A stretch of 64,000 bases of DNA from Actinomycetota bacterium (GTDB taxonomy: Bacteria > Actinomycetota > Actinomycetes > Nanopelagicales > Nanopelagicaceae). Numbering within the stretch: position 1 is the first letter of the stretch; every line of letters starts with the position of its first letter. Location: NCBI GenBank assembly GCA_009699575.1, contig WLNY01000003.1:1-64000 (forward strand), written 5' to 3'. The position numbers and the translations under genes were made by a program. Below, one piece after another: positions 1-64,000 of the stretch. The notes under the pieces were generated by a model. The model saw only the letters and a program-made list of their open reading frames with translations, searched no databases and was not told where the DNA came from.

Positions 1-180
1 ATGTTGGTGCTACTGCATGGAGTTATTTCATCCTGGCGGTCCGGCAAAATTGCGCCAATGAATCCGTGGCAGGCAAAGACTCTCGAATGGAGTGTCGCAA
101 ACCCTGTACCTCTTGAAAACTTTGCAGAATTACCAGTTGTTACTTCAGATGCGTACGGTTATGGAAAGGCACAATCATGA
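1..180 (+). CDS. ctaD: Cytochrome c oxidase subunit I, C-terminal end (partial)
   Basis: This is the last 59 codons of a gene that enters from the left edge, so the first ATG in the window is not its start. The frame reads through NPWQAKTLEWSVANPVP and then NFAELPVV, the conserved cytoplasmic tail of heme-copper oxidase subunit I (aa3-type cytochrome c oxidase). The catalytic core, with the heme ligands and CuB site, lies outside the window. The stop overlaps the start of the next gene as ATGA, so translation of subunits I and III is probably coupled. A quinol oxidase subunit I cannot be fully excluded from the tail alone. Confidence 0.85.
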   Translation: MLVLLHGVISSWRSGKIAPMNPWQAKTLEWSVANPVPLENFAELPVVTSDAYGYGKAQS

Positions 181-782
181 GCGTTGAAACACATAACCCA
201 CATCATGAACATCCAGATGTCGTCGGAAGTCGAAATAGACTCGGCGTCATCCTGATCTTGGTCGCCGATATAGCTTTCGCACTTGGAATTCTCTTTGTTT
301 ACTTTTACCTTCGTCAACAGAATGTGAACGGGATGTGGTTGCCATCAGCAACAGAGGAACATCCAGCGATATTACCTATAAACACTCAAGGTTCTTGGAC
401 TGTTACTTCAGCGGCAGCGCTTGGTCTAGCGGCGCACTATTACGCGCTTAAAGGTGTTCGCGTAGGAAATCTCACGCAACTAAAACTGGGTGGCTTAACT
501 GCCACAGTTTTTTCACTGGTTGCGCTAGTGCTTCAGTTCAATCAGATTTCAAATGCGCCCTTTACATTTAATTCTGGTTCCTACGCGTCCTGTTATTACT
601 TGATCACAATAATGAATCTGGTCCACCTTATTCTCACCGCATTCATTTCATTTGGAAATTGGAATCGCTCGCGGTTGGGTATTTATGCAAAAGATCATTG
701 GCATGTTGAGATCGTCAACATTTGGTGGGTCTGGATGACTGTGTCATCATTACTCGGTGCATTCGCCCTCTCATTTAGTTAA
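177..782 (+). CDS. ctaE: Cytochrome c oxidase subunit III
   Basis: This is a 201-residue membrane protein with about five hydrophobic segments. It carries the subunit III signatures ADIAFALGILFVYFYLR near residues 30-46 and HWHVEIVNIWWVWM near 173-186, the conserved HW/W motif of the COX3 family. Subunit III stabilises the aa3 oxidase and supports proton uptake. The length suits the short bacterial form, which lacks the first two helices of the mitochondrial protein. The ATG overlaps the ctaD stop by four bases, so the two belong to one operon. The 3' end overlaps the next reading frame. Quinol oxidase subunit III is a close relative and a less likely alternative. Confidence 0.85.
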   Translation: MSVETHNPHHEHPDVVGSRNRLGVILILVADIAFALGILFVYFYLRQQNVNGMWLPSATEEHPAILPINTQGSWTVTSAAALGLAAHYYALKGVRVGNLTQLKLGGLTATVFSLVALVLQFNQISNAPFTFNSGSYASCYYLITIMNLVHLILTAFISFGNWNRSRLGIYAKDHWHVEIVNIWWVWMTVSSLLGAFALSFS

Positions 783-1662
783 TAAAAGTTGGATTTGGCA
801 ATACTTAGCACTTGGAATTGCTTGGGGCTGCTCGTTTATTTTTATCAAACTAGGTCTTGAATTTCTCACACCAGTGGGAGTCGCATTTGGACGAGTCTCA
901 CTCGGAGCGCTCACACTTATTACATATGCACGTTTACGCAAGATCTCATTGCCACGTAATCCTAAAATATGGGGACATTTAGTTTTCCTCGCTTTGAGCC
1001 TCAATGTCATACCAGGAATTCTTTTCGCTCAAGCCGAAACGCAAGTTACCTCAATTCTCGCCGGCATTATCAATGCAGTTACTCCCCTAATGACACTGGT
1101 GGCAATTATGCTCTTTTTCCGATCTGAAAAAGTTTCTCGCGAACAAATTATTGGGCTACTCGTAGGCTTTCTGGGAGTTCTCACAGTTCTAGGAGCATGG
1201 CGAGGGCTTGGTGATAATCCACCTTCAGCAATTCTTGCATTATTAATAGCGGTAACCTGCTATGGATTTTCATTCCCGTATTCCAGAAAGTTTGTACTAC
1301 CTAAGCAAATACAGCCTGAAGCATTAGCGGCTACACAAGTTCTCATCGCTTCGATTATCTTGCTACCTTTTTATCTTATTGATGGAATCGCAAAAGAGGA
1401 ATATCGGCCTGGTCCAGTATTTGCAATGATGGCACTTGGGATATTTGGAAGTGGATTTGCCTACATCTGGAATTTTCATATTATGCAAGCAGCAGGGAGT
1501 GCCATCGCAAGTTCGGTAACTTTCGTCACGCCAGTTGTCGCCGTAATTGTTGGAGTTATATTTCTAGGCGAGGGAATCACCTGGTATGAACCCTTCGGCG
1601 GTTTGATTGTTCTCTGCGGCGCCGCTATTGCACAAGGACGTTTAAAACTTAGTCGATCTTAA
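757..1662 (+). CDS. EamA/DMT-family membrane transporter
   Basis: The product is a 301-residue protein of about ten hydrophobic helices arranged as two repeats, the layout of the drug/metabolite transporter superfamily (two EamA domains). The first repeat opens with LGIAWGCSFIFIKLGLEFL, and the second half contains the typical GSAIASSVTFVTPVVAVIVG and GVIFLGEGITWYEPFGG. Such proteins export amino acids, metabolites or drugs; the substrate cannot be read from sequence. The GTG start chosen overlaps ctaE by 26 bases and no convincing later start exists, so coupling to the oxidase operon is likely. Its 3' end overlaps the converging nickel-permease gene by 14 bases. Confidence 0.8.
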   Translation: MHSPSHLVNKSWIWQYLALGIAWGCSFIFIKLGLEFLTPVGVAFGRVSLGALTLITYARLRKISLPRNPKIWGHLVFLALSLNVIPGILFAQAETQVTSILAGIINAVTPLMTLVAIMLFFRSEKVSREQIIGLLVGFLGVLTVLGAWRGLGDNPPSAILALLIAVTCYGFSFPYSRKFVLPKQIQPEALAATQVLIASIILLPFYLIDGIAKEEYRPGPVFAMMALGIFGSGFAYIWNFHIMQAAGSAIASSVTFVTPVVAVIVGVIFLGEGITWYEPFGGLIVLCGAAIAQGRLKLSRS

Positions 1663-2836
1663 AAGCATCACGAATAGGGCCAAGTTCAAGACCTGCTGCA
1701 GCATGATCTGAAATTTCACCACGCTGCATTTGAGCTGCATGTGCTTTGTTATGCCAGCGCTCTTCAATCTTTCCATAGCGCCATAAAAGAAGCGCCACAG
1801 ACCAGACAACAACGAATGCACCCACAATAAAGTAACCCGCGTCGTTGAGATTAAAAGCAAGAGCGTAATCCCAAAACCCACCGCTCAAACTTAATTGCCG
1901 AGCGAATACTTGACATAACTCTAAGCCGCCAACGAAAAGAGCAACAGAAACCGATAGACCAGTAATAATAATGTTGTAATAAACCTTACGAACCGGTTTT
2001 GAAAAAGCCCAACCATAAGCAAAGTTCATAAATGAACCATCGATAGTGTCGAGTAGTGACATTCCACCTGCGAAGAATAAAGGTAATGAAATAATCGCCC
2101 ACCAAGGAAGTCCAGCAACAACAGATGATCCGGCTAGAACAAGTAAACCAATTTCTGTTGCTGTATCAAATCCAAGACCAAAAAGAATTCCAAGCGGATA
2201 CATTTTCCAACTTGCATCGATGCGTCGAGCAATCGGGCCAAAAAATCGCATAAGCAATCCTCGAGAATTAAGATGCTTCTCTAATTCTTCTTCATTGTAT
2301 GTACCTTTACGCATTTGAATAAAAACGCCCACAATAGAAACCAGGATTATAAGATTGAGAATTGCAATGAGCATTAAGAAAGTTCCAGAAACTGTCGTTC
2401 CAACTAATCCGGTGTAATGATGTAGCGAAGAGTTCTCATCTTTTAGTTGACCACCAAGTGCTTTAATTCCAAAATTCAGTAAAATCGCGAGAAATGCAAC
2501 AACAGATGAATGTCCCAATGAGAAAAAGAAGCCAACCGCTAAAGGTCTCTTTCCTTCAGCCATTAACTTACGCGTTGTGTTATCAATGGCGCTGATGTGG
2601 TCAGCATCAAAAGCGTGACGCATTCCAAGTGTGTAAGCCAGTGCTGCGGTTCCCCAACCAAAGAGGGAGCCGTCACTAAGTTCGTAGTTACCACTTGTTG
2701 CTTTCCACATGAGCAAGGCCCCAGAAACGTGCAGAAAGGCGATAAAGCCAAACATCGCTCCCATACGTCGCCATTCATCGCGGGTCAAGCGTTCGCGTAG
2801 CGGGATCCTTTGGATCTCTCCGACGACTTGATTCAT
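1649..2836 (-). CDS. High-affinity nickel permease, NiCoT family
   Basis: This is a 395-residue multi-spanning membrane protein of the NiCoT (HoxN/NixA/NicT) family, which imports Ni2+ and sometimes Co2+. The family signature H-X4-D-H is present as RHAFDADHI at residues 73-81, followed by GFFFSLGHSSVV and GFDTATEIG, the other metal-site motifs. I chose the ATG at 2836 rather than an upstream in-frame ATG because GAGGAG lies just ahead of it and the upstream extension would cover the promoter. The gene stands alone and diverges from a secreted-protein gene. A palindrome matching the actinobacterial Nur box lies between promoter and start, so nickel repression is expected. No nickel enzyme gene is in the window. 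Confidence 0.9.
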   Translation of the reverse strand: MNQVVGEIQRIPLRERLTRDEWRRMGAMFGFIAFLHVSGALLMWKATSGNYELSDGSLFGWGTAALAYTLGMRHAFDADHISAIDNTTRKLMAEGKRPLAVGFFFSLGHSSVVAFLAILLNFGIKALGGQLKDENSSLHHYTGLVGTTVSGTFLMLIAILNLIILVSIVGVFIQMRKGTYNEEELEKHLNSRGLLMRFFGPIARRIDASWKMYPLGILFGLGFDTATEIGLLVLAGSSVVAGLPWWAIISLPLFFAGGMSLLDTIDGSFMNFAYGWAFSKPVRKVYYNIIITGLSVSVALFVGGLELCQVFARQLSLSGGFWDYALAFNLNDAGYFIVGAFVVVWSVALLLWRYGKIEERWHNKAHAAQMQRGEISDHAAAGLELGPIRDAFKID

Positions 2837-2859
2837 GTGCGGTGACTCCTCAGTGGTTG

Positions 2860-2876
2860 TTGCAAATGATTTGCAT
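2860..2876. promoter_or_regulatory. Putative Nur (nickel-uptake regulator) operator
   Basis: The plus strand reads TTGCAAATGATTTGCAT, an inverted repeat with the form TTGCAA-N5-TTGCAt. The Streptomyces Nur (FUR-family) box is tTGCaa-N5-ttGCAA, which this matches at nearly every position. It sits 23 bases upstream of the nickel-permease ATG and covers the predicted transcription start of that gene, the usual place for a nickel-dependent repressor site. Zur and Fur boxes have different cores. Confidence 0.75.
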
Positions 2877-2880
2877 GTAG

Positions 2881-2909
2881 AGGGTAAGGGGCAGGAAGGA
2901 CTCTGTCCA
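2881..2909 (-). promoter_or_regulatory. Predicted promoter of the nickel-permease gene
   Basis: Read on the minus strand this gives TGGACA, a 17-base spacer, then TACCCT. The predicted start of transcription falls about seven bases further on, inside the Nur-like box at 2860-2876. The -10 is weak outside the invariant TA and final T. Confidence 0.5.
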
Positions 2910-2911
2910 CT

Positions 2912-2917
2912 TAAACT
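2912..2917 (+). promoter_or_regulatory. -10 box for the secreted DMFase-like gene (leaderless)
   Basis: TAAACT ends seven bases before the ATG at 2925, which places the transcript start on or next to the start codon. This supports the ATG at 2925 as the true start and suggests a leaderless mRNA. No Shine-Dalgarno sequence is visible. Confidence 0.5.
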
Positions 2918-2924
2918 AGGGACC

Positions 2925-4304
2925 ATGAGAGGACCCCACCCTTTACTGAGAGCGATTGTGGCCTCCTCGATCTTCATTTCCCTTATTGCTTCGTCACCAC
3001 ACAGTCATGCCCTTGGGGGCTGCGGCTGGGATACCAAAGATGGATGGGTGGCACGAGAAAATGCCAAAGCTGGAAATCCCACATGGGATACAGGTCTGCC
3101 CGTTCGGATGAGTGCAGATTTCAGTAGGCGAAATCCTGGCTCTTCTCGAATTGAAGGATGGTTTGGTTCGACCAGTGCTCGATGCGGCCAGACAGTAGCT
3201 CTACACCTTGTAGGGCTTCGCGATGAGGCAAAGATTTCAATTTATCGAATGGGCTATTACAAAGGCGCAGGTGCTCGTTTTATCTCTTCAGCCAGAGTAA
3301 AAAACCCACTGTGGAAATACACCATTTCCAACCAAACCCCACCAGGACAATATTTATTTCGACTTGATCAAGCAAAGAGTGTTAGTGCCTTCGTTCCCTT
3401 GATAATTCGTGATGAGAATTCGAAATCGAATATCACATTTATTTCATCAGTCCTCACGTGGCAGTCCTATAACCAGTGGGGCGGCTCATCGCTGTATAAA
3501 GGTCCAAATGCAAAGCGGGAAACACAGGCAAAAGAAGTTTCCTTCGATAGACCATACGATGGCGATGGAGCGGGACAATTTAGATATTTAGAATTTCCAG
3601 CCACACAGTTGGCTGAGAAAAATGGAATCGCAATAAATTACATAACTGATATTGATTTAGATTCCGATCCAACGGTATTGAGATCCACACAATCAATAGT
3701 TGTTGGAGGTCATAGTGAATACTGGACCGAAAGAATGCGCGGAGCCATAGAAACATCAGTTAATCGTGGAATTAATCTTGTCTCACTCGGAGCAAATACC
3801 GGATATAACCGCACAATACTTTCACAAAATTCGCGAGCAATGGGAAAAATAGTGAAATGGCGTGATCCAACTATTAAAAAACCGGAATCTTTACTTTTTG
3901 GTTCACAATATTTCGCGTTGGGTGTTCATGAAGACTACGTAGTTACAAACGCACAAGTGTGGCCATTTAACGTGCTAAAGCAGGGACAAAGAATTAAAGG
4001 AATTGCTGGCAATGAAGTTGATTCGGCTCTTAATGCCAAAGGCCCCGCTATTGAGGTTCTTGCAAAATCCTCTAATGAAGCAATGGCTACCTATTACACA
4101 TTGCCCTCAGGATCTGGCATCTTAAATATGGGGACAATTGGCTGGGTATGCGCCATTGGAAACATTTGTCCATGGGGTCATAAATTTGCTCTGAGAACAA
4201 GGAATGAAATACGACTAGTAACAGAAGAGATTTTCACAGGACTTACTAAGGGACCTCTAGGGCACTGGCGCCTAGCAACACCCGATATTCCTGCACGTTT
4301 GTAG
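2925..4304 (+). CDS. Secreted N,N-dimethylformamidase beta-subunit-like protein
   Basis: The 459-residue product begins with a signal peptide (MRGPHPLLRAIVASSIFISL, then a small-residue stretch ending near residue 30). The remainder resembles the C-terminal domain of the N,N-dimethylformamidase large subunit, a family often found as lone secreted proteins in actinobacteria. Visible hallmarks are IYRMGYYKGAGAR, LTWQSYNQWGGSSLY and VVGGHSEYWTERM near residues 259-271; in DMFase a tyrosine of the equivalent GxHxEY segment binds the mononuclear iron. There is no small-subunit gene next to it, so amide hydrolysis is unproven. A longer in-frame start at 2835 was rejected because it precedes the signal peptide and promoter. 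Confidence 0.65.
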   Translation: MRGPHPLLRAIVASSIFISLIASSPHSHALGGCGWDTKDGWVARENAKAGNPTWDTGLPVRMSADFSRRNPGSSRIEGWFGSTSARCGQTVALHLVGLRDEAKISIYRMGYYKGAGARFISSARVKNPLWKYTISNQTPPGQYLFRLDQAKSVSAFVPLIIRDENSKSNITFISSVLTWQSYNQWGGSSLYKGPNAKRETQAKEVSFDRPYDGDGAGQFRYLEFPATQLAEKNGIAINYITDIDLDSDPTVLRSTQSIVVGGHSEYWTERMRGAIETSVNRGINLVSLGANTGYNRTILSQNSRAMGKIVKWRDPTIKKPESLLFGSQYFALGVHEDYVVTNAQVWPFNVLKQGQRIKGIAGNEVDSALNAKGPAIEVLAKSSNEAMATYYTLPSGSGILNMGTIGWVCAIGNICPWGHKFALRTRNEIRLVTEEIFTGLTKGPLGHWRLATPDIPARL

Positions 4305-4369
4305 CCTTTTGCGTATAGAGTCGCCATCACTTCAATGTACTTACGTGCAAAATCTATGGGGAGGTCAAC

Positions 4370-5323
4370 ATGAGTGAAGATGGCGACCAAGACGATCTCA
4401 TCACCGAAGAAATGCTATGGGATCGAATTCCAGAAGTAGAAGGCGCAGAGCGAGCAAGTACTTACTATGAATTAAGCGCACGGATTTATGCACGAGGACA
4501 ATATGACGAAGCGCTAGCGCTTGCAGAAACAGCCTGCGATATTTATTCAGGACTCGGTGCTAGCGCGCCGAGTGAAGGACTTGCACAGGCGTATTCCGCG
4601 ATTGGTTATAACCTGAATCAACTGAAGCGTATGGACGAAGCTGCAACTGCCATGAGTAAAGCGGTTGAAATATTGCGCCAAAACAAATCTCCGATTGCTC
4701 TCGAACTTGCATGCACCTTAGGCGAGTGGTGGTATTCCTCGAAGAGTTATGAAAAAGTAATTGAAACAATGGAAGAATGTGCTCAAGAACATCTAGTCGA
4801 TGGAAATGAAATCGGCGCAGCGAATGACCTCCATTTAATTGGGTGCGCGTACCGAGACCTTAAAAAATATGAAGAAGCAGTTGCATCTTTCCAGGAGGCT
4901 CGCGGTCTCTATAAGAAGAATAAAGAAGTTATCCACGTTGCTCGTTGTGATCAAAAGATTGCCTCGTGTCTTGTAGAACTCGATCGAGGCGAAGAAGCAC
5001 TTACTGCTGCCCGTAAGGCACTGGATGTTTTTGAAACAGCACATGATCATTTGCGTGAGACCTTTGCGCTATTTGAGTACGGAAAAGCTCAGATCCTTCT
5101 AGGCAAACTAGAAGAAGGTTTGGATTCACTCGATCAAGTTCTTCAAATTGCCACAGATGAAGATCCAAAAGATTTTGAATTCATCGTGGACATTGAAGGC
5201 CGAATGTCAGTTGTTATGCGCAGACTTGGTCGAATTGATGAAGCGAATGAAGTGGATAGGCGACTACTTTCTGTGCGAGAAGCTATGTCTGAAAGCAGTA
5301 GCAGCGAAGAAGAGCGCGCCTAA
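4370..5323 (+). CDS. TPR-repeat protein
   Basis: The product is a 317-residue soluble protein made almost wholly of tetratricopeptide-like helix pairs. Examples are YYELSARIYARGQYDEALALAE near residue 30, LAQAYSAIGYNLNQLKRMDEAATAMSKAV, and LIGCAYRDLKKYEEAVASFQEAR. TPR arrays mediate protein-protein contacts; the partner is unknown. It has no signal peptide, starts with an acidic segment, and ends with a serine/glutamate-rich tail. The ATG is preceded by a strong GGGGAGG sequence seven bases upstream, and TATAGAGT about 55 bases upstream is a possible -10. Its last 60 bases overlap the converging MFS gene. The role cannot be inferred from neighbours. Confidence 0.8.
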   Translation: MSEDGDQDDLITEEMLWDRIPEVEGAERASTYYELSARIYARGQYDEALALAETACDIYSGLGASAPSEGLAQAYSAIGYNLNQLKRMDEAATAMSKAVEILRQNKSPIALELACTLGEWWYSSKSYEKVIETMEECAQEHLVDGNEIGAANDLHLIGCAYRDLKKYEEAVASFQEARGLYKKNKEVIHVARCDQKIASCLVELDRGEEALTAARKALDVFETAHDHLRETFALFEYGKAQILLGKLEEGLDSLDQVLQIATDEDPKDFEFIVDIEGRMSVVMRRLGRIDEANEVDRRLLSVREAMSESSSSEEERA

Positions 5324-6445
5324 AAACGCTCCGAAAGCGGCAATAAGCAAGGGCCACTGGATTTCGCCTTGGCTCCACAGGAGGCCACCCCAGATCCCGG
5401 CGCCCAGAACAGCAAAGTTCATTGATGCTTGGTAAACACCTTGTGCACGGCCTCGATGGTTTTTTTCACTGAGTCCAGCAATCCATGCTTTCCCAACTCC
5501 ATCAGTGAGTGCTGGAAAAAGTCCGTAGATTGCAAGTGCAAGTAAAGCAATTCCATGATTGTGCGTGATGCCAAGAAGTGCGTAGGCGGTCGAGAAAGCA
5601 GTAAGTCCCACTGCATAAATTATGCGTGGAGAAAACCTGTCAGCTAAGTATCCACCGGGATATGCAGCGATAACTGTCATCCCGCTAAATAATATATATG
5701 CACCAACCACACCTTTGGTCGAAAATCCAATATCGTGTAGTCGAAGTAAAAGAAGTGCATCAGGAATATTTGTTAACTGGATAAGTACAAGTATTGCGAT
5801 TGCACGCTTTAATGGATTGGGTAAAATTGGATGAGGTTCGAGCTTAATTGGGCGAGGTTGACGCGCGGGCTTATCTTTTTCACGAATGAGCAAAGTAAGA
5901 AGACCAGAAATTAGCGCAGGAATCAGCGCCCATTTTGCGACTGCGCGCACATCATCATTTAATAGTGTTAATCCGATGAGAGCCAGCAGTGGACCTATAA
6001 CTGCACCTAAATTATCGCCGCTGCGGTGAAACCCAAAGGCCTTCCCTAAATCCTTTTTCTCCACAGAGTCATGAATAAGTGCATCTCGAGGTGCACTTCG
6101 CAATCCTTTTCCAATTCGATCTGTCACCCGGCCAAAGAAAACAAGCGGCCAGGATGAGGCAAGAACTACAAAACCTTTACCAATTCCTGCAACCGTATAA
6201 CCAGCAACTACAAACGGTTTTCGACCGATGCGGTCACTGGCACCTCCTGAAAGTAGTTTTGTGAAACCAGCCGCTGCCTCTGCACAACCTTCTATTAAAC
6301 CTAAAGCCAATGGCGCCGCACCTATTACTCCTGTGAGGAGAATAGGGAGTAAAGGATAGAGAAGTTCACTTGCAGCATCTTGTGCCAACGATATTAAAGT
6401 TAAAATTATGAGATTTGGTGTGAGCCAACGCAGAGATGAATTCAT
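5264..6445 (-). CDS. Major facilitator superfamily transporter
   Basis: This is a 393-residue protein with about twelve hydrophobic segments. The loop after helix 2 reads GGASDRIGRKPFVVAGY, the classic MFS motif G-x3-D-R-x-G-R-[KR]. A second-half counterpart, GGYLADRFSPR, is also visible, as expected of the duplicated fold. The substrate is not evident; the family includes drug and sugar exporters. It follows the SpoU methyltransferase gene with a four-base ATGA overlap, so the two are cotranscribed. The last 20 codons run antisense into the TPR gene, an unusually long convergent overlap. Confidence 0.85.
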   Translation of the reverse strand: MNSSLRWLTPNLIILTLISLAQDAASELLYPLLPILLTGVIGAAPLALGLIEGCAEAAAGFTKLLSGGASDRIGRKPFVVAGYTVAGIGKGFVVLASSWPLVFFGRVTDRIGKGLRSAPRDALIHDSVEKKDLGKAFGFHRSGDNLGAVIGPLLALIGLTLLNDDVRAVAKWALIPALISGLLTLLIREKDKPARQPRPIKLEPHPILPNPLKRAIAILVLIQLTNIPDALLLLRLHDIGFSTKGVVGAYILFSGMTVIAAYPGGYLADRFSPRIIYAVGLTAFSTAYALLGITHNHGIALLALAIYGLFPALTDGVGKAWIAGLSEKNHRGRAQGVYQASMNFAVLGAGIWGGLLWSQGEIQWPLLIAAFGAFLGALFFAATAFRHSFSHRK

Positions 6446-7089
6446 CGAGGTAAATGAATCAGTGCCCAGTGGTACATCGCGATTGCCCCAGCAGCTGATG
6501 CATTCATCGAGCGGGTAGAGCCATATTGCTCGATGGCGTACAGAACAGGACAGATAGCTATTGCTTCATCCGACATTCCTGCGCCTTCCTGCCCAAAAAG
6601 CAGTACGCAACTCTCCGGTAGCTCTGCTGATTCAAGTTGCTTTGAACCAGGAACATTATCGATTCCAACAATTGGAACATCATTACTTTCACACCAATCA
6701 GCAAATTCAGCGATGGTGGGATGGTGAATCACGGTGAGATATCGATCAGTAACCATCGCACCGCGCTTGTTCCAATCTCGTTTTCCAATTATGTGAACAG
6801 CGGTGACATTAAATGCATTTGCAGTTCGAACAATCGAACCAATATTGAGGTCATGTTGCCAATTCTCAATGGCAATCTGCAACTTATGTCGCTTAGTGTT
6901 CAGATCCGCAACTATTGCTGCAACCGTCCAATATCGATAATGATCAAGGACATTCCTCCTGTCACCATTTTCGAGGAGTTCAGAATCCCACTGCTCTCCC
7001 TCTGGCCACGGGCGTGGGTGAGGACCGACACCAACAACGGGAAAAAATTCACCTGGGCCGATTGTGGCCGGAGTTATTGGAGTATCCAT
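6442..7089 (-). CDS. SpoU/TrmH-family RNA 2'-O-methyltransferase
   Basis: A 215-residue SPOUT-fold methyltransferase that uses S-adenosylmethionine to methylate a ribose 2'-OH of tRNA or rRNA. The three family motifs are present: LNIGSIVRTA at residues 81-90 with the Asn and Arg, LLFGQEGAGM at 163-172, and IEQYGSTRSMNASAA at 186-200, which forms the knotted cofactor site. The N-terminal 75 residues are an extra domain of unclear role. A TAGAGT box six bases before the ATG suggests a leaderless transcript. The target nucleotide cannot be told from sequence. It heads a two-gene operon with the MFS transporter. Confidence 0.85.
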   Translation of the reverse strand: MDTPITPATIGPGEFFPVVGVGPHPRPWPEGEQWDSELLENGDRRNVLDHYRYWTVAAIVADLNTKRHKLQIAIENWQHDLNIGSIVRTANAFNVTAVHIIGKRDWNKRGAMVTDRYLTVIHHPTIAEFADWCESNDVPIVGIDNVPGSKQLESAELPESCVLLFGQEGAGMSDEAIAICPVLYAIEQYGSTRSMNASAAGAIAMYHWALIHLPR

Positions 7090-7095
7090 GTATGC

Positions 7096-7105
7096 ACTCT
7101 AAACT
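7096..7105. promoter_or_regulatory. Back-to-back -10 elements of divergent genes
   Basis: The sequence ACTCTAAACT has the form ANNNTANNNT. On the minus strand it supplies TAGAGT six bases before the methyltransferase ATG at 7089. On the plus strand it supplies TAAACT for the membrane-protein gene at 7133. The two hexamers share the central TA. Confidence 0.45.
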
Positions 7106-7132
7106 GAACACCTTCAGAATGGGAGTTCACGC

Positions 7133-7498
7133 ATGAGCCTGGTCCACACAATTGCCTTTGTGATTCATATGCTTGCAATTATCGGAATTTTAACTCTGCT
7201 GATACATCCACTCAGAGCTTTCCCTCGCACATTTAATGTGGGCGTAATTCATAGTGCGGCTACCGCTCTAGTCGCAGGAGTTGTGATGGTGGGAGTTCAA
7301 CATGGATTACATGCAGATAATCCAACTGAATATCCACTCTACAACAACACCAAAATTGCAATTAAGTTTTTAATTGTTGTTGCTATTCTAATTCTCGGAC
7401 TTCGCCAGAAAAATAAATCTGAATTCACAACCAATACATGGGCAACAATGTTGGGTCTAACAATAATAAATATTTTGATTGCTTCCCTTTGGAATTAA
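7133..7498 (+). CDS. Small four-helix membrane protein, unknown function
   Basis: I do not recognise this 121-residue protein. It has four hydrophobic segments at roughly residues 3-25, 38-56, 76-93 and 103-119, short loops, and no cofactor motif apart from histidines near helix ends (H5, H12, H25, H40, H57, H60). The start ATG has GGGAG seven bases upstream. It lies directly ahead of dacB with eight bases between its stop and the dacB start, so both are likely transcribed from the divergent promoter at 7096-7105. A respiratory or cell-envelope role is possible but unsupported. Confidence 0.65.
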   Translation: MSLVHTIAFVIHMLAIIGILTLLIHPLRAFPRTFNVGVIHSAATALVAGVVMVGVQHGLHADNPTEYPLYNNTKIAIKFLIVVAILILGLRQKNKSEFTTNTWATMLGLTIINILIASLWN

Positions 7499-7506
7499 TC
7501 TCACAC

Positions 7507-8709
7507 ATGTATAAAAAGAACTTCCCCATATTTGCAACTCTCCTCTCTTTTGCTTTGCTTGTAGGAATCGCACCCGTGCAGGCCTACTCGAAACTTCAGC
7601 CGTCAGCCATTTTCCCAACTCTGGAAGCAATGGCGAATTCGAAATTCCTCGCTGATCCTTCTATGATTTTTATTGACGCATCTACTGGCGAAGTTGTCTA
7701 TGAAAGAAATTCCACTCAAGCTCGGCGACCAGCGTCTGTTCTCAAATTATTATCGACTACATCTGCATTAACATATCTAGATCCAAGCAAATCTTTCACA
7801 ACATCTATCTCTCTTGGAGTCGAAAGTAAGACGCTCGTGATTAATGGAGAATTTGATCCGTGGATTTCACTGAGTCAATCTCAGGCAATAAAGATGAATC
7901 GCACATCACTTCCACGCCTTGCATTTAATGCGATAAGTGCAGCGAAAAAAGCTAATAACAATTCGCTGCGCGGTCTTAAAATTCTATACACAGGAATCTT
8001 TAGTCAGGATGCAGCAAACTTTGAAGCTTTCTTGCATAAAAGGAGAGTTTATGCGAAATTTGTGCGAGTCACTCCATCGCAAGCTGTGGAAGCATCAGGC
8101 GAACCATTTATCGTCTCGAGCTCACCACCTTTGTCAACTATGGTGGAATTTGCTTTAACCTGGAGCGATAATTTGCTTGCAGAACGTTTAGCGCGACTCG
8201 CTTCAAAAGCCTCTGGGAATTCATTTGACGATACTGGAGTGAATAAAACCTTTCACACAGTTCTAACAAATTTTGGAATAGATCCAGATTTGCTAGAAGT
8301 TTCAGATGGAAGTGGGCTTTCAAAAAAGAATAGAGTTACCGCGCGATCGATTGCCACTCTTCTCATGAAAATTAGAAATGAAGCACAATACAAACCTATT
8401 TATGATGGACTCCCTATTGGCGGAGTGTCAGGAACGCTACTCAAGAGATTTATTAATACTGCCCCTCAAGCTGTCGGTCTGGTTCATGCAAAGACGGGAA
8501 CGCTTAATGGCACCGTCAGTTTGGCAGGATTTGTAGATAGCGGTGACCGACAATATATTTTTGTTGCGATTGCCGATCGGATACCACGAACAAGTTCGGC
8601 TATGAATAGCGCAAGGAACGCATTGGATAGAATTGTAGGAAAATTGGCGCTACCGATTTTTCCTGTTATTGCTTCAGCACAACCCTCGCCTGAAGTATCG
8701 ATTATTTAA
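7507..8709 (+). CDS. dacB: D-alanyl-D-alanine carboxypeptidase/endopeptidase (PBP4 type)
   Basis: This is a 400-residue exported class C penicillin-binding protein. The three active-site motifs are S77-V-L-K80, S220-D-N222 and K329-T-G331. Such enzymes trim the terminal D-Ala of the peptidoglycan stem or cleave cross-links outside the membrane. The N-terminus (MYKKNFPIFATLLSFALLVG, then Ala-rich) is a signal peptide. That is why I place the start at the ATG at 7507 and not at an in-frame ATG 69 bases earlier that would overlap the previous gene. Its stop codon shares a TTAA tetramer with the stop of the converging gene. Confidence 0.85.
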   Translation: MYKKNFPIFATLLSFALLVGIAPVQAYSKLQPSAIFPTLEAMANSKFLADPSMIFIDASTGEVVYERNSTQARRPASVLKLLSTTSALTYLDPSKSFTTSISLGVESKTLVINGEFDPWISLSQSQAIKMNRTSLPRLAFNAISAAKKANNNSLRGLKILYTGIFSQDAANFEAFLHKRRVYAKFVRVTPSQAVEASGEPFIVSSSPPLSTMVEFALTWSDNLLAERLARLASKASGNSFDDTGVNKTFHTVLTNFGIDPDLLEVSDGSGLSKKNRVTARSIATLLMKIRNEAQYKPIYDGLPIGGVSGTLLKRFINTAPQAVGLVHAKTGTLNGTVSLAGFVDSGDRQYIFVAIADRIPRTSSAMNSARNALDRIVGKLALPIFPVIASAQPSPEVSII

Positions 8710-9041
8710 TCTTCCTCTTCTTCCTCTTCTTCATCATCTTCGTAATTGCCGGCTCTGTCATGATCTTCGCGGTCATCTGAAATATTTGATACAGAAGGGG
8801 CTGCCATAGTTGGGGTGGCTACAGGAGAAGCCGTGTCCGTTGCAACAGGGGCGCCTTGTGCCACATTTTGAGCACTCGCTGGCGCTTCATCGCCGACCTG
8901 AGCGGCAGCAACTCCCAAACCAATAACCAACATAGGAATGCTCAAAGCGACGATTTTGAAATTAAATTTCGCCTTTTTTGCAGGGATAAATCGATCATTA
9001 TCGGCAAGCTGGAACCATTCTGGTTTCTCTGGAGGTGTCAT
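8706..9041 (-). CDS. Single-pass membrane protein with acidic tail, hypothetical
   Basis: The 111-residue protein has a polar N-terminal segment (about 27 residues), one hydrophobic helix near residues 28-48, an Ala/Thr/Pro/Val-rich linker, and a C-terminus that is almost all Asp and Glu (ten acidic residues close the protein). With the basic residues before the helix, the acidic tail is probably outside the cell. I do not recognise a family. AAAGGGG lies ahead of the ATG. The tail is encoded by an imperfect run of CTTCCT/CTT repeats, which could change length by slippage without loss of frame. It shares a TTAA stop tetramer with dacB. Confidence 0.6.
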   Translation of the reverse strand: MTPPEKPEWFQLADNDRFIPAKKAKFNFKIVALSIPMLVIGLGVAAAQVGDEAPASAQNVAQGAPVATDTASPVATPTMAAPSVSNISDDREDHDRAGNYEDDEEEEEEED

Positions 9042-9118
9042 TGTGAGCCCCTTTCGTTACCCATAAAGTAGCTGCCCTCGCTGGGAGCATCCTGAGAACA
9101 GCCTTCCAGCTTCGTGAG

Positions 9119-9124
9119 TAATCT
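9119..9124 (+). promoter_or_regulatory. -10 box for heme O synthase (leaderless)
   Basis: TAATCT ends six bases before the GTG start at 9131. This spacing puts the first transcribed base at about the start codon and supports that GTG as the true start. Confidence 0.45.
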
Positions 9125-9130
9125 AGCCAC

Positions 9131-10012
9131 GTGAGCACAACTGGCAGTCAAACCCGAGGCTATATAGACCTCATGAAGTTAAGGGTCGTGGAACTTCTTC
9201 TTGTGACCACTTTGCCCGCCCTTGTTTTGGCAAAAAAAGGCGTACCTTCATTTGGACTCACACTCGCAACAGTTATTGGCGGAACGTTAGCGGCAGGTGC
9301 TGCCAATGCGTACAACATGGTGATTGAAAGTGACTTGGATAAATTAATGGCCCGCACTTCTAAGCGACCTTTAGTTACGGGAGTATTAAATAATAGGCAA
9401 GCAACAATATTTGCAACGATTGTTGCGCTGGTTTCACTCGTAATTTTCTGGGTGTTTACAACACCGCTTGCAACGCTTCTGACACTTATTGCAATTGCGT
9501 TTTATGTAATCGTGTACACGATGGGACTTAAAAGAAGAACTGCACAAAATATTGTGTGGGGTGGGGCTGCAGGATGTATGCCCGTGTTTATTGGATGGGC
9601 AGCAGTTACAAATTCTTTATCGTGGACTGCCGTTGCATTCTTTATGGTTATTTTCTTTTGGACTCCGCCTCATTTCTGGGCACTGGCCATTAAATATAAA
9701 GATGATTATGCTGCAGCAAATGTTCCCATGTTGCCCGTTGTAGCAACACGAGAAAGAGTGCACAGGGAGATGTGGCTACACACATTGGCCATGATTATTT
9801 CTTCAATTGCAATGATTTGGTTAGCAGAACTTCCGTTGTGGACCATGTGTATAACAATCGGATTAGGGCTTGTATTTGCATATCAATTATTTGAGCTCCG
9901 CGAGAATAATCCGGATTACACAAAAGTAGCTGGCAAAATCTTCCAATGGTCTATAACGTATTTGAGTTTGCTTTCTATATTATTAGTGGTTGCTCAACTT
10001 TTAAAAGCTTGA
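9131..10012 (+). CDS. ctaB: Protoheme IX farnesyltransferase (heme O synthase)
   Basis: This 293-residue polytopic UbiA-family prenyltransferase adds a farnesyl group to heme b to give heme O, the step before heme A for aa3 oxidase. The prenyl-diphosphate/Mg site is NAYNMVIESDLDKLMARTS at residues 59-77 with the paired Asp residues, and YTMGLKRRTAQNIVWGG is the characteristic loop after helix 4. PPHFWALAIKYKDDYAAANV is the second conserved site. The GTG start fits the adjacent -10. Heme A synthase (ctaA) is not in the window, though it often lies close by. The gene converges with metZ and overlaps its end by 19 bases. Confidence 0.92.
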   Translation: MSTTGSQTRGYIDLMKLRVVELLLVTTLPALVLAKKGVPSFGLTLATVIGGTLAAGAANAYNMVIESDLDKLMARTSKRPLVTGVLNNRQATIFATIVALVSLVIFWVFTTPLATLLTLIAIAFYVIVYTMGLKRRTAQNIVWGGAAGCMPVFIGWAAVTNSLSWTAVAFFMVIFFWTPPHFWALAIKYKDDYAAANVPMLPVVATRERVHREMWLHTLAMIISSIAMIWLAELPLWTMCITIGLGLVFAYQLFELRENNPDYTKVAGKIFQWSITYLSLLSILLVVAQLLKA

Positions 10013-11220
10013 GTTAAGTCGTGGAGCAAATCGTCAACATGCTCAAGCCCGACAGACAAACGCACGACAGAATTCGTAATACCCATCTCAACTAAGGTCT
10101 CTTGAGAGAGTCTGCGGTGGGTTGTCGATGCAGGATGGGTTATTAAGGACTTACTGTCACCTAAATTATTTGAAATATCGATGATCTGAAGGCCGTCAAG
10201 AAATGAAAATACTTCCTTTTTCCCACCATTAAATTCAATACCAATAGTTGTGCCACCCATTTTATTCATCTGCCGCATAGCAAGCTCGTGCTCGGGGTGT
10301 GATTCCAATCCAGGGTATCGAACACTTGCAATTTCAGGACGTGCCTCCAGGAATTGCGCCAGAATTTGTGCGCTTTGATTCATGCGTTCAACACGCATCT
10401 GCATTGTTTCGAGAGACTTCACCAGCACCCATGCATTAAAGGGACTGAGTGATGGCCCCGTATGTCGAATAAACGGAATCAGGCGTTCATGAATGTATTC
10501 AAAGGATCCAAGAACGGCTCCGGCTAACACGCGTCCTTGACCGTCAATGTGTTTAGTCGCTGAGTACATAACGACATCAGCACCAAGGGTAAGTGGTTTT
10601 TGTAGAACAGGCGAAGCCATCACGTTATCGACAATCACAAGAGCTCCAACTTTATGTGCGAGCTCACTGACCATAGAGATATCGACGATTTCCATCAACG
10701 GGTTACTGGGAGATTCAATAAAAACTATTGAAGTCTTTTGTGAGAGTGCTTTTGCCCAAACTTCTGGATTATTTCCTGAAACAAGTTCAACTTGTATTCC
10801 CCACTTTGGCAAAATTTCCGTAAGGACCACATGACATGAACTAAACATTGCAGCCGAGGCAACAACTCGATCACCAGCTTGTACAACCGATGCGATAGAG
10901 GCAAACATGGCAGACATTCCCGAACCAGTAGCAACACAGTATTGAGCACCTTCAATAGCTGCTAACCGTTTTTCAAACATTTCAACAGTCGGGTTTCCAA
11001 AACGACCATAAACAAAGTGATCTGTTTGATCGATAAAAGAATCGGCTGCTTCTTCAGCGCTTGAATAAGTAAAACCGCTTGTGAGATATAAAGCCTCTGA
11101 GGTTTCACCAAACCCCGATCGAGCAAGTCCTGCACGCACTGCTTGTGTTTGTGGGTCTAGCTCCCATTGAGGCTCGGGGCGTTCGGACCTATTTTGGTAA
11201 CCCCACGGACGTTTGGACAT
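9994..11220 (-). CDS. metZ: O-succinylhomoserine sulfhydrylase
   Basis: A 408-residue PLP enzyme of the Cys/Met metabolism family. YGRFGNPTVEMFEKRLAAIE at residues 71-90, the cofactor-stacking GSGMSAM region, and SATKHIDGQGRVLAGAV around the PLP lysine K223 match MetZ more closely than cystathionine gamma-synthase. MetZ uses O-succinylhomoserine (or the acetyl ester) and sulfide to make homocysteine directly for methionine synthesis. TAGACT lies six bases before the ATG, suggesting a leaderless mRNA. No other methionine gene is adjacent, so substrate choice between the acyl esters is open. The 3' end overlaps ctaB. Confidence 0.85.
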   Translation of the reverse strand: MSKRPWGYQNRSERPEPQWELDPQTQAVRAGLARSGFGETSEALYLTSGFTYSSAEEAADSFIDQTDHFVYGRFGNPTVEMFEKRLAAIEGAQYCVATGSGMSAMFASIASVVQAGDRVVASAAMFSSCHVVLTEILPKWGIQVELVSGNNPEVWAKALSQKTSIVFIESPSNPLMEIVDISMVSELAHKVGALVIVDNVMASPVLQKPLTLGADVVMYSATKHIDGQGRVLAGAVLGSFEYIHERLIPFIRHTGPSLSPFNAWVLVKSLETMQMRVERMNQSAQILAQFLEARPEIASVRYPGLESHPEHELAMRQMNKMGGTTIGIEFNGGKKEVFSFLDGLQIIDISNNLGDSKSLITHPASTTHRRLSQETLVEMGITNSVVRLSVGLEHVDDLLHDLTQAFKS

Positions 11221-11226
11221 ATACGA

Positions 11227-11232
11227 AGTCTA
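11227..11232 (-). promoter_or_regulatory. -10 box for metZ (leaderless)
   Basis: On the minus strand TAGACT ends six bases before the metZ ATG at 11220. The ABC-transporter gene diverges from the same 36-base gap; its own -10 is less clear (GATAGT ending seven bases before its ATG). Confidence 0.45.
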
Positions 11233-11256
11233 ATCGCGTGTGAGATAGTGGTTCAC

Positions 11257-12165
11257 ATGTCCAACCTAGCTATCTCAGTAAAAGACTTAAGCAAGAAATA
11301 CGGCGAGAGAATGGCTGTTTCGCATGCCACCTTTGAAGTTCCAATGGGGTCAGTCTGCGGATTTGTTGGCCCGAATGGTTCAGGAAAAACCACAACGATG
11401 CGAATGCTCCTTGGATTGATTTCCCACACGGGTGGCACAGGGGAAGTCCTCGGATCTTCCATTGATAATCCCGAGGAGTACCTCAGCTCTGTCGGAGCAA
11501 TGATCGAAGGCCCTGCCTTCTATCCAGCCTTAACAGGCTCAGAGAATTTAAAAGTTCTGGCAACCCTAGGTGGTTTTCCAATCGAACGAGTACAGGTGTT
11601 ACTTGACCAAGTAGGCCTTGGCGATCGCTCCAAGTCTAAATATAAAACATATTCACTTGGAATGAAACAACGACTAGGTATTGCAGCTGCCTTATTACCG
11701 AATCCAAAGGTGCTGATTCTCGATGAACCTACAAATGGTTTAGATCCTGAAGGAATTCAAGAAATTCGAGCACTCTTACGCAATCTTGCCGATGCCGGAA
11801 CAACAGTATTTGTTTCATCTCACTTACTTTCAGAATTAGAGATCATTAGCGATTACTTAGTGATGTTACGTAAAGGTGAAGTAGTTTTCTCAGGTGCCAT
11901 CCAAGATCTAATGAAACAGCAACAACCTATTATTTTAGTTAAAGGTTCTTCGAATGAGGATCTGAAAAAAATAGTAGAAATCGGAACTGCTGCTGGACAC
12001 CACTCAATTATTCGCGTCGATGAGGTGCACATTCAAGCATCAGCAGATTGGGCGCCAATACTAAATCGTGCGGCATTTGATGCAGGAATCACCTTGTCAA
12101 AACTCGCTCCGACGCTACCGAACCTTGAAGAAACATTCTTTGAAATGACTGGAGAGCAGAAATGA
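11257..12165 (+). CDS. ABC transporter ATP-binding protein
   Basis: This 302-residue ATPase belongs to the BcrA/CcmA-like group of ABC exporters. Walker A is GPNGSGKTT at residues 38-46, the signature is YSLGMKQRLG at 132-141, and Walker B is VLILDEPTNGLDP at 152-164, followed by the switch His in SSHLLSE. The C-terminal 80 residues are the variable domain usual in this group. I start at the ATG at 11257, because an earlier in-frame start would run back into the metZ gene. It overlaps the permease gene by ATGA. Bacitracin-like drug, lipid or peptide export is possible; the substrate is unknown. Confidence 0.88.
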   Translation: MSNLAISVKDLSKKYGERMAVSHATFEVPMGSVCGFVGPNGSGKTTTMRMLLGLISHTGGTGEVLGSSIDNPEEYLSSVGAMIEGPAFYPALTGSENLKVLATLGGFPIERVQVLLDQVGLGDRSKSKYKTYSLGMKQRLGIAAALLPNPKVLILDEPTNGLDPEGIQEIRALLRNLADAGTTVFVSSHLLSELEIISDYLVMLRKGEVVFSGAIQDLMKQQQPIILVKGSSNEDLKKIVEIGTAAGHHSIIRVDEVHIQASADWAPILNRAAFDAGITLSKLAPTLPNLEETFFEMTGEQK

Positions 12166-12953
12166 TTCGCGTTATCAAAGCAGAACTGCGCAAATTACGT
12201 CGCCCAACTCTATTTCTTGGAACCATGGGGGCAGCCTTTTTCTTTAGCGGACTATTTACGGCACTGATTTATCTTCTTATTGACTCACCAAATGGAAACT
12301 CTGATCGTGGTCGCCGCGTTGGACGAGAATTACTGGCACTCGCTGGGGGCTCGACATACGGATTTGCAACAGTTGGTTCTTTACTTGGAATTATTGCGCT
12401 CTGTATTTTTGCGGCCCAGACTGCTCAAGAATATACATATGGAACTTTGAGAAACCTTCTCGTCCGTCAATCGGGAAGAATTCGATTGCTTCTTGGAAAA
12501 CACATCGCAATGTCAATGTTCGCCATTGTCATGGTATTGCTCTCTGCAATTTTGAGTGTGGGAACATCGGTCGCTTTATCCGGTCGGGCAAAGGTAAGTA
12601 CTGATTTATGGTTTACTGCCAATGGATGGTCATCCATTGGACACACAGTTCTCAATGTTTCCATAGCTGTCATTGGATTTGGAACTATCGGGATGGCACT
12701 TGGATTATTATTACGCTCACCCATAAGTGCAATATCTATCGGCGTTCTATGGATTCTAATTATTGAAAACTTACTAGGCGCCGTGAAAGCAAGCACTTTG
12801 CAATGGATGCCAGGATCTCAGTTGCAGACAATTTCCCAAGGAGGCACGGTGGATATTTCATATTCCCACGCCATGCAAGTGGGTGGTGCATATGTAATCG
12901 CTGCGACTGTAGTTGCATCCATACTATTTTCGCGTCGAGATGTGGCAAATTAA
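12162..12953 (+). CDS. ABC transporter permease
   Basis: A 263-residue membrane protein with about six hydrophobic segments and a charged cytoplasmic N-terminus (MIRVIKAELRKLRRPT). This layout is typical of ABC-2 type permeases that pair with BcrA-like ATPases; TAQEYTYGTLRNLLVRQSGR near residues 88-107 is the conserved coupling helix of this group. It is translated from an ATG overlapping the ATPase stop. Together they probably form a complete exporter of two ATPases and two permeases. The substrate is not visible. Confidence 0.82.
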   Translation: MIRVIKAELRKLRRPTLFLGTMGAAFFFSGLFTALIYLLIDSPNGNSDRGRRVGRELLALAGGSTYGFATVGSLLGIIALCIFAAQTAQEYTYGTLRNLLVRQSGRIRLLLGKHIAMSMFAIVMVLLSAILSVGTSVALSGRAKVSTDLWFTANGWSSIGHTVLNVSIAVIGFGTIGMALGLLLRSPISAISIGVLWILIIENLLGAVKASTLQWMPGSQLQTISQGGTVDISYSHAMQVGGAYVIAATVVASILFSRRDVAN

Positions 12954-13044
12954 GACACACAAGCTTTTTTAAGAGTTAAAGCCCCTAGTTATAGTGCGCA
13001 CTGTCATATCCTTAAGGTCAACTCTTACCCTGGAGGTTCGACTT

Positions 13045-14247
13045 TTGAAACATGCGCGCGCTATATCCCTTGCGCTTATTTTCGGGATGGCTCTAGGAGG
13101 CACCCCCGCATATGCCAAAACTCCCAAACCTACTCTTGCGCAAATAGAAGCAGCAAAAAAAGCAGAGGCGGCTAAGAAAGCAGCAGCAGCAGTGGCTGCT
13201 AAAAAATTAGCCTCAGCCAATCAAACACTTCGATCTCTGACGGCGAAAGCAAATTTTGCGCGCGCGCTATATGTAAAAGCGAAAATTGAACTAGCGGTGG
13301 CCACTGCCCAATTTGTTGCGGCTACACGGCACGCAAATGAAACCGCAGCACAAGTCACCTCCGCGCATCGCACAATCGGAAAACTTGCGATTAATGCATA
13401 CATCATGGGCGGAAGCATGACCGATATTGAACCATTGCTAAATGCAAACGGTCCACAAGATTTAGTTGATCAATTAACAACATTAGATTCACTTGGTGCT
13501 CAAAATACAACGGCTCTTAATAGATTTAAGGCAGCTGAGGTTATTGCGAGAGCGGCAAAAGCGGAAGCTGAGTCTGCAAAGATTGCTCAATTAAAGGCTA
13601 CACAAAAAGTAGCCTCTGCTAAAAAATCTGCCGACGATGCTCAAGCGGAGCAAGAGAAAGAAGTTGAAAAACTTCGTAAGATTCAAGATCAAGTGATGGC
13701 CGAACTTGCCAGTGCTAAAAAAGTGCGTACAACTCTTGAGCAACAAAGAGCTCTTGCATTACTCGAAGAAGCACAAGCAAACACCGCGACAAAAACTCCT
13801 AACCAAGCAAAAGTGTGGCCTGATTTAGGATTTAAAGGTCGTTCAACTACTCGCACCTCTGAATCTCAAAGGGCAGCAGCGGTGGCTTTTGCTAAAAAAC
13901 AAGTACTTGCACGCAAGCCGTATGTGTGGGGATCACAAGGTCCTAATTCTTTCGATTGTTCTGGACTTGTCTATGCTTCATATCGCGCCGCTGGACTCAA
14001 TTGGCCTAATTGGGATCGTCTGAACTCAGCACTTTACGCTGGTTATACCAAGCATGTTGGCTTGAGCGAACTTGTTCCAGGCGACCTTCTTTTCTATTCC
14101 TACAAAGGAACAATTTCCACAATTCATCACATCACCATTTACGCTGGAAATGGAATGATGTGGGAGGCAAACTCTAAAAATGCAGGTCTCCTATTTTCAA
14201 GTATCTATAGCGTTAAAGGACTTATGCCATTTGGTGGCCGGGTCTAG
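13045..14247 (+). CDS. Secreted NlpC/P60 peptidoglycan endopeptidase
   Basis: A 400-residue exported cell-wall hydrolase of the RipA/RipC type. A signal peptide (MKHARAISLALIFGMALGG then AYAK) is followed by a long Ala/Lys-rich coiled coil, about residues 30-235, and a C-terminal NlpC/P60 domain. Catalytic Cys305 sits in FDCSGLVYASYR, the His in IHHITIYAGNG at 361-362, with a following polar residue in WEANS. These enzymes cut the D-Glu-to-diamino-acid bond of the stem peptide at division. I choose the TTG at 13045, with GGAGG eight bases upstream and an immediate signal peptide, over an in-frame GTG at 12994. Confidence 0.85.
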   Translation: MKHARAISLALIFGMALGGTPAYAKTPKPTLAQIEAAKKAEAAKKAAAAVAAKKLASANQTLRSLTAKANFARALYVKAKIELAVATAQFVAATRHANETAAQVTSAHRTIGKLAINAYIMGGSMTDIEPLLNANGPQDLVDQLTTLDSLGAQNTTALNRFKAAEVIARAAKAEAESAKIAQLKATQKVASAKKSADDAQAEQEKEVEKLRKIQDQVMAELASAKKVRTTLEQQRALALLEEAQANTATKTPNQAKVWPDLGFKGRSTTRTSESQRAAAVAFAKKQVLARKPYVWGSQGPNSFDCSGLVYASYRAAGLNWPNWDRLNSALYAGYTKHVGLSELVPGDLLFYSYKGTISTIHHITIYAGNGMMWEANSKNAGLLFSSIYSVKGLMPFGGRV

Positions 14248-14256
14248 TCTGTTCCA

Positions 14257-15225
14257 ATGGAGAGCACACCTAATCTGATTGCTCTAAGACTCGCAGTAAG
14301 AAAAGTCTTGATGCAATTCACTGCTGGCGATGTTGTGATTGTTGCAACTTCAGGTGGGGCAGATTCACTTTCGTTAGCGTACGTTGCATCTTTAGAAGCA
14401 GTTCCTTTGGCGCTTCAAATTATCGGTGTAACAATTGACCACCAACTTCAACATGGTTCGCAAAAGCAAGCACAAAAAGTAACTGATCAACTTAGGTCAC
14501 TTGGGTTGCAAGAAGCTAAAATTATTCAGGTTCACGTAAACAAGACTGATGGCATGGAAGCTTCTGCGCGACGTGCTCGTTATGAAGCGCTTGAAAATTA
14601 TGCAACATCATGTGATGCTGTCGCAATTTTATTAGGACATACGCGCGATGATCAGGCCGAGACCGTTTTGCTCGGATTGGCCCGTGGCTCGGGTGCACGT
14701 TCGCTATCTGGAATGGCACCTGAAAATGGTAAATATTTCAGACCACTATTAAATATAACTCGTGCGCAAACCGTAGGAGCATGCATCGAAGCAAACTTGG
14801 TGCCATGGGAAGATCCGCACAATTCTGATGAGCAGTATGCACGTGTGCGAGTGAGGCGGGCGGTGCTACCAATCCTTGAAAAAAATTTGGGTCCAGGCGT
14901 CAGTGATGCTCTGGCTCGAACTGCAGCACTTCTGCGAGATGATGCGGACGCCTTGGATGCCCTTGCAGATGAGCAATTTGCCTCCATGGAGCCCTCCTCA
15001 CTGGAAGTTCAAAGATTGAGTAACCTGCCCAAAGCGCTTCGAACCCGCATCCTTCGACTGGCGATTTACGCCATTGGAGCGCCCTCAGGCTCAATTTCAG
15101 CCGATCATGTCGCTGTAATTGAGGCGTTGGTCACCTCTTGGCACGGCCAAGGCGAGATTGATCTACCTGGCGGTGTGAAGGTTCGACGAATTTCAGGCAG
15201 ACTTTCGCTCTCAGCCCGAAGCTAG
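14257..15225 (+). CDS. tilS: tRNA(Ile)-lysidine synthase
   Basis: A 322-residue N-type ATP pyrophosphatase. The PP-loop SGGADS is at residues 32-37, after VVIVAT. LGHTRDDQAETVLLGLARGSG near 129-149 is the family motif for tRNA and ATP contact. TilS adds lysine to C34 of the CAU-anticodon tRNA-Ile so that it reads AUA; this is essential. It lies 9 bases after the hydrolase gene and 19 before hpt, and the order tilS-hpt-ftsH-folE is conserved in actinobacteria. Actinobacterial TilS is short, lacking most of the E. coli C-terminal domains, as here. Confidence 0.93.
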   Translation: MESTPNLIALRLAVRKVLMQFTAGDVVIVATSGGADSLSLAYVASLEAVPLALQIIGVTIDHQLQHGSQKQAQKVTDQLRSLGLQEAKIIQVHVNKTDGMEASARRARYEALENYATSCDAVAILLGHTRDDQAETVLLGLARGSGARSLSGMAPENGKYFRPLLNITRAQTVGACIEANLVPWEDPHNSDEQYARVRVRRAVLPILEKNLGPGVSDALARTAALLRDDADALDALADEQFASMEPSSLEVQRLSNLPKALRTRILRLAIYAIGAPSGSISADHVAVIEALVTSWHGQGEIDLPGGVKVRRISGRLSLSARS

Positions 15226-15244
15226 TCTCTTAAAAGGAGTCCTC

Positions 15245-15796
15245 TTGGATATCAACGCCATTGCAAGTGATATTGAACGCGTCATTGTGAGCGAAGAAGA
15301 TTTACAAAAAAGAGTAAAAGAATTAGCGGCTGAAGTTGATAAAGATTATGACGGACAAGATTTAATTCTTATTGGCGTTCTTAAAGGCGCAGTTATGGCT
15401 GTTGCCGATTTATCACGCGCTATGCAACGCCATATTGAGATGGATTGGATGGCTGTGTCCTCATATGGCTCAGGGACAAAATCAAGTGGTGTTGTGCGCA
15501 TTTTGAAAGATCTTGATCGCGATATAACTGGACGTAATGTTTTAATTGTTGAAGACATTGTTGATTCTGGTTTGACTCTTTCTTGGCTTAAAGCCAATCT
15601 AGAATCCCGAGGGGCTGCTAGTGTTGAAATTCTTGCAATACTTCGAAAGCCAGCTGCAGCAAAAGTTGAAGTAAATGTTAAATACGTAGGTTTTGAAATT
15701 CCTTCTGACTTTGTCATTGGGTATGGCCTTGACTACGACGAAAAATATCGCAACCTTCCATTTATTGCTGTGCTTGCTAAGCACATGTACGCCTAG
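15245..15796 (+). CDS. hpt: Hypoxanthine phosphoribosyltransferase
   Basis: A 183-residue type I phosphoribosyltransferase of purine salvage, converting hypoxanthine or guanine plus PRPP to IMP or GMP. The PRPP loop VLIVEDIVDSGLTL is at residues 99-112 with the paired acids E103-D104. LIGVLKGAVMAVADL near 42-56 is the diphosphate-binding loop, and DFVIGYGLDYDEKYRNLP near the C-terminus holds the base-contact and Mg residues. It starts at TTG with AAAGGAG nine bases upstream. It lies between tilS and ftsH, the conserved actinobacterial order. Confidence 0.93.
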   Translation: MDINAIASDIERVIVSEEDLQKRVKELAAEVDKDYDGQDLILIGVLKGAVMAVADLSRAMQRHIEMDWMAVSSYGSGTKSSGVVRILKDLDRDITGRNVLIVEDIVDSGLTLSWLKANLESRGAASVEILAILRKPAAAKVEVNVKYVGFEIPSDFVIGYGLDYDEKYRNLPFIAVLAKHMYA

Positions 15797-15804
15797 GAGA
15801 TTTC

Positions 15805-17856
15805 GTGGCCGAGAAGAAGAAATCCGCACTCATTAAAACCCCTTCGAAAAAAAATAAAAAGGGGTCATCTAAGAAACCACAAACGCGCACTGCGCGTATT
15901 TTGCGGGGACCTCTTTTTTGGATCATCATCGCGATTTTTGCTGTGTCAATCTTTGGCCAAATTTCAGGGGCTGGAAATAAATATACAGAAGTAAAAACAT
16001 CTCAAGCGCTCGCCGCAATAGCAAAATCTGATGTCGAGTCAGCATTGGTTATTGATAAAGATCAGAAGATTCAATTGATTTTAAGATCTGGTGTCACCAT
16101 AAATGGATCGAGCAAAGTTGTCGCCTCTTATGTCGTTCGACAAGAACCAACAATTATTGATGCGCTCACAGGTAATCCACCGCTAAAGGGCTGGAATGTT
16201 GACGTTCCGAAAACTTCCCTCTTGGTTTCGTTCCTATTCTCTTTCTTCCCAATCCTAATCATCGGTCTTCTCTTCTTCTTCATGATGAGCCAAGCACAAG
16301 GCGGCGGAGGAAAGGTCTTCTCCTTTGGACGTTCTCGTGCGAAGTTACAAGATCCCGATGTGCCCAAAACTACCTTTGCAGATGTTGCAGGTGCTGACGA
16401 AGCGATCGCCGAGTTGAGGGAAATCAAGGACTTTCTTGCTAATCCACCGAAGTACGCAGCAATTGGCGCAAAAATTCCTAAAGGAGTTCTTTTGTATGGC
16501 CCTCCCGGAACAGGAAAGACGCTTCTAGCTCGAGCAGTAGCCGGAGAAGCAAATGTTCCGTTCTATTCAATTTCTGGTTCAGATTTTGTGGAAATGTTTG
16601 TCGGTGTTGGTGCTGCGCGAGTGCGAGACCTATTTAATCAAGCAAAAGAGAATTCACCTGCAATTGTTTTCGTAGATGAAATTGATGCTGTCGGCCGCCA
16701 ACGTGGCGCAGGCATGGGTGGCGGTCACGATGAACGTGAACAGACTCTTAATCAACTTTTAGTTGAAATGGACGGATTTGAAGCTAACGGGTCAGTCATT
16801 TTAATTGCAGCGACTAACCGCCCTGATGTTTTAGACCCAGCACTTCTACGTCCCGGACGCTTTGATCGACAGATTGCAGTTGATCGTCCAGACCTTAAAG
16901 GACGAGAAGAAATTCTTAAGGTCCATGCAAAAGGTAAACCGATTGCTAAAGATGTTGATCTCATTAACTACGCACGCAGAACTCCGGGATTCACAGGTGC
17001 TGATCTTGCAAATGTACTCAACGAAGCTGCGCTATTGACTGCGAGAGAAGAAAAAACTGAAATTAGTAATCATGAAATTGATGAAGCAATTGATCGCGTA
17101 ATGGCAGGGCCGCAACGTAAATCAAGAGTTATGTCAGATGATGAACGTCGAGTCACTGCGTATCATGAAGCGGGTCACGCCCTCGTTGCATTTGCACTTC
17201 CACATACAGATCCAGTTCATAAGATAACAATCATGCCGCGTGGCCGTGCACTTGGTTACACAATGGTTTTGCCTGATGATGACAAATATTCAACAACTCG
17301 AAATCAATTACTCGATCAACTTGCATATTCTTTAGGCGGGCGAGCTGCTGAAGAATTAATTTTCCATGATCCATCTACGGGTGCATCAAATGATATAGAG
17401 AAGGCAACAGCGCTTGCTCGCGCCATGGTTACTCAATATGGAATGACTTCAGCAATTGGAGCAATCAAATTAGGTAGTGATACATCCGAACCATTTATGG
17501 GTCGCGACTTTGGACACCAGAGAGATTATTCCGAGAGCGTCGCTGCGGTTGTCGATGCTGAAATTCGGAAAATGATTGAGGGAGCACATCAAGAGGCGTA
17601 CGATATTTTGGATGAGAACCGAAAGATCCTCGACGAAATGGTTCTTGAACTTTTAGATAAAGAGACAATTAATAAAGATGAAATTTCTCAAATCTTTAAA
17701 AAGGTCCAAAAACGCCCTGACCGTCCTGCATGGACTGGTTCAATTACTCGAGTTCCATCAAACCTTCCTCCCGTTGCGGTGCCAGAACGCGTGGCTATTG
17801 AAGTAACGCCGCCGATTAAACGTGCTCCACGCAAGAAGAAGGATTCCAGTGAGTGA
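15805..17856 (+). CDS. ftsH: ATP-dependent zinc metalloprotease FtsH
   Basis: A 683-residue membrane AAA+ protease that degrades misassembled membrane proteins and short-lived regulators. It has an N-terminal basic segment, helix 1 (about 36-53), an extracytoplasmic stretch, helix 2 (about 138-161), the AAA module with Walker A GPPGTGKT at 232-239 and Walker [16 protein letters not shown], the SRH segment [18 protein letters not shown], and the zinc site H454-E-A-G-H458. The glycine-rich linker after helix 2 is typical. GTG start with AGGAG nearby. It overlaps folE by eight bases, so it heads a long cofactor operon. Confidence 0.96.
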
Positions 17857-18460
17857 CATAACTTCAGCATCCATGGATCATCATGACGGTCGCTCACTTC
17901 ATGAATACGATCAAGTGCGCGCTGAGGCAGCTGTAAAAGAATTGCTTCTTGCTCTTGGTGAAAACCCTGATCGTGAAGGACTAAAAGATACTCCTGCACG
18001 AGTAGCCAGGGCTATGAAAGAAAACTTTGCAGGGCTTTGGCAAAACCCGGAGGATGTTCTTACAACAACTTTTGATATTGGTCACGAAGAGCTTGTCATC
18101 ATTCGCGACATTGAAGTTTTCTCACACTGCGAACATCACCTCACTCCATTTCACGGCGTTGCACACGTTGGCTATATTCCAAGCGGAAAAATTACAGGGT
18201 TATCCAAAGTGGCCCGATTAGTCGATGTGTACTCTAGGCGACCACAAGTGCAAGAACGACTCACATCTCAAATTGCCGATGCAATGGTTGAGATTCTTGA
18301 TGCTGCTGGAGTAATTGTGATTATCGAATGCGAACACCTATGTATGTCAATGCGCGGCGTGCGAAAGGCTCAGGCACGTACTGTAACTAGCGCAGTTCGT
18401 GGAATCCTACGTGATTCATCTACTCGCGCTGAAGCTATAAGTTTAATAACTAACAAGTAG
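17849..18460 (+). CDS. folE: GTP cyclohydrolase I
   Basis: A 203-residue enzyme converting GTP to 7,8-dihydroneopterin triphosphate, the first step of folate synthesis. Zinc ligands lie in [13 protein letters not shown] and in [33 protein letters not shown] is the substrate loop. I choose the GTG at 17849, which overlaps the ftsH stop by eight bases and has AAGGA six bases upstream; an ATG 24 bases later is the alternative. Sequence before residue 20 is not conserved, so either start gives an active enzyme. It is followed by folP, folB and folK. Confidence 0.94.
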
Positions 18461-18467
18461 TCGCACG

Positions 18468-19226
18468 ATGTTAGTGATGGGTATTCTCAACCTCACACCT
18501 GATTCGTTTGCAGATGGCGGACGGCACAATAGTTACGAGGCTGGTGTTGCACACGGACTTGAAATGATCGCAGAAGGCGTCGACATCATTGATGTTGGAG
18601 GGGAGTCAACTCGCCCGGGCGCAGATCGAATATCAGTCGATGAAGAATTAAGTCGCGTATTACCAGTCATTAGAAAGTTGGCAGAAACTGGTATTCCAAT
18701 CAGTATCGACACTATGAGAGCACAAATAGCTCGCGAGGCTGTTATTGCAGGTGCCTCAATTATCAACGATGTAAGCGGCGGACTAGCAGATCCTGACATG
18801 TTCCATACTGTTGCCGATCTTCAAGTGCCATATATTTTGATGCACTGGAGAGGTCAGTCGAAAGAGATGAATTCCAAAGCAATTTATGAAGATGTTGTGG
18901 CAGACGTAATTGCTGAACTAAAACCCCAAATTGATAAAGCTCTTGCCGCTGGTGTACCTAAAGAAAAACTAATTATAGATCCAGGCTTGGGCTTTGCAAA
19001 AGATTCAGATCACAACTGGTCCATTTTAAATAATTTGGAAGTATTTAAGTCACTTGGTTTCCCAGTCCTTATTGGCGCATCTCGCAAAAGATTTCTTGGA
19101 GGCGCCACCCCTGATGAGAGAGAGAACGCGACAATTGAACTCACTAAAAAACTTGCCCCGCAAGGAATCTGGGGCGTTAGAGTTCATAGCGTGAAGCCAC
19201 ATGTAGATGCGATTGCGGGTAAATGA
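18468..19226 (+). CDS. folP: Dihydropteroate synthase
   Basis: A 252-residue TIM-barrel enzyme joining dihydropterin pyrophosphate to p-aminobenzoate; the sulfonamide target. The N-terminal MGILNLTPDSFADGG holds the phosphate-binding Asn and Asp, VDIIDVGGESTRPGA is the second loop (residues 38-52), IINDVSG the third, and IIDPGLGFAKDSDHNW the pterin site with Asp and Lys. SRKRFLGG near the C-terminus closes the site. It is slightly short because it begins almost at the first strand. It starts seven bases after folE and overlaps folB by ATGA. Confidence 0.95.
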   Translation: MLVMGILNLTPDSFADGGRHNSYEAGVAHGLEMIAEGVDIIDVGGESTRPGADRISVDEELSRVLPVIRKLAETGIPISIDTMRAQIAREAVIAGASIINDVSGGLADPDMFHTVADLQVPYILMHWRGQSKEMNSKAIYEDVVADVIAELKPQIDKALAAGVPKEKLIIDPGLGFAKDSDHNWSILNNLEVFKSLGFPVLIGASRKRFLGGATPDERENATIELTKKLAPQGIWGVRVHSVKPHVDAIAGK

Positions 19227-19588
19227 TGAATGATCAGATTAAAATAACTGGTATCAAAGCTTTCGGATATCACGGAGTATTTGATCATGAAGCACGAGAT
19301 GGTCAAGATTTTTTTGTGGACGTTAATCTATTCTTGGATCTTTCCAAAGCTGCTCAGAGCGATGCACTGGATGACACTGTTAACTACGGATCCATAACCG
19401 ACTTGGTTGTCGAAGACATACAAGGTGCACGTGTTGAGCTCATTGAAAAACTTGCGCACAGAATCGCCACAAATGTGCTCGCGAGTGATTCGAGAATACT
19501 TAAAACAATCATCACTGTGCACAAACCCCATGCTCCTGTTAATTTTCCAGTTTCTGACATCTCTGTGTCTATTGAGTTAATTCGGTGA
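19223..19588 (+). CDS. folB: Dihydroneopterin aldolase
   Basis: A 121-residue enzyme that converts dihydroneopterin to hydroxymethyl-dihydropterin and glycolaldehyde. The family opening IKAFGYHGVFDHEARDGQDF is at residues 11-30, with the substrate Glu in that segment, and VNYGSITDLV and ELIEKLAHRIA follow. The start is one of two tandem ATG codons overlapping the folP stop, so translation is coupled. The next gene, folK, overlaps by GTGA. Confidence 0.94.
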   Translation: MMNDQIKITGIKAFGYHGVFDHEARDGQDFFVDVNLFLDLSKAAQSDALDDTVNYGSITDLVVEDIQGARVELIEKLAHRIATNVLASDSRILKTIITVHKPHAPVNFPVSDISVSIELIR

Positions 19589-20043
19589 AAGCAGTTGTCG
19601 CATTAGGTGCAAATCTTGAGCAACCCAAAGAGGCGTTAGATCTGGCAATTGCACTTCTTCGAGACGCCTCACATGTCATTGCCGTTTCGAGTTATTACGA
19701 AACCTCACCCGTCGGGGGTCCCGGAGGGCAAAATAATTATTTCAATGCCGTATTAATTCTTGAGAGTGACCTCCCTGCCGCAGATGTATTAGCTCTCTTA
19801 CATGGAATTGAGAAGAGCATGGGCAGGGTCCGAAATGAAAAGTGGGGTCCTCGAATCATTGACCTAGATCTTATTTCCTACGGTTCTTTGCTCTCGGAAG
19901 CGCAAGAATTGACCCTGCCGCACCCCCGCGCACATGAGAGACGATTTGTCCTAGAACCATGGCTGGAAATAGAACCAGATGCAATTCTTTTAACTCATGG
20001 ACGTATCGTTCATCTTTTGGAAAGTTTGCCGCCTGCGCTTTAG
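19585..20043 (+). CDS. folK: Hydroxymethyl-dihydropterin pyrophosphokinase
   Basis: A 152-residue kinase that transfers diphosphate from ATP to hydroxymethyl-dihydropterin, giving the FolP substrate. VALGANLEQPKEAL is at residues 4-17, SSYYETSPVGGPGGQNNYFN at about 34-53 holds the pterin site, and RNEKWGPRIIDLDLISYG at 75-92 contains the two Mg-binding Asp residues. PHPRAHERRFVLEPW closes the active site. The GTG start overlaps the folB stop. With folE, folP and folB it completes most of the pterin branch; dihydrofolate synthase and reductase are not in the window. Confidence 0.95.
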   Translation: MKAVVALGANLEQPKEALDLAIALLRDASHVIAVSSYYETSPVGGPGGQNNYFNAVLILESDLPAADVLALLHGIEKSMGRVRNEKWGPRIIDLDLISYGSLLSEAQELTLPHPRAHERRFVLEPWLEIEPDAILLTHGRIVHLLESLPPAL

Positions 20044-20087
20044 AATGTACTCACTTCGCCCGGTACCTGAAAGGACTGGAGCCAGAA

Positions 20088-20861
20088 ATGAAAATAGTAG
20101 TGAAGTCCTCTGAGTTACGACGCGATTCTCCATGTGCATTTGTTCCAACCATGGGAGCTTTACATGCTGGACATGCATCCTTGGTTACAAAGGCTCATGA
20201 ATTTACAGACCATGTAATCATGAGCATTTTCGTTAATCCTTTACAGTTTGAGAACCCAAATGATCTTGCTCGCTATCCGCGCACTCCCGAAAATGACATT
20301 GAACTTGCTGCTAATTCGGGAGTTTCAGAATTATGGTTACCGCACTACGACGAGATATATCCAGCAGAAATCGAAAAAATTAGCGCGGGATTTTTGGGCA
20401 CTCTATATGAGGGCGCTACTCGTCCAGGTCACTTTGATGGCGTACTTACTGTTGTTCAACGTCTATTTGATTTAGTAAAACCCCGATGGGCGGTATTTGG
20501 TGAAAAGGATTTTCAACAATTAACTTTAATAAGAACACTTCGTAGCGATGTTAAAATAGTTGGCGCACCAACTATTCGAGATATTGATGGGTTGGCGTTA
20601 TCTTCGCGGAATATTCTTTTGGGAGAAAAAAGAGAACATGCCCTTGTTATTTCGCAAGCACTTTTTGCTGCATCGCGAGAAAGTGATCTCACTCAAGCGC
20701 AGATCGTCCTACACAATATTCTTGCGAGTGATCCCGAGTTCAGAAAAGATTACGCTGAAATAATCGATGAATCACCCGGGGTCAAGCGTGCAATTGTTGC
20801 GGGTTGGGTAAATGGAGTCCGATTGATTGACAATATGTCCATGGAACGGATTTCTTCATGA
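20088..20861 (+). CDS. panC: Pantothenate synthetase
   Basis: A 257-residue nucleotidyltransferase-fold ligase joining pantoate and beta-alanine with ATP. PTMGALHAGHASL near residues 18-30 is the HIGH-like ATP site, WAVFGEKDFQQL near 140 the second motif, and LALSSRNILL the KMSKS-like loop. I start at the ATG at 20088; an in-frame start 129 bases upstream would lie inside folK. The protein is somewhat shorter than the usual 280 or so, with a short N-terminus. It overlaps nadB by ATGA. panD, commonly next to panC, is absent here, so the beta-alanine source is elsewhere. Confidence 0.92.
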   Translation: MKIVVKSSELRRDSPCAFVPTMGALHAGHASLVTKAHEFTDHVIMSIFVNPLQFENPNDLARYPRTPENDIELAANSGVSELWLPHYDEIYPAEIEKISAGFLGTLYEGATRPGHFDGVLTVVQRLFDLVKPRWAVFGEKDFQQLTLIRTLRSDVKIVGAPTIRDIDGLALSSRNILLGEKREHALVISQALFAASRESDLTQAQIVLHNILASDPEFRKDYAEIIDESPGVKRAIVAGWVNGVRLIDNMSMERISS

Positions 20862-22471
20862 GGCTACTTGCACCAGCACCTGGATGGACTATCGAGGCTG
20901 ATGTAATTGTTGTTGGATCTGGAATTGCGGGACTGACAACAGCTCTACAGGTTCGAACTTTCGGCCTTACTGTCTTGCTTGTTACAAAGGCTCGAGTTGA
21001 TGAAGGATCAACAAAATGGGCGCAAGGTGGAATTGCTGCCGCACTTGGACCGGGAGATACTCCTGATCAACATGAGAAAGACACATTGGTGGCAGGTGCA
21101 GGGCTGTGTGACTCATCTGCCGTGAAAATACTTGTTACAGAAGGACCTCAAGCCGTCAGAAAATTAATTGAACGCGGTGCAATATTTGATCGAACAGATG
21201 ATGGCGAGATAGCACTCACTCGTGAAGGAGGACACCATCGAAACCGAATTGCTCATGCAGGTGGTGACGCTACGGGTGCAGAAGTTTCACGCGCACTTCT
21301 TGCTGCAGTTCAAAATGATTCACACATCGAAGTTATTGAACACGCATTGGTACTGGACGCGTTAAAAGATGAGTTCGGTGCAGTGTGTGGAGTAACCCTT
21401 CACGTTATGGGAACCGGAAGTCGCGATGGTGTTGGCCAAGCACTGAGTCGAGCTGTTGTGCTTGCAACAGGAGGACTTGGACAAGTTTTTGCACAAACAA
21501 CTAATCCATCTGTGTCTACAGGTGATGGAGTAGCACTTGCCCTTCGAGCTGGTGCAAAAGTTGCTGATGTCGAATTCATACAATTTCACCCAACAGTTCT
21601 TTGGCTCGGAGACAACACCCAAGGTCAACAACCTTTAATCAGTGAAGCGGTTCGTGGTGAAGGGGCATATTTACGAAACGATGCAGGCGAAAGATTTATG
21701 GTTGGGCAGCACGAACTCGCTGAACTCGCACCACGAGATGTGGTCGCCATCGCGATTATGAGAGAAATGAATAGAACCGGTGCGCACCATGTGTGGCTAG
21801 ATGCGCGACACCTTGATGGTTTCACCGAAAGGTTTCCCACAATTTATGCATCCTGTATGTCACATGGGATAGACCCATTGACTGATTTGATTCCAATTTC
21901 CCCCGCATCACATTACGCATCAGGTGGTGTGTTGGTGGACTTTAATGGCCTCACTAGTGTTCCGGGTTTATACGCCTGTGGTGAAACTGCCTGCACTGGA
22001 GTGCACGGTGCAAACCGATTGGCCTCCAATTCGCTGCTAGAAGGACTTGTATTTAGCGCGCGCATAGCCGCGCATATTCAATCGCATCCACACGCAATTC
22101 GAACAGCGGTACTCAATACATCTCCAACCATTCTGCTTGATCCGATTGTTAGAAATGAAATTCAAGAAAGTATGAGCCGGGGTGCTGGAGTGCTTCGTTC
22201 AGCAGATTCTTTGATTGCCACGTCTGCTGATTTATCGCGCATTGAAGAACGTATTAGCACGGTGCCATGCGTTGAGGCTTGGGAAACTACAAATCTTTTC
22301 CAACTAGCCAATGCAATTTTAAGAGCAGCCCTCATAAGACAAGAAACTCGTGGCTCGCACTGGCGTGAAGATTTTCCAAAATCAAGTGATCAATGGATTA
22401 AACGAATAGTACAAAAATTAGATTCCAACGGTAAGTGGACTACGACCTATCAGGAAGTGGAAAAACAATGA
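20858..22471 (+). CDS. nadB: L-aspartate oxidase
   Basis: A 537-residue FAD enzyme oxidising L-aspartate to iminoaspartate, the first step of de novo NAD synthesis. The dinucleotide fold VIVVGSGIAGLTTAL lies near residues 14-28, STKWAQGGIAAALGPGDTPD near 50-69 is the flavin/substrate loop, and EGGHHRNRIAHAGGDATG and the HPT motif (FIQFHPTVLW) are typical. GVHGANRLASNSLLEGLVF near 384-402 is the C-terminal FAD contact. The start overlaps the panC stop; nadC overlaps its end. Quinolinate synthase (nadA) is not in the window, so its product must meet a NadA encoded elsewhere. Confidence 0.94.
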   Translation: MRLLAPAPGWTIEADVIVVGSGIAGLTTALQVRTFGLTVLLVTKARVDEGSTKWAQGGIAAALGPGDTPDQHEKDTLVAGAGLCDSSAVKILVTEGPQAVRKLIERGAIFDRTDDGEIALTREGGHHRNRIAHAGGDATGAEVSRALLAAVQNDSHIEVIEHALVLDALKDEFGAVCGVTLHVMGTGSRDGVGQALSRAVVLATGGLGQVFAQTTNPSVSTGDGVALALRAGAKVADVEFIQFHPTVLWLGDNTQGQQPLISEAVRGEGAYLRNDAGERFMVGQHELAELAPRDVVAIAIMREMNRTGAHHVWLDARHLDGFTERFPTIYASCMSHGIDPLTDLIPISPASHYASGGVLVDFNGLTSVPGLYACGETACTGVHGANRLASNSLLEGLVFSARIAAHIQSHPHAIRTAVLNTSPTILLDPIVRNEIQESMSRGAGVLRSADSLIATSADLSRIEERISTVPCVEAWETTNLFQLANAILRAALIRQETRGSHWREDFPKSSDQWIKRIVQKLDSNGKWTTTYQEVEKQ

Positions 22472-23292
22472 TTGATCGAGAGCTTATTAAACGGGCTATA
22501 TCTGAAGACCTCAACGGCGGAGAAGATATAACATCTTTAGCAACCGTAAAAAGTGACGAGAATATAGTTGCTGATTTTGTTGCACGATCCTCTGGTGTTA
22601 TTGCGGGAATCAATATGGCAAAAGCGGTTCTTGAAGAAGTGGGTATCACAGATATTGCTATCTATGTTCAAGATGGAACTCATGTGGAACCAGGAACTGT
22701 GCTAATGAGTGCTCGAGGTAATACCAGAGCAATTTTATTAGCAGAGCGCACTGCACTTAATTTCCTTGGACATTTAAGTGGCATCGCCACATTAACAAAT
22801 ATATGGGTTTCAGCCGTTGAAGGAACGAAAACTCAAATTCGCGATACTCGCAAAACAACTCCAGGAATGCGTTTGCTTGAGAAATATGCTGTAAGAATGG
22901 GCGGAGGAACAAATCACAGAATGTCACTCAGCGATGCAGCTCTTATTAAAGATAATCACATTGCAGCAGCCGGAAGTGTTAGTGCTGCTTTTACTAATGT
23001 TCGTGAAAAGTACCCAAACGCGGCAATCGAAGTTGAGGTAGACACGTTAGAACAGTTGCGCGAAATTATTCCCCTCAAGCCGCATTTAGTTTTACTAGAC
23101 AATATGAGCCCTGAAATGTGCCGGGAAGCGGTCCAACTAGTCGATTCTTCAATACAACTTGAAGCATCAGGTGGAATCACACTCGAAAGCGCCAGAGTTT
23201 TTGCAGAGAGTGGCGTTGATTACCTTGCTATAGGAGCGCTCACGCATTCAGCCCCAAATTTTGATATCGGCCTTGATTTCAGAGTGGAGTAG
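22468..23292 (+). CDS. nadC: Nicotinate-nucleotide pyrophosphorylase
   Basis: A 274-residue quinolinate phosphoribosyltransferase, forming nicotinate mononucleotide from quinolinate and PRPP. AERTALNFLGHLSGIATLT near residues 93-111, IRDTRKTTPGMRLLEKYAV, the active-site segment VRMGGGTNHRMSLSDAALIK, and IEVEVDTLEQL with its acidic residues match the family. I choose the ATG at 22468, which overlaps the nadB stop by ATGA, over an in-frame upstream GTG. It lies three bases before coaX. Confidence 0.94.
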   Translation: MIDRELIKRAISEDLNGGEDITSLATVKSDENIVADFVARSSGVIAGINMAKAVLEEVGITDIAIYVQDGTHVEPGTVLMSARGNTRAILLAERTALNFLGHLSGIATLTNIWVSAVEGTKTQIRDTRKTTPGMRLLEKYAVRMGGGTNHRMSLSDAALIKDNHIAAAGSVSAAFTNVREKYPNAAIEVEVDTLEQLREIIPLKPHLVLLDNMSPEMCREAVQLVDSSIQLEASGGITLESARVFAESGVDYLAIGALTHSAPNFDIGLDFRVE

Positions 23293-23295
23293 GAA

Positions 23296-24060
23296 ATGTT
23301 ATTAACTATCGATGTAGGTAATACAAATACAGTCCTAGGTGTATTTAAAGGAGAAGCTCTCATCCATTCGTGGCGTGTAAAAACTGACCCGCGAAGCACA
23401 GCAGATGAACTGTGGCTGCAGTATGGCGCACTTGTGCGTGACTTCTCAATATCCTCGCTTTCCATTTGCTCAACAGTCCCTGCCACTTTGCGCGAACTTC
23501 GAACGATGATTGCCCAATATTTTGCCGATTCGCACACGACCATTGTCGAACCTGGTACAAAAACAGGTGTTCCACTGCTTGTTGATAATCCAAAAGAGAT
23601 TGGTGCAGATCGAATTGTGAATACTCTTGCAGCTCATACTTTGTATGGTGGTCCTGCAGTTGTTGTTGATTTTGGAACGTCCACCAATCTTGATGTCGTC
23701 TCTCCTAAAGGTGAATTTTTGGGGGGCGCACTTGCGCCAGGAATTGAAATTTCTGTAGATGCGCTGGCCGCTCGGGCAGCCCAATTGCGAAAAGTTGAGT
23801 TGGTACGGCCACGAAATGTGATTGGTAAGAACACAGTAGAAGCCCTTCAATCGGGAACAATTTTTGGATTTGCAGGGCAAGTCGATGGCCTAGTAGATCG
23901 AATCACTGAAGAACTCGTTAAAGACTATGGAGTGCGTCCGAAAGTTATTGCAACAGGTGGCCTTGCGCCACTGATGATCGGAGTTTCAGAAACAATCGAC
24001 CACCATGAGCCTGATTTAACCTTGATTGGGTTGCGCCTAATTCACGAGAGAAACTCTTAA
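23296..24060 (+). CDS. coaX: Type III pantothenate kinase
   Basis: A 254-residue ASKHA-fold kinase, the first step from pantothenate to CoA. LTIDVGNTNTVLGVF at residues 3-17 holds the catalytic Asp and phosphate loop, NPKEIGADRIVNTLAAH near 97-113 the pantothenate-binding GADR, and VVDFGTSTNLDVV near 122-134 the second phosphate motif. The last begins the DFGTSTN variant where many homologues have DFGTATT. The type III enzyme is not feedback inhibited by CoA. It ends 21 bases before lysS. Confidence 0.93.
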   Translation: MLLTIDVGNTNTVLGVFKGEALIHSWRVKTDPRSTADELWLQYGALVRDFSISSLSICSTVPATLRELRTMIAQYFADSHTTIVEPGTKTGVPLLVDNPKEIGADRIVNTLAAHTLYGGPAVVVDFGTSTNLDVVSPKGEFLGGALAPGIEISVDALAARAAQLRKVELVRPRNVIGKNTVEALQSGTIFGFAGQVDGLVDRITEELVKDYGVRPKVIATGGLAPLMIGVSETIDHHEPDLTLIGLRLIHERNS

Positions 24061-24065
24061 CTCGG

Positions 24066-24071
24066 TAGACT
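24066..24071 (+). promoter_or_regulatory. Possible internal -10 before lysS
   Basis: TAGACT ends ten bases before the lysS ATG at 24082 in the 21-base gap after coaX. It would give a transcript with a leader of only a few bases, so lysS may have its own start as well as operon read-through. Confidence 0.35.
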
Positions 24072-24081
24072 CGCCCCCACT

Positions 24082-25584
24082 ATGAGCAATCCGACTGAGA
24101 GCGTTGACGACCTTCCCGAGCAGTTACGCATACGACGTGAAAAGCGTGCGGGGCTAATTGAGCGTGGAATTGAGCCTTACCCAGTCTCTGTACCTCGGAC
24201 GCACTCACTTGCTGAAATTCGCTCAAAATATGCTGACCTAGAAATTGATGTCACAACAGGTGAGAGTGCAAGTCTTACCGGTCGAATTATTTTTAAGCGC
24301 GATACCGGAAAGCTCTGCTTTGCAACTCTTCGCGAAGGTGATGGAACCGAACTTCAGGCGATGCTCTCACTAGATAAAGTCGGCCAGGAAGTTTTAGATG
24401 CATGGAAAAGCGATGTAGATCTTGGTGACATTGTTAGCGTTACCGGTGAAATTATTACTTCAAAACGAGGGGAACTTTCAATTCTTGCTTCATCGTGGGC
24501 AATGGCATCAAAATCACTTCGACCTCTTCCAAATGATCACAAGCCAATGTCAGAGGAAACACGTGTTCGCATGCGTTATGTCGATCTTATTGTTCGACCT
24601 GAGGCACGTGCTAATGCTCGTATGCGCCCAGCAGTTATGAGATCACTTCGAGAAACTTTTCATAACCAAGATTTCATCGAAGTAGAGACCCCCATGTTAC
24701 AAGTAATGCATGGTGGAGCAGCCGCGCGTCCATTTAAATCTTTTTCGAATGCATACGACATGGAACTTTTTTTACGCATTGCCCCCGAACTTTTTCTGAA
24801 GAGGTGTGTTGTTGGCGGCATGGAACGCGTCTTTGAAATCAATCGAAATTTTCGCAATGAAGGCGCTGACTCGTCTCACTCACCGGAATTTGCAATGATT
24901 GAGAGTTATCAGGCATATGGGGATTGGCGCACAATTGCCGATCTCACTCGATCACTTGTTCAAAATGCTGCAATGGCAGTCTCTGGTTCACATGTAGTTA
25001 CGCACCATAATGGTCGCCAAGCAGATTTGGGTGGGCAATGGAAAGAGATTTCTTTATATGACGCTATCTCTGAGGGCGTTGGAGAAAAAGTCACTGCTCT
25101 GACTTCCTACGAAGATCTGGTCGCAATTGCCAAGAAACTTGAAATGAAGATTGATCCGCAATGGATTGTAGGCAAGCTAGCAGAAGAAATATTTGAACAT
25201 GTTGCTAAAGATCAGCTCATTGAACCTACTTTTGTTATGGGTTTCCCTGTTGATACATCTCCGCTCGTGCGTCACCATCGTGAGATACCAGGTGTAGTTG
25301 AAAAATGGGATCTCTATGTCGATGGTTTTGAATTGGCAACCGGATACTCCGAACTTATTGACCCTGTAATTCAGCGCGATCGTCTTGTTGAACAAGCAAC
25401 GCTTGGTGCAAAAGGTGATTTAGAGGCCATGCAAGTAGATGAAGATTTCTTGCGCGCAATGGAATTCGCAATGCCTCCCACTGGTGGAATGGGAATGGGA
25501 CTCGATAGATTATTAATGGCACTAACTGGTCTTGGAATTCGCGAAACAATTTTATTCCCATTGGTAAAGCCAGAAACTGAATAG
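24082..25584 (+). CDS. lysS: Lysyl-tRNA synthetase, class II
   Basis: A 500-residue class II synthetase. The N-terminal OB fold (about 55-150, with LTGRIIFKRDTGKLCFATLR) binds the anticodon. Class II motif 1 is around FIEVETPMLQ, motif 2 around FEINRNFRNEGADSSHSPEF, and motif 3 GMGMGLDRLLMALTG at the C-terminus. The lysine pocket segment GGAAARPF is present. In mycobacteria and Streptomyces this gene is followed by lsr2; here argA follows two bases later and no lsr2 is seen. Confidence 0.96.
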   Translation: MSNPTESVDDLPEQLRIRREKRAGLIERGIEPYPVSVPRTHSLAEIRSKYADLEIDVTTGESASLTGRIIFKRDTGKLCFATLREGDGTELQAMLSLDKVGQEVLDAWKSDVDLGDIVSVTGEIITSKRGELSILASSWAMASKSLRPLPNDHKPMSEETRVRMRYVDLIVRPEARANARMRPAVMRSLRETFHNQDFIEVETPMLQVMHGGAAARPFKSFSNAYDMELFLRIAPELFLKRCVVGGMERVFEINRNFRNEGADSSHSPEFAMIESYQAYGDWRTIADLTRSLVQNAAMAVSGSHVVTHHNGRQADLGGQWKEISLYDAISEGVGEKVTALTSYEDLVAIAKKLEMKIDPQWIVGKLAEEIFEHVAKDQLIEPTFVMGFPVDTSPLVRHHREIPGVVEKWDLYVDGFELATGYSELIDPVIQRDRLVEQATLGAKGDLEAMQVDEDFLRAMEFAMPPTGGMGMGLDRLLMALTGLGIRETILFPLVKPETE

Positions 25585-25586
25585 CC

Positions 25587-26081
25587 ATGGTTGAAATTCG
25601 CCCAGCTCGTACGAGCGATATCAAAGGCATACGTTCATTAATAGATCATTTTGCTTTGCAACGCCTACTACTCTCTAAAGAAACCGTCACCTTGTATGAG
25701 AGTGTGCAGGAATTTACTGTGGCACTTGAAGGTGATGAAGTTGTGGGTTGCGCTGCACTTCACATCTTGTGGGAAGACCTCGCGGAAGTTCGAACCGTTG
25801 CAGTTATTGATCGATTAAAAGGAACAGGCGTTGGTCATCGTCTTCTTGAGGCAGTTATTGATCGCGCAAAAATTATTGGCGTAAAAAGAATTTTCTGTCT
25901 CACATTTGAAACACAATTTTTTGGTCGCCATGGTTTTGAGGAAATTCATGGAACCCCTGTAGAGCCAGATGTCTATCAACAGCTATTGCGCTCATACGAT
26001 GCTGGAATCGCGGAGTTCCTAGACCTTGAAAGCGTGAAGCCAAATACTCTCGGCAATACCAGAATGCTGAAAAAGCTTTAA
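25587..26081 (+). CDS. argA: Amino-acid N-acetyltransferase (short ArgA)
   Basis: A 164-residue GNAT enzyme closely matching the short N-acetylglutamate synthase of mycobacteria (Rv2747). Shared features are ALHILWEDLAEVRTVAV near residues 56-72, the acetyl-CoA loop with RLKGTGVGHRLLEAVIDRA, CLTFETQFFGRHGFEEIHGT, and the C-terminal FLDLESVKPNTLGNTRML. It would acetylate glutamate or glutamine at the head of arginine synthesis. It lacks the amino-acid-kinase domain of the long enzymes. It starts two bases after lysS, so the two are cotranscribed. Confidence 0.88.
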   Translation: MVEIRPARTSDIKGIRSLIDHFALQRLLLSKETVTLYESVQEFTVALEGDEVVGCAALHILWEDLAEVRTVAVIDRLKGTGVGHRLLEAVIDRAKIIGVKRIFCLTFETQFFGRHGFEEIHGTPVEPDVYQQLLRSYDAGIAEFLDLESVKPNTLGNTRMLKKL

Positions 26082-26094
26082 AAATTTCTCTATA

Positions 26095-26142
26095 TGTGCC
26101 CCAATTTCGGGCATAACTGGCCCATATATGGGGTTATAGCCC
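26095..26142. other. Nested, mutually exclusive hairpins before clpC
   Basis: Two inverted repeats share one arm. TGTGCCC (95-101 of 26000) can pair with GGGCATA (109-115) around CAATTTC. The same GGGCATAAC (26109-26117) can instead pair with GTTATaGCCC (26133-26142), enclosing the perfect palindrome CCCATATATGGG at 26121-26132. There is no U-tract after it. It could be the lysS-argA terminator or an operator for clpC. Confidence 0.5.
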
Positions 26143-26179
26143 TTGTAAGTACACCTCGCGAGCAAGACCTGCTACGGGT

Positions 26180-26185
26180 TAGGCT
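26180..26185 (+). promoter_or_regulatory. Likely -10 of clpC
   Basis: TAGGCT, a common actinobacterial -10 form, ends 31 bases before the clpC ATG. It would give a leader of about 25 bases that contains the AGAAGGAG ribosome site. The -35 is not convincing. Confidence 0.45.
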
Positions 26186-26216
26186 TACACACAGGAACCT
26201 AGAAGGAGAACAGCTG

Positions 26217-28718
26217 ATGTTTGAGCGCTTTACAGACCGAGCCCGTCGTGTTGTCGTGTTGGCACAAGAAGAAGCCCGCATGCTAAATCACAACTACATC
26301 GGTACCGAACATATTTTGCTGGGGCTCGTACACGAAGGTGAAGGCGTTGCAGCTAAAGCTCTCGATGGCATGGGCATCTCCATCGAGAGTGTTCGTGCGC
26401 AGGTTGAGGAAATTATTGGCCAAGGACAGCAAGCGCCAAGTGGTCATATTCCATTTACTCCCCGCGCTAAAAAAGTTCTTGAGCTCTCACTTCGAGAGGC
26501 ACTTCAATTAGGTCATAACTACATCGGTACTGAACACATTTTGCTTGGACTTATTCGCGAAGGTGAAGGCGTTGCAGCGCAGGTGCTTGTAAAACTTGGC
26601 GCAGACCTTAATCGTGTTCGCCAACAAGTAATTCAATTACTTTCTGGCTACCAAGGGAAAGAAGCTGTTGCATCTGGTGGACCAGCAGAAGGAACTCCTT
26701 CCACATCTCTCGTACTTGATCAATTTGGGCGTAACCTCACTCAGGCAGCTCGCGAGTCAAAGCTTGATCCGGTGATTGGTCGCGAAAATGAAATTGAACG
26801 TGTCATGCAAGTTCTTTCACGTCGCACAAAGAATAACCCTGTCCTAATTGGTGAACCAGGTGTTGGTAAAACTGCAGTTGTAGAGGGACTCGCTCAAGCA
26901 ATTGCCAAAAATGATGTTCCTGAAACACTCAAAGATAAACAGCTCTATTCCCTTGATCTTGGTGCACTTGTTGCTGGGTCTCGCTACCGCGGTGATTTTG
27001 AAGAGCGCCTAAAGAAAGTCTTAAAAGAAATCAAAACTCGTGGCGATATCATTTTATTTATTGATGAGATTCACACACTTGTTGGTGCAGGCGCCGCAGA
27101 AGGTGCAATCGATGCAGCAAGCATTCTTAAGCCAATGCTTGCTCGCGGAGAACTCCAGACAATTGGAGCAACAACACTTGATGAGTACCGCAAGCACGTT
27201 GAGAAAGATGCAGCACTTGAACGTCGTTTTCAACCAATTCAAGTAAAAGAACCATCAGTAGCTCAAACAATTGAAATCCTTCGTGGCCTTCGCGATCGTT
27301 ACGAAACTCATCACCGCGTTTCAATCACAGATGGCGCTCTCGCAGCTGCGGCAAACCTTGCAGATCGATACGTCTCTGATCGCTTCTTGCCAGATAAGGC
27401 AATTGATCTAATTGATGAGGCAGGATCGCGTTTACGTATTAAGCGCATGACTGCACCAGCAGAACTGCGTGAATTTGATGAAAAAATTGCTTCGGCGCGC
27501 AAAGAAAAAGAGTCCGCTATTGATGGACAAGATTTCGAAAAAGCTGCGGCACTTCGCGACACAGAAAAGAAATTAATTGCTGAAAAGGCTGAGGCAGAAA
27601 AGCATTGGAAAGCAACAGATCTTGATAAAGTCACAGAGGTTGATGAAGAATTAATTGCACAGGTTCTCTCTGCTTCAACTGGCATTCCAGTATTTAAGTT
27701 GACCGAAGAAGAAACTGCTCGATTGTTGCGCATGGAAGATGAGCTCCATCGTCGAGTTATTGGTCAAGATCAAGCAATCAAGGCTCTCTCACAAGCTATT
27801 CGTCGTACGCGCGCAGGTCTTAAAGACCCTCGCCGCCCAGGTGGCTCATTTATTTTCGCCGGCCCATCAGGCGTTGGAAAGACAGAGCTTTCTCGCACCT
27901 TGGCTTCATTCTTATTCGGCGATCAAGATGCTTTGATTCAATTGGATATGTCTGAATATTCAGAGCGACATACAGCATCTCGTCTCTTTGGTGCTCCTCC
28001 AGGATATGTCGGATATGACGAAGGTGGACAGTTGACGGAAAAAGTTCGACGCCGTCCTTTCTCAGTAGTTCTCTTTGATGAGATTGAAAAAGCTCACCCA
28101 GATATCTTCAACTCACTTCTACAAGTGCTCGAAGATGGTCGCCTCACTGACGCCCAAGGTCGCACCGTCGACTTTAAAAATACAGTCATCATCATGACAA
28201 CTAACTTGGGAACTCGTGATATTTCAAAGAGCATGGGTCTTGGTTTTGCGAATTCAGGAGATGAACTCACTAATTATGAGCGCATGAAGGGCAAAGTCAG
28301 CGATGAACTAAAAACTCATTTCCGTCCTGAGTTCCTAAACCGCATCGATGACATCATTGTTTTCCATCAATTAACTAAAGATCAGATTATCCAAATTGTT
28401 GATCTGATGATTACAAATCTTGACGAACGTCTTCATGCAAAAGATATGGCAATTGAACTCACCCCGGCTGCCAAGGATCTTCTTGCGCAACGTGGCTATG
28501 ACCCACTTTTGGGTGCACGTCCTCTTCGTCGCACAATTCAACGCGAAATCGAAGACGCGCTTTCTGAAAGAATTCTTTTCTCGGAACTCAAAGCTGGAGA
28601 TGTCATCGTTGTAGATGTTGAAGGCGAAGGCGCTGATGCCAAGTTCACATTCAAAGGAGTGCCACGTGCAGATGCACCTGACTCACCTGGTGATCTTGCA
28701 GAAGTTCCTACCGCTTAG
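26217..28718 (+). CDS. clpC: ATP-dependent Clp protease ATPase subunit ClpC
   Basis: An 833-residue Hsp100 unfoldase that feeds substrates to ClpP. It has two N-terminal Clp_N repeats ([20 protein letters not shown] and [20 protein letters not shown]), AAA domain 1 with GEPGVGKT at 212-219, a UVR-type middle segment ([21 protein letters not shown]), AAA domain 2 with GPSGVGKT at 549-556, and the D2 C-terminal domain. The ATG at 26217 follows AGAAGGAG; an in-frame start 123 bases upstream lies in the hairpin region and adds residues foreign to the family. ClpP genes and clpS are not in the window. Its end overlaps the converging gene by 11 bases. Confidence 0.96.
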
Positions 28719-29265
28719 GTCGCCACTTCACATTTCCTAAGGCAACTAGTCCGAGAATTGTCAGGATTTGAACAACGATCGCTTCTGTTGATTGCATCTG
28801 CTCGATGATTGCTTCGCCTAATGATGATGCCTTCACTGCGCTCGCACCTGTTATATAAAACGAGTACGAGAAGAGTCGTCCCAACGCGAACACTGCTAAA
28901 AGTGGCTTAAGATCAATTTTCTTCATGATTCCGGCTGCTTCAAAAAGTTGTGCTGATGAAAGCGGAGCAAAAAGAAATAGAGCCAATAAGCCTAGAAACG
29001 ATTTTTTGCTTGCAGAAATATGGGTACTCGCATTCTCCATATTTCTCACATAACCCTTGGGAAGATAAATTGAAAAATGTCGAAAGGAATACGCCAAGAT
29101 TGCTCTTCCCATAACTGCCGCTGTTATCGCTATCGGGATTAATCCAAGCGCGTGAATGTGATAATTTAAAGTGAAAAATACAAGTACCGTCCAAGTTGGT
29201 GGCGCAAAAGCTGGAACAACATTACATAGGAACACAACGAGAAATGCAATTAGGTGAATACTCAC
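28708..29265 (-). CDS. Integral membrane protein, possibly VTT/DedA-like
   Basis: The product is about 185 residues with four to five hydrophobic segments. The stretch [17 protein letters not shown] near residues 13-29, followed by a [14 protein letters not shown] helix and amphipathic segment, loosely recalls the VTT (SNARE-associated/DedA) fold, but the match is weak and I would not assign a function. I choose a GTG at 29265, 13 bases after the mutY stop, because the frame upstream of it lies within mutY and is charged and non-conserved. It is probably cotranscribed with radA and mutY. Confidence 0.5.
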
Positions 29266-29278
29266 CCAATAAGAGTAC

Positions 29279-30130
29279 CTAATGCGGCAAGGAGTATCTC
29301 TTTCTCCCGCTCTGCGCAATTAATCCATCAGCTATAAGAGTGGCTAGCGCCTTACGTACCTGCTCCTCTAACGCCCACAATTTCAAAATTTCATTTTCAG
29401 TGAGAGATGCGTTTTCACGAAGTGCTTGAACGATGGTGCCCCTACATTGTCGATCGGTGCCATTCCACGATTGCGTTTTCTTGGGTGCTGCAGACTTCGG
29501 GTAATTAAGTGATCGCCATCGACATTTATTTGCCACCGGACATACTTCACATTTGGGTTTTTGTGAAGTGCACACTAGTGCCCCAAGCTCCATAGTCGCA
29601 GCTGCCCACACATGTGCATTCTTGGAAGGAAGAATTTCAGCACGAATAGCACGCTCATTCTTGTTCGGTGCAGAGGTTGGACTCTCGACCCCGTCATACA
29701 TTCGAGAAAACAATCGCCTGATATTTATATCCAGAACTAAAGAGCGCTCTTCGAAGGCGAATGCCATGATTGCAGCCGCCGTGTAATCACCTATCCCAGG
29801 CAAACTCTTTAGCTGCATTTCATTATCGGGCACTTTATTTCGGTACTCAGTAGAAATTACTTGCGCGCACTCTCGAAGCCGAAGAGCTCGGCGTGGATAA
29901 CCAAGTCGCCCCCATGCGGTTATTACCTGTGCAGGTGAAGCAGATGCTAAATCTTTTGGCGTTGGCCACGTATCCATCCACTGCTGCCAAATTGGAAGAA
30001 CACGATTAACCGGTGTTTGCTGCAACATTATTTCGGAAACAAGCACACCCCATGGATGAGTATTTCGCCACGGAAGGTCTCGCTTGTTTTTTTGAAACCA
30101 GGAAGTGATTTCCTTTTCAATCACACTCAT
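29279..30130 (-). CDS. mutY: A/G-specific adenine DNA glycosylase
   Basis: A 283-residue base-excision enzyme removing adenine paired with 8-oxoguanine. Catalytic E33 is in SEIMLQQTPV, the helix-hairpin-helix LPGIGDYTAAA is at 110-120, and catalytic D134 is in LVLDINIRR. A [4Fe-4S] cluster motif C187-X6-C194-X2-C197-X5-C203 follows. After it the protein has only about 80 residues, too short for the full NUDIX-like 8-oxoG recognition domain of E. coli MutY; those residues look more like a winged-helix end (ENEILKLWALEEQVRKALA). It overlaps radA by four bases. Confidence 0.9.
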   Translation of the reverse strand: MSVIEKEITSWFQKNKRDLPWRNTHPWGVLVSEIMLQQTPVNRVLPIWQQWMDTWPTPKDLASASPAQVITAWGRLGYPRRALRLRECAQVISTEYRNKVPDNEMQLKSLPGIGDYTAAAIMAFAFEERSLVLDINIRRLFSRMYDGVESPTSAPNKNERAIRAEILPSKNAHVWAAATMELGALVCTSQKPKCEVCPVANKCRWRSLNYPKSAAPKKTQSWNGTDRQCRGTIVQALRENASLTENEILKLWALEEQVRKALATLIADGLIAQSGRKRYSLPH

Positions 30131-31494
30131 TCGCCTGTTATCTTCACCCTGTTCAATGCAAGATCCAAGCGAGAAACTTCATAAATTTCCATTCCGGCTA
30201 TCTTTACATCAGATCCAGCTGGAACAAGTGCGCGCTTAAATCCAAGTCTAAAAGCTTCTGCAAGCCGACGTTCAACTCCGCTCACCTTTCGTATTTCCCC
30301 TGCAAGACCAACTTCACCAATAGCAACGAGATCTGCTGGAAGTGCTAGACCTTTCGCAGCCGATGCAACGGCAAGAGCTAGTGCTAGATCCGCAGCAGGC
30401 TCAGACATTTTCATTCCACCAACGGTAGCCGCATACACATCGCGACCACCCACTCGCACGTTTGCACGGAGTTCGAGTACTGCGAGAGTCATTGAGGTGC
30501 GAGCCGAATCAAGACCACTAGTTACGCGACGAGCATTTCCAAAATCATTATCGCGCCCTTGGCTCACAAGTGCCTGAATTTCCGCAAGCAAGGGACGTCG
30601 CCCTTCAAGTGTGACTGTTACACATGTGCCAGGTACTGGCTCGGAATGACGAGATGTGAAAAGTCCAGTGGGATCTATAACGCTTTCGATTCCAGCATCA
30701 CTGAGATCAAAACATCCAACTTCATCACTTGCGCCAAAACGATTCTTAATGGCTCGAATAAGGCGCAAACGCGAATGGCGCTCGCCTTCAAATTGTAGAA
30801 CTACATCAACAATATGTTCGAGAAGTCGTGGGCCAGCAATTGAACCATCTTTGGTTACATGTCCAACAAGCAAGAGAGTGATATCTCGATCCTTACAAAT
30901 TCTTATTAGTGCACCCGCAACTTCACGCACTTGCGTCACGCCACCAGGTGCTCCATCGGCATTGGAGGAGCCAATAGTTTGCACGCTATCTATAATGAGT
31001 AATTGTGGTTTCACTTGATCGATATGCGCAATGACAGATGATAGATCGGTCTCTGACGCTAGAAAAAGTTCGGGATCAATCGCCTTGATTCTTTCGGCTC
31101 GCAAGCGAACTTGCGATGCAGATTCCTCTCCGCTTATATACAGTGCTCGAATTCCGTTAGCTGCTGTTTTTGCGGCGACAGAGAGAAGAAGTGTGGATTT
31201 ACCAACACCTGGTTCACCTGCGAGCAAGATTGCAGCTCCTGGAACTAATCCACCACCGAGCACGCGGTCGAGTTCGGTGACGCCAGTTGGTTTTGCATAA
31301 GCAGCAGAAAGATCTACATTCCCGATAGGAGTCGCTTTATGTGTAACAGTCCCAGCTACTAGTGATAATCGTTTTGGCGCAGCGATTTCTTCCACTGTTC
31401 CCCAGGCCTGACATTCACCGCAACGACCAACCCACTTGTTAGCAGTCCAGCCACATTCTGTGCAGCGAAATGGATCCTTTTCGACCTTAGCCAT
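30127..31494 (-). CDS. radA: DNA repair protein RadA
   Basis: A 455-residue RecA-like branch-migration ATPase. The N-terminal zinc finger uses C11, C14, C25 and C28; Walker A is GEPGVGKST at 93-101; the RadA-specific KNRFG motif appears in RAIKNRFGASDEVG; and the C-terminal third is a Lon-like domain (GDVKIAGMEIYEV end). RadA helps process recombination intermediates. In many actinobacteria disA (diadenylate cyclase) is its partner gene; here the upstream gene is a cysteine-rich hypothetical and no disA is seen. mutY follows with a four-base overlap. Confidence 0.95.
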   Translation of the reverse strand: MAKVEKDPFRCTECGWTANKWVGRCGECQAWGTVEEIAAPKRLSLVAGTVTHKATPIGNVDLSAAYAKPTGVTELDRVLGGGLVPGAAILLAGEPGVGKSTLLLSVAAKTAANGIRALYISGEESASQVRLRAERIKAIDPELFLASETDLSSVIAHIDQVKPQLLIIDSVQTIGSSNADGAPGGVTQVREVAGALIRICKDRDITLLLVGHVTKDGSIAGPRLLEHIVDVVLQFEGERHSRLRLIRAIKNRFGASDEVGCFDLSDAGIESVIDPTGLFTSRHSEPVPGTCVTVTLEGRRPLLAEIQALVSQGRDNDFGNARRVTSGLDSARTSMTLAVLELRANVRVGGRDVYAATVGGMKMSEPAADLALALAVASAAKGLALPADLVAIGEVGLAGEIRKVSGVERRLAEAFRLGFKRALVPAGSDVKIAGMEIYEVSRLDLALNRVKITGE

Positions 31495-31524
31495 AGAAGT
31501 AAGAGTAGGGCTTAGGGCTGACTA

Positions 31525-32334
31525 CTACTGCTGAGCCTGCAGAGTTGCGGGATGTTGAATGACAAATAATGGAAGTGAGCGCTTTTGTGCATCCTTAATT
31601 CCTGCAATGCGCAGATCACAATGCTTGGCGAGTTCGGCATATGCCGCATCCCCCATGAGAGCCTTGAGTTCAGTCCTATTAGAAATGTAAACCGGCTCTT
31701 TACCGACATGAGCCTCGGTATTACTTGTGCAATACCAATCAAAGTCATCGCCGCCATCGCCCCAACCGAGACGTTCATATTCGCCAATAACTGTTACAGA
31801 AATTTCTCGCTCGCCCATCTCGCGAGTTTCAAAACTACGGCGTAGAGGTAACTGCCAGCAAACATCTGGCTTTGTATCAACAAAATGACGGTTTTCTTTT
31901 TCAGCTAAGTGGTGCAGTACGCAACCAAATGAACCAGTGAATCCTTCAGCTTCGTACCCTTTGCGGTTGAGAAAAATACACGCATCATCAACGGTTCGAG
32001 TCTTTCTTTCGTTGTCTTCATCTTTATCTGTAATTCTAAGTTTGCCGCCAAATTTCTTTGGTTGCGCTTCATCAAAAAATTGCCACATCTGCGGAGTGAG
32101 GAACGCTGCAGCTTTTAGTACGCGTTCTTCATCATCCTCATCTGAATACATTGCGCCTTCGGTGCAACAACCATCGTTAGGGCGATCTTTGAATACCCCT
32201 TTACACCCATCACCGTAGATGCAGGTCCAGTTCGAGGTTAACCAGGTGAGATCACATTTAAAGATTTCTTCAGGACTTGAAGGGTCTGCAAATTCGACCC
32301 AATCACGCGCAAACCCAGCAGCAATTTCTGACAT
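31525..32334 (-). CDS. Cysteine-rich conserved hypothetical protein
   Basis: I do not recognise a function for this 269-residue soluble protein. Its N-terminal third carries KCDLTWLTSNWTCIYGDGCKG and then DGCCTEGAMYSDEDDEERV, followed later by GCVLHHLAEKENRHF, CWQLPLRR and WYCTS. The spaced Cys and His residues suggest a bound metal or Fe-S cluster, in a layout that faintly recalls YkgJ/DUF3109-type proteins. I choose the ATG at 32334, which has TAGGCT eight bases upstream; an earlier in-frame ATG overlaps proC. It diverges from proC and lies upstream of radA by 31 bases. Confidence 0.6.
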   Translation of the reverse strand: MSEIAAGFARDWVEFADPSSPEEIFKCDLTWLTSNWTCIYGDGCKGVFKDRPNDGCCTEGAMYSDEDDEERVLKAAAFLTPQMWQFFDEAQPKKFGGKLRITDKDEDNERKTRTVDDACIFLNRKGYEAEGFTGSFGCVLHHLAEKENRHFVDTKPDVCWQLPLRRSFETREMGEREISVTVIGEYERLGWGDGGDDFDWYCTSNTEAHVGKEPVYISNRTELKALMGDAAYAELAKHCDLRIAGIKDAQKRSLPLFVIQHPATLQAQQ

Positions 32335-32342
32335 AGTTTCAG

Positions 32343-32348
32343 AGCCTA
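32343..32348 (-). promoter_or_regulatory. -10 box for the Cys-rich gene (leaderless)
   Basis: On the minus strand TAGGCT ends eight bases before the ATG at 32334. Together with the proC -10 five bases away it forms a compact divergent promoter. Confidence 0.5.
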
Positions 32349-32352
32349 CAGG

Positions 32353-32358
32353 TATCCT
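32353..32358 (+). promoter_or_regulatory. -10 box for proC (leaderless)
   Basis: TATCCT ends seven bases before the ATG at 32366, the spacing expected for a leaderless mRNA, and supports that start over an in-frame ATG 147 bases upstream. Confidence 0.5.
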
Positions 32359-32365
32359 TACCGAC

Positions 32366-33166
32366 ATGAGTACTGAGAAGAGCCCACAGCACATTGGCCT
32401 AATTGGTGCCGGAATTATGGGTGAGGCTCTTTTGTCGGCTCTAATTAAATCTGGTATTTCACCCGAAACTATTACGATTGCAGAGAAACGGCTAGAGCGA
32501 AGCGAAGAATTAATTTCTCAATATGGGGTAAGAGCGGGTGAAATTACAACGTGTGATGTAATCCTTCTCGTCGTCAAACCGCAAGATATGCAGGAGTTAC
32601 TTGCAAGCTTGAAGGGGAAGATTAATCCCCACGCACTTTTAATAACCTTCGCAGCTGGCAAGAGCACAGAATTTGTCTTAGAACATGCTGGGTCATCGCA
32701 CCCAGTGATTCGGGTGATGCCAAATACAGCATCCCTGATAGGAGCTGGCATGTCAGCCATCTCTCTCGGGAAAAATGTTTCAGAATCTGAGGCAATTTTT
32801 GTTAAAGACTTCCTCGCCTGTACGGGCAAAGTTGTTGAAGTTGCTGAGGATTTACAAGATGCGGTCACCGCGACTAGCGGATCTGGCCCAGCGTACTTTT
32901 TTGCCTTTGCTGAAGGAATGATTGCTTCAGCTGTCGAACTTGGACTCTCACATGAAGTTGCCACGATTTTAACGACCCAAACTATGTTGGGTGCGGCACG
33001 ATTGTTAGATGAATCAGGCAAGAGCGCGACAACTCTTCGCGAAAATGTCACAAGTCCCAATGGAACCACAGCTGCAGCGCTGGCAACTTTCTCTGAATCA
33101 CATCTTGATGCAATTATCGCGCAAGCGATGCGCGCAGCCCGTGATCGTTCGCAAGAACTGGCATAA
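32366..33166 (+). CDS. proC: Pyrroline-5-carboxylate reductase
   Basis: A 266-residue NAD(P)H enzyme making proline in the last step of its synthesis. The Rossmann motif IGLIGAGIMGEALL is at residues 9-22, VKPQDM near 69, and the dimer/substrate region reads ATSGSGPAYFFAFAEG. The closing motif is TSPNGTTAAAL where most ProC have TSPGGTT, a small departure. The start at 32366 is set by the adjacent -10 and by the fold beginning at once. The gene at 33174 follows after 7 bases and may be cotranscribed. Confidence 0.93.
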   Translation: MSTEKSPQHIGLIGAGIMGEALLSALIKSGISPETITIAEKRLERSEELISQYGVRAGEITTCDVILLVVKPQDMQELLASLKGKINPHALLITFAAGKSTEFVLEHAGSSHPVIRVMPNTASLIGAGMSAISLGKNVSESEAIFVKDFLACTGKVVEVAEDLQDAVTATSGSGPAYFFAFAEGMIASAVELGLSHEVATILTTQTMLGAARLLDESGKSATTLRENVTSPNGTTAAALATFSESHLDAIIAQAMRAARDRSQELA

Positions 33167-33173
33167 AATTACG

Positions 33174-34385
33174 GTGAAGAAAACTGTCATTGTTCTCTCA
33201 ATAATAAGTTCGCTTCTAATTCAAAGTAACGCTAATGCTGCCACAAAACCTCTTGCAGTAAAAAATTTATCACCTATTTCCACTTCTCCACTTACTCAAG
33301 AAGTGCCAAAGATGTTAGTGGCAGGAAATACGATTGTGCTCTATGGGTCAGAAAATAACACAGGCTATCTACGCGCAATAAAATCTGATGGAACCGAGAT
33401 CTGGAAAATTTCACTTGCCTCATCGCAAGAAAATATTGCAACTGCAGCTGCACTAGGCCCCGATGGTTCAATTTGGGTTGCAGGCTCAATATCCCTTGTT
33501 CAAGCATCAGATACCAACACGATTATGACACCCACCCCACCGATTAATCCTGATGGAGTTGTTGCTGAACCCACTCTCCCTCTACGTGGTGACTTAAATG
33601 GTATTGCTCTGTGGAAAGTCTCACCTGCTGGTCAAGTGCTTGGTAATTATTATTTTGATTGCAAAACAACAGTCCTTGTCACTGCAATTGCAGTAAATGC
33701 TCAAGGAATTTCAATCGTTGGAATGGCGGCAACAGAGAATGGAAATAAAGGATTTCTTGCAAATTCAAATAACCAAGGCATAATTTCTCCACCAATATAC
33801 TTGGGTGCAGTAGATACCGCGCTAGAAGATGTTCAGAGATTTTCTGATGGAACAATTGTTGTAGCAGGAAGTAGCGGAGAAACTTTAGCCGGAAAGAAAG
33901 TTGCCGCAATTCACGATGGAATTCTGGCAAGATTTAAGAATAATAAAGTTACCTCCCTGATTAGGAGCTCGGCAAACAAGACTTCACGTTCTTGGCGCTC
34001 GGTAACTAATTCATTATTTCTCGGCGGATATGTTCAATCAGGAAATAAGTTTGAATCTGCCCTTACAAAGTTTTCCCCCACATTTGTCCCATCGTGGACG
34101 TATCGTTTTGCTTCCAATGGAACTGCGTTGACGTTGACAACTTCTTCAAATTCTCACTTTGCTTTCCTAGGATCTACAGGAGCTGTGAAAGGGCTATCAA
34201 CGTGGAAGCCAGTAAAAGCAACAGGACTACTTTTGGCTTTCGATGGAAAAGGTCTAATAACTGGCGCTTACAGCGCCCCAGGTACATCGATGCCCGCAGC
34301 AATCGGATATTCCAAGGAATTAGGTGTAATCGTGCTCGGATATAGCCAAACAGCCGTTTCGATTTTTAGACTCATTACCCGCTAA
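33174..34385 (+). CDS. Secreted repeat-rich protein, possible beta-propeller
   Basis: The 403-residue product starts with a signal peptide (MKKTVIVLSIISSLLIQ, then SNANA as the cleavage region). The rest contains about six to eight short repeats of the type DGSIWVAGS, QGISIVGMAA, DGTIVVAGSSG and NSLFLGGYVQSG, spaced 40-60 residues apart, as in beta-propeller or quinoprotein-like folds. No catalytic motif is visible. I place the start at the GTG at 33174, eight bases after the proC stop; an in-frame ATG 165 bases upstream lies inside proC and would bury the signal peptide. No Shine-Dalgarno sequence is evident. Confidence 0.65.
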   Translation: MKKTVIVLSIISSLLIQSNANAATKPLAVKNLSPISTSPLTQEVPKMLVAGNTIVLYGSENNTGYLRAIKSDGTEIWKISLASSQENIATAAALGPDGSIWVAGSISLVQASDTNTIMTPTPPINPDGVVAEPTLPLRGDLNGIALWKVSPAGQVLGNYYFDCKTTVLVTAIAVNAQGISIVGMAATENGNKGFLANSNNQGIISPPIYLGAVDTALEDVQRFSDGTIVVAGSSGETLAGKKVAAIHDGILARFKNNKVTSLIRSSANKTSRSWRSVTNSLFLGGYVQSGNKFESALTKFSPTFVPSWTYRFASNGTALTLTTSSNSHFAFLGSTGAVKGLSTWKPVKATGLLLAFDGKGLITGAYSAPGTSMPAAIGYSKELGVIVLGYSQTAVSIFRLITR

Positions 34386-34440
34386 CCTAGGCCCCTGCAC
34401 ATCCGCGCACAGCGGTGAATTTCTAGAGAAGGCGTGACAA

Positions 34441-34542
34441 ATGGGTTCCGTAATCAAGAAGCGACGCAAGCGTATGGCTAAGAAGAAGCATAAGAAACTT
34501 CTGAAGAAAACACGTATTCAGCGTCGTAACGCGAAGAAGTAA
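34441..34542 (+). CDS. Small ribosomal subunit protein bS22 (AURKAIP1/COX24 domain)
   Basis: A 33-residue, extremely basic protein that begins [17 protein letters not shown] and ends in RIQRRNAKK. This matches the tiny actinobacterial protein found on the mycobacterial 30S subunit and named bS22, related to the COX24/AURKAIP1 C-terminal domain. It probably lies near the decoding region of 16S rRNA. GAGAAGG precedes the ATG by about seven bases. It is short enough to be missed by automated callers. TAACCT at the end of the preceding gene is a possible -10, and CCGC-GCACA-GCGG at about 34400 a small hairpin in the leader. Confidence 0.9.
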
Positions 34543-34551
34543 CCCACCCTT

Positions 34552-36921
34552 TTAAGCAGTTTGTTTCTTAACCAATACTAGTTTGCCTTTAATTCCGGCA
34601 ACTAGGTATTGAACGCTGTTTACTCTGACCCATACGCTCGATATGGGCGATGTCGACTGCCATGAAGAGGCAAGAGCAATTTTGCCTGTTGCATATTCAA
34701 TTGAGCAGAGTCGGTAGAGACAGTTAAAAGCCAAATCAGTTGTACTCGTGTTCAGAATTTCTGAAGGATTTCCAAATAACTGCGTCGGGGTGGATGCAAT
34801 CTGCGTCGGTGATGAAATTTTTGCCCAACGTAATTGCGTGGCACTTGGAATACTTAGAACAGTTGATGTCATCCATGAGGCAGTAAGCGAACCATTTATT
34901 TTCGCAATTGCAACGTCATAACCCGCTACAGCAATTCCAGGGCCTGTTTCATCCAGCGTTTTGTATTCCCAATCCAAAGGATCAAGAGAAGTCCTGGTAG
35001 CCAGACGAATCTCTCCAGAGGTTACTTCCTTCTTCGAGTTAAGAGCCCCCACAGAATCATAAAGTATGTATGTGCGATTACGACTTATGTACGTTTTAAG
35101 ATGGAAAGCAACATCGCCAGTTGTTCGAGAATCTGTTTTTCTATCCCCATCGATTAGTTCATACTTCCACGGTGAAGTCCCAACTTTGGTGGCTCCTAGA
35201 AGGACGCCTTGAGATTCATCTCGGTAGAAAACTTCAATTCCAGCAGGTGTAATTGCGCATGCATTTGAAACACTCACATCGCTTGCTGTTCTGACGCGAG
35301 CTGCAATTTCGTAGGATTGAATCGAGGGACCGTTTCCATCAACGATTGAGTACGTGAATTTCTTTCCGTCATATGTTGCATACCGTAGATCTTTCTCAAC
35401 ACCATCTGCATAAAACATGTGCAAAGTTTGCCTCGTACCACTTCCGCTAACGCACAGAGAAATATTGCCTTTGATCACATTTCCGGTTCTGCCACCAGTT
35501 GATGTGTGCCCATCGATAGTGCTTTTCTTCCAAGTAGTTCCTGAAAGGACGGCAAGCTTTAAAAATCCAGATTTACTATCTGTATATGCGATTACCGGCT
35601 TGCCATTCAAGGTGGTTGTAGCAATAGATTTTCCATCCGCAGCAGCATCTAATACGGTGGAACTCCAAGCTTTACGCGGCGTGACTCCATTTGTCAGTGC
35701 TGGTTCTGAGTTACCTAATTCATTTTTTGCTGTGATTGAAAAAGCGTATTGAACACCATTTTTTAAACCAGTAATCGCTACAGGGCTGGACTTCGTTGAC
35801 ACTTCAGCACCAGTTCGAATATTTCGTATTACATAGTTGGATATCGCAGCCCCACGAGCATTTGTTGGTGGATCAAATGTAACAATTGCTGACCCGTCGC
35901 CAATGACAGCAGTTGGATTGCGCACGATTGATGGCAATCCTGCAGCAATTCCTGGCGGTGGAGCATTTCGAAGGTCACTCATCATTGCTAATAAAAGCGG
36001 GCCAGGTTCATGAAATACTTCGCCTGCATCAAGGCTTGGTGTCATTACTGAATCTTTTCCAGCCTTAGAAAAGGTATTTTCATCAAGGTGGCTTACTGAT
36101 GAACCGACATCGTATTGTTCTGGTGAGTACATCAGCGGCTTAGTTCCAGAATTCGCAGCGATACCAAGAGGACCGCTCCACTCCAATTTACTGGTGAGTG
36201 CCGTACCTAGTTCAACAGATGGAGAAGGAATGTCAGCTAGTCGACGTCCGTCACTAGTTGTAACAAACGCATCGAAAATAGTGGGTTCATCAAGTGCGCC
36301 GGTAGCGAAGAAATCATCATAAGAATCAGTAGATAAGAATCCAAGACCATGCGCCAATTCATGAATCATTACTGACATTAAGTCATATTCAAGAGTTGAT
36401 GGAGCGCCTTCGGTATCAAGATCCCAAGGTGCTGTCGAGTTAATTTGAATAACGATTTCTGCCGAAGATTTATCTAGATCTTTACCAGCCAGAGCATTAG
36501 CAAGCGCTGATGGATACCAGAGAGTTTGGTCGGGAGCTCCAGTAAATGCTGAATAGTAATTTCCGGGACGCGCGCTTCCCAAAATTGCCGAACTCGTTGA
36601 CCTGCCCCACGATGCGTCGACATTGATTGTTACTTTCGAAGAAAAATTTGCAGCCCATACATCTACGGCCGCTTGCACTTGATTTTTTGCCCAGTCAGGG
36701 AATCCTTTATAGTCAACGCTAAATTTTGATTTTGCATCCAGATTGACATCTCTTGGTGCACCGGTCAATGACGCTGTGCTTGCTGGACCCGCGAGTGTGT
36801 AACCCCATACAGTGGAAGGGCGGACAAGTGCGCTCGCTGCTGGCGCGGAAATTGGCGAAAAGAGCGCACCAAGTACGACAAGTACCGTGAACGAGGTTCG
36901 GATGCGCAATTGTGAATACAT
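34552..36921 (-). CDS. Secreted metalloprotease-like protein with Fn3 domain
   Basis: A 789-residue exported protein. A signal peptide (first 30 or so residues, ending in APAASA) leads into a domain with the zinc-site HELAHGLGF at residues 187-195, in the style of HExxH metalloproteases such as matrixin-like enzymes, though the third His is not obvious after the motif. A fibronectin type III domain (about 315-410; ATVTF-like strands and GLKNGVQYAFSITAKN) follows, then about 370 residues with repeated strand-rich segments (TLDETGPGIAVAGYDVAIA, LRYATYDGKKFTYS) that look like propeller repeats. A role in extracellular polymer breakdown is a guess. Confidence 0.65.
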   Translation of the reverse strand: MYSQLRIRTSFTVLVVLGALFSPISAPAASALVRPSTVWGYTLAGPASTASLTGAPRDVNLDAKSKFSVDYKGFPDWAKNQVQAAVDVWAANFSSKVTINVDASWGRSTSSAILGSARPGNYYSAFTGAPDQTLWYPSALANALAGKDLDKSSAEIVIQINSTAPWDLDTEGAPSTLEYDLMSVMIHELAHGLGFLSTDSYDDFFATGALDEPTIFDAFVTTSDGRRLADIPSPSVELGTALTSKLEWSGPLGIAANSGTKPLMYSPEQYDVGSSVSHLDENTFSKAGKDSVMTPSLDAGEVFHEPGPLLLAMMSDLRNAPPPGIAAGLPSIVRNPTAVIGDGSAIVTFDPPTNARGAAISNYVIRNIRTGAEVSTKSSPVAITGLKNGVQYAFSITAKNELGNSEPALTNGVTPRKAWSSTVLDAAADGKSIATTTLNGKPVIAYTDSKSGFLKLAVLSGTTWKKSTIDGHTSTGGRTGNVIKGNISLCVSGSGTRQTLHMFYADGVEKDLRYATYDGKKFTYSIVDGNGPSIQSYEIAARVRTASDVSVSNACAITPAGIEVFYRDESQGVLLGATKVGTSPWKYELIDGDRKTDSRTTGDVAFHLKTYISRNRTYILYDSVGALNSKKEVTSGEIRLATRTSLDPLDWEYKTLDETGPGIAVAGYDVAIAKINGSLTASWMTSTVLSIPSATQLRWAKISSPTQIASTPTQLFGNPSEILNTSTTDLAFNCLYRLCSIEYATGKIALASSWQSTSPISSVWVRVNSVQYLVAGIKGKLVLVKKQTA

Positions 36922-36929
36922 AGGAGTAA

Positions 36930-36935
36930 AAGGTA
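36930..36935 (-). promoter_or_regulatory. -10 box for the secreted metalloprotease-like gene
   Basis: On the minus strand TACCTT ends eight bases before the ATG at 36921, consistent with a leaderless or nearly leaderless mRNA. The remainder of the 74-base gap holds an imperfect direct repeat, CATGATCAG and CATGGTCAG, at about 36944 and 36955. Confidence 0.4.
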
Positions 36936-36995
36936 TCAGGGTGGCATGATCAGGTCATGGTCAGAGAGAAATTCACAGAGAGGACACAGTAATTA

Positions 36996-37253
36996 ATGGC
37001 CCACAACCTTGTCACGGTTTACTCACGGCATGGGTGTCACCTATGCGACGCGGCGGTGGAGTGCCTAGAAACTATGACGATTGAACTCGAATTCGAAATA
37101 GAAATTAAATATATTGATGGCAATGTGGAGCTAGAGAAAATGTATGGAGAGCAAGTTCCTGTCATTTTAATTGATGGTGAGCACCATGATTTTTGGAAAG
37201 TTGACCCAATACGTTTTAGAGCTTCCCTTGAAAAACATCGTCAGCATCGATAA
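36996..37253 (+). CDS. Glutaredoxin-like protein
   Basis: An 85-residue thioredoxin-fold protein with VTVYSRHGCHLCDAA at residues 6-20; C14 and C17 form the redox pair. EQVPVILIDGE holds the cis-Pro of the fold. This matches the glutaredoxin-like DUF836 family, with an unknown partner. Actinobacteria usually lack glutathione, so the reductant may be mycothiol or thioredoxin. The last 38 bases overlap the converging XPB helicase gene. GAGAGGA lies 13 bases before the ATG, which is longer than the usual spacing. Confidence 0.8.
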   Translation: MAHNLVTVYSRHGCHLCDAAVECLETMTIELEFEIEIKYIDGNVELEKMYGEQVPVILIDGEHHDFWKVDPIRFRASLEKHRQHR

Positions 37254-38865
37254 TCCTGTAGGAATATCCCTGCTCAGCTAGGAATCGTTGGCGATTTTGA
37301 GCAAAATCTTGATCGATGGTGTCTCTAGAAACAACTGAGTAGAACGTCGCAGATCGGCCATCGGATTTTGGCCGAAGTATTCGACCCAATCGCTGTGCTT
37401 CTTCTTGGCGAGAGCCAAATGCTCCAGAAACTTGAATAGCAATTGTCGCATCCGGAAGATCAATAGAAAAGTTTGCAACCTTGGAAACAACTAGGCAAGT
37501 AATTTCTCCTGTGCGAAATTTATTGAAGAGGATTTCACGTTCTTTTACTGGCGTATCGCCTTTGATTACTGGAACTCCTAGAACTTCTGATAGTTCATCA
37601 AGTTGGGTTATGTATTGCCCAATTACCAAAATCTGTTCATTTGCATGGTGCGCGACAAGTTCTTCAACAACTGTTCTTTTGGTTTTTGTTGTCGCGCAAT
37701 ATCGGTATCGCTCTTCTGGCTCTGCAGTCGCGTATGCCAATCTTTCGGCTTCAGTGAGATTTACTCTTACTTCGATACATTGAGCGGGCGCTATGTATCC
37801 TTGTGCTTCAATTTCTTTCCAGGGAACGTCATAACGTTTTGGTCCGATGAGTGAAAAAACTTCACCTTCCATTCCATCTTCTCGAACCAAGGTTGCGGTC
37901 AATCCTAAACGTCGTCGAGATTGAATATCGGCAGTGAAGCGAAAGATTGGGGCTGGAAGCAAGTGCACTTCGTCATAAATAATCAATCCCCAGTCGTGAG
38001 TATCAAAGAGATCTAGGTGGGCATATACGCCATTCTTTTTCTTTGTCATCACCTGATACGTTGCAATCGTTACAGGTCGAATCTCTTTCTTCGCCCCTGA
38101 ATACTCACCAATTTCATCTTCATTCAACGTGGTGCGCTTTAAGAGTTCTTCTCTCCACTGTCGAGCGGCAACTGTATTTGTGACGAGAATCAGAGTCGTC
38201 GCTTTTGCGTGGGCCATGGCAGCGGCTCCCACAATAGTTTTGCCAGCACCACACGGAAGCACAACTACACCGGATCCACCATGCCAAAAACCTTCAGCTG
38301 CTAACTCTTGATACGGGCGAATTTTCCAATCTGTTTGCTTGAGCTCAATTTCATGCGCCTGACCATCAACATAGCCAGCGAAATCTTCTGCAGGCCAACC
38401 CAATCGCAAAAGGGATTGCTTAATGGCACCGCGCTGACTTGGATGAACCACGATTGTTTCTGCATCAATTCGAGCACCTAGTAAAGGTGCGATTTTCTTA
38501 GCCCGAATAACTTCTTCAAGAACTGCAGTGTCAGTTGTGACAAGAATTAACCCGTGAATTGGATTGGCTTCAAGTCGCAATCTTCCATAACGAGACATTG
38601 TTTCGGCAACATCAACAAGAATGGAGTGAGGAACCGCATAACGTGAATATTTAATAAGAGTGTCAATCACTAATTCTGCATCATGACCTGCAGCGCGTGC
38701 ATTCCATAGTCCTAGATTTGTTAGTCGATATGTATGAATGTGTTCTGGAGAGCGTTCTAGTTCAGCAAATGGAGCAATCGCACGTCGACATTCTGTTGAC
38801 ATTGGATGATCGATATCCAGCAAAAGTGTTTTGTCACTTTGAACAATCAGTGGTCCATCAGTCAT
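37216..38865 (-). CDS. XPB/Rad25-type DNA repair helicase
   Basis: A 549-residue SF2 helicase of the bacterial XPB group (ERCC3-like; Rv0861c of M. tuberculosis). An N-terminal damage-recognition domain precedes Walker A VVLPCGAGKTIVG at about 199-211, the DEVH box at 298-301 and LTATLVREDGMEGEVFSLIG, which contains the XPB-specific RED motif. QRLGRILRP is motif VI. Such enzymes unwind 3' to 5'. It overlaps the M20 peptidase gene by eight bases and is the last gene of a three-gene operon. Confidence 0.92.
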   Translation of the reverse strand: MTDGPLIVQSDKTLLLDIDHPMSTECRRAIAPFAELERSPEHIHTYRLTNLGLWNARAAGHDAELVIDTLIKYSRYAVPHSILVDVAETMSRYGRLRLEANPIHGLILVTTDTAVLEEVIRAKKIAPLLGARIDAETIVVHPSQRGAIKQSLLRLGWPAEDFAGYVDGQAHEIELKQTDWKIRPYQELAAEGFWHGGSGVVVLPCGAGKTIVGAAAMAHAKATTLILVTNTVAARQWREELLKRTTLNEDEIGEYSGAKKEIRPVTIATYQVMTKKKNGVYAHLDLFDTHDWGLIIYDEVHLLPAPIFRFTADIQSRRRLGLTATLVREDGMEGEVFSLIGPKRYDVPWKEIEAQGYIAPAQCIEVRVNLTEAERLAYATAEPEERYRYCATTKTKRTVVEELVAHHANEQILVIGQYITQLDELSEVLGVPVIKGDTPVKEREILFNKFRTGEITCLVVSKVANFSIDLPDATIAIQVSGAFGSRQEEAQRLGRILRPKSDGRSATFYSVVSRDTIDQDFAQNRQRFLAEQGYSYRIIDADDVFQGKL

Positions 38866-39961
38866 TGAGTAAGTCCTTTACGAGTGCATGTAGTAGAGCG
38901 CTGCGCTCTTTCATCGTTTTAATACTTACCCACTCGTTGCTGGCATGCGCCCCACCACCAACTGCGCCAAGTCCATCGAGCACAGGTGCGCCACTGGCTG
39001 CAGCGAAGTTGCCATCGCTAGCACCGCCAACTGATGCATGGCCAAGTGGTGACATCCCAATACGCTGTGCAACTTTCTCTGCACGTTCGTAGAGTTCCAA
39101 AGTCGAAGAAGTTTCTAAGGGTGGGCGATTAAGCCCACCCGAAATCTCAATTCGCGCATCAGTGTGTTGGGAGGTTATTGATTTGACAGCGAAATCAATT
39201 CTGAGAAGTTCAGATGTTGAAAAAGATCGAACATCAATATCAAGTACTGCCAAATCTGGAACCGTATTTGTAGTTGTACCTGATCGCAGAAGAGTTGGGA
39301 CGACAGTGGTACCGAATTCCGAGTTCTCTAATTGTGCTAACTCTTTAATAATGTACGCAATTTCCACCGTTGCATTAATACCTTTTTCAGGTTCCAATCC
39401 AGCATGCGCCGCACGTCCATGGACACTTATTTGATACATCGCGGTTCCCTTGCGTCCTGTTTTAACTTTCCCATCAAGTGATGCTTCGAGAACGAGAACT
39501 GCTTGAGCGCCTTTAGAAAGCGATGCAATAAGTGCGCGTGAAGATTTACTTCCTGTTTCCTCATCAGTGGTGGCCACCAAAGCCACATCACCATCTAGAC
39601 CTTTAAGTGCAAAGAGTCCTTGGATAAATCCTGCCTTCATATCAAAGGTGCCTGGACCACGAAGAACATCACCTTGAACTTCCCAGACTGGTGAAAATGA
39701 TCCTTTGGGCCAAACCGTATCGAGATGGGCAAGTAGAACAATTTTTGGTTGCGCAGAACCCCACCAGAAAACTGGGCGGCCTTCGACTTCGCGAATTTCT
39801 GCGGGCGTTCCAAGAACGCGAGTAGCGATATCGCTAGCTAACCGAACAACATCGTGGCACGCCTGAAGATCTTCAGTAGGAGATTCACAACGAGTAAGTG
39901 CTTCAAGGGCTGCCAACATGGGGTCAAGTCTGCCGTATAGCACTTGATTTTCGCTTGTCAT
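38858..39961 (-). CDS. M20-family metallopeptidase (CPG2-like)
   Basis: A 367-residue dizinc hydrolase of the M20 family (carboxypeptidase G2, ArgE, DapE relatives). Metal and catalytic residues are visible in VLLAHLDTVWPKGSF (His and Asp), GPGTFDMKAGF (bridging Asp), TDEETGSKSSR (general base Glu and ligand Glu), and the dimerisation-domain His in GRAAHAGLEPEKG. A final ligand His is in GAHASNEW near the C-terminus. It removes a terminal residue from a peptide or acyl-amino acid; the substrate is unknown. It lies inside the helicase operon, overlapping both neighbours. Confidence 0.88.
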   Translation of the reverse strand: MTSENQVLYGRLDPMLAALEALTRCESPTEDLQACHDVVRLASDIATRVLGTPAEIREVEGRPVFWWGSAQPKIVLLAHLDTVWPKGSFSPVWEVQGDVLRGPGTFDMKAGFIQGLFALKGLDGDVALVATTDEETGSKSSRALIASLSKGAQAVLVLEASLDGKVKTGRKGTAMYQISVHGRAAHAGLEPEKGINATVEIAYIIKELAQLENSEFGTTVVPTLLRSGTTTNTVPDLAVLDIDVRSFSTSELLRIDFAVKSITSQHTDARIEISGGLNRPPLETSSTLELYERAEKVAQRIGMSPLGHASVGGASDGNFAAASGAPVLDGLGAVGGGAHASNEWVSIKTMKERSALLHALVKDLLND

Positions 39962-42153
39962 AGTGGAGCCACTCCTGTAATTCTGGGAATACGAAATGTC
40001 TGCATCTCACCAGTGCCGTGGTCACGCGCGATGAGAGATCCTGCGCTTACCTTTACGGGATCGATTATCCGGTGTGAAACAGATCCATTGTTATCGGCAT
40101 ACCCGATCGAGAGTGATTTTTGCTCTTGAATGTATTTACTGAGTAGGTCAAGAGTTTCATTAGCAGTAGTACGAGGCAGTGCTCCGAGAGCACTCTGAGA
40201 AATATTTCTAAGAGTGCTTTGCTTTCGACTTGATTTCTCCCCGACGCGAATAGATCGTAATGCCGCTGCAAGTGTTAAATCAGTAGGTACTTCCACTTCA
40301 CCAATAATCCGTGGAAGACGCGCTTTTGATTTAGCACGATTGGATCGCTGGCCTGTGAGCATTAAACCATTCTTAGATTCTACAGAAGGAAGATAACCGG
40401 CATTGCGCAAAACATTCATCACATCATGAGCGTCCATATCGCACACCATAACTTCTGGTGCAATTCTTCTCATTCCAAGCATTTCTAAACGTTTATCGTT
40501 TGCAATCTGAGTTATAAGTGCAGGATCTTCACAACGTACAAACGAAGAAGTATTTCCCACACGAAGTTGCCCGTGTTTTTTTGCGACATCGGTTATTAAA
40601 TATTCAAGAGGTTGAGGGACTGGAGTCTTAGAAGTCTTACGAAGGAAAACAAGAATTTCGTCCCCTGTTTTTCCATGGTCAAGACCACGCCGGATAGTTT
40701 TTTCACTAAAACGATAAACAGTTGCTCCGCCGCGACTTTCAATATCTCCAATGATTGCCAGTACGGATGCAACATCGTGAACAAGTGGCCCCGGCGCGAT
40801 TGCAGTGTTGTCACTTTGAATCAAAATGTGATCAACAGGGCTTGGAAGGTCTTGATCAATTGCGAGAATTTCCCCACCATCTAAGAACTCACGTCCATAC
40901 TTAGAGATACAACCTTGACCGGTAATTCCCAACCATTCTGCTTCCCGAAGAGTCCACGAAATCATTTCCTCTTGCAATCCGGGGTTACGTTTAGAGGGAG
41001 CCCACCATTGGACCAAGCTAGTGAAAGTCTTAATTTCCGGCTCGATGCCGGGGTTCTGGCTTAATAGCGAGAGAACTAATTTTCGAGTGCTTGCAGCATT
41101 CACTCGATCAAGTTCTGGTCCGAGAGCTGCAGTATTTTTTGCCTCAGCCCGCCCAACGAGTCCACTCACCCGAGATGTTGTTAACCACGGCGCGGCAAGT
41201 GCTAACCATCTATCGGATGGATTTTGAGTGAGCCAGATGTCAAAGTAATTAGTTGGCAATATTCGATCATCAGCATCGATTGTTATAAGCCCTGCTAAAT
41301 AAACAAGTTCGGCTATAAATGCCGCGCAGCTTTCATCAATACCCATATGCCCGGCAATAGTTTTTAGGTCACGAACCCCAAGTCCTCCAGAACGTAAAGC
41401 ATCGGCAGGTTCCTCTGCCCAAAATTCAAGTGCTTCGTCAGCCCAACGCAATATGGTTGCAATATTTGCAACAGCAGCAAGTTCAATATTCTTTACATCA
41501 CGCTTAAGCCCTTCAATGACAGGCGGTGTAACTTGTCTATGAGCATGGACTTTGCCACCTCGAAGATGTATTCCCACCTCTCGCGGCAGAATTACCGTTC
41601 TTTGATCAAGTGGCACAAGAAAATTTTCCTTCAATAGCCAGGCAACGCCTGGACCAGGATCTCGAATATCTCCAACGCTTCCACGCGGAGGACCCCAAAT
41701 AAGTCTCTCCAAAACTTTTTTCGCAGATTCAGGTGCTTCATCTATTTTCTTCAATGACAGCTTTGCCATCGAAGCAGGCCCAAGTCCGGCAGCTTCATTT
41801 CCAAGAACTTCTCGAAGCGAATTTGGAAGTCGAAGCCCATCATCTGATGGATACATCAATCCACGTTCAATTAATTGGGGGATAACAAAATTAGCTGCCT
41901 TTTCTGTCAAGGCAACAACATTTTTTTCTGCAAAAGGTTCATGCAATACAGCAGCAGCTTCCAACACTTGAAAATGCCATTGATTTAAAGTGTCCAGCGC
42001 GCGCGCCACACTCGGGGCGCTACACGCGCGAACGGCAAGAGATGCGATATCTGGCGGAACGGGTGAGACTAAATCGGGCCTTGCTTGAAAAAGCGCTAAA
42101 AGGCCAGCGTCATCTAAGCCACGAAGGTAGTCGGAGAATGAACGCGTTTCCAT
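39958..42153 (-). CDS. Helicase-associated protein, XPB/Ssl2-like domain
   Basis: A 731-residue protein homologous to mycobacterial Rv0862c, which sits beside the XPB gene there. It has a winged-helix-rich N-terminal half (SFSDYLRGLDDAGLLALFQARPDL at the start) and a C-terminal XPB/Ssl2-like helicase-associated domain (IQSDNTAIAPGPLVHDVASV and FSEKTIRRGLDHGKTGDEI), then a WYL-like end (LSIGYADNNGSVSHRIIDP). No Walker A is seen, so it is probably an accessory or transcription-coupling factor. It is the first gene of the operon; repeats at 42170-42212 lie in its promoter region. Confidence 0.82.
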   Translation of the reverse strand: METRSFSDYLRGLDDAGLLALFQARPDLVSPVPPDIASLAVRACSAPSVARALDTLNQWHFQVLEAAAVLHEPFAEKNVVALTEKAANFVIPQLIERGLMYPSDDGLRLPNSLREVLGNEAAGLGPASMAKLSLKKIDEAPESAKKVLERLIWGPPRGSVGDIRDPGPGVAWLLKENFLVPLDQRTVILPREVGIHLRGGKVHAHRQVTPPVIEGLKRDVKNIELAAVANIATILRWADEALEFWAEEPADALRSGGLGVRDLKTIAGHMGIDESCAAFIAELVYLAGLITIDADDRILPTNYFDIWLTQNPSDRWLALAAPWLTTSRVSGLVGRAEAKNTAALGPELDRVNAASTRKLVLSLLSQNPGIEPEIKTFTSLVQWWAPSKRNPGLQEEMISWTLREAEWLGITGQGCISKYGREFLDGGEILAIDQDLPSPVDHILIQSDNTAIAPGPLVHDVASVLAIIGDIESRGGATVYRFSEKTIRRGLDHGKTGDEILVFLRKTSKTPVPQPLEYLITDVAKKHGQLRVGNTSSFVRCEDPALITQIANDKRLEMLGMRRIAPEVMVCDMDAHDVMNVLRNAGYLPSVESKNGLMLTGQRSNRAKSKARLPRIIGEVEVPTDLTLAAALRSIRVGEKSSRKQSTLRNISQSALGALPRTTANETLDLLSKYIQEQKSLSIGYADNNGSVSHRIIDPVKVSAGSLIARDHGTGEMQTFRIPRITGVAPL

Positions 42154-42169
42154 AACTTGTCTACATTAC

Positions 42170-42212
42170 TAGTGCAGTGCCTTGATTGCCCAATCAAAGT
42201 TTTAGTGCAGTG
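42170..42212. repeat. Direct and inverted repeats upstream of the helicase operon
   Basis: TAGTGCAGTG occurs at 42170-42179 and again at 42203-42212, 33 bases apart. Between them lies the perfect inverted repeat TTGATTG-CC-CAATCAA at 42182-42197. The cluster overlaps the region where the minus-strand promoter must be (TAATGT, nine bases before the ATG at 42153). It looks like an operator. Confidence 0.6.
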
Positions 42213-42220
42213 AATAATTT

Positions 42221-42988
42221 CTATCGTTTGCGCTTACGAGGCACAAGCCAAATGCCTGCAGCGGCTAATCTGGAAACCGCAGGCCCGATAATTCTGTTGA
42301 TATAGCGTAAACGCCTGAAATCATGGATTGGCCATCCTTCACCTAATGCGCGCAAGTTCAATGCAGCATCTGGATTAATTGCGGTGGGGTGACCAACAGC
42401 TTCCAGCAATGGAAGATCATGATGGCTATCGGAATACGCGTAACACGTAGATAAATCAAAACCTTTTTCTTTTGCCAACTTTTCAATCGCAATTGCTTTT
42501 TCGCGACCGTGCAAAAGGTTTCCAGACATCTCACCGGTATAAAAACCATCCTTAACTTCTGCCTTGCTTCCTATTGCTCCGGTAAATCCGAGATTGTGTG
42601 CAATGAGAATTGCCATATCTTCCGGTGCAGCAGTCACTAGCCAGACTTCTTCGCCATTACTGAGGTGTTTTTGTGCAATATCAATAGTTCCTTGCCAGCA
42701 GGCAGGCGAGACATACTCATCATAAATTTCTTGCGCAATCGTATGAATATCTTCAACTTTATGTCCGCCAATGAAACCAGTTGCTGCATCCTGAAATCGT
42801 TTAATCTCTTCCTTATTCTCTTTGCCCGTTAAGCGAAATCTCAGATTGGCTAATACAAAGCGGGAAATATCAGCTTTCGTAAAGAACCCACGCTGATACA
42901 TGCCACGCCCCAGGAAGTAGAGGGTGGAACCTCGTATGAGCGTGTTATCAACGTCGAAGAAGGCAACTCGTTTCGGTGTGAGTGCCAT
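42221..42988 (-). CDS. HAD-superfamily phosphatase (SerB-like, IB type)
   Basis: A 255-residue HAD hydrolase. Motif I is FDVDNTLI with nucleophile D12 and D14, motif II the Thr/Ser of LVTAAPE, and motif III/IV lies in YSDSHHDLPLLEAVGHP. The cap between motifs I and II is helical, as in HAD-IB enzymes related to phosphoserine phosphatase and to actinobacterial lipid-linked phosphatases. TAAGGT six bases before the ATG suggests a leaderless mRNA. Substrate unknown. It diverges from the cytochrome c maturation operon. Confidence 0.82.
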   Translation of the reverse strand: MALTPKRVAFFDVDNTLIRGSTLYFLGRGMYQRGFFTKADISRFVLANLRFRLTGKENKEEIKRFQDAATGFIGGHKVEDIHTIAQEIYDEYVSPACWQGTIDIAQKHLSNGEEVWLVTAAPEDMAILIAHNLGFTGAIGSKAEVKDGFYTGEMSGNLLHGREKAIAIEKLAKEKGFDLSTCYAYSDSHHDLPLLEAVGHPTAINPDAALNLRALGEGWPIHDFRRLRYINRIIGPAVSRLAAAGIWLVPRKRKR

Positions 42989-42994
42989 GTGCCT

Positions 42995-43000
42995 ACCTTA
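42995..43000 (-). promoter_or_regulatory. -10 box for the HAD phosphatase gene (leaderless)
   Basis: On the minus strand TAAGGT ends six bases before the ATG at 42988. Confidence 0.45.
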
Positions 43001-43026
43001 GCGATTCAAGATGGTTTTTAACGCTT

Positions 43027-43032
43027 TATGCT
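43027..43032 (+). promoter_or_regulatory. -10 box for the cytochrome c maturation operon
   Basis: TATGCT ends six bases before the ATG at 43039, consistent with a leaderless first gene. A short inverted repeat, ACGCT-N8-AGCGT, at 43021-43038 surrounds the box. Confidence 0.5.
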
Positions 43033-43038
43033 TAGCGT

Positions 43039-43659
43039 ATGAGTTCATCAGTACATGTAGTTCGGCACGGCGAAGTTGAGAACCCCCAAAAGATTCTTTA
43101 TGGGCGCCAGCCCGGATGGAGACTCTCAACTCGAGGCCAAGAAATGGCGCACGTTCTTGGAGAATGGTCAAGAAGTGTTGACGTGGGAGCACTCCATGTC
43201 TCTCCTCTTCAGAGAGCGCAAGAAACAGCCGCACCAATTTCAGCTGCTAATAACATTGCGATCACAACAGATGAAAGACTTATCGAAGCTGCCAATATTT
43301 TTGAAGGCAAACCATTTGGTATCGGTGATGGCGTTTTGAAGCACCCATCAGCGTGGAAACATTTGTACAACCCATGGAAACCTTCATGGGGCGAGCCTTA
43401 CGAGGAGCAAATCAATCGTATGCTCGCAGCGGTTTTTGCAGCGCGTGATGCAGCGCAGGGTAAGGATGCAATTGTTGTTTCTCATCAATTACCTATTTGG
43501 ATTTTGCGTAGCGCAGTAGAAGGACGAAGACTCCTTCACGACCCACGAAAGCGGGAGTGCACCTTAGCTAGTGTGACAAGCCTGCATTTTGATGACGAAG
43601 GGATGATTACTGGTACGAGCTACACCGAACCAGCACGTCATTTATTACCCAAGAAATGA
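43039..43659 (+). CDS. Histidine phosphatase (phosphoglycerate-mutase-like)
   Basis: A 206-residue protein of the histidine phosphatase superfamily. The catalytic VVRHGEVENP is at residues 7-16 with H10; LSPLQRAQET-like segment VSPLQRAQETAAP and the second His in VSHQLPIW are present. The same gene precedes resA in mycobacteria and Streptomyces. Its natural substrate in this operon is not known. It overlaps the resA-like gene by four bases (ATGA). Confidence 0.85.
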   Translation: MSSSVHVVRHGEVENPQKILYGRQPGWRLSTRGQEMAHVLGEWSRSVDVGALHVSPLQRAQETAAPISAANNIAITTDERLIEAANIFEGKPFGIGDGVLKHPSAWKHLYNPWKPSWGEPYEEQINRMLAAVFAARDAAQGKDAIVVSHQLPIWILRSAVEGRRLLHDPRKRECTLASVTSLHFDDEGMITGTSYTEPARHLLPKK

Positions 43660-44192
43660 AGAAGAAGATCACGGCTATAGCAATCGCTACGCTCTTTCTA
43701 AGTAGTTGTGGTGGTGGCACGTCTTCAACACAGGAAACTTTTGTTTCAGGTAATGGAACTGTTACTTATATAAAAGCTAATCAAAGAGTCAACGCCCCAA
43801 AACTTAATGGTATGACGCTTCGAGGAACAAATTTTTCATTCACTCCAGGGAAAATTGCAGTAGTAAATGTTTGGGCTTCTTGGTGTGCTCCTTGCAGAGC
43901 CGAAGCGCCAACGCTAGTTGCCCTTTCACAGAAATATCCAGAAACAACTTTTATTGGAATTCTCACACGTGACAATCTGGCAACCGCTGAAGCATTCCAG
44001 CGCAGGTTTTCTCTGCCGTATCCAACTCTCATTAATGATGCTGTTTTAATTGAATTTCGCGACTCTCTTCCTGCTAATGCAATTCCATCGACAGTCGTCA
44101 TAGATAAAACGGGCAAAGTTGCTGCCCGAATTTCTGGGGAAGTAACCGTTGCGGGTTTATCAGAAATTATTGAAAGACTTAGTGCCGAATGA
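43656..44192 (+). CDS. resA: ResA/TlpA-type thiol-disulfide oxidoreductase lipoprotein
   Basis: A 178-residue thioredoxin-fold lipoprotein. The signal peptide ends in the lipobox LSSC with acylated C18, and the active site is WASWCAPCRAEAP with C77 and C80. ResA-type proteins keep the CXXCH of apocytochrome c reduced on the outer face of the membrane so that heme can attach. It lies between the phosphatase and ccdA with overlaps at both ends. It is the only soluble thiol reductant in the operon. Confidence 0.88.
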   Translation: MKKKITAIAIATLFLSSCGGGTSSTQETFVSGNGTVTYIKANQRVNAPKLNGMTLRGTNFSFTPGKIAVVNVWASWCAPCRAEAPTLVALSQKYPETTFIGILTRDNLATAEAFQRRFSLPYPTLINDAVLIEFRDSLPANAIPSTVVIDKTGKVAARISGEVTVAGLSEIIERLSAE

Positions 44193-44914
44193 GAGATTTT
44201 ATCGTAGAACAAATACTTAGCGGATACCTGATCACCGCATTTCCTATTGCCATTATTGCTGGATTAATTTCTTTCTTATCACCATGTGTTTTGCCGCTTG
44301 TGCCAGGATATCTTTCCTTTGCAGCAGGATTTTCTAAAAGCCGCGGTAGAGTTTTATTGGGATCAGTGCTCTTTGTTTTTGGATTCACAATTCTATTCGT
44401 ATCCTATGGCGCTCTTTTTGGTGGAATTGGAGAGCTAATTGCAACAAATGAAACTCTAATCACCCGGGTACTTGGTGTCTTTACAATTTTCTTAGGGATT
44501 ATTTTTCTCGGAAAATTTCCACTAGCACCGACGTACCGTCCAAAAATGTCTACAACGGGAGGACTGGTGGGAGCTCCTTTCCTTGGATTCCTCTTTGGGA
44601 TTGGCTGGACTCCATGCATTGGTCCAGCACTTGCAGCGGTTGAAACACTAGCGTTCCAAGAATCCTCAGCAGTACGAGGAGCTCTTTTATCCTTTGGCTA
44701 CTGCATCGGATTAGGTGGCCCGTTCATTGCATCAGGACTGTTCCTTGATCGATCTGAAATATTGCGTCGTTTTATCGTGAAGCGTGGAAATATTATTTCA
44801 ATAGTTGGTGGAACACTTCTCATCATCATTGGCACCCTCCAGCTATTTGGAATTTGGAGCGATGTCATGGCAACGATGCGTTCCTGGATTTCAGATTTTA
44901 TTCCGGTGATTTAG
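44189..44914 (+). CDS. ccdA: Cytochrome c biogenesis protein CcdA
   Basis: A 241-residue membrane protein with six hydrophobic segments and the two redox cysteines in FLSPCVLPLVPGYLSF (residues about 31-46) and GWTPCIGPALAA (about 139-150). CcdA carries electrons from cytoplasmic thioredoxin to ResA. It overlaps resA by four bases, and its stop shares one base with the resB GTG. Confidence 0.92.
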   Translation: MRDFIVEQILSGYLITAFPIAIIAGLISFLSPCVLPLVPGYLSFAAGFSKSRGRVLLGSVLFVFGFTILFVSYGALFGGIGELIATNETLITRVLGVFTIFLGIIFLGKFPLAPTYRPKMSTTGGLVGAPFLGFLFGIGWTPCIGPALAAVETLAFQESSAVRGALLSFGYCIGLGGPFIASGLFLDRSEILRRFIVKRGNIISIVGGTLLIIIGTLQLFGIWSDVMATMRSWISDFIPVI

Positions 44915-46383
44915 TGGAGCAGCAAATAATTCCCGAAATTGGATCCCTAGGTCTACTTCGATTTGTTTGGCGTCAACTAACAAGCATGCGCACCGCACTT
45001 GTTTTATTGATGTTATTAGGAATAGGGGCGATTCCGGGTTCGCTCATTCCGCAGCGCTCACAAAATCCAATGGAAGTATCAAAATATTTTACCGATTCAC
45101 CAACACTTGCTACCTGGATGGACCGCTTCTCCCTCTTTGATGTATACGCATCACCTTGGTTTAGCGCCATTTATATACTTCTTTTCATATCCCTTATTGG
45201 ATGTGTGCTCCCACGGACGTTTGAACTTTACAAAGCATCACGCGCGTTGCCACCAGAAACCCCTAAGAACTTATCTCGTCTCGAGTTTTACCAAGCCTGG
45301 GAAGGCAATGGATCTGAATTAGAACTAGCAAGTACCTGGTTTCAAAAGAATCACTTCAGGATTCGTATCAGTGATGGATCACTCTCAGCCGAAAAAGGGT
45401 TTTTACGCGAAACTGGCAATTTATTCTTTCATCTTGCCTTAATTCTTATTTTGATTGGAGTGAGCCTTGGCTCACTTTATGGAATGAAAGGCGATGCAAT
45501 AGTAAATAAAGGTGAGAGATTTATTAACACACCAACTAGTTTTGATTCCATTACATATGGAAAACTCTTTAATGAATCATCATTATCACCGTTTAGTATC
45601 ACGGTAGAGGATTTCATAGCTAAATACGATCCCGTGACAAATGCTCCCAAAGATTATGTTTTAACCGTTTCTGTAATTTCAAAACCTGGTGCAACGCCAG
45701 AACTAAAAACAGTTCGCGTTAATAGTCCATTAACTTTTGGATCTACACGCGTATATTTGCAAGCAAATGGTTATTCTCCAGTTGTCACAGTGCGCGATTC
45801 GACCGGTGCAGTTGCACTGCAAGGTCCCATTCCTTTTTTGCCCCAGGACGGAAATCTACGTTCTATCGGAGCAATTAAAGCGCCCGATGCGATTCCTCAA
45901 GTTGGATTTGTTGGATCTTTCCTGCCGACTTATGAAAGATCTAAAGGCAATGGCGCGATTTCAGTTTTCCCAGAGCCCCTAGACCCGCGCCTTCTTTTAT
46001 CTGTATGGCTTGGTGACTTAGGTCTAGATTCAGGCCGACCACAATCCGTGTATCGCATTGATACGAGTGTTATGCGCCAAATTGGATTAAAGGCTCTAAA
46101 ACCTGGTCAAACATTTACCTATACAGGGGGCTCAATCACATTCGAGGGATTTCTTCCGTGGGTCAATTTGCAGGTAGTTCGAGATCCCGGGAAGAGTTAC
46201 GCGCTCGCTGGAGGTATTGTTGCCATCCTTGGACTACTGGCATCGCTTTTCGCTCGTCGCAGACGAATCTGGATTCGAATCAATGGTTCTCAAATAGAAG
46301 TCGCAGGTCTTGCCAAAAATGGTGCGCCAGGGCTTCACGATGAAATTGCAGAATTTGTTACTGCGATAAAAGGAGAGAAGTAA
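44914..46383 (+). CDS. resB: Cytochrome c biogenesis protein ResB
   Basis: A 489-residue System II component that, with ResC, exports heme and attaches it to apocytochrome c. It has three N-terminal helices (starting LTSMRTALVLLMLLGIGAI, with PGSLIPQRSQNP after the first), a large extracytoplasmic domain, and a last helix near residue 435 followed by a basic tail. The GTG at 44914 was chosen, giving a one-base overlap with ccdA; a more upstream in-frame start would be inside ccdA. It is followed at once by resC. Confidence 0.9.
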   Translation: MEQQIIPEIGSLGLLRFVWRQLTSMRTALVLLMLLGIGAIPGSLIPQRSQNPMEVSKYFTDSPTLATWMDRFSLFDVYASPWFSAIYILLFISLIGCVLPRTFELYKASRALPPETPKNLSRLEFYQAWEGNGSELELASTWFQKNHFRIRISDGSLSAEKGFLRETGNLFFHLALILILIGVSLGSLYGMKGDAIVNKGERFINTPTSFDSITYGKLFNESSLSPFSITVEDFIAKYDPVTNAPKDYVLTVSVISKPGATPELKTVRVNSPLTFGSTRVYLQANGYSPVVTVRDSTGAVALQGPIPFLPQDGNLRSIGAIKAPDAIPQVGFVGSFLPTYERSKGNGAISVFPEPLDPRLLLSVWLGDLGLDSGRPQSVYRIDTSVMRQIGLKALKPGQTFTYTGGSITFEGFLPWVNLQVVRDPGKSYALAGGIVAILGLLASLFARRRRIWIRINGSQIEVAGLAKNGAPGLHDEIAEFVTAIKGEK

Positions 46384-47298
46384 TTGTCACAAACATGGGC
46401 CTATCTCTCTAATTATCTCGTTTACTCCGCAATGGGCGTTTACACCCTTTCTTTTTTTGCTCATGCGTATGAAACAGCTTGGGCCGTGCGGACACCAGAA
46501 TCTTCAGATTCCACCGAAGGGAATCTTCTGACCAAAACACTTGACTACAAGCGCACCGAAAAAGTTGCTCGCATCGCAACGGCATTTATGATTTTAGGTT
46601 TTATTCTTTTATTTGCAGGAGTTATAGCGCGAGGAGTTTCTGCTGGCCGAGTTCCATGGGGAAACATGTATGAGTTTTCGATAACTGGAGCACTCGCTTT
46701 TTCTGGTGCATATTTAGGAGCACTTCGGAAATACGATCTTCGATGGCTCGGACTTTTTGTTTCAATATCAGTTCTGCTAACTCTCGGAACAGCTGTCGCG
46801 GTTTTGTACCGACCAAGTGCGCCGCTTGTTCCAGCTCTTAAATCAACCTGGCTCGTTATACACGTTTCAGCAGCAATAATTTCTGGCGGAGTATTTTTAT
46901 TAGCAAATGTTGTTGCAGCTTCTTATCTTTATCTTGAAAACATGGAGAGCAAAGGTGGCCGTAAAGAATGGGCAAAGCGCCTACCTGCTCTTGAAGTCCT
47001 CGACCAACTTTCCTATCGTCTTGTTGCATTTGTATTCCCACTCTGGACCTTCGCCGTAATTGCCGGCGCAATTTGGGCAGAGAGCGCGTGGGGACGTTAT
47101 TGGGGTTGGGATCCTAAAGAAACGTGGGCTTTCATTACATGGGTGGCCTACGCCGCATATTTACATGCGCGCGTAACGGTGGGATGGCGTGGAAAAAAAG
47201 CAGCGTGGCTTTGTATATTTGCTGGTTCAACTTTTCTTTTTAATTACATTTATATAAATGTTTGGGGTACAGGCAAGCACACGTATTCAGGACTTTAA
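46384..47298 (+). CDS. resC: Cytochrome c biogenesis protein ResC (CcsA type)
   Basis: A 304-residue heme-handling membrane protein with eight helices. The WWD domain reads WGRYWGWDPKETWAFITWV near residues 238-256, with heme-ligand histidines near helix ends (for example in YLHARV and the final GKHTY). It starts at a TTG directly after the resB stop, with GGAGAG upstream. ResB and ResC together form the System II synthase. Its stop shares a TTAA tetramer with the converging gene. Confidence 0.92.
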   Translation: MSQTWAYLSNYLVYSAMGVYTLSFFAHAYETAWAVRTPESSDSTEGNLLTKTLDYKRTEKVARIATAFMILGFILLFAGVIARGVSAGRVPWGNMYEFSITGALAFSGAYLGALRKYDLRWLGLFVSISVLLTLGTAVAVLYRPSAPLVPALKSTWLVIHVSAAIISGGVFLLANVVAASYLYLENMESKGGRKEWAKRLPALEVLDQLSYRLVAFVFPLWTFAVIAGAIWAESAWGRYWGWDPKETWAFITWVAYAAYLHARVTVGWRGKKAAWLCIFAGSTFLFNYIYINVWGTGKHTYSGL

Positions 47299-47549
47299 AT
47301 ACTGCGCAAGAAATCTGGATTGTCATCCGGTGGAATAATTTTACGAGGACCCGGGCGGCCAAGCCCTGGATTCTTTGGTCGACCAAAGAACCAGTATGCG
47401 ACGGCACCGATAATCCCGATAAAGAAAATCAAGAGCAACCATGCCCACTTAGGCATCGAACGCATGGCATCTTGTTCTGTTCGCGCACAATCTACAAAAG
47501 CATAAATTGTAAAAGCCGCCATCAGAATCAAGGGCAAATAACGAAGCAT
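47295..47549 (-). CDS. PLDc_N-domain small membrane protein
   Basis: An 84-residue protein with two hydrophobic helices (about 4-22 and 35-57) and the segment MPKWAWLLLIFFIGIIGAVA followed by YWFFGRP, the phospholipase D N-terminal-like (PLDc_N) signature that also occurs as stand-alone actinobacterial proteins. It has no catalytic PLD residues. It precedes menA on the same strand but is oriented away from it as a separate unit upstream of nothing in this direction. Function unknown. Confidence 0.75.
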   Translation of the reverse strand: MLRYLPLILMAAFTIYAFVDCARTEQDAMRSMPKWAWLLLIFFIGIIGAVAYWFFGRPKNPGLGRPGPRKIIPPDDNPDFLRSI

Positions 47550-47572
47550 GGGAGAAGTCTAACTCTTATTTT

Positions 47573-48418
47573 CTAAAGTAAAAGTCCAACGGCAAAAAGG
47601 GCAGAAAATATCAGTTGTAATTTCCCAGTCTTTCCAAGGAGCGGAATCAAGGCTGATTTACTGGCTCCTTGAAGGATTGCGCGGGACAGTGAAATTGTGA
47701 TTGGTAGCGCTAAGAGGGTGAGCGCAGTCCATGGTTGCAAAGTTGCAATGGCAAAAATATGGGCGGTAGCTAGAAGTGAAATATAAAGGTATCGAGCACC
47801 CCTATCTCCCAATCGCACAGCAAGAGTATTTTTTCCAACTAATTCATCTGTTTCACGATCACGCAAGTTGTTAATCGCCAAAATTGCACAGGAGAGAGAA
47901 CCCATAGGGATTGCAATAAGTAAGGAAGTCAGAGTTACGTGCTGAGTTTGGACATAGTAAGTACCTATCGTTGCAACTAATCCAAAGAAAACAAATACAG
48001 AAAGGTCACCCAATCCAAGATAACCATAAGGATTTTTTCCACCCGTGTAACCCCATGCTGCCGAAATTGCGAGTGCTCCGATGGCAATGAGCCAGAGCGA
48101 AGTCTGCAGCGCAAGAATAAATCCGATACATGCTGCTAATAGAAAAGATAGAATCGCAGCGTTTCGCACTTGTATTGCAGAAGCGCTTCCAGATGCGACC
48201 AACCTGAGGGGACCGATGCGATTATCGTCGGTTCCCTTAATTCCATCGGAATAATCATTTGCAAAATTGACGCCAATTTGAAGGGCAAGACTTACACACA
48301 GCGCCAACAAGGCGCGAAACAAATTCCAGTCATGACCTGCAAGTGCTGTGGCAACCACTATCGGCGCTACCGCTGCGGGAAGAGTGCGTGGCCGTGCTCC
48401 TGAAATCCATTTATTCAC
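47573..48418 (-). CDS. menA: 1,4-dihydroxy-2-naphthoate polyprenyltransferase
   Basis: A 281-residue UbiA-family prenyltransferase attaching the isoprenoid tail to dihydroxynaphthoate to give demethylmenaquinone. NFANDYSDGIKGTDDNRIGP near residues 51-70 carries the first Asp-rich site, and LAINNLRDRETDELVGKNTL near 180-199 the second. About eight helices follow the usual plan. It overlaps menE by four bases, and the two form the reverse arm of the men cluster. Confidence 0.92.
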   Translation of the reverse strand: MNKWISGARPRTLPAAVAPIVVATALAGHDWNLFRALLALCVSLALQIGVNFANDYSDGIKGTDDNRIGPLRLVASGSASAIQVRNAAILSFLLAACIGFILALQTSLWLIAIGALAISAAWGYTGGKNPYGYLGLGDLSVFVFFGLVATIGTYYVQTQHVTLTSLLIAIPMGSLSCAILAINNLRDRETDELVGKNTLAVRLGDRGARYLYISLLATAHIFAIATLQPWTALTLLALPITISLSRAILQGASKSALIPLLGKTGKLQLIFSALFAVGLLL

Positions 48419-49461
48419 GAAGTAAACCTATCTGCAAGCGCATTACGGTCGACCTTACCAATGCTTGACAAAGGAAGAGCATCTAGTGTGTGAATAGATT
48501 TTGGCTTTGCAAAAGACCCAACAGAGCGATCTAGGAATTCCGAAATTGTGGAGGGTTCAAATTGTCCTACGACTGCCAAATGAAGGGCTTCGCCCCATAA
48601 TGAATCTGGTACAGAAAAAGCCGCCACCTGAAGTGTTGGAAATTCTTTCGCCAAGGAAGACTCGATTGCGTTAAGTGAGATATTTTCACCGCCGCTTATA
48701 ATTACATCGTCGGCGCGACCTAAAACAATAAGTTCACCGTCGACAATTTCTCCAAGATCCTCGCTTTGATACCAATCGCCCTTTATATCCTCAGCGAGAA
48801 CCGGACCTGAAATGCGAATTCTTTTATCATTATTTATTTTAAAAGTGACTCCATCAAGTGGTCGACCGTCATAAACACATCCCCCACTTGTTTCAGATGA
48901 TCCGTATGTTGTTACGACATTAATTCCAGCCTCGCGTGCTTGCTTTTTTAGCGTCTCGGTGAGAGCAGCTCCACCGACAAGAACGCCCTTCGCGCTTAAT
49001 AGGTGCTGCATCAAATTCGGATCGCTGTTGAGAGCCTTAAATAATTGGGTAGGAACTATTGCTGTGAAATCAGCTTGTGGGAATTGGCCTTTGTGATTGC
49101 GTAAATCCAGTGGAAAAGTTCCAAGTTCAAGACTTCGAACTAAAATATTCACTCCAGCTATATGCGTCAATGGCAGGAGGAGTGACCATCGCTGCCCATG
49201 GCGAGCACCGAGAAAATTATGTGATGCTTTTGCAGAGGCTAGTACCGCTGCTGCTGAGAGTCCGATCTCTTTCGAAGGGCCCGTACTTGCGCTCGTGGCG
49301 ACCAAAACAGCAACACGCGAAGTAACTGTTGTGGAGTGAACATCACCAAAACCCAGGGCAGGGCCGGTTCCAACAAGCGCTTTGGCCAAATCGCTCATTA
49401 AATCGGCAATCGGTTCCCCTGACGCGACAAGGCGCAGTTCTCGTTGTGACGATGTATCCAT
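48415..49461 (-). CDS. menE: o-Succinylbenzoate-CoA ligase
   Basis: A 348-residue adenylate-forming enzyme activating o-succinylbenzoate with CoA. The P-loop is ATSASTGPSKEIGLS near residues 54-68 (the usual TSGTTGxPK is here TSASTGPSK), YGSSETSGGCVYDGRPL is the A5 motif, GRADDVIISGGENISL the A8 hinge, and SSIGKVDRNAL near the C-terminus holds the catalytic Lys. It is short for the family because the N-terminal subdomain is reduced, as in other actinobacteria. TAGCCT nine bases before the ATG is a probable -10 shared with menB. Confidence 0.88.
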   Translation of the reverse strand: MDTSSQRELRLVASGEPIADLMSDLAKALVGTGPALGFGDVHSTTVTSRVAVLVATSASTGPSKEIGLSAAAVLASAKASHNFLGARHGQRWSLLLPLTHIAGVNILVRSLELGTFPLDLRNHKGQFPQADFTAIVPTQLFKALNSDPNLMQHLLSAKGVLVGGAALTETLKKQAREAGINVVTTYGSSETSGGCVYDGRPLDGVTFKINNDKRIRISGPVLAEDIKGDWYQSEDLGEIVDGELIVLGRADDVIISGGENISLNAIESSLAKEFPTLQVAAFSVPDSLWGEALHLAVVGQFEPSTISEFLDRSVGSFAKPKSIHTLDALPLSSIGKVDRNALADRFTS

Positions 49462-49469
49462 TGCCCGCG

Positions 49470-49476
49470 TAGGCTA
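49470..49476. promoter_or_regulatory. Shared -10 of divergent menE and menB
   Basis: TAGGCTA contains TAGGCT on the plus strand for menB (start 49503, with GGAGG in its leader) and TAGCCT on the minus strand for menE (start 49461, nine bases away). The two hexamers overlap by five bases. Confidence 0.45.
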
Positions 49477-49502
49477 TCGCGTGAAACGAATTTGGAGGAA
49501 CT

Positions 49503-50381
49503 GTGAGCAAGCCATTTAAGCGCGAACCTGGAAGCCGTGAGATCCCAGAGTGGAAAAATGCCCCCGGGGGAGAAAATTTCACCGACGTGAAATATCAGGT
49601 AGCTGATGGAATTGCCAAAATCACAATTAATCGACCTGAAGTAAGAAATGCATTCCGACCTCAAACAATTATTGAGTTACAGGCAGCCTTTAACTATGCG
49701 CGCGACAATCAAGAAGTCGGTGTGATTATTTTTACCGGCGAAGGTACTGAAGCATTTTGTTCTGGTGGAGATATTAGCGTTCGAGGCGATGATGGATATT
49801 TAGGCGATGATGAACTCGCGCAAAAAGGTATTGGAAGACTCAATGTTTTAGATTTACAAATTCAGATTCGTCGAACCCCTAAACCTGTCATAGCAATGGT
49901 TGCTGGCTGGGCAGTAGGTGGTGGTCACGTTCTCCATGTTGTATGCGACATGACCATTGCTGCTGATAATGCAAAATTTGGTCAAACAGGTCCCATGGTT
50001 GGTTCATTCGATGGTGGTTATGGTTCTGGATTACTTGCAGCAAATGTTGGACAAAAGAAAGCGCGCGAGATTTGGTTTATGACACGTCAATATGACGCCC
50101 AAGAAGCATTGAGTATGGGACTAGTAAATGCAGTTGTACCTGTTGATCAACTTGAAGCTGAAACGATTTCATGGTGCCGAGAAATGTTGCGAAATTCTCC
50201 AATGGCACTCCGACTTTTGAAATCTAGCCTCAATGCAGCCGATGATGGACTCGCTGGAGTTCAGCAACTTGCCGGCGATGCCACACTTCTTTTCTACATG
50301 ACGCAAGAAGGTCAAGAAGGACGAGATGCTTATAAAGAACGTCGCGATCCTAACTTTGATCAATTTCCTAAGCGCCCATAA
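49503..50381 (+). CDS. menB: 1,4-Dihydroxy-2-naphthoyl-CoA synthase
   Basis: A 292-residue crotonase-fold enzyme closing the second ring from o-succinylbenzoyl-CoA. [17 protein letters not shown] near residues 43-59, the oxyanion-hole segment [20 protein letters not shown] (about 85-104), and [40 protein letters not shown] match MenB specifically. The GTG start follows GGAGGAA. It leads the forward men operon with menC three bases downstream. Confidence 0.94.
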
Positions 50382-50383
50382 AA

Positions 50384-51379
50384 ATGATTGATTACATCAT
50401 TAACAACCTTCGTGTTGTTAACCTTCCCACTAAGACCGACTTTCGTGGAATATCTCATCGCGAAGTAGCGCTCATTGAGGGTTCAAATGGGTGGGGAGAG
50501 TTTTCTCCATTTGTTGAGTACGACGAGTTTGAGTGTATTCCTTGGCTGGTCAGTGGAATTGAAGCAGCCACGCAGAAAAAACCGCCGGTATACCGAAAAC
50601 TCATCCCAATTAATGCGACGTTACCTGCACTTAATTCGCGCGATGAAATTGCGAAAGTACTTTCCTGGTACCCCGGTGCTCAGGTAATAAAAATAAAAGT
50701 AGGAAGTGATCTCACGGCAGATTTAGCTCGAATTGCGATTGCACACGAGATATCACCGAACGCAAAATTAAGACTTGATGTCAATGGAAACTGGAATGTC
50801 GAAGAGGCTCTTGAATTTATTTATGCTTTTTTTGATGAGTGGGACGAGGAACTACTTGAATATATCGAGCAGCCATGTCGTTCTCTCGACGAACTTCGTG
50901 AATTAAAGGCTGCCCTAATGGTTCCAGTGCTCATCGCTGGCGATGAAGTTATACGTAAAGCTGAAGATCCTTTTGATTTGGACCTAGAAGATGCTGTCGA
51001 CATTCTTATGCTCAAGGTTGCTCCATTAGGTGGAATTGAAAGATCCCTAGCAATAGCTAAACACCATGGTCTTCCTGCGGTAGTTTCCAGTGCTTTGGAT
51101 AGCGCAGTAGGAGTTGGTTATGGAATTCGCCTCGCTGCTGTTTTGCCACAATTAGATTATGCATGTGGGTTGGCAACAGGGCAGTTGCTTGCAGCTGATG
51201 TCGCTAACTTACCGATTGAAAATGGTTTTGTTAAAGTTGGAGATGTGACACCTAGTGAAGTTTCAATGATTGAACATGAAGCTTCTACAGAGCGAACGCA
51301 ATGGTGGAAAGAACGCGTTGCCAAAACTTGGCGTGCAGGAGCATCAGAGATTATTACTGAAATGGGATGGCACTGGTGA
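50384..51379 (+). CDS. menC: o-Succinylbenzoate synthase
   Basis: A 331-residue enolase-superfamily dehydratase turning SHCHC into o-succinylbenzoate. The two catalytic lysines fit K105 in IKIKVG and K211 in LMLKVAPLGG; metal ligands fit D132 in LRLDVNGNW, E162 in YIEQPC and D187 in IAGDEV. The arrangement is the actinobacterial MenC type (GWGEFSPFVEYDEFEC at about 37-52). It overlaps menD slightly at its 3' end. Confidence 0.9.
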   Translation: MIDYIINNLRVVNLPTKTDFRGISHREVALIEGSNGWGEFSPFVEYDEFECIPWLVSGIEAATQKKPPVYRKLIPINATLPALNSRDEIAKVLSWYPGAQVIKIKVGSDLTADLARIAIAHEISPNAKLRLDVNGNWNVEEALEFIYAFFDEWDEELLEYIEQPCRSLDELRELKAALMVPVLIAGDEVIRKAEDPFDLDLEDAVDILMLKVAPLGGIERSLAIAKHHGLPAVVSSALDSAVGVGYGIRLAAVLPQLDYACGLATGQLLAADVANLPIENGFVKVGDVTPSEVSMIEHEASTERTQWWKERVAKTWRAGASEIITEMGWHW

Positions 51380-52950
51380 ACGAATCAACACAATTGGCAC
51401 GAGTAATCGTGCGGCAAATTATTGAATCAGGAATCACTGATGTTGTAATTTCTCCGGGATCACGCAACGCTCCATTAAGTTTCGCCTTTTTCGCTGCGCA
51501 AGAAAAGGGCTACCTCAAAATACATATGCGAATTGATGAACGAACAGCCGCCTTTTTTGCACTTGGCCTTGCAAAAGCAAGCAATCGAGCGGTACCAATC
51601 GTTTGCACTAGCGGAACAGCGGTTGCTAACTATCATCCTGCAGTTTTGGAGGCACATCACAGCAACATCTCATTATTGATTCTCACAGCGGACCGACCTG
51701 CTCGCATGCGGCGTACAGGGGCAAGTCAAACAACGGAGCAAGCTCGAATCTTCGGTAAAGCAGTTAGATATTTTGCCGATATTTCAGGACCTGTGTATCC
51801 AATGGAGTTACCTTTATATGCACTCGGGAACGGGCCAGTTCACTTAAATCTGCAATTTGACGAGCCCCTTTCTTCCGACGCAGATACATCATGGCTCGAT
51901 GAGATTGTTATCAGTCCACGCTCTGTGAAGTCTCGCAAAGGAGCAGGAACACTTCGAATCTCACATAAACGCGGAATCCTGGTTGTAGGCCACGATCGTG
52001 CCGGATTTAGCGTGGAAACTGTGAAGAAATTCGCTGCAGAACTTGGTTGGCCTATGTTGGCTGAGGACCCGCTGTCATTTGAGGAGGCGGTGGCGCACCC
52101 AACTCTTTTTCTTTCATCGACAACTATTTCAAAAGATCTCACTCCCAAAACTGTCATTGTCATCGGACGCACCACGTTATCACGCGCCATTAATTCACTG
52201 ATTGCATCCGCGGATAAAACAATTGTGATAGATCCACGCATTTCTACATCGGATTCAGATCGTCGCGCCGACCAACGCTTTCTTGAGCTTCCAAATCTTG
52301 AGGCGCAAAGCCTTGACCTTGAGTGGAATGAGAAATGGCAAAAAATTGCTCAACGCACAGCAAAATTGGTTGCCGGCATAGAGCAATGGAACGAACAAAT
52401 GATTGCAAAGGAATTTGGGTCTGCGATTAAATCTGGAACATCAGTATTTGTTGCTTCGTCGCGCCCAATACGTGATCTTGAAACATTTGCGACGCCGCGT
52501 AGTGGTATTAATACCTATGCCAATAGAGGATTAGCTGGAATCGATGGAAACATTTCTACTGCGAGTGGAATTGCGCTCGCTCGAGGATCTGCTATTGCAA
52601 TTCTTGGAGACCTCGCATTTCTTCATGACATCACGGGTTTAGTACATAATGAAGAAATAAATTTAAAAATATTTGTCATTAACAATAATGGAGGTGGAAT
52701 ATTTTCCACCTTGAGCCACCGCGGGACAGAAGGTTTTGAGACTCTGTTTGGAACACCTCATGGTCTAGATCTTGAGAAGATTGCACTTTCATTCGGAGTC
52801 CAGTCAAGAACAATTAATAATATAAATGATCTTCGTCATGAAATCCTGGCTCCAATTAAAGGCATTTCAGTAATTGTGCTCGATGTTCCAGGTCGAGAAG
52901 ATAATGCAGATTCTTTGAAAAAAATAATTAGCCAAGTTGACTCTATTTAA
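51376..52950 (+). CDS. menD: SEPHCHC synthase
   Basis: A 524-residue thiamine-diphosphate enzyme joining isochorismate to 2-oxoglutarate. The N-terminal segment STQLARVIVRQIIESGITDV and VISPGSRNAPLSFAF match MenD, the catalytic Glu is in HMRIDERTAAFFALG, and the ThDP motif is in AILGDLAFLHDITG and NNNGGGIFSTL. I favour the GTG at 51376, whose overlap with the menC stop is GTGA and whose N-terminus fits the family; an ATG nine bases earlier is the alternative. Its stop shares a TTAA with the converging isochorismate synthase gene. Confidence 0.92.
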   Translation: MNESTQLARVIVRQIIESGITDVVISPGSRNAPLSFAFFAAQEKGYLKIHMRIDERTAAFFALGLAKASNRAVPIVCTSGTAVANYHPAVLEAHHSNISLLILTADRPARMRRTGASQTTEQARIFGKAVRYFADISGPVYPMELPLYALGNGPVHLNLQFDEPLSSDADTSWLDEIVISPRSVKSRKGAGTLRISHKRGILVVGHDRAGFSVETVKKFAAELGWPMLAEDPLSFEEAVAHPTLFLSSTTISKDLTPKTVIVIGRTTLSRAINSLIASADKTIVIDPRISTSDSDRRADQRFLELPNLEAQSLDLEWNEKWQKIAQRTAKLVAGIEQWNEQMIAKEFGSAIKSGTSVFVASSRPIRDLETFATPRSGINTYANRGLAGIDGNISTASGIALARGSAIAILGDLAFLHDITGLVHNEEINLKIFVINNNGGGIFSTLSHRGTEGFETLFGTPHGLDLEKIALSFGVQSRTINNINDLRHEILAPIKGISVIVLDVPGREDNADSLKKIISQVDSI

Positions 52951-54167
52951 TTAAGAGCGTTTCTCATGGCAGAGAATTTAGCCTGACTTTCGGCAAGTTC
53001 TTTCTCAGGATCTGAACCAGCAACAATTCCACATCCTGCAAAAATTCGAATCGAATTGTCATCAATTTTTCCGCATCGAAGGGCAATACCGAGTTCGCCA
53101 TCACCACGCGCATCAATCCATCCCACTGGTCCTGCATAACGATCTCGCGACATTCCTTCAATTTCAGCAATAACATCTGAAGCGATGGATGTTGGAGTGC
53201 CGCACACTGCAGCAGAGGGATGCAGTTGTGCTAACAAAGTAAAAACATCAACTCCACTTTTTGATTCTATTAATGCGCCAGTGACATCGGTTGCAAGATG
53301 CATGACATTGGCTAAGTGAAGAACGAAAGGTGATTCTGGAACATTTGTTGAAGAACAAAATGGTTCAAGTGCTTCCGCTACGGAGCGCACTGCGTATTCA
53401 TGCTCTTCAAGATCTTTTGATGAGCGCGCTAGAGATCCCGCTAGTGCAAGGTCACGATCATCATCACCTGTTTTACTGATTGTTCCTGCAAGGACTCGTG
53501 AAGTAACCATTCCACGCTTTAAGCGAAGAAGTAGCTCTGGGGTGGCCCCAACTAAGCCAGCAATTGAAAAAATCCACGTAGATGGAAATTCTTGAGCCAA
53601 GTTTCTCAAAATAGATCGGGCATCTATCGGTGAATTTGATTGCGCTCGAAGATCACGAGCAAGTACGACTTTATCTAAGTCACCATTATGAATTTTGGCA
53701 ACCGCTTGAGCAACACGAACTTTCCAGTTATCAATACTGATACTTCCATCGGCCCAACTCAATTCTGCAGGTGCGAATTTGAGTGCAACTTCGGTAAGTG
53801 CAGGTTGTGCGCCTCCACCTATCCACGTTATCCAAGAATTTCCCTGGGTTGCCCCGACAATGACACGTGGAATGACTAATACAGATTCATCCTCCGGAGA
53901 AAATGAGAATGAAGTGAAAAGTATTGGCCCACTTGTCACACCTTGGACACTATTAGTTATTGTGAAACTTTCTAACTGGGAGCGCCACCAAGCACGAGCA
54001 TCAGCAAATCTATTTGGCCCGGTCACAGTTGTTTGCGCGTGAATCCCCCAGCCCACAATTCCTTCTCCACCGCGAACCCAGGTGTACATATTTTCTTCTG
54101 GAAGCAATTCAAGTAACGGCAAGTGTTCACCTAGGCGCACAGTGGTGACTTGAGTGAGTGAGGACAT
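52947..54167 (-). CDS. menF: Isochorismate synthase
   Basis: A 406-residue chorismate-binding enzyme converting chorismate to isochorismate, the MenD substrate. VVLARDLRAQSNSPIDARSI, GATPELLLRLKRGMVTSRVL and LAGTISKTGDD, SSKDLEEHEYAVRSVAEAL, and CGKIDDNSIRIFAGCGIVAGSDPEKE contain the Mg-binding Glu residues and active-site Lys of the family. It lies at the centre of the men cluster, so menaquinone rather than siderophore synthesis is the likely role. It is convergent with menD. Confidence 0.9.
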   Translation of the reverse strand: MSSLTQVTTVRLGEHLPLLELLPEENMYTWVRGGEGIVGWGIHAQTTVTGPNRFADARAWWRSQLESFTITNSVQGVTSGPILFTSFSFSPEDESVLVIPRVIVGATQGNSWITWIGGGAQPALTEVALKFAPAELSWADGSISIDNWKVRVAQAVAKIHNGDLDKVVLARDLRAQSNSPIDARSILRNLAQEFPSTWIFSIAGLVGATPELLLRLKRGMVTSRVLAGTISKTGDDDRDLALAGSLARSSKDLEEHEYAVRSVAEALEPFCSSTNVPESPFVLHLANVMHLATDVTGALIESKSGVDVFTLLAQLHPSAAVCGTPTSIASDVIAEIEGMSRDRYAGPVGWIDARGDGELGIALRCGKIDDNSIRIFAGCGIVAGSDPEKELAESQAKFSAMRNALN

Positions 54168-54186
54168 AAAAACTAACTAGTTAAAG

Positions 54187-54771
54187 TTAGGAAACCTTCT
54201 TCTGAACGAAGCGCCACAATATTGGAAGTGATGTTCCGGCAATAGCAATCTTGAGGAGTTCACCAAAAATAAATGGCGTCAGGCCGGCAGAAAAAGTCCA
54301 CGACCAATCTTTGCCCGTGTAAATGTGTAACCACACAAGACCAAAACTAAATGTGATGAGAGTGCCAATTAACATGGAAGGTAGGGCTGTTAGGAATTTT
54401 TGATCCCACTTACGGCCTCCGAAATATCCCAAGAGCGCTGATGCAAAAAGCATTCCAATGAGATATCCCCCAGTGGCCCCAATAGCGCGATCTATCCCAT
54501 GGCCGCTATTTGCAAAAATGGGAGCGCCAGCAATTCCTGCCAATAAATAAGTAGCAAAGGTTGCTGTTGCAAGAGATGCCCCATAACTTGTCGCAAGTAA
54601 GAGAACACCAAGAGTTTGTCCTGTTACAGGAACAGGCGAACCTGGAACTGGGATTGCAATTTGAGCGAGCGCCGACAAGAAAAGAGTTCCACCAACAATA
54701 AAACCAGCGTTAGTCAGAGCCGTACTGCGAGGAAATACTGCAGTGCGAAGCGAGTGTGTTGACATTGACAT
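54187..54771 (-). CDS. bioY: Biotin transporter BioY (ECF S component)
   Basis: About 194 residues with six helices. The BioY signatures are AQIAIPVPGSPVPVTGQTLG near residues 35-54 and ATGGYLIGMLFASALLGYFGG, with GDRAIG-like GIDRAIG. BioY binds biotin and works with ECF ATPases and the T component, none of which is in the window. I use the ATG at 54771; an ATG at 54789 and another at 54765 are possible. It is followed on the same strand by menF after 19 bases. Biotin uptake suggests the cell may depend on outside biotin. Confidence 0.85.
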   Translation of the reverse strand: MSMSTHSLRTAVFPRSTALTNAGFIVGGTLFLSALAQIAIPVPGSPVPVTGQTLGVLLLATSYGASLATATFATYLLAGIAGAPIFANSGHGIDRAIGATGGYLIGMLFASALLGYFGGRKWDQKFLTALPSMLIGTLITFSFGLVWLHIYTGKDWSWTFSAGLTPFIFGELLKIAIAGTSLPILWRFVQKKVS

Positions 54772-54810
54772 AGGACCCCATTTTTTCATTTGTCGCTGAA
54801 GTTGTGGATG

Positions 54811-54820
54811 AGCCTACTCT
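54811..54820. promoter_or_regulatory. Back-to-back -10 elements of bioY and menG
   Basis: AGCCTACTCT has the form ANNNTANNNT. On the minus strand it gives TAGGCT for bioY; on the plus strand TACTCT for menG. A second plus-strand candidate, CACAAT at 54825-54830, ends six bases before the menG ATG. Confidence 0.4.
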
Positions 54821-54836
54821 GAAGCACAATAGAGGC

Positions 54837-55529
54837 ATGTCGCGTGCACATATGGATAAAAACCCAGAAGAAGTTGCCGCCATGTTTGATGCTGTGGCTA
54901 AGCGATATGACATCGTCAATGATCTTTTAAGCCTCGGCCAAACCAAGCGCTGGCGCAAAGCCACGACCGCGATTATTGCCCCCCGCCCTGGAATGAAGAT
55001 CTTGGACCTCGCTGCTGGAACAGGCTCAAGTTCAGAGCCATTGGCCCAAGCAGGGGCAGATGTGATCCCCACCGATTTTTCCCAAGGCATGCTCGAAGCG
55101 GGTAGAAAAGCCCGGCCCCACCTACCTTTTACCTTCGCCGATGCGCTCAATCTGCCCTTTGAGGCGGAAAGCTTCGATGTCGTCACCATTTCATTCGGAC
55201 TGAGAAATACCGTTGATGTGGATAAAGCCCTTCGAGAAGCCCTTCGTGTGACTCGAAAAGGTGGTGCCTTGGTGGTCGCGGAGTTCTCAAGTCCAACTTT
55301 TAGTCCGTTTCGTACCATTTATACCGAATATATTATGAAGCTCCTACCCGCAATTGCGAAAAAAACCTCATCGAACCCTGATGCCTATATTTATCTCGCT
55401 GAATCGATCCGAGCCTGGCCAGATCAAGAGGCGCTCGCGGACAAGATTCAGAGCGCAGGGTGGTCCTACCCATCTTGGAAGAATCTCACTGGCGGTGTTG
55501 TCGCAGTTCACAGAGCGATTAAGGGCTAG
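54837..55529 (+). CDS. menG: Demethylmenaquinone methyltransferase
   Basis: A 230-residue SAM-dependent C-methyltransferase of the UbiE/MenG family, the last step of menaquinone synthesis. [20 protein letters not shown] near residues 10-29 and [20 protein letters not shown] (SAM motif I) are typical, with [20 protein letters not shown] and [16 protein letters not shown] as later motifs. I start at the ATG at 54837; an in-frame GTG 33 bases earlier lies in the promoter. It is 43 bases ahead of nuoA. Confidence 0.92.
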
Positions 55530-55572
55530 CGGTAATAAATAAGGCCCTTGGGCAATTAAGATTTGAGTCACC

Positions 55573-55944
55573 ATGAGCGCAACTGCCAACCCATATATCC
55601 CCATTTTAGTCATTGGGGCAATTGGATTTGGCTTCGCTGCAATCTCAGTTGGCATCGGCGCTCTCACAGGACCAAAGCGTTACAACCGCGCAAAACTCGA
55701 TGCATACGAGTGCGGAATCGAACCGTCTCCGATGGCATCTCAAGGTGGGCGTTTTCCCGTCAAGTATTTTCTTACAGCAATGCTTTTTATAATTTTTGAT
55801 ATTGAAATTGTTTTCCTTTATCCGTGGGCTGTTACTTTTGATCAACTAGGGCTTTTTGGTTTGGTTGAAATGGGAATTTTTATTGCAACCGTCTTCGTTG
55901 CCTACGCATACGTTTGGCGCCGTGGCGGATTGGAATGGGATTGA
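55573..55944 (+). CDS. nuoA: NADH:quinone oxidoreductase subunit A
   Basis: A 123-residue membrane subunit of complex I with three helices. AYECGIEPSPMASQGGRFPV near residues 44-63 is the conserved Q-site loop, including the Cys used as a state marker in complex I, and FIIFDIEIVFLYPWAV is the hallmark helix with acidic residues. The first gene of the operon; TAAGAT lies ten bases before the ATG. nuoB follows after three bases. Confidence 0.95.
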   Translation: MSATANPYIPILVIGAIGFGFAAISVGIGALTGPKRYNRAKLDAYECGIEPSPMASQGGRFPVKYFLTAMLFIIFDIEIVFLYPWAVTFDQLGLFGLVEMGIFIATVFVAYAYVWRRGGLEWD

Positions 55945-55947
55945 TTC

Positions 55948-56505
55948 ATGGGCCTAGAAGAAAAATTACCTAGTGGTTTTGTATTAACAAGTGTTGAAAA
56001 ACTTGCCGGGTACATGCGCAAGAATTCATTGTGGCCAGCGACCTTCGGCCTTGCATGTTGCGCTATTGAAATGATGGCTGTTGGTTCAGCTGCAAAGTAT
56101 GACATTTCACGTTTTGGTATGGAAGTTTTCCGTGCATCCCCGCGTCAAGCAGATCTCATGATTGTTGCCGGACGAGTATCAAATAAAATGGCACCAGTTC
56201 TTCGCCAAATTTATGATCAAATGGCAGCACCAAAATGGGTGCTCGCAATGGGAGCATGCGCATCTTCGGGAGGCATGTTTAATAATTACGCAATCGTTCA
56301 AGGCGTCGATCACGTGGTGCCGGTAGATATTTATCTTCCAGGTTGTCCACCACGACCAGAAATGTTGATGGATGCAATTCTTAAATTACACAGCAGTATT
56401 TATGATGAAAAACTAGGCCCCAATCGTGCGGCAGTTATTAAGTCAGTGGAAGAAGCGGCAATGAACGCTCTCCCAACCCATCAATTGAAGGGTTTACTGG
56501 CCTAA
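55948..56505 (+). CDS. nuoB: NADH:quinone oxidoreductase subunit B
   Basis: A 185-residue peripheral-arm subunit carrying the last iron-sulfur cluster, N2, which passes electrons to menaquinone. Its four Cys ligands are C37 and C38 in [10 protein letters not shown]104 in MGACASSGG and C133 in PGCPPRPEM. The protein is close to the usual length. It ends directly at the nuoC ATG. Confidence 0.97.
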
Positions 56506-57135
56506 ATGACTCAGGATGGAATGTTTGGAGCAAATGGCACAGGGGACACGTCAGGATATGGCGGCCTCGTTCGTTCAACTCTTAACTCTGGTTCATCCGA
56601 ACGCCCCTACGGTTCTTATTTTGATGATGTTGCAGATAATTTAGAGCGTGCTTATCCAGATTTTTCTGATGCGATTGAACGAGTGGTTGTAGATCGCGGT
56701 GAATTAACATTGCATATAAAAGCGGAGAAGTTAGTGGAAGTTGCACTGATTTTAAGAAACGATCTTAAATTTGAAATGTGTGGTGGAGTTTCAGGAGTTC
56801 ATTACCCAGAGCAAACTGGCCGCGAACTTCATGCGGTGTACCCACTTCTCTCCTTAACAAATAATCAACGAATTCGACTAGAAGTATCCGTGCCTGATGG
56901 AAACGCACATATTCCCTCACTTGTAGAAGTGTGGGCAGGTAATAACTGGCATGAGCGCGAAACATTTGACATGTTTGGAATTATTTTTGATGGCCACCCT
57001 GGCCTCACACGAATTTTAATGCCTGACGATTGGCAAGGACATCCTCAGCGAAAAGATTATGCACTCGGCGGAATTGCTATCGAATACAAAGGTGCCACAA
57101 CACCGGCTCCAGATGAACGTAGGTCATATCGATGA
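56506..57135 (+). CDS. nuoC: NADH:quinone oxidoreductase subunit C
   Basis: A 209-residue subunit (30 kDa) of the hydrophilic arm. [13 protein letters not shown] and [20 protein letters not shown] near residues 149-168, then [21 protein letters not shown], are conserved in all NuoC. The first 45 residues are Gly/Ser-rich and poorly conserved. It is not fused to nuoD as it is in some gammaproteobacteria. It overlaps nuoD by four bases. Confidence 0.95.
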
Positions 57136-58487
57136 GCACCCAAAAAGAAAATGTAATGAACGATCCATATTCTTCTTCTCGCGAAACAACCGAAGGTACA
57201 GTCTTTTCTGTAACAGGTGGTGACTGGGATGAACTCGTTACTGAAATTGGTGCAACTAAAGAAGAGCGCATTGTTGTCAATATGGGCCCACAGCACCCTT
57301 CTACACATGGAGTGCTCCGACTAGTCCTTGAACTTGAAGGCGAGACAATTACAGAAGTACGTTGCGGAATTGGATATCTGCACACTGGAATCGAAAAGAA
57401 TACTGAATATCGCAACTGGACTCAGGCGGTCACCTTTGTCACTCGCATGGATTACCTTGCGCCAATCTTTAATGAAACTGCTTACTGCCTTGCAGTTGAA
57501 AAACTACTAGGCATTACAGCTGATATCCCTGAGCGCGCATCTGTTATCCGCGTTCTAATGATGGAACTCAATCGTATTTCTTCCCACATGGTTGCACTTG
57601 GTACTGGTGCGCTCGAACTTGGTGCGATTACTCCTATGTTTTTTGCATTCCGTGAACGCGAACGAGTTCTCGATATTTTTGAAATGATTTGCGGGCTCCG
57701 TATGAACATGGCTTATGTTCGCCCAGGAGGGGTTCAGCAAGATCTTCCAACAGATGCAATCCCAAAAATTCGCGAGCAAGTAGTTGAAATGCGCAAGGCA
57801 TTTCAAGATAACTCCGATTTACTCATCGGTAATTCAATTTGGATGAAGCGCACTGAAGGAATTGGATTCTTAGATTTAGCTGGCGCAACAACACTTGGAA
57901 TTACAGGACCCGTGCTGCGATCTACTGGCCTCCCTTGGGATTTGCGCAAGACACAGCCTTACTGCGGATACGAAAATTATGACTTTGATGTAATCACTGC
58001 AGATACCTGTGACGTATACGGACGATTCTTGATACGCATGAACGAACTTGAGCAGTCACTAAAAATTATTGAACAAGCGTGCGACAAGTTGGACAAACTC
58101 GAGGGCCAGCCAGTCATGGTCGCAGATAAGAAAATTGCATGGCCTGCCCAGTTAGCACTTGGTGGAGATGGACTTGGAAACTCCCTTGATCACATCCGCG
58201 AGATCATGGGCACATCAATGGAATCACTTATCCATCACTTTAAATTAGTCACTGAAGGATTTAGAGTCCCAGCTGGTCAGGCATACGTGGCCATCGAATC
58301 TCCTCGCGGAGAACTTGGCGTGCATCTCGTTTCAGATGGTGGCACTCGTCCATATCGTGTTCATTTCCGCGAACCTTCTTTTCACAATCTACAAGCAACT
58401 TCTGCAATGTCTGAAGGCGGAATGGTTGCAGACATCATTGGCGCAGTTGCGTCAATTGATCCTGTCATGGGAGGCGTTGATCGCTAA
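57132..58487 (+). CDS. nuoD: NADH:quinone oxidoreductase subunit D
   Basis: A 451-residue 49 kDa-type subunit that forms the quinone-binding chamber with Nuo[21 protein letters not shown] near residues 49-68 contains the conserved His, and [15 protein letters not shown] and [11 protein letters not shown] follow. [20 protein letters not shown] is the C-terminal motif. The N-terminal 45 residues are an extension with no clear homology. It overlaps nuoC by ATGA. Confidence 0.96.
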
Positions 58488-59125
58488 TGTTTACTGAAAC
58501 CGATCTTGAAGTTATGCAATCAATAATTTCGCGCTATCCACGAAGTCGATCAGCCATCATGCCTTTGTTGCATTATGTGCAATCAAAAGCTGGTTATGTC
58601 ACCAACGAGGGCATTGAATTAATTTCAGAATTACTGACAATTGAAACTGCGGAAGTATCAGCTGTTGCAACTTTTTATACGCAATACAAGCGCAAGCCCG
58701 TAGGTGAGTATCACGTTGGGGTCTGCACAAATACATTGTGTGCGGTTATGGGGGGTGACGCGATTCTTGAAGTATTGAAGTCACACCTTGGAATTGAAAA
58801 TGATGGTGTTACGTCAGATGGAAAAGTTTCACTCGAACATATCGAATGTAACGCAGCATGTGATTACGCACCTGTTGTGATGGCCAACTGGGAATTTTAT
58901 GATAATCAAACAGTGCAGTCAGCTAAAGATCTTGTTGATGGAATGCGCAAAGGAAAACCAACGCCTCCAACTCGTGGACCGGATTCGCTGCCAACTTGGA
59001 AAGAGAATTCCGCTGTTCTTGCTGGCTTAAATGACGGTCGAGCCAATGAAGGAATTCAAGCAGGCGAGCCAACACTTCTTGGTTTAGTTATTGCACAATC
59101 AAAAAAAGGGGGAAAAAAGAAATGA
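58487..59125 (+). CDS. nuoE: NADH:quinone oxidoreductase subunit E
   Basis: A 212-residue subunit with the N1a [2Fe-2S] cluster. The ligands are C80 and C85 in VCTNTLCAV and C121 and C125 in ECNAACDYAP, the C-X4-C...C-X3-C pattern. The C-terminal tail, with a lysine-rich end, is longer than in E. coli. The ATG shares one base with the nuoD stop, and nuoF overlaps by four. Confidence 0.95.
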   Translation: MFTETDLEVMQSIISRYPRSRSAIMPLLHYVQSKAGYVTNEGIELISELLTIETAEVSAVATFYTQYKRKPVGEYHVGVCTNTLCAVMGGDAILEVLKSHLGIENDGVTSDGKVSLEHIECNAACDYAPVVMANWEFYDNQTVQSAKDLVDGMRKGKPTPPTRGPDSLPTWKENSAVLAGLNDGRANEGIQAGEPTLLGLVIAQSKKGGKKK

Positions 59126-60423
59126 CAGAACTAACCCCTGTTCTCTCCGCACATTGGGATGAGAAAGATTCTTTTACAATCGAAGCCTACAAAAGACACG
59201 ACGGATATAAAGCTGCAAAAAAAGCGCTTGCGATGGATCCAGACGAACTTATTCAAATCGTTAAAGACTCAGGACTCCGTGGTCGTGGTGGCGCGGGTTT
59301 TCCAACAGGAATGAAATGGGGATTTATTCCTCAAGGCGATAACAAAGATCATTACCTAGTTGTGAATGCAGACGAATCAGAACCTGGAACTTGTAAAGAT
59401 ATGCCGCTCTTGCTTGCAAATCCACATGTTCTTGTTGAAGGCGTAATTATTGCTTCATATGCGATTCGCGCCAAACATGCTTTCATCTACATTCGCGGGG
59501 AAGTTACACACGTTGTTCGTCGCCTCAACCAAGCAATTGAAGATGCATACAAGGCCGGTTATCTAGGCAAAAACATTTTTGGTTCTGGGCAAGATCTCGA
59601 TCTCGTTTTACATGTGGGAGCAGGTGCCTATATTTGTGGAGAAGAAACAGCACTTCTAGATTCTCTTGAAGGATTTCGTGGACAACCACGTTTACGTCCA
59701 CCATTTCCAGCAATTGCTGGTTTATACGCGCGCCCAACAGTTGTAAATAATGTTGAGTCAATTGCATCTGTTCCTGCGATTATTCTTAAAGGCGCACAAT
59801 GGTTTCAATCGATGGGAACGGAAAAGAGCAAGGGTCAAACCTTGTATTCGCTCTCCGGTCACGTAGCAAACCCTGGTCAGTTTGAAGCCCCACTCGGAAT
59901 CACGCTTCGCGAAATTCTTGAACTCTCAGGTGGCATGCGTGCTGGGCATACACTCAAATTTTGGACGCCGGGTGGATCATCAACTCCAATATTTACAGAT
60001 GAGCATTTAGATACACCACTTGATTATGAAGGTGTAGCAGCTGCGGGTTCAATGCTTGGTACAAAGGCACTTCAAATATTTGATGAGACAACCTGCATTG
60101 TTCGAGCAGTTCTTCGTTGGACTGAATTTTATAAGCATGAATCCTGTGGAAAATGCACTCCATGTCGTGAAGGAACTTGGTGGTTAGTTCAAATTCTTCG
60201 TGATCTTGAAAATGGTCAAGGTACCGAAGAAGATTTGGCAAAGCTGCTTGATCTATGTGACAACATTTTGGGTAGATCATTTTGTGCACTTGGCGACGGA
60301 GCCACAAGTCCTATCACTTCATCAATCAAATACTTCAGAGACGAATACATCGCGCACATAACCACAGGTGGTTGTCCGTTTGACCCTGTAGCTTCAACAC
60401 TTTTTGAAACGGCGGCAAAGTAA
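59122..60423 (+). CDS. nuoF: NADH:quinone oxidoreductase subunit F
   Basis: A 433-residue subunit where NADH is oxidised. GLRGRGGAGFPTGMKWGFI near residues 51-69 is the NADH/FMN glycine-rich loop, and VNADESEPGTCKD the FMN site. The N3 [4Fe-4S] cluster ligands are C342, C345 and C348 in SCGKCTPCREG, plus C388 in SFCALGDGA. It overlaps nuoE and shares one base with nuoG. Confidence 0.97.
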   Translation: MTELTPVLSAHWDEKDSFTIEAYKRHDGYKAAKKALAMDPDELIQIVKDSGLRGRGGAGFPTGMKWGFIPQGDNKDHYLVVNADESEPGTCKDMPLLLANPHVLVEGVIIASYAIRAKHAFIYIRGEVTHVVRRLNQAIEDAYKAGYLGKNIFGSGQDLDLVLHVGAGAYICGEETALLDSLEGFRGQPRLRPPFPAIAGLYARPTVVNNVESIASVPAIILKGAQWFQSMGTEKSKGQTLYSLSGHVANPGQFEAPLGITLREILELSGGMRAGHTLKFWTPGGSSTPIFTDEHLDTPLDYEGVAAAGSMLGTKALQIFDETTCIVRAVLRWTEFYKHESCGKCTPCREGTWWLVQILRDLENGQGTEEDLAKLLDLCDNILGRSFCALGDGATSPITSSIKYFRDEYIAHITTGGCPFDPVASTLFETAAK

Positions 60424-62789
60424 TGACGACTGCCCAAAAGCAAACTTCACAGGTAGTTGAAATGATTACTCTCGTTGTAGATGGATTCGAAGTCACGGTT
60501 CCAAAGGGAACATTGGTTATTCGCGCCGCTGAAAAACTCGGGATTCAAATTCCGCGATTCTGCGATCACCCACTTCTAGATCCAGTCGGGGCATGTCGCC
60601 AATGTCTTGTTGATATTGAAATTAATGGTCGTGCATTTCCAAAACCACAAGCATCGTGCACTATTCCTGTTGAGCCAGGAATGATCGTCAAGACTCAGTT
60701 AACTTCACCTGTTGCGCAAAAAGCACAACAGGGCGTTATGGAGCTCTTGCTCATGAACCACCCGCTTGATTGCCCGGTCTGCGATAAAGGTGGGGAATGC
60801 CCATTACAGAACCAAGCAATGAGCAACGGCCAATCAGAATCACGATTTGAAGGCACTAAACGCACTTTTGAAAAACCTATAAATCTTTCATCGCAGGTTC
60901 TCCTGGATCGTGAGCGTTGCGTTCTCTGTGCGCGCTGTACTCGTTTTTCTGAACAAATTGCCGGTGATGCTTTCATTACTCTCAATGAACGTGGTGCATT
61001 GCAACAAGTTGGAATCTATGAAGATAAACCATTTGAATCGTATTTTTCGGGAAACACAGTTCAAATTTGCCCAGTAGGCGCACTCACTGGCGCTTCATAC
61101 CGCTTTCGTGCGCGTCCGTTCGATCTCGTCTCAACACCCTCTGCCTGCGAACACTGCGCATCTGGTTGCGATATGCGCACGGATGTTCGTCGCGGCAAGA
61201 CGCTTCGACGACTTGCTGGAGATGACGCAAATGTTAACGAAGAGTGGAACTGTGACAAAGGTCGTTGGGCATTTAAATATGTGACTGCCGTGGATCGATT
61301 CACACAACCGTTGGTTCGCAATGCAGCAGGTGTATTAGAACCTGCTTCATGGCCAGAAGCTATTGCAGCGGCAGCAGCTGGATTAACTGGACAACGTGCA
61401 GGGGTTCTTGTTGGTGGCCGTGCAACATATGAAGATGCATATGGATACAGCAAGTTTGCCCGAGTGTCACTTGGAACAAATGATATTGATTTTAGAGCTC
61501 GTGTGACATCTGATGAAGAAAGAGATTTCTTAGCAACATATGTTGTAGCAACGACAACAACATATCGCGACATAGATAAAGCCGATCAAGTGTTACTTGT
61601 TGATTTCGAACCAGAAGAAGAGTCTCCCATAGTATTTCTACGCATTCACAAGCAAGTGAGAAAGCGTGCTTTAAAAGTGCATGCGATTGCGACAAAACTT
61701 TCAATCGGAGCTGAGAAGTTGAACGCGAACTTCGTGAAAGTACTTCCTGGATCACAAAGTGATGCAATCGCTTCACAAGAACTCACAAAGCTATCAGTCA
61801 TTCTTGTCGGAGAGCGTGCTTCAGAAAGCGCAGGAACTCTTACGGCTGTTGCAGTGCTTGCTAAAAAGAGTGGCGCAAAAATTGCTTGGATTCCACGTCG
61901 CGCAGGAGAGCGTGGAGCACTTGAAGCCGGAGCAATTGGAAACTTGCTTCCTGGAGGACGCCCAGTAACAGATGCAGCCGCACGAGTCGATATGCAATCT
62001 GTATGGGGAGTTGAAACAATTTCTTCAACGGTTGGTCGCTCTACTTCAGAGATTTTCGCAGCAGCTAATGAAGGAAAACTAGATTCACTCGTTGTTGGTG
62101 GCGTCGATCCTCTTGATATTGATAACAGTGCAGCCGCTTTAGCGGCTTTACAAAAAGCTTTTGTTGTTTCATTGGAAATTGCACCAAGCGCGGTAACTGA
62201 ACTGGCAAATGTTGTACTTCCCGTCGCCGCAGTTACAGAAAAGAGCGGATCATTTCTTAATTGGGAAGGAAGCGCGAGAGTATTTGATTCCGCGGTTGCT
62301 GATTCCAATAACCGAAGTGATCTTCGAATTCTTTCAGCGATAGCTGATGCAATGATCAAGCCAATTGGAATCGCAACAGTAAGTGCTACTGCACGAGAAA
62401 TTGCAACACTTGGAGTGTGGGATGGCGAGCGTTCAACATTTTCAAAAGTGAAGGCTGTGGCACCAGTAGCGTTGGCAGAGAATGAAGCAATTCTTACCTC
62501 ATGGCGAAGACTTCTAGACCTTGGTACTTTGCAAAAAGGAGAAGGTAACTTGGCTGGTACCGCTCGTGCAACGGTGGCTGTTATTTCACCAACGCGTGCT
62601 GCAGAGTTAGGCGTTCAAAATGGTGATGCACTTCGAATTTCGAATTCAGTTGGTGCAATTACACTTCCGGCGCTTGTCGAAGATATTCATGATGACGCTG
62701 TGTGGGCTCCTCGCAACTCATTAGGTTCAGAACTTCTTGCAAAACTAGCAACTGCTAGTGGCTCTGTAGTTACGGTGGTGAAAGCATGA
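60423..62789 (+). CDS. nuoG: NADH:quinone oxidoreductase subunit G
   Basis: A 788-residue multi-cluster subunit. Ligands: the [2Fe-2S] N1b set C47, C58, C61 and C79; N5 with H113, C117, C120 and C126; N4 with C166, C169, C172 and C216; and an extra N7 set C242-X2-C245-X3-C249-X27-C277, which only some bacteria keep. The C-terminal half is the molybdopterin-oxidoreductase-like domain without a bound cofactor, more diverged than the N-terminal part. nuoH overlaps by four bases. Confidence 0.95.
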   Translation: MTTAQKQTSQVVEMITLVVDGFEVTVPKGTLVIRAAEKLGIQIPRFCDHPLLDPVGACRQCLVDIEINGRAFPKPQASCTIPVEPGMIVKTQLTSPVAQKAQQGVMELLLMNHPLDCPVCDKGGECPLQNQAMSNGQSESRFEGTKRTFEKPINLSSQVLLDRERCVLCARCTRFSEQIAGDAFITLNERGALQQVGIYEDKPFESYFSGNTVQICPVGALTGASYRFRARPFDLVSTPSACEHCASGCDMRTDVRRGKTLRRLAGDDANVNEEWNCDKGRWAFKYVTAVDRFTQPLVRNAAGVLEPASWPEAIAAAAAGLTGQRAGVLVGGRATYEDAYGYSKFARVSLGTNDIDFRARVTSDEERDFLATYVVATTTTYRDIDKADQVLLVDFEPEEESPIVFLRIHKQVRKRALKVHAIATKLSIGAEKLNANFVKVLPGSQSDAIASQELTKLSVILVGERASESAGTLTAVAVLAKKSGAKIAWIPRRAGERGALEAGAIGNLLPGGRPVTDAAARVDMQSVWGVETISSTVGRSTSEIFAAANEGKLDSLVVGGVDPLDIDNSAAALAALQKAFVVSLEIAPSAVTELANVVLPVAAVTEKSGSFLNWEGSARVFDSAVADSNNRSDLRILSAIADAMIKPIGIATVSATAREIATLGVWDGERSTFSKVKAVAPVALAENEAILTSWRRLLDLGTLQKGEGNLAGTARATVAVISPTRAAELGVQNGDALRISNSVGAITLPALVEDIHDDAVWAPRNSLGSELLAKLATASGSVVTVVKA

Positions 62790-64000
62790 CAACGGCAGAA
62801 TTAATCGGACAGGATCCAGGTTGGCTTATCGCCGTCAAAGGGCTCATTGTTTTCGCAGTATGCGTCGTACTCACTCTCATGTCTGTGTGGGGCGAACGTC
62901 GAATCGTTGCTCGAATGCAAGAACGACCAGGCCCTAATCGAGTTGGTCCATTTGGTTTGGTTCAAGCACTTGCAGATGGGGTGAAGTTGGCCCTCAAGGA
63001 AGATTTGATTCCAGCAGCTGCAGACAAAATAGTTTTTGTAATCGCACCAATCATTAGCGCAACTGCGTGTTTTATGTCATTCGCTGTGATTCCAGTAACG
63101 GGTCCGGTCACGCTATTTGGCCACAAAACAGCAATGCAATTAACAGACCTTCCAGTCGGAGTTCTTTATGTACTTGCGATTGCCTCTGTGGGCGTTTATG
63201 GAATTGTCCTAGCAGGCTGGTCATCGGGTTCTACCTACCCACTACTTGGAGGATTGCGTTCTAGCGCACAAGTTATTTCATATGAAGTTGCAATGGGACT
63301 TTCACTGGTTGCAGTATTTATTTATGCAGGATCCATGTCGACATCAGATATTGTCGCCGCACAAGATCAATGGTGGTACGCAGTTGTTCTTTTCCCTTCC
63401 TTTGTAATCTACGCAATTTCAATGGTTGGTGAAACTAACCGTGCACCATTTGATTTAGCTGAAGCTGAAGGAGAGCTCGTTGGTGGATTTCACACCGAGT
63501 ATTCATCACTTAAGTTCGCACTCTTTTTCCTTGCAGAATATGTAAATATCATCGCAGTTTCAGCTCTTGCCACCACGCTCTTTCTTGGTGGGTATCGCGC
63601 GCTTCCAGGATTGGGCTTTACAGAACAATGGCTCGGTGGTTGGTTCACAGCAATTTGGTTCTTTGTAAAAGTTCTCGCGTTCTTCTTCACATTTGTATGG
63701 CTCCGTGGCACTTTGCCACGAATGCGATACGACCAATTCATGCAATTTGGTTGGAAAGTTTTGATACCAGTTTCTCTCTTCTGGATCATGATTGTCGCAA
63801 CGCTTCGCGTACTGTCATTACAAGGTGCTTCTCGCGTGACAACTTTGATTTTCGCCGGAGTAGTTGTCGTTCTCATCATGGCTATTAATATCGGATTTGA
63901 TAATTCGAAGAAGCGTAAAAAGGCTGCTATATCGTGGCAACACGCACCTGTTGATTTTCCTGTGCCGGTTCTACCGAGTGAATTTAGAAGCGTTAACGTC
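62786..64000 (+). CDS. nuoH: NADH:quinone oxidoreductase subunit H (runs off window)
   Basis: At least 405 residues, open to the right edge with no stop seen. It is a polytopic membrane subunit that closes the quinone site. RRIVARMQERPGPNRVGP near residues 39-56 and the ETNRAPFDLAEAEGELVGGF motif near 217-236 are the NuoH hallmarks. The ATG overlaps the nuoG stop by ATGA, and the rest of the operon (nuoI onward) should lie beyond the window. Confidence 0.94.
   Translation, partial: MTTAELIGQDPGWLIAVKGLIVFAVCVVLTLMSVWGERRIVARMQERPGPNRVGPFGLVQALADGVKLALKEDLIPAAADKIVFVIAPIISATACFMSFAVIPVTGPVTLFGHKTAMQLTDLPVGVLYVLAIASVGVYGIVLAGWSSGSTYPLLGGLRSSAQVISYEVAMGLSLVAVFIYAGSMSTSDIVAAQDQWWYAVVLFPSFVIYAISMVGETNRAPFDLAEAEGELVGGFHTEYSSLKFALFFLAEYVNIIAVSALATTLFLGGYRALPGLGFTEQWLGGWFTAIWFFVKVLAFFFTFVWLRGTLPRMRYDQFMQFGWKVLIPVSLFWIMIVATLRVLSLQGASRVTTLIFAGVVVVLIMAINIGFDNSKKRKKAAISWQHAPVDFPVPVLPSEFRSVNV

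Follow-up and report, generated by a model that had tools for sequence, protein, structure and literature searches.

The locus described here raises two questions: which sensor, if any, reads an inverted repeat lying in front of a nickel permease gene, and does that repeat belong to this permease in particular? The DNA analysed is a stretch of 64,000 nucleotides (positions 1 to 64,000 of contig WLNY01000003.1, assembly GCA_009699575.1) from an actinobacterium of the Nanopelagicaceae, referred to below as the window. The host assembly comprises 1.39 Mb in 49 contigs and is 85% complete. A preliminary description of the sequence had proposed that the repeat is an operator for the nickel repressor Nur, laid over the transcription start of a lone nickel permease gene.

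An inverted repeat at the putative nicT promoter

The features on which the argument rests are as follows (window coordinates).

757..1662, plus strand: EamA transporter gene, the other fixed edge of the slot opposite the TPR gene (PF00892; synteny)
1649..2836, minus strand: nicT, NiCoT-family nickel permease, 395 aa (NF052500 NicT equivalog; PF03824, E 1e-94)
2846..2851, minus strand: nicT ribosome-binding site GAGGAG, read directly from the sequence
2860..2876, no strand: candidate Nur-type operator TTGCAA-ATGAT-TTGCAT (pattern match; conservation upstream of NicT orthologues)
2881..2886, minus strand: putative -10 element TACCCT of the nicT promoter (sequence; a TTACCCT-like element recurs in orthologues)
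2904..2909, minus strand: putative -35 element TGGACA (sequence; TGGACA or TAGACA recurs there in many orthologues)
2925..4304, plus strand: divergent gene with a DMFA2_C domain, between the box and the TPR gene (PF20254; synteny)
4370..5323, plus strand: TPR protein gene, one fixed edge of the slot (domain match; conserved neighbour in the relatives compared)
6442..7089, minus strand: TrmH-like methyltransferase gene, named by inspection, which flanks the slot on its outer side (conserved neighbour in relatives)

The nicT product scores 495.9 bits with the NF052500 NicT equivalog model, for which the cut-off is 450, and is also above the cut-off of the NicO model (317.6 versus 27.7 bits). Relatives that share 80-92% identity with the permease come, among others, from organisms named Candidatus Nanopelagicaceae/Planktophila and from actinobacterial metagenome-assembled genomes (MAGs). 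The gene is on the minus strand with its ATG at 2836, 24 bp downstream of the dyad. Pattern searching located the dyad, TTGCAAATGATTTGCAT, at 2860-2876 with no mismatches, and its 15-bp core (2861-2875) is the perfect 7-1-7 inverted repeat TGCAAATGATTTGCA. As had been proposed, TTGCAA-N5-TTGCAT agrees with the published Nur-box consensus tTGCaa-N5-ttGCAA (PMC3919588), and on this basis the palindrome is a putative operator for the Nur of the host. The exact pattern occurs at two sites only in the 1.39-Mb assembly, the second of which lies within a 464-aa ORF. When up to two mismatches are permitted, 13 sites are found in the window against 17 expected, that is, no enrichment. A 489-aa ORF spans the box but was discarded as a reading of the DMFA2_C frame with its start placed too far upstream; the start of that gene is most likely at 2925.

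The putative -35 and -10 hexamers are separated by 17 bp and the box starts 5 bp past the -10, so that a transcription start 6-7 nt downstream of the -10 would fall within the box. This geometry agrees with the earlier placement of the start site inside the dyad, for a -10 element that is weak by consensus. TACCCT matches TATAAT at only three of six positions, and the nicT promoter was therefore not called by a generic sigma-70 scan; the putative promoter is supported by the recurrence of equivalents of both hexamers in many orthologues.

Conservation of the box

The preliminary description had staked its reading on conservation of the palindrome upstream of orthologous permeases, and such conservation was found while the flanking DNA has diverged. 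Within the genus, the dyad is upstream of all 25 NicT orthologues with readable upstream DNA, retaining 12-14 of 14 core bases. Mean information content across these 25 loci is 1.77 bits per column in the box versus 0.45-0.48 in the flanks, a comparison of aligned sequences that we regard as the strongest evidence that the dyad is unlikely to be a chance occurrence. In a second collection (L204-L244), 41 of 41 NicT orthologues with identities of 74% or more have the dyad, with 8-10 of 10 core bases retained, and the two loci that score 8 have symmetric TGCGAA...TTCGCA arms. Most acidimicrobial relatives of that collection have lost the dyad or show a doubtful version of it. A perfect TGCAAATGATTTGCA box is also seen upstream of the Mycobacterium kyorinense NicT (62% identity; L273), and the same control may therefore extend to other actinobacteria. 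Upstream of one same-genus nicT (genome G018, locus L037) two Nur-type boxes stand in tandem, 36 bp apart.

Different importers at the same locus

About half of the genus, complete genomes included, has no NicT, although Nur and nickel superoxide dismutase (NiSOD) are common. A search for the box revealed that many of the NicT-less genomes have it before an ECF operon that encodes CbiM, a PDGLE protein, CbiQ and an ATPase, and that in two genomes it precedes a second, divergent NiCoT (NiCoT2, 44-47% identity). The box lies ahead of the importer in all 21 same-genus ECF loci (10-14 of 14 core bases) and in both NiCoT2 loci. The permease is a lone nickel permease in the host genome, as first described, but relatives place different nickel importers behind this box, in the corresponding chromosomal position. 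CbiM is found in 22 and NicT or NiCoT2 in 30 of 61 genomes, and the two types never occur together (0/61; Fisher p ~1e-9). Neither type is found in nine of the 61, most of which are incomplete; one of these, G011, has a nicT fragment and the box at a contig end.

Gene order in the loci compared is TrmH-(MFS)-TPR-(DMFA2_C)-box-importer-EamA, the same as in the window. Only some genomes (the window, G003, G005, G014 and G015) have the DMFA2_C gene in the interval from the box to the TPR gene, indicating that the TPR side of the slot varies too. Pairwise comparison of loci with different importers locates the junctions. Between G003 (ECF) and G005 (NicT), the 4-kb left flank is 83% identical as far as 10 bp beyond the box, and to the right of the differing importers identity is 85% over 3.5 kb. 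Similarly, the left block common to G043 (ECF) and G052 (NicT) ends 5 bp past the box. In the remaining pairs the homology breaks upstream of the box, for example 66/60 bp upstream in G040/G052, so that in these cases the box arrived together with the importer.

In a tree of 41 genomes built by a short search from one locus, nur, and including MAGs, the three importer states are scattered, with at least 12 changes and a fit little better than that of shuffled labels. Such a scatter would also be expected if assembly or binning errors had misplaced importers, or if the nur locus used for the tree had itself recombined, and it is true that many of the genomes are fragmented metagenome bins and that the tree comes from a single locus. 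However, both states occupy this slot in genomes assembled as a single contig (NicT in G014 and G052, ECF in G015 and G040), and the G003 and G005 flanks remain closely similar over kilobases on both sides of different importers. We consequently consider an artefactual origin of the scatter unlikely.

Nur and Zur

Exactly two FUR proteins were found in the host genome, Nur on contig C20 and a Zur-like protein on contig C5. The first matches Streptomyces coelicolor Nur (3eyy) at 156.3 bits versus 59 for the next structure; the nur homologue on which the preliminary description had made its switch conditional is therefore present. Nur carries two metal sites, a Ni-site, whose residues we take to be numbered as in An et al. 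2009 (His70/72/126), and an M-site of four histidines (His33/86/88/90). The Ni-site histidines His70, His72 and His126 show no variation, either across the genus alignment or among 13 class relatives. Three of the four M-site histidines (His33, His86, His88 and His90) are present in the host protein, the exception being His86, which is a leucine; this position is a histidine in only 3 of the 13 sampled class Nurs and varies in the other 10, whereas the other six metal-site histidines are invariant. The host gene is part of an sseA-DUF1416-nur-ygfZ cluster (neighbour names by inspection), and nur likewise adjoins ygfZ in S. coelicolor (PMC4531530). No full Nur match was found in G046 and G056, same-genus genomes of at least 90% completeness, perhaps owing to gaps.

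The presence of a second FUR protein means that the dyad could instead be a Zur operator, with the permease under zinc control or cross-control. Actinobacterial Zur boxes have an AAATSATTT centre, which is common to the 7-1-7 nicT dyad, and the dyad is two mismatches from TGAAAATNATTTTCA. These two mismatches from the TGAAAAT-N-ATTTTCA type fall, however, at the conserved third base of each arm, and nearly all relatives conserve TGC...GCA at these positions and not TGA...TCA. Moreover, zur is distinct from nur and lies next to a ZIP transporter gene, and a better Zur-type site, TGAAAATGATTGTCA (G000:C5:22590-22604), lies ~20 bp upstream of the ZIP start. As the nicT box differs from this site, the two sensors have distinguishable boxes. 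Given in addition that all three importers found under the box belong to nickel/cobalt families, we allow Zur control of the permease only a slim chance.

Nickel demand and probable extent of the regulon

A nickel enzyme, Ni-SOD or urease, had been predicted elsewhere in the genome. NiSOD is indeed encoded outside the window, and in 57 of 60 same-genus genomes; urease was found neither in the host nor in any same-genus genome. The corrin-ring enzyme CbiC is likewise missing from the host and all same-genus genomes, and the lack of both urease and corrin-ring synthesis in the genus makes nickel the likely substrate of the importers. The converse possibility is that they carry cobalt and that the box is that of a cobalt-responsive regulator, since the NiCoT and CbiMNQO families include cobalt transporters (PMC2667541) and the models matched by the ECF CbiM are named for cobalt. 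Set against the absence of CbiC, a nearly universal NiSOD, a complement of FUR proteins in which only Nur and Zur were found, and the lack of any Rfam hit (to a cobalamin riboswitch, for instance) at window positions 1-12000, cobalt import under a cobalt sensor appears very improbable.

No Nur box was found in the NiSOD promoters of 17 genomes. An inverted repeat, AACAAGTGC/GCACTTGTT, upstream of the host NiSOD gene (L025, G000:C2) was set aside as it is found in the host only and is not conserved in relatives. Further copies of the palindrome were sought in the genome, as had been advised, and nearly all exact or one-mismatch sites proved to lie inside long ORFs; in these pattern searches of an 85%-complete assembly, the sites checked with at most one mismatch included only three outside long ORFs, namely the nicT box, ATGCAAATCAATTGCAT and GTGCAAATTCCTTGCAA. 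Both of the latter are weak candidate Nur sites. ATGCAAATCAATTGCAT (G000:C46:64698-64714; L057:1499-1515) is intergenic, upstream of a YceI-like gene (by inspection) and between it and a divergent 404-aa ORF. GTGCAAATTCCTTGCAA (G000:C20:5610-5626; L018:1501-1517) is intergenic ~1.8 kb upstream of nur, flanked by a thioredoxin-like gene (name by inspection) and a small membrane-protein ORF. In G003, G005, G007 and G036, TGCGAATSATTTGCA or its arm-swapped form occurs between moeZ and a FasR-like TetR gene (L156, L157, L158 and L169, at about position 2010-2060), either a clade-specific second Nur site or chance. Sites beside nur in several relatives were rejected because their distance from nur places them in upstream coding sequence. 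As NiSOD has no box, Nur may control little beyond the nicT locus, and may thus control essentially the nickel importer alone.

A proposed switch and its variants

From the box, promoter geometry, Nur, NiSOD, conservation, mutually exclusive importers, slot and junctions, which are observations on sequence, we infer Nur binding, nickel dependence, repression and nickel specificity of the importers. When nickel is sufficient, Ni-Nur would bind the dyad over the nicT transcription start and block initiation. When nickel is scarce, repression would lift and NicT would import Ni2+, most likely for NiSOD. By analogy with S. coelicolor, repression of importer transcription by occupation of the start region is the most likely mode of action. 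Throughout the genus, the same box would serve one slot in which the importer is swapped among NicT, the second NiCoT and an ECF NikMNQO-type operon.

The position of the box relative to the promoter differs between importers. A TTACCCT- or TTAACCTT-like -10 precedes the box at the NicT and NiCoT2 loci and at three of the ECF loci. Most ECF loci have a TTAAC(C/A)TT-like sequence after the box, 6-7 nt ahead of the ATG, an arrangement that would fit leaderless transcription from a putative -10 downstream of the box. Since the box in these loci would not cover +1, an initiation block at +1 does not apply to every locus; repression is compatible with either position. This difference in placement relative to the start codon and the putative -10, together with the presence of the dyad at few other intergenic sites in the genome, makes it barely credible that the dyad serves as a promoter or DNA-structure element, conserved but read by no metal sensor, even though in most NicT loci it keeps a fixed distance from a conserved -10.

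Taken together, we hold it to be highly probable that the repeat is a Nur operator, that nicT is repressed by nickel, and that the box has been kept while importers were exchanged. With somewhat less assurance, we favour the more specific proposal that the slot is a nickel-importer socket in which the operator stays and recombination has repeatedly exchanged the importer among three or more systems (the two different NiCoT proteins and the ECF importer of ABC type), under a Nur whose regulon has contracted almost to this single locus and does not include NiSOD among its targets.

The relatives named Candidatus Nanopelagicaceae/Planktophila belong to the acI lineage, which is reported to be more abundant than any other bacteria in most freshwater lakes (PMC5301498). 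With NiSOD encoded in nearly every genome of the genus, the import of nickel is probably vital to these bacteria and subject to regulation, and the retention of the switch while unrelated importers are exchanged suggests that nickel supply is under steady selection, probably for NiSOD. A fixed operator with an interchangeable importer amounts to a natural experiment on what selects a secondary permease versus an ABC-type importer; candidate factors are nickel level, competing metals, energy cost and phage pressure on a surface protein. The box is also evidence, from the side of regulation, that the CbiM operons of ECF type in this lineage, labelled "cobalt", may be nickel importers.

Comparison with known systems

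Nur-controlled nickel import is in itself a known kind of system. In the open-access papers searched we found none combining Nanopelagicales and nickel, and no earlier report of in-place importer exchange under a retained operator. An ECF cobalt/nickel module has been reported in one acI genome (PMC5301498), and mutually exclusive NikMNQO and NikKMLQO, as well as predicted NikR control of NikMNQO and NiCoT, have been described across bacteria (PMC2667541). The exclusion seen here differs in operating within one genus and at one locus, with the operator retained and the junctions visible.

The closest parallel is the S. coelicolor Nur regulon (Nur, nikABCDE, sodF), with which the host shares a Nur orthologue, a promoter box, a nickel-importer target and NiSOD (PMC3919588, PMC7055735). 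In S. coelicolor, Nur also governs sodF and, indirectly, sodN (PMC3919588, PMC7055735), whereas in the host genus NiSOD has no box and other intergenic boxes are few. The target, moreover, is a NiCoT permease or an ECF importer and not NikABCDE. The actinobacterial Zur regulon has in common a FUR-family dyad of 7-1-7 symmetry, but the nicT box differs from it at the conserved third position of the arms and the genome has a separate Zur with a Zur-like box. Among the importers, the host protein resembles the NicT/NiCoT (HoxN-HupN-NixA) permeases in exceeding the NicT equivalog cut-off, and NicT in this genus is distinguished by its Nur box and by alternating with other importers in one slot. 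The CbiM, PDGLE, CbiQ and ATPase operon of the relatives, finally, is of the ECF-type NikMNQO/CbiMNQO kind, and differs from the known examples in that it replaces NicT in an identical locus under the same box.
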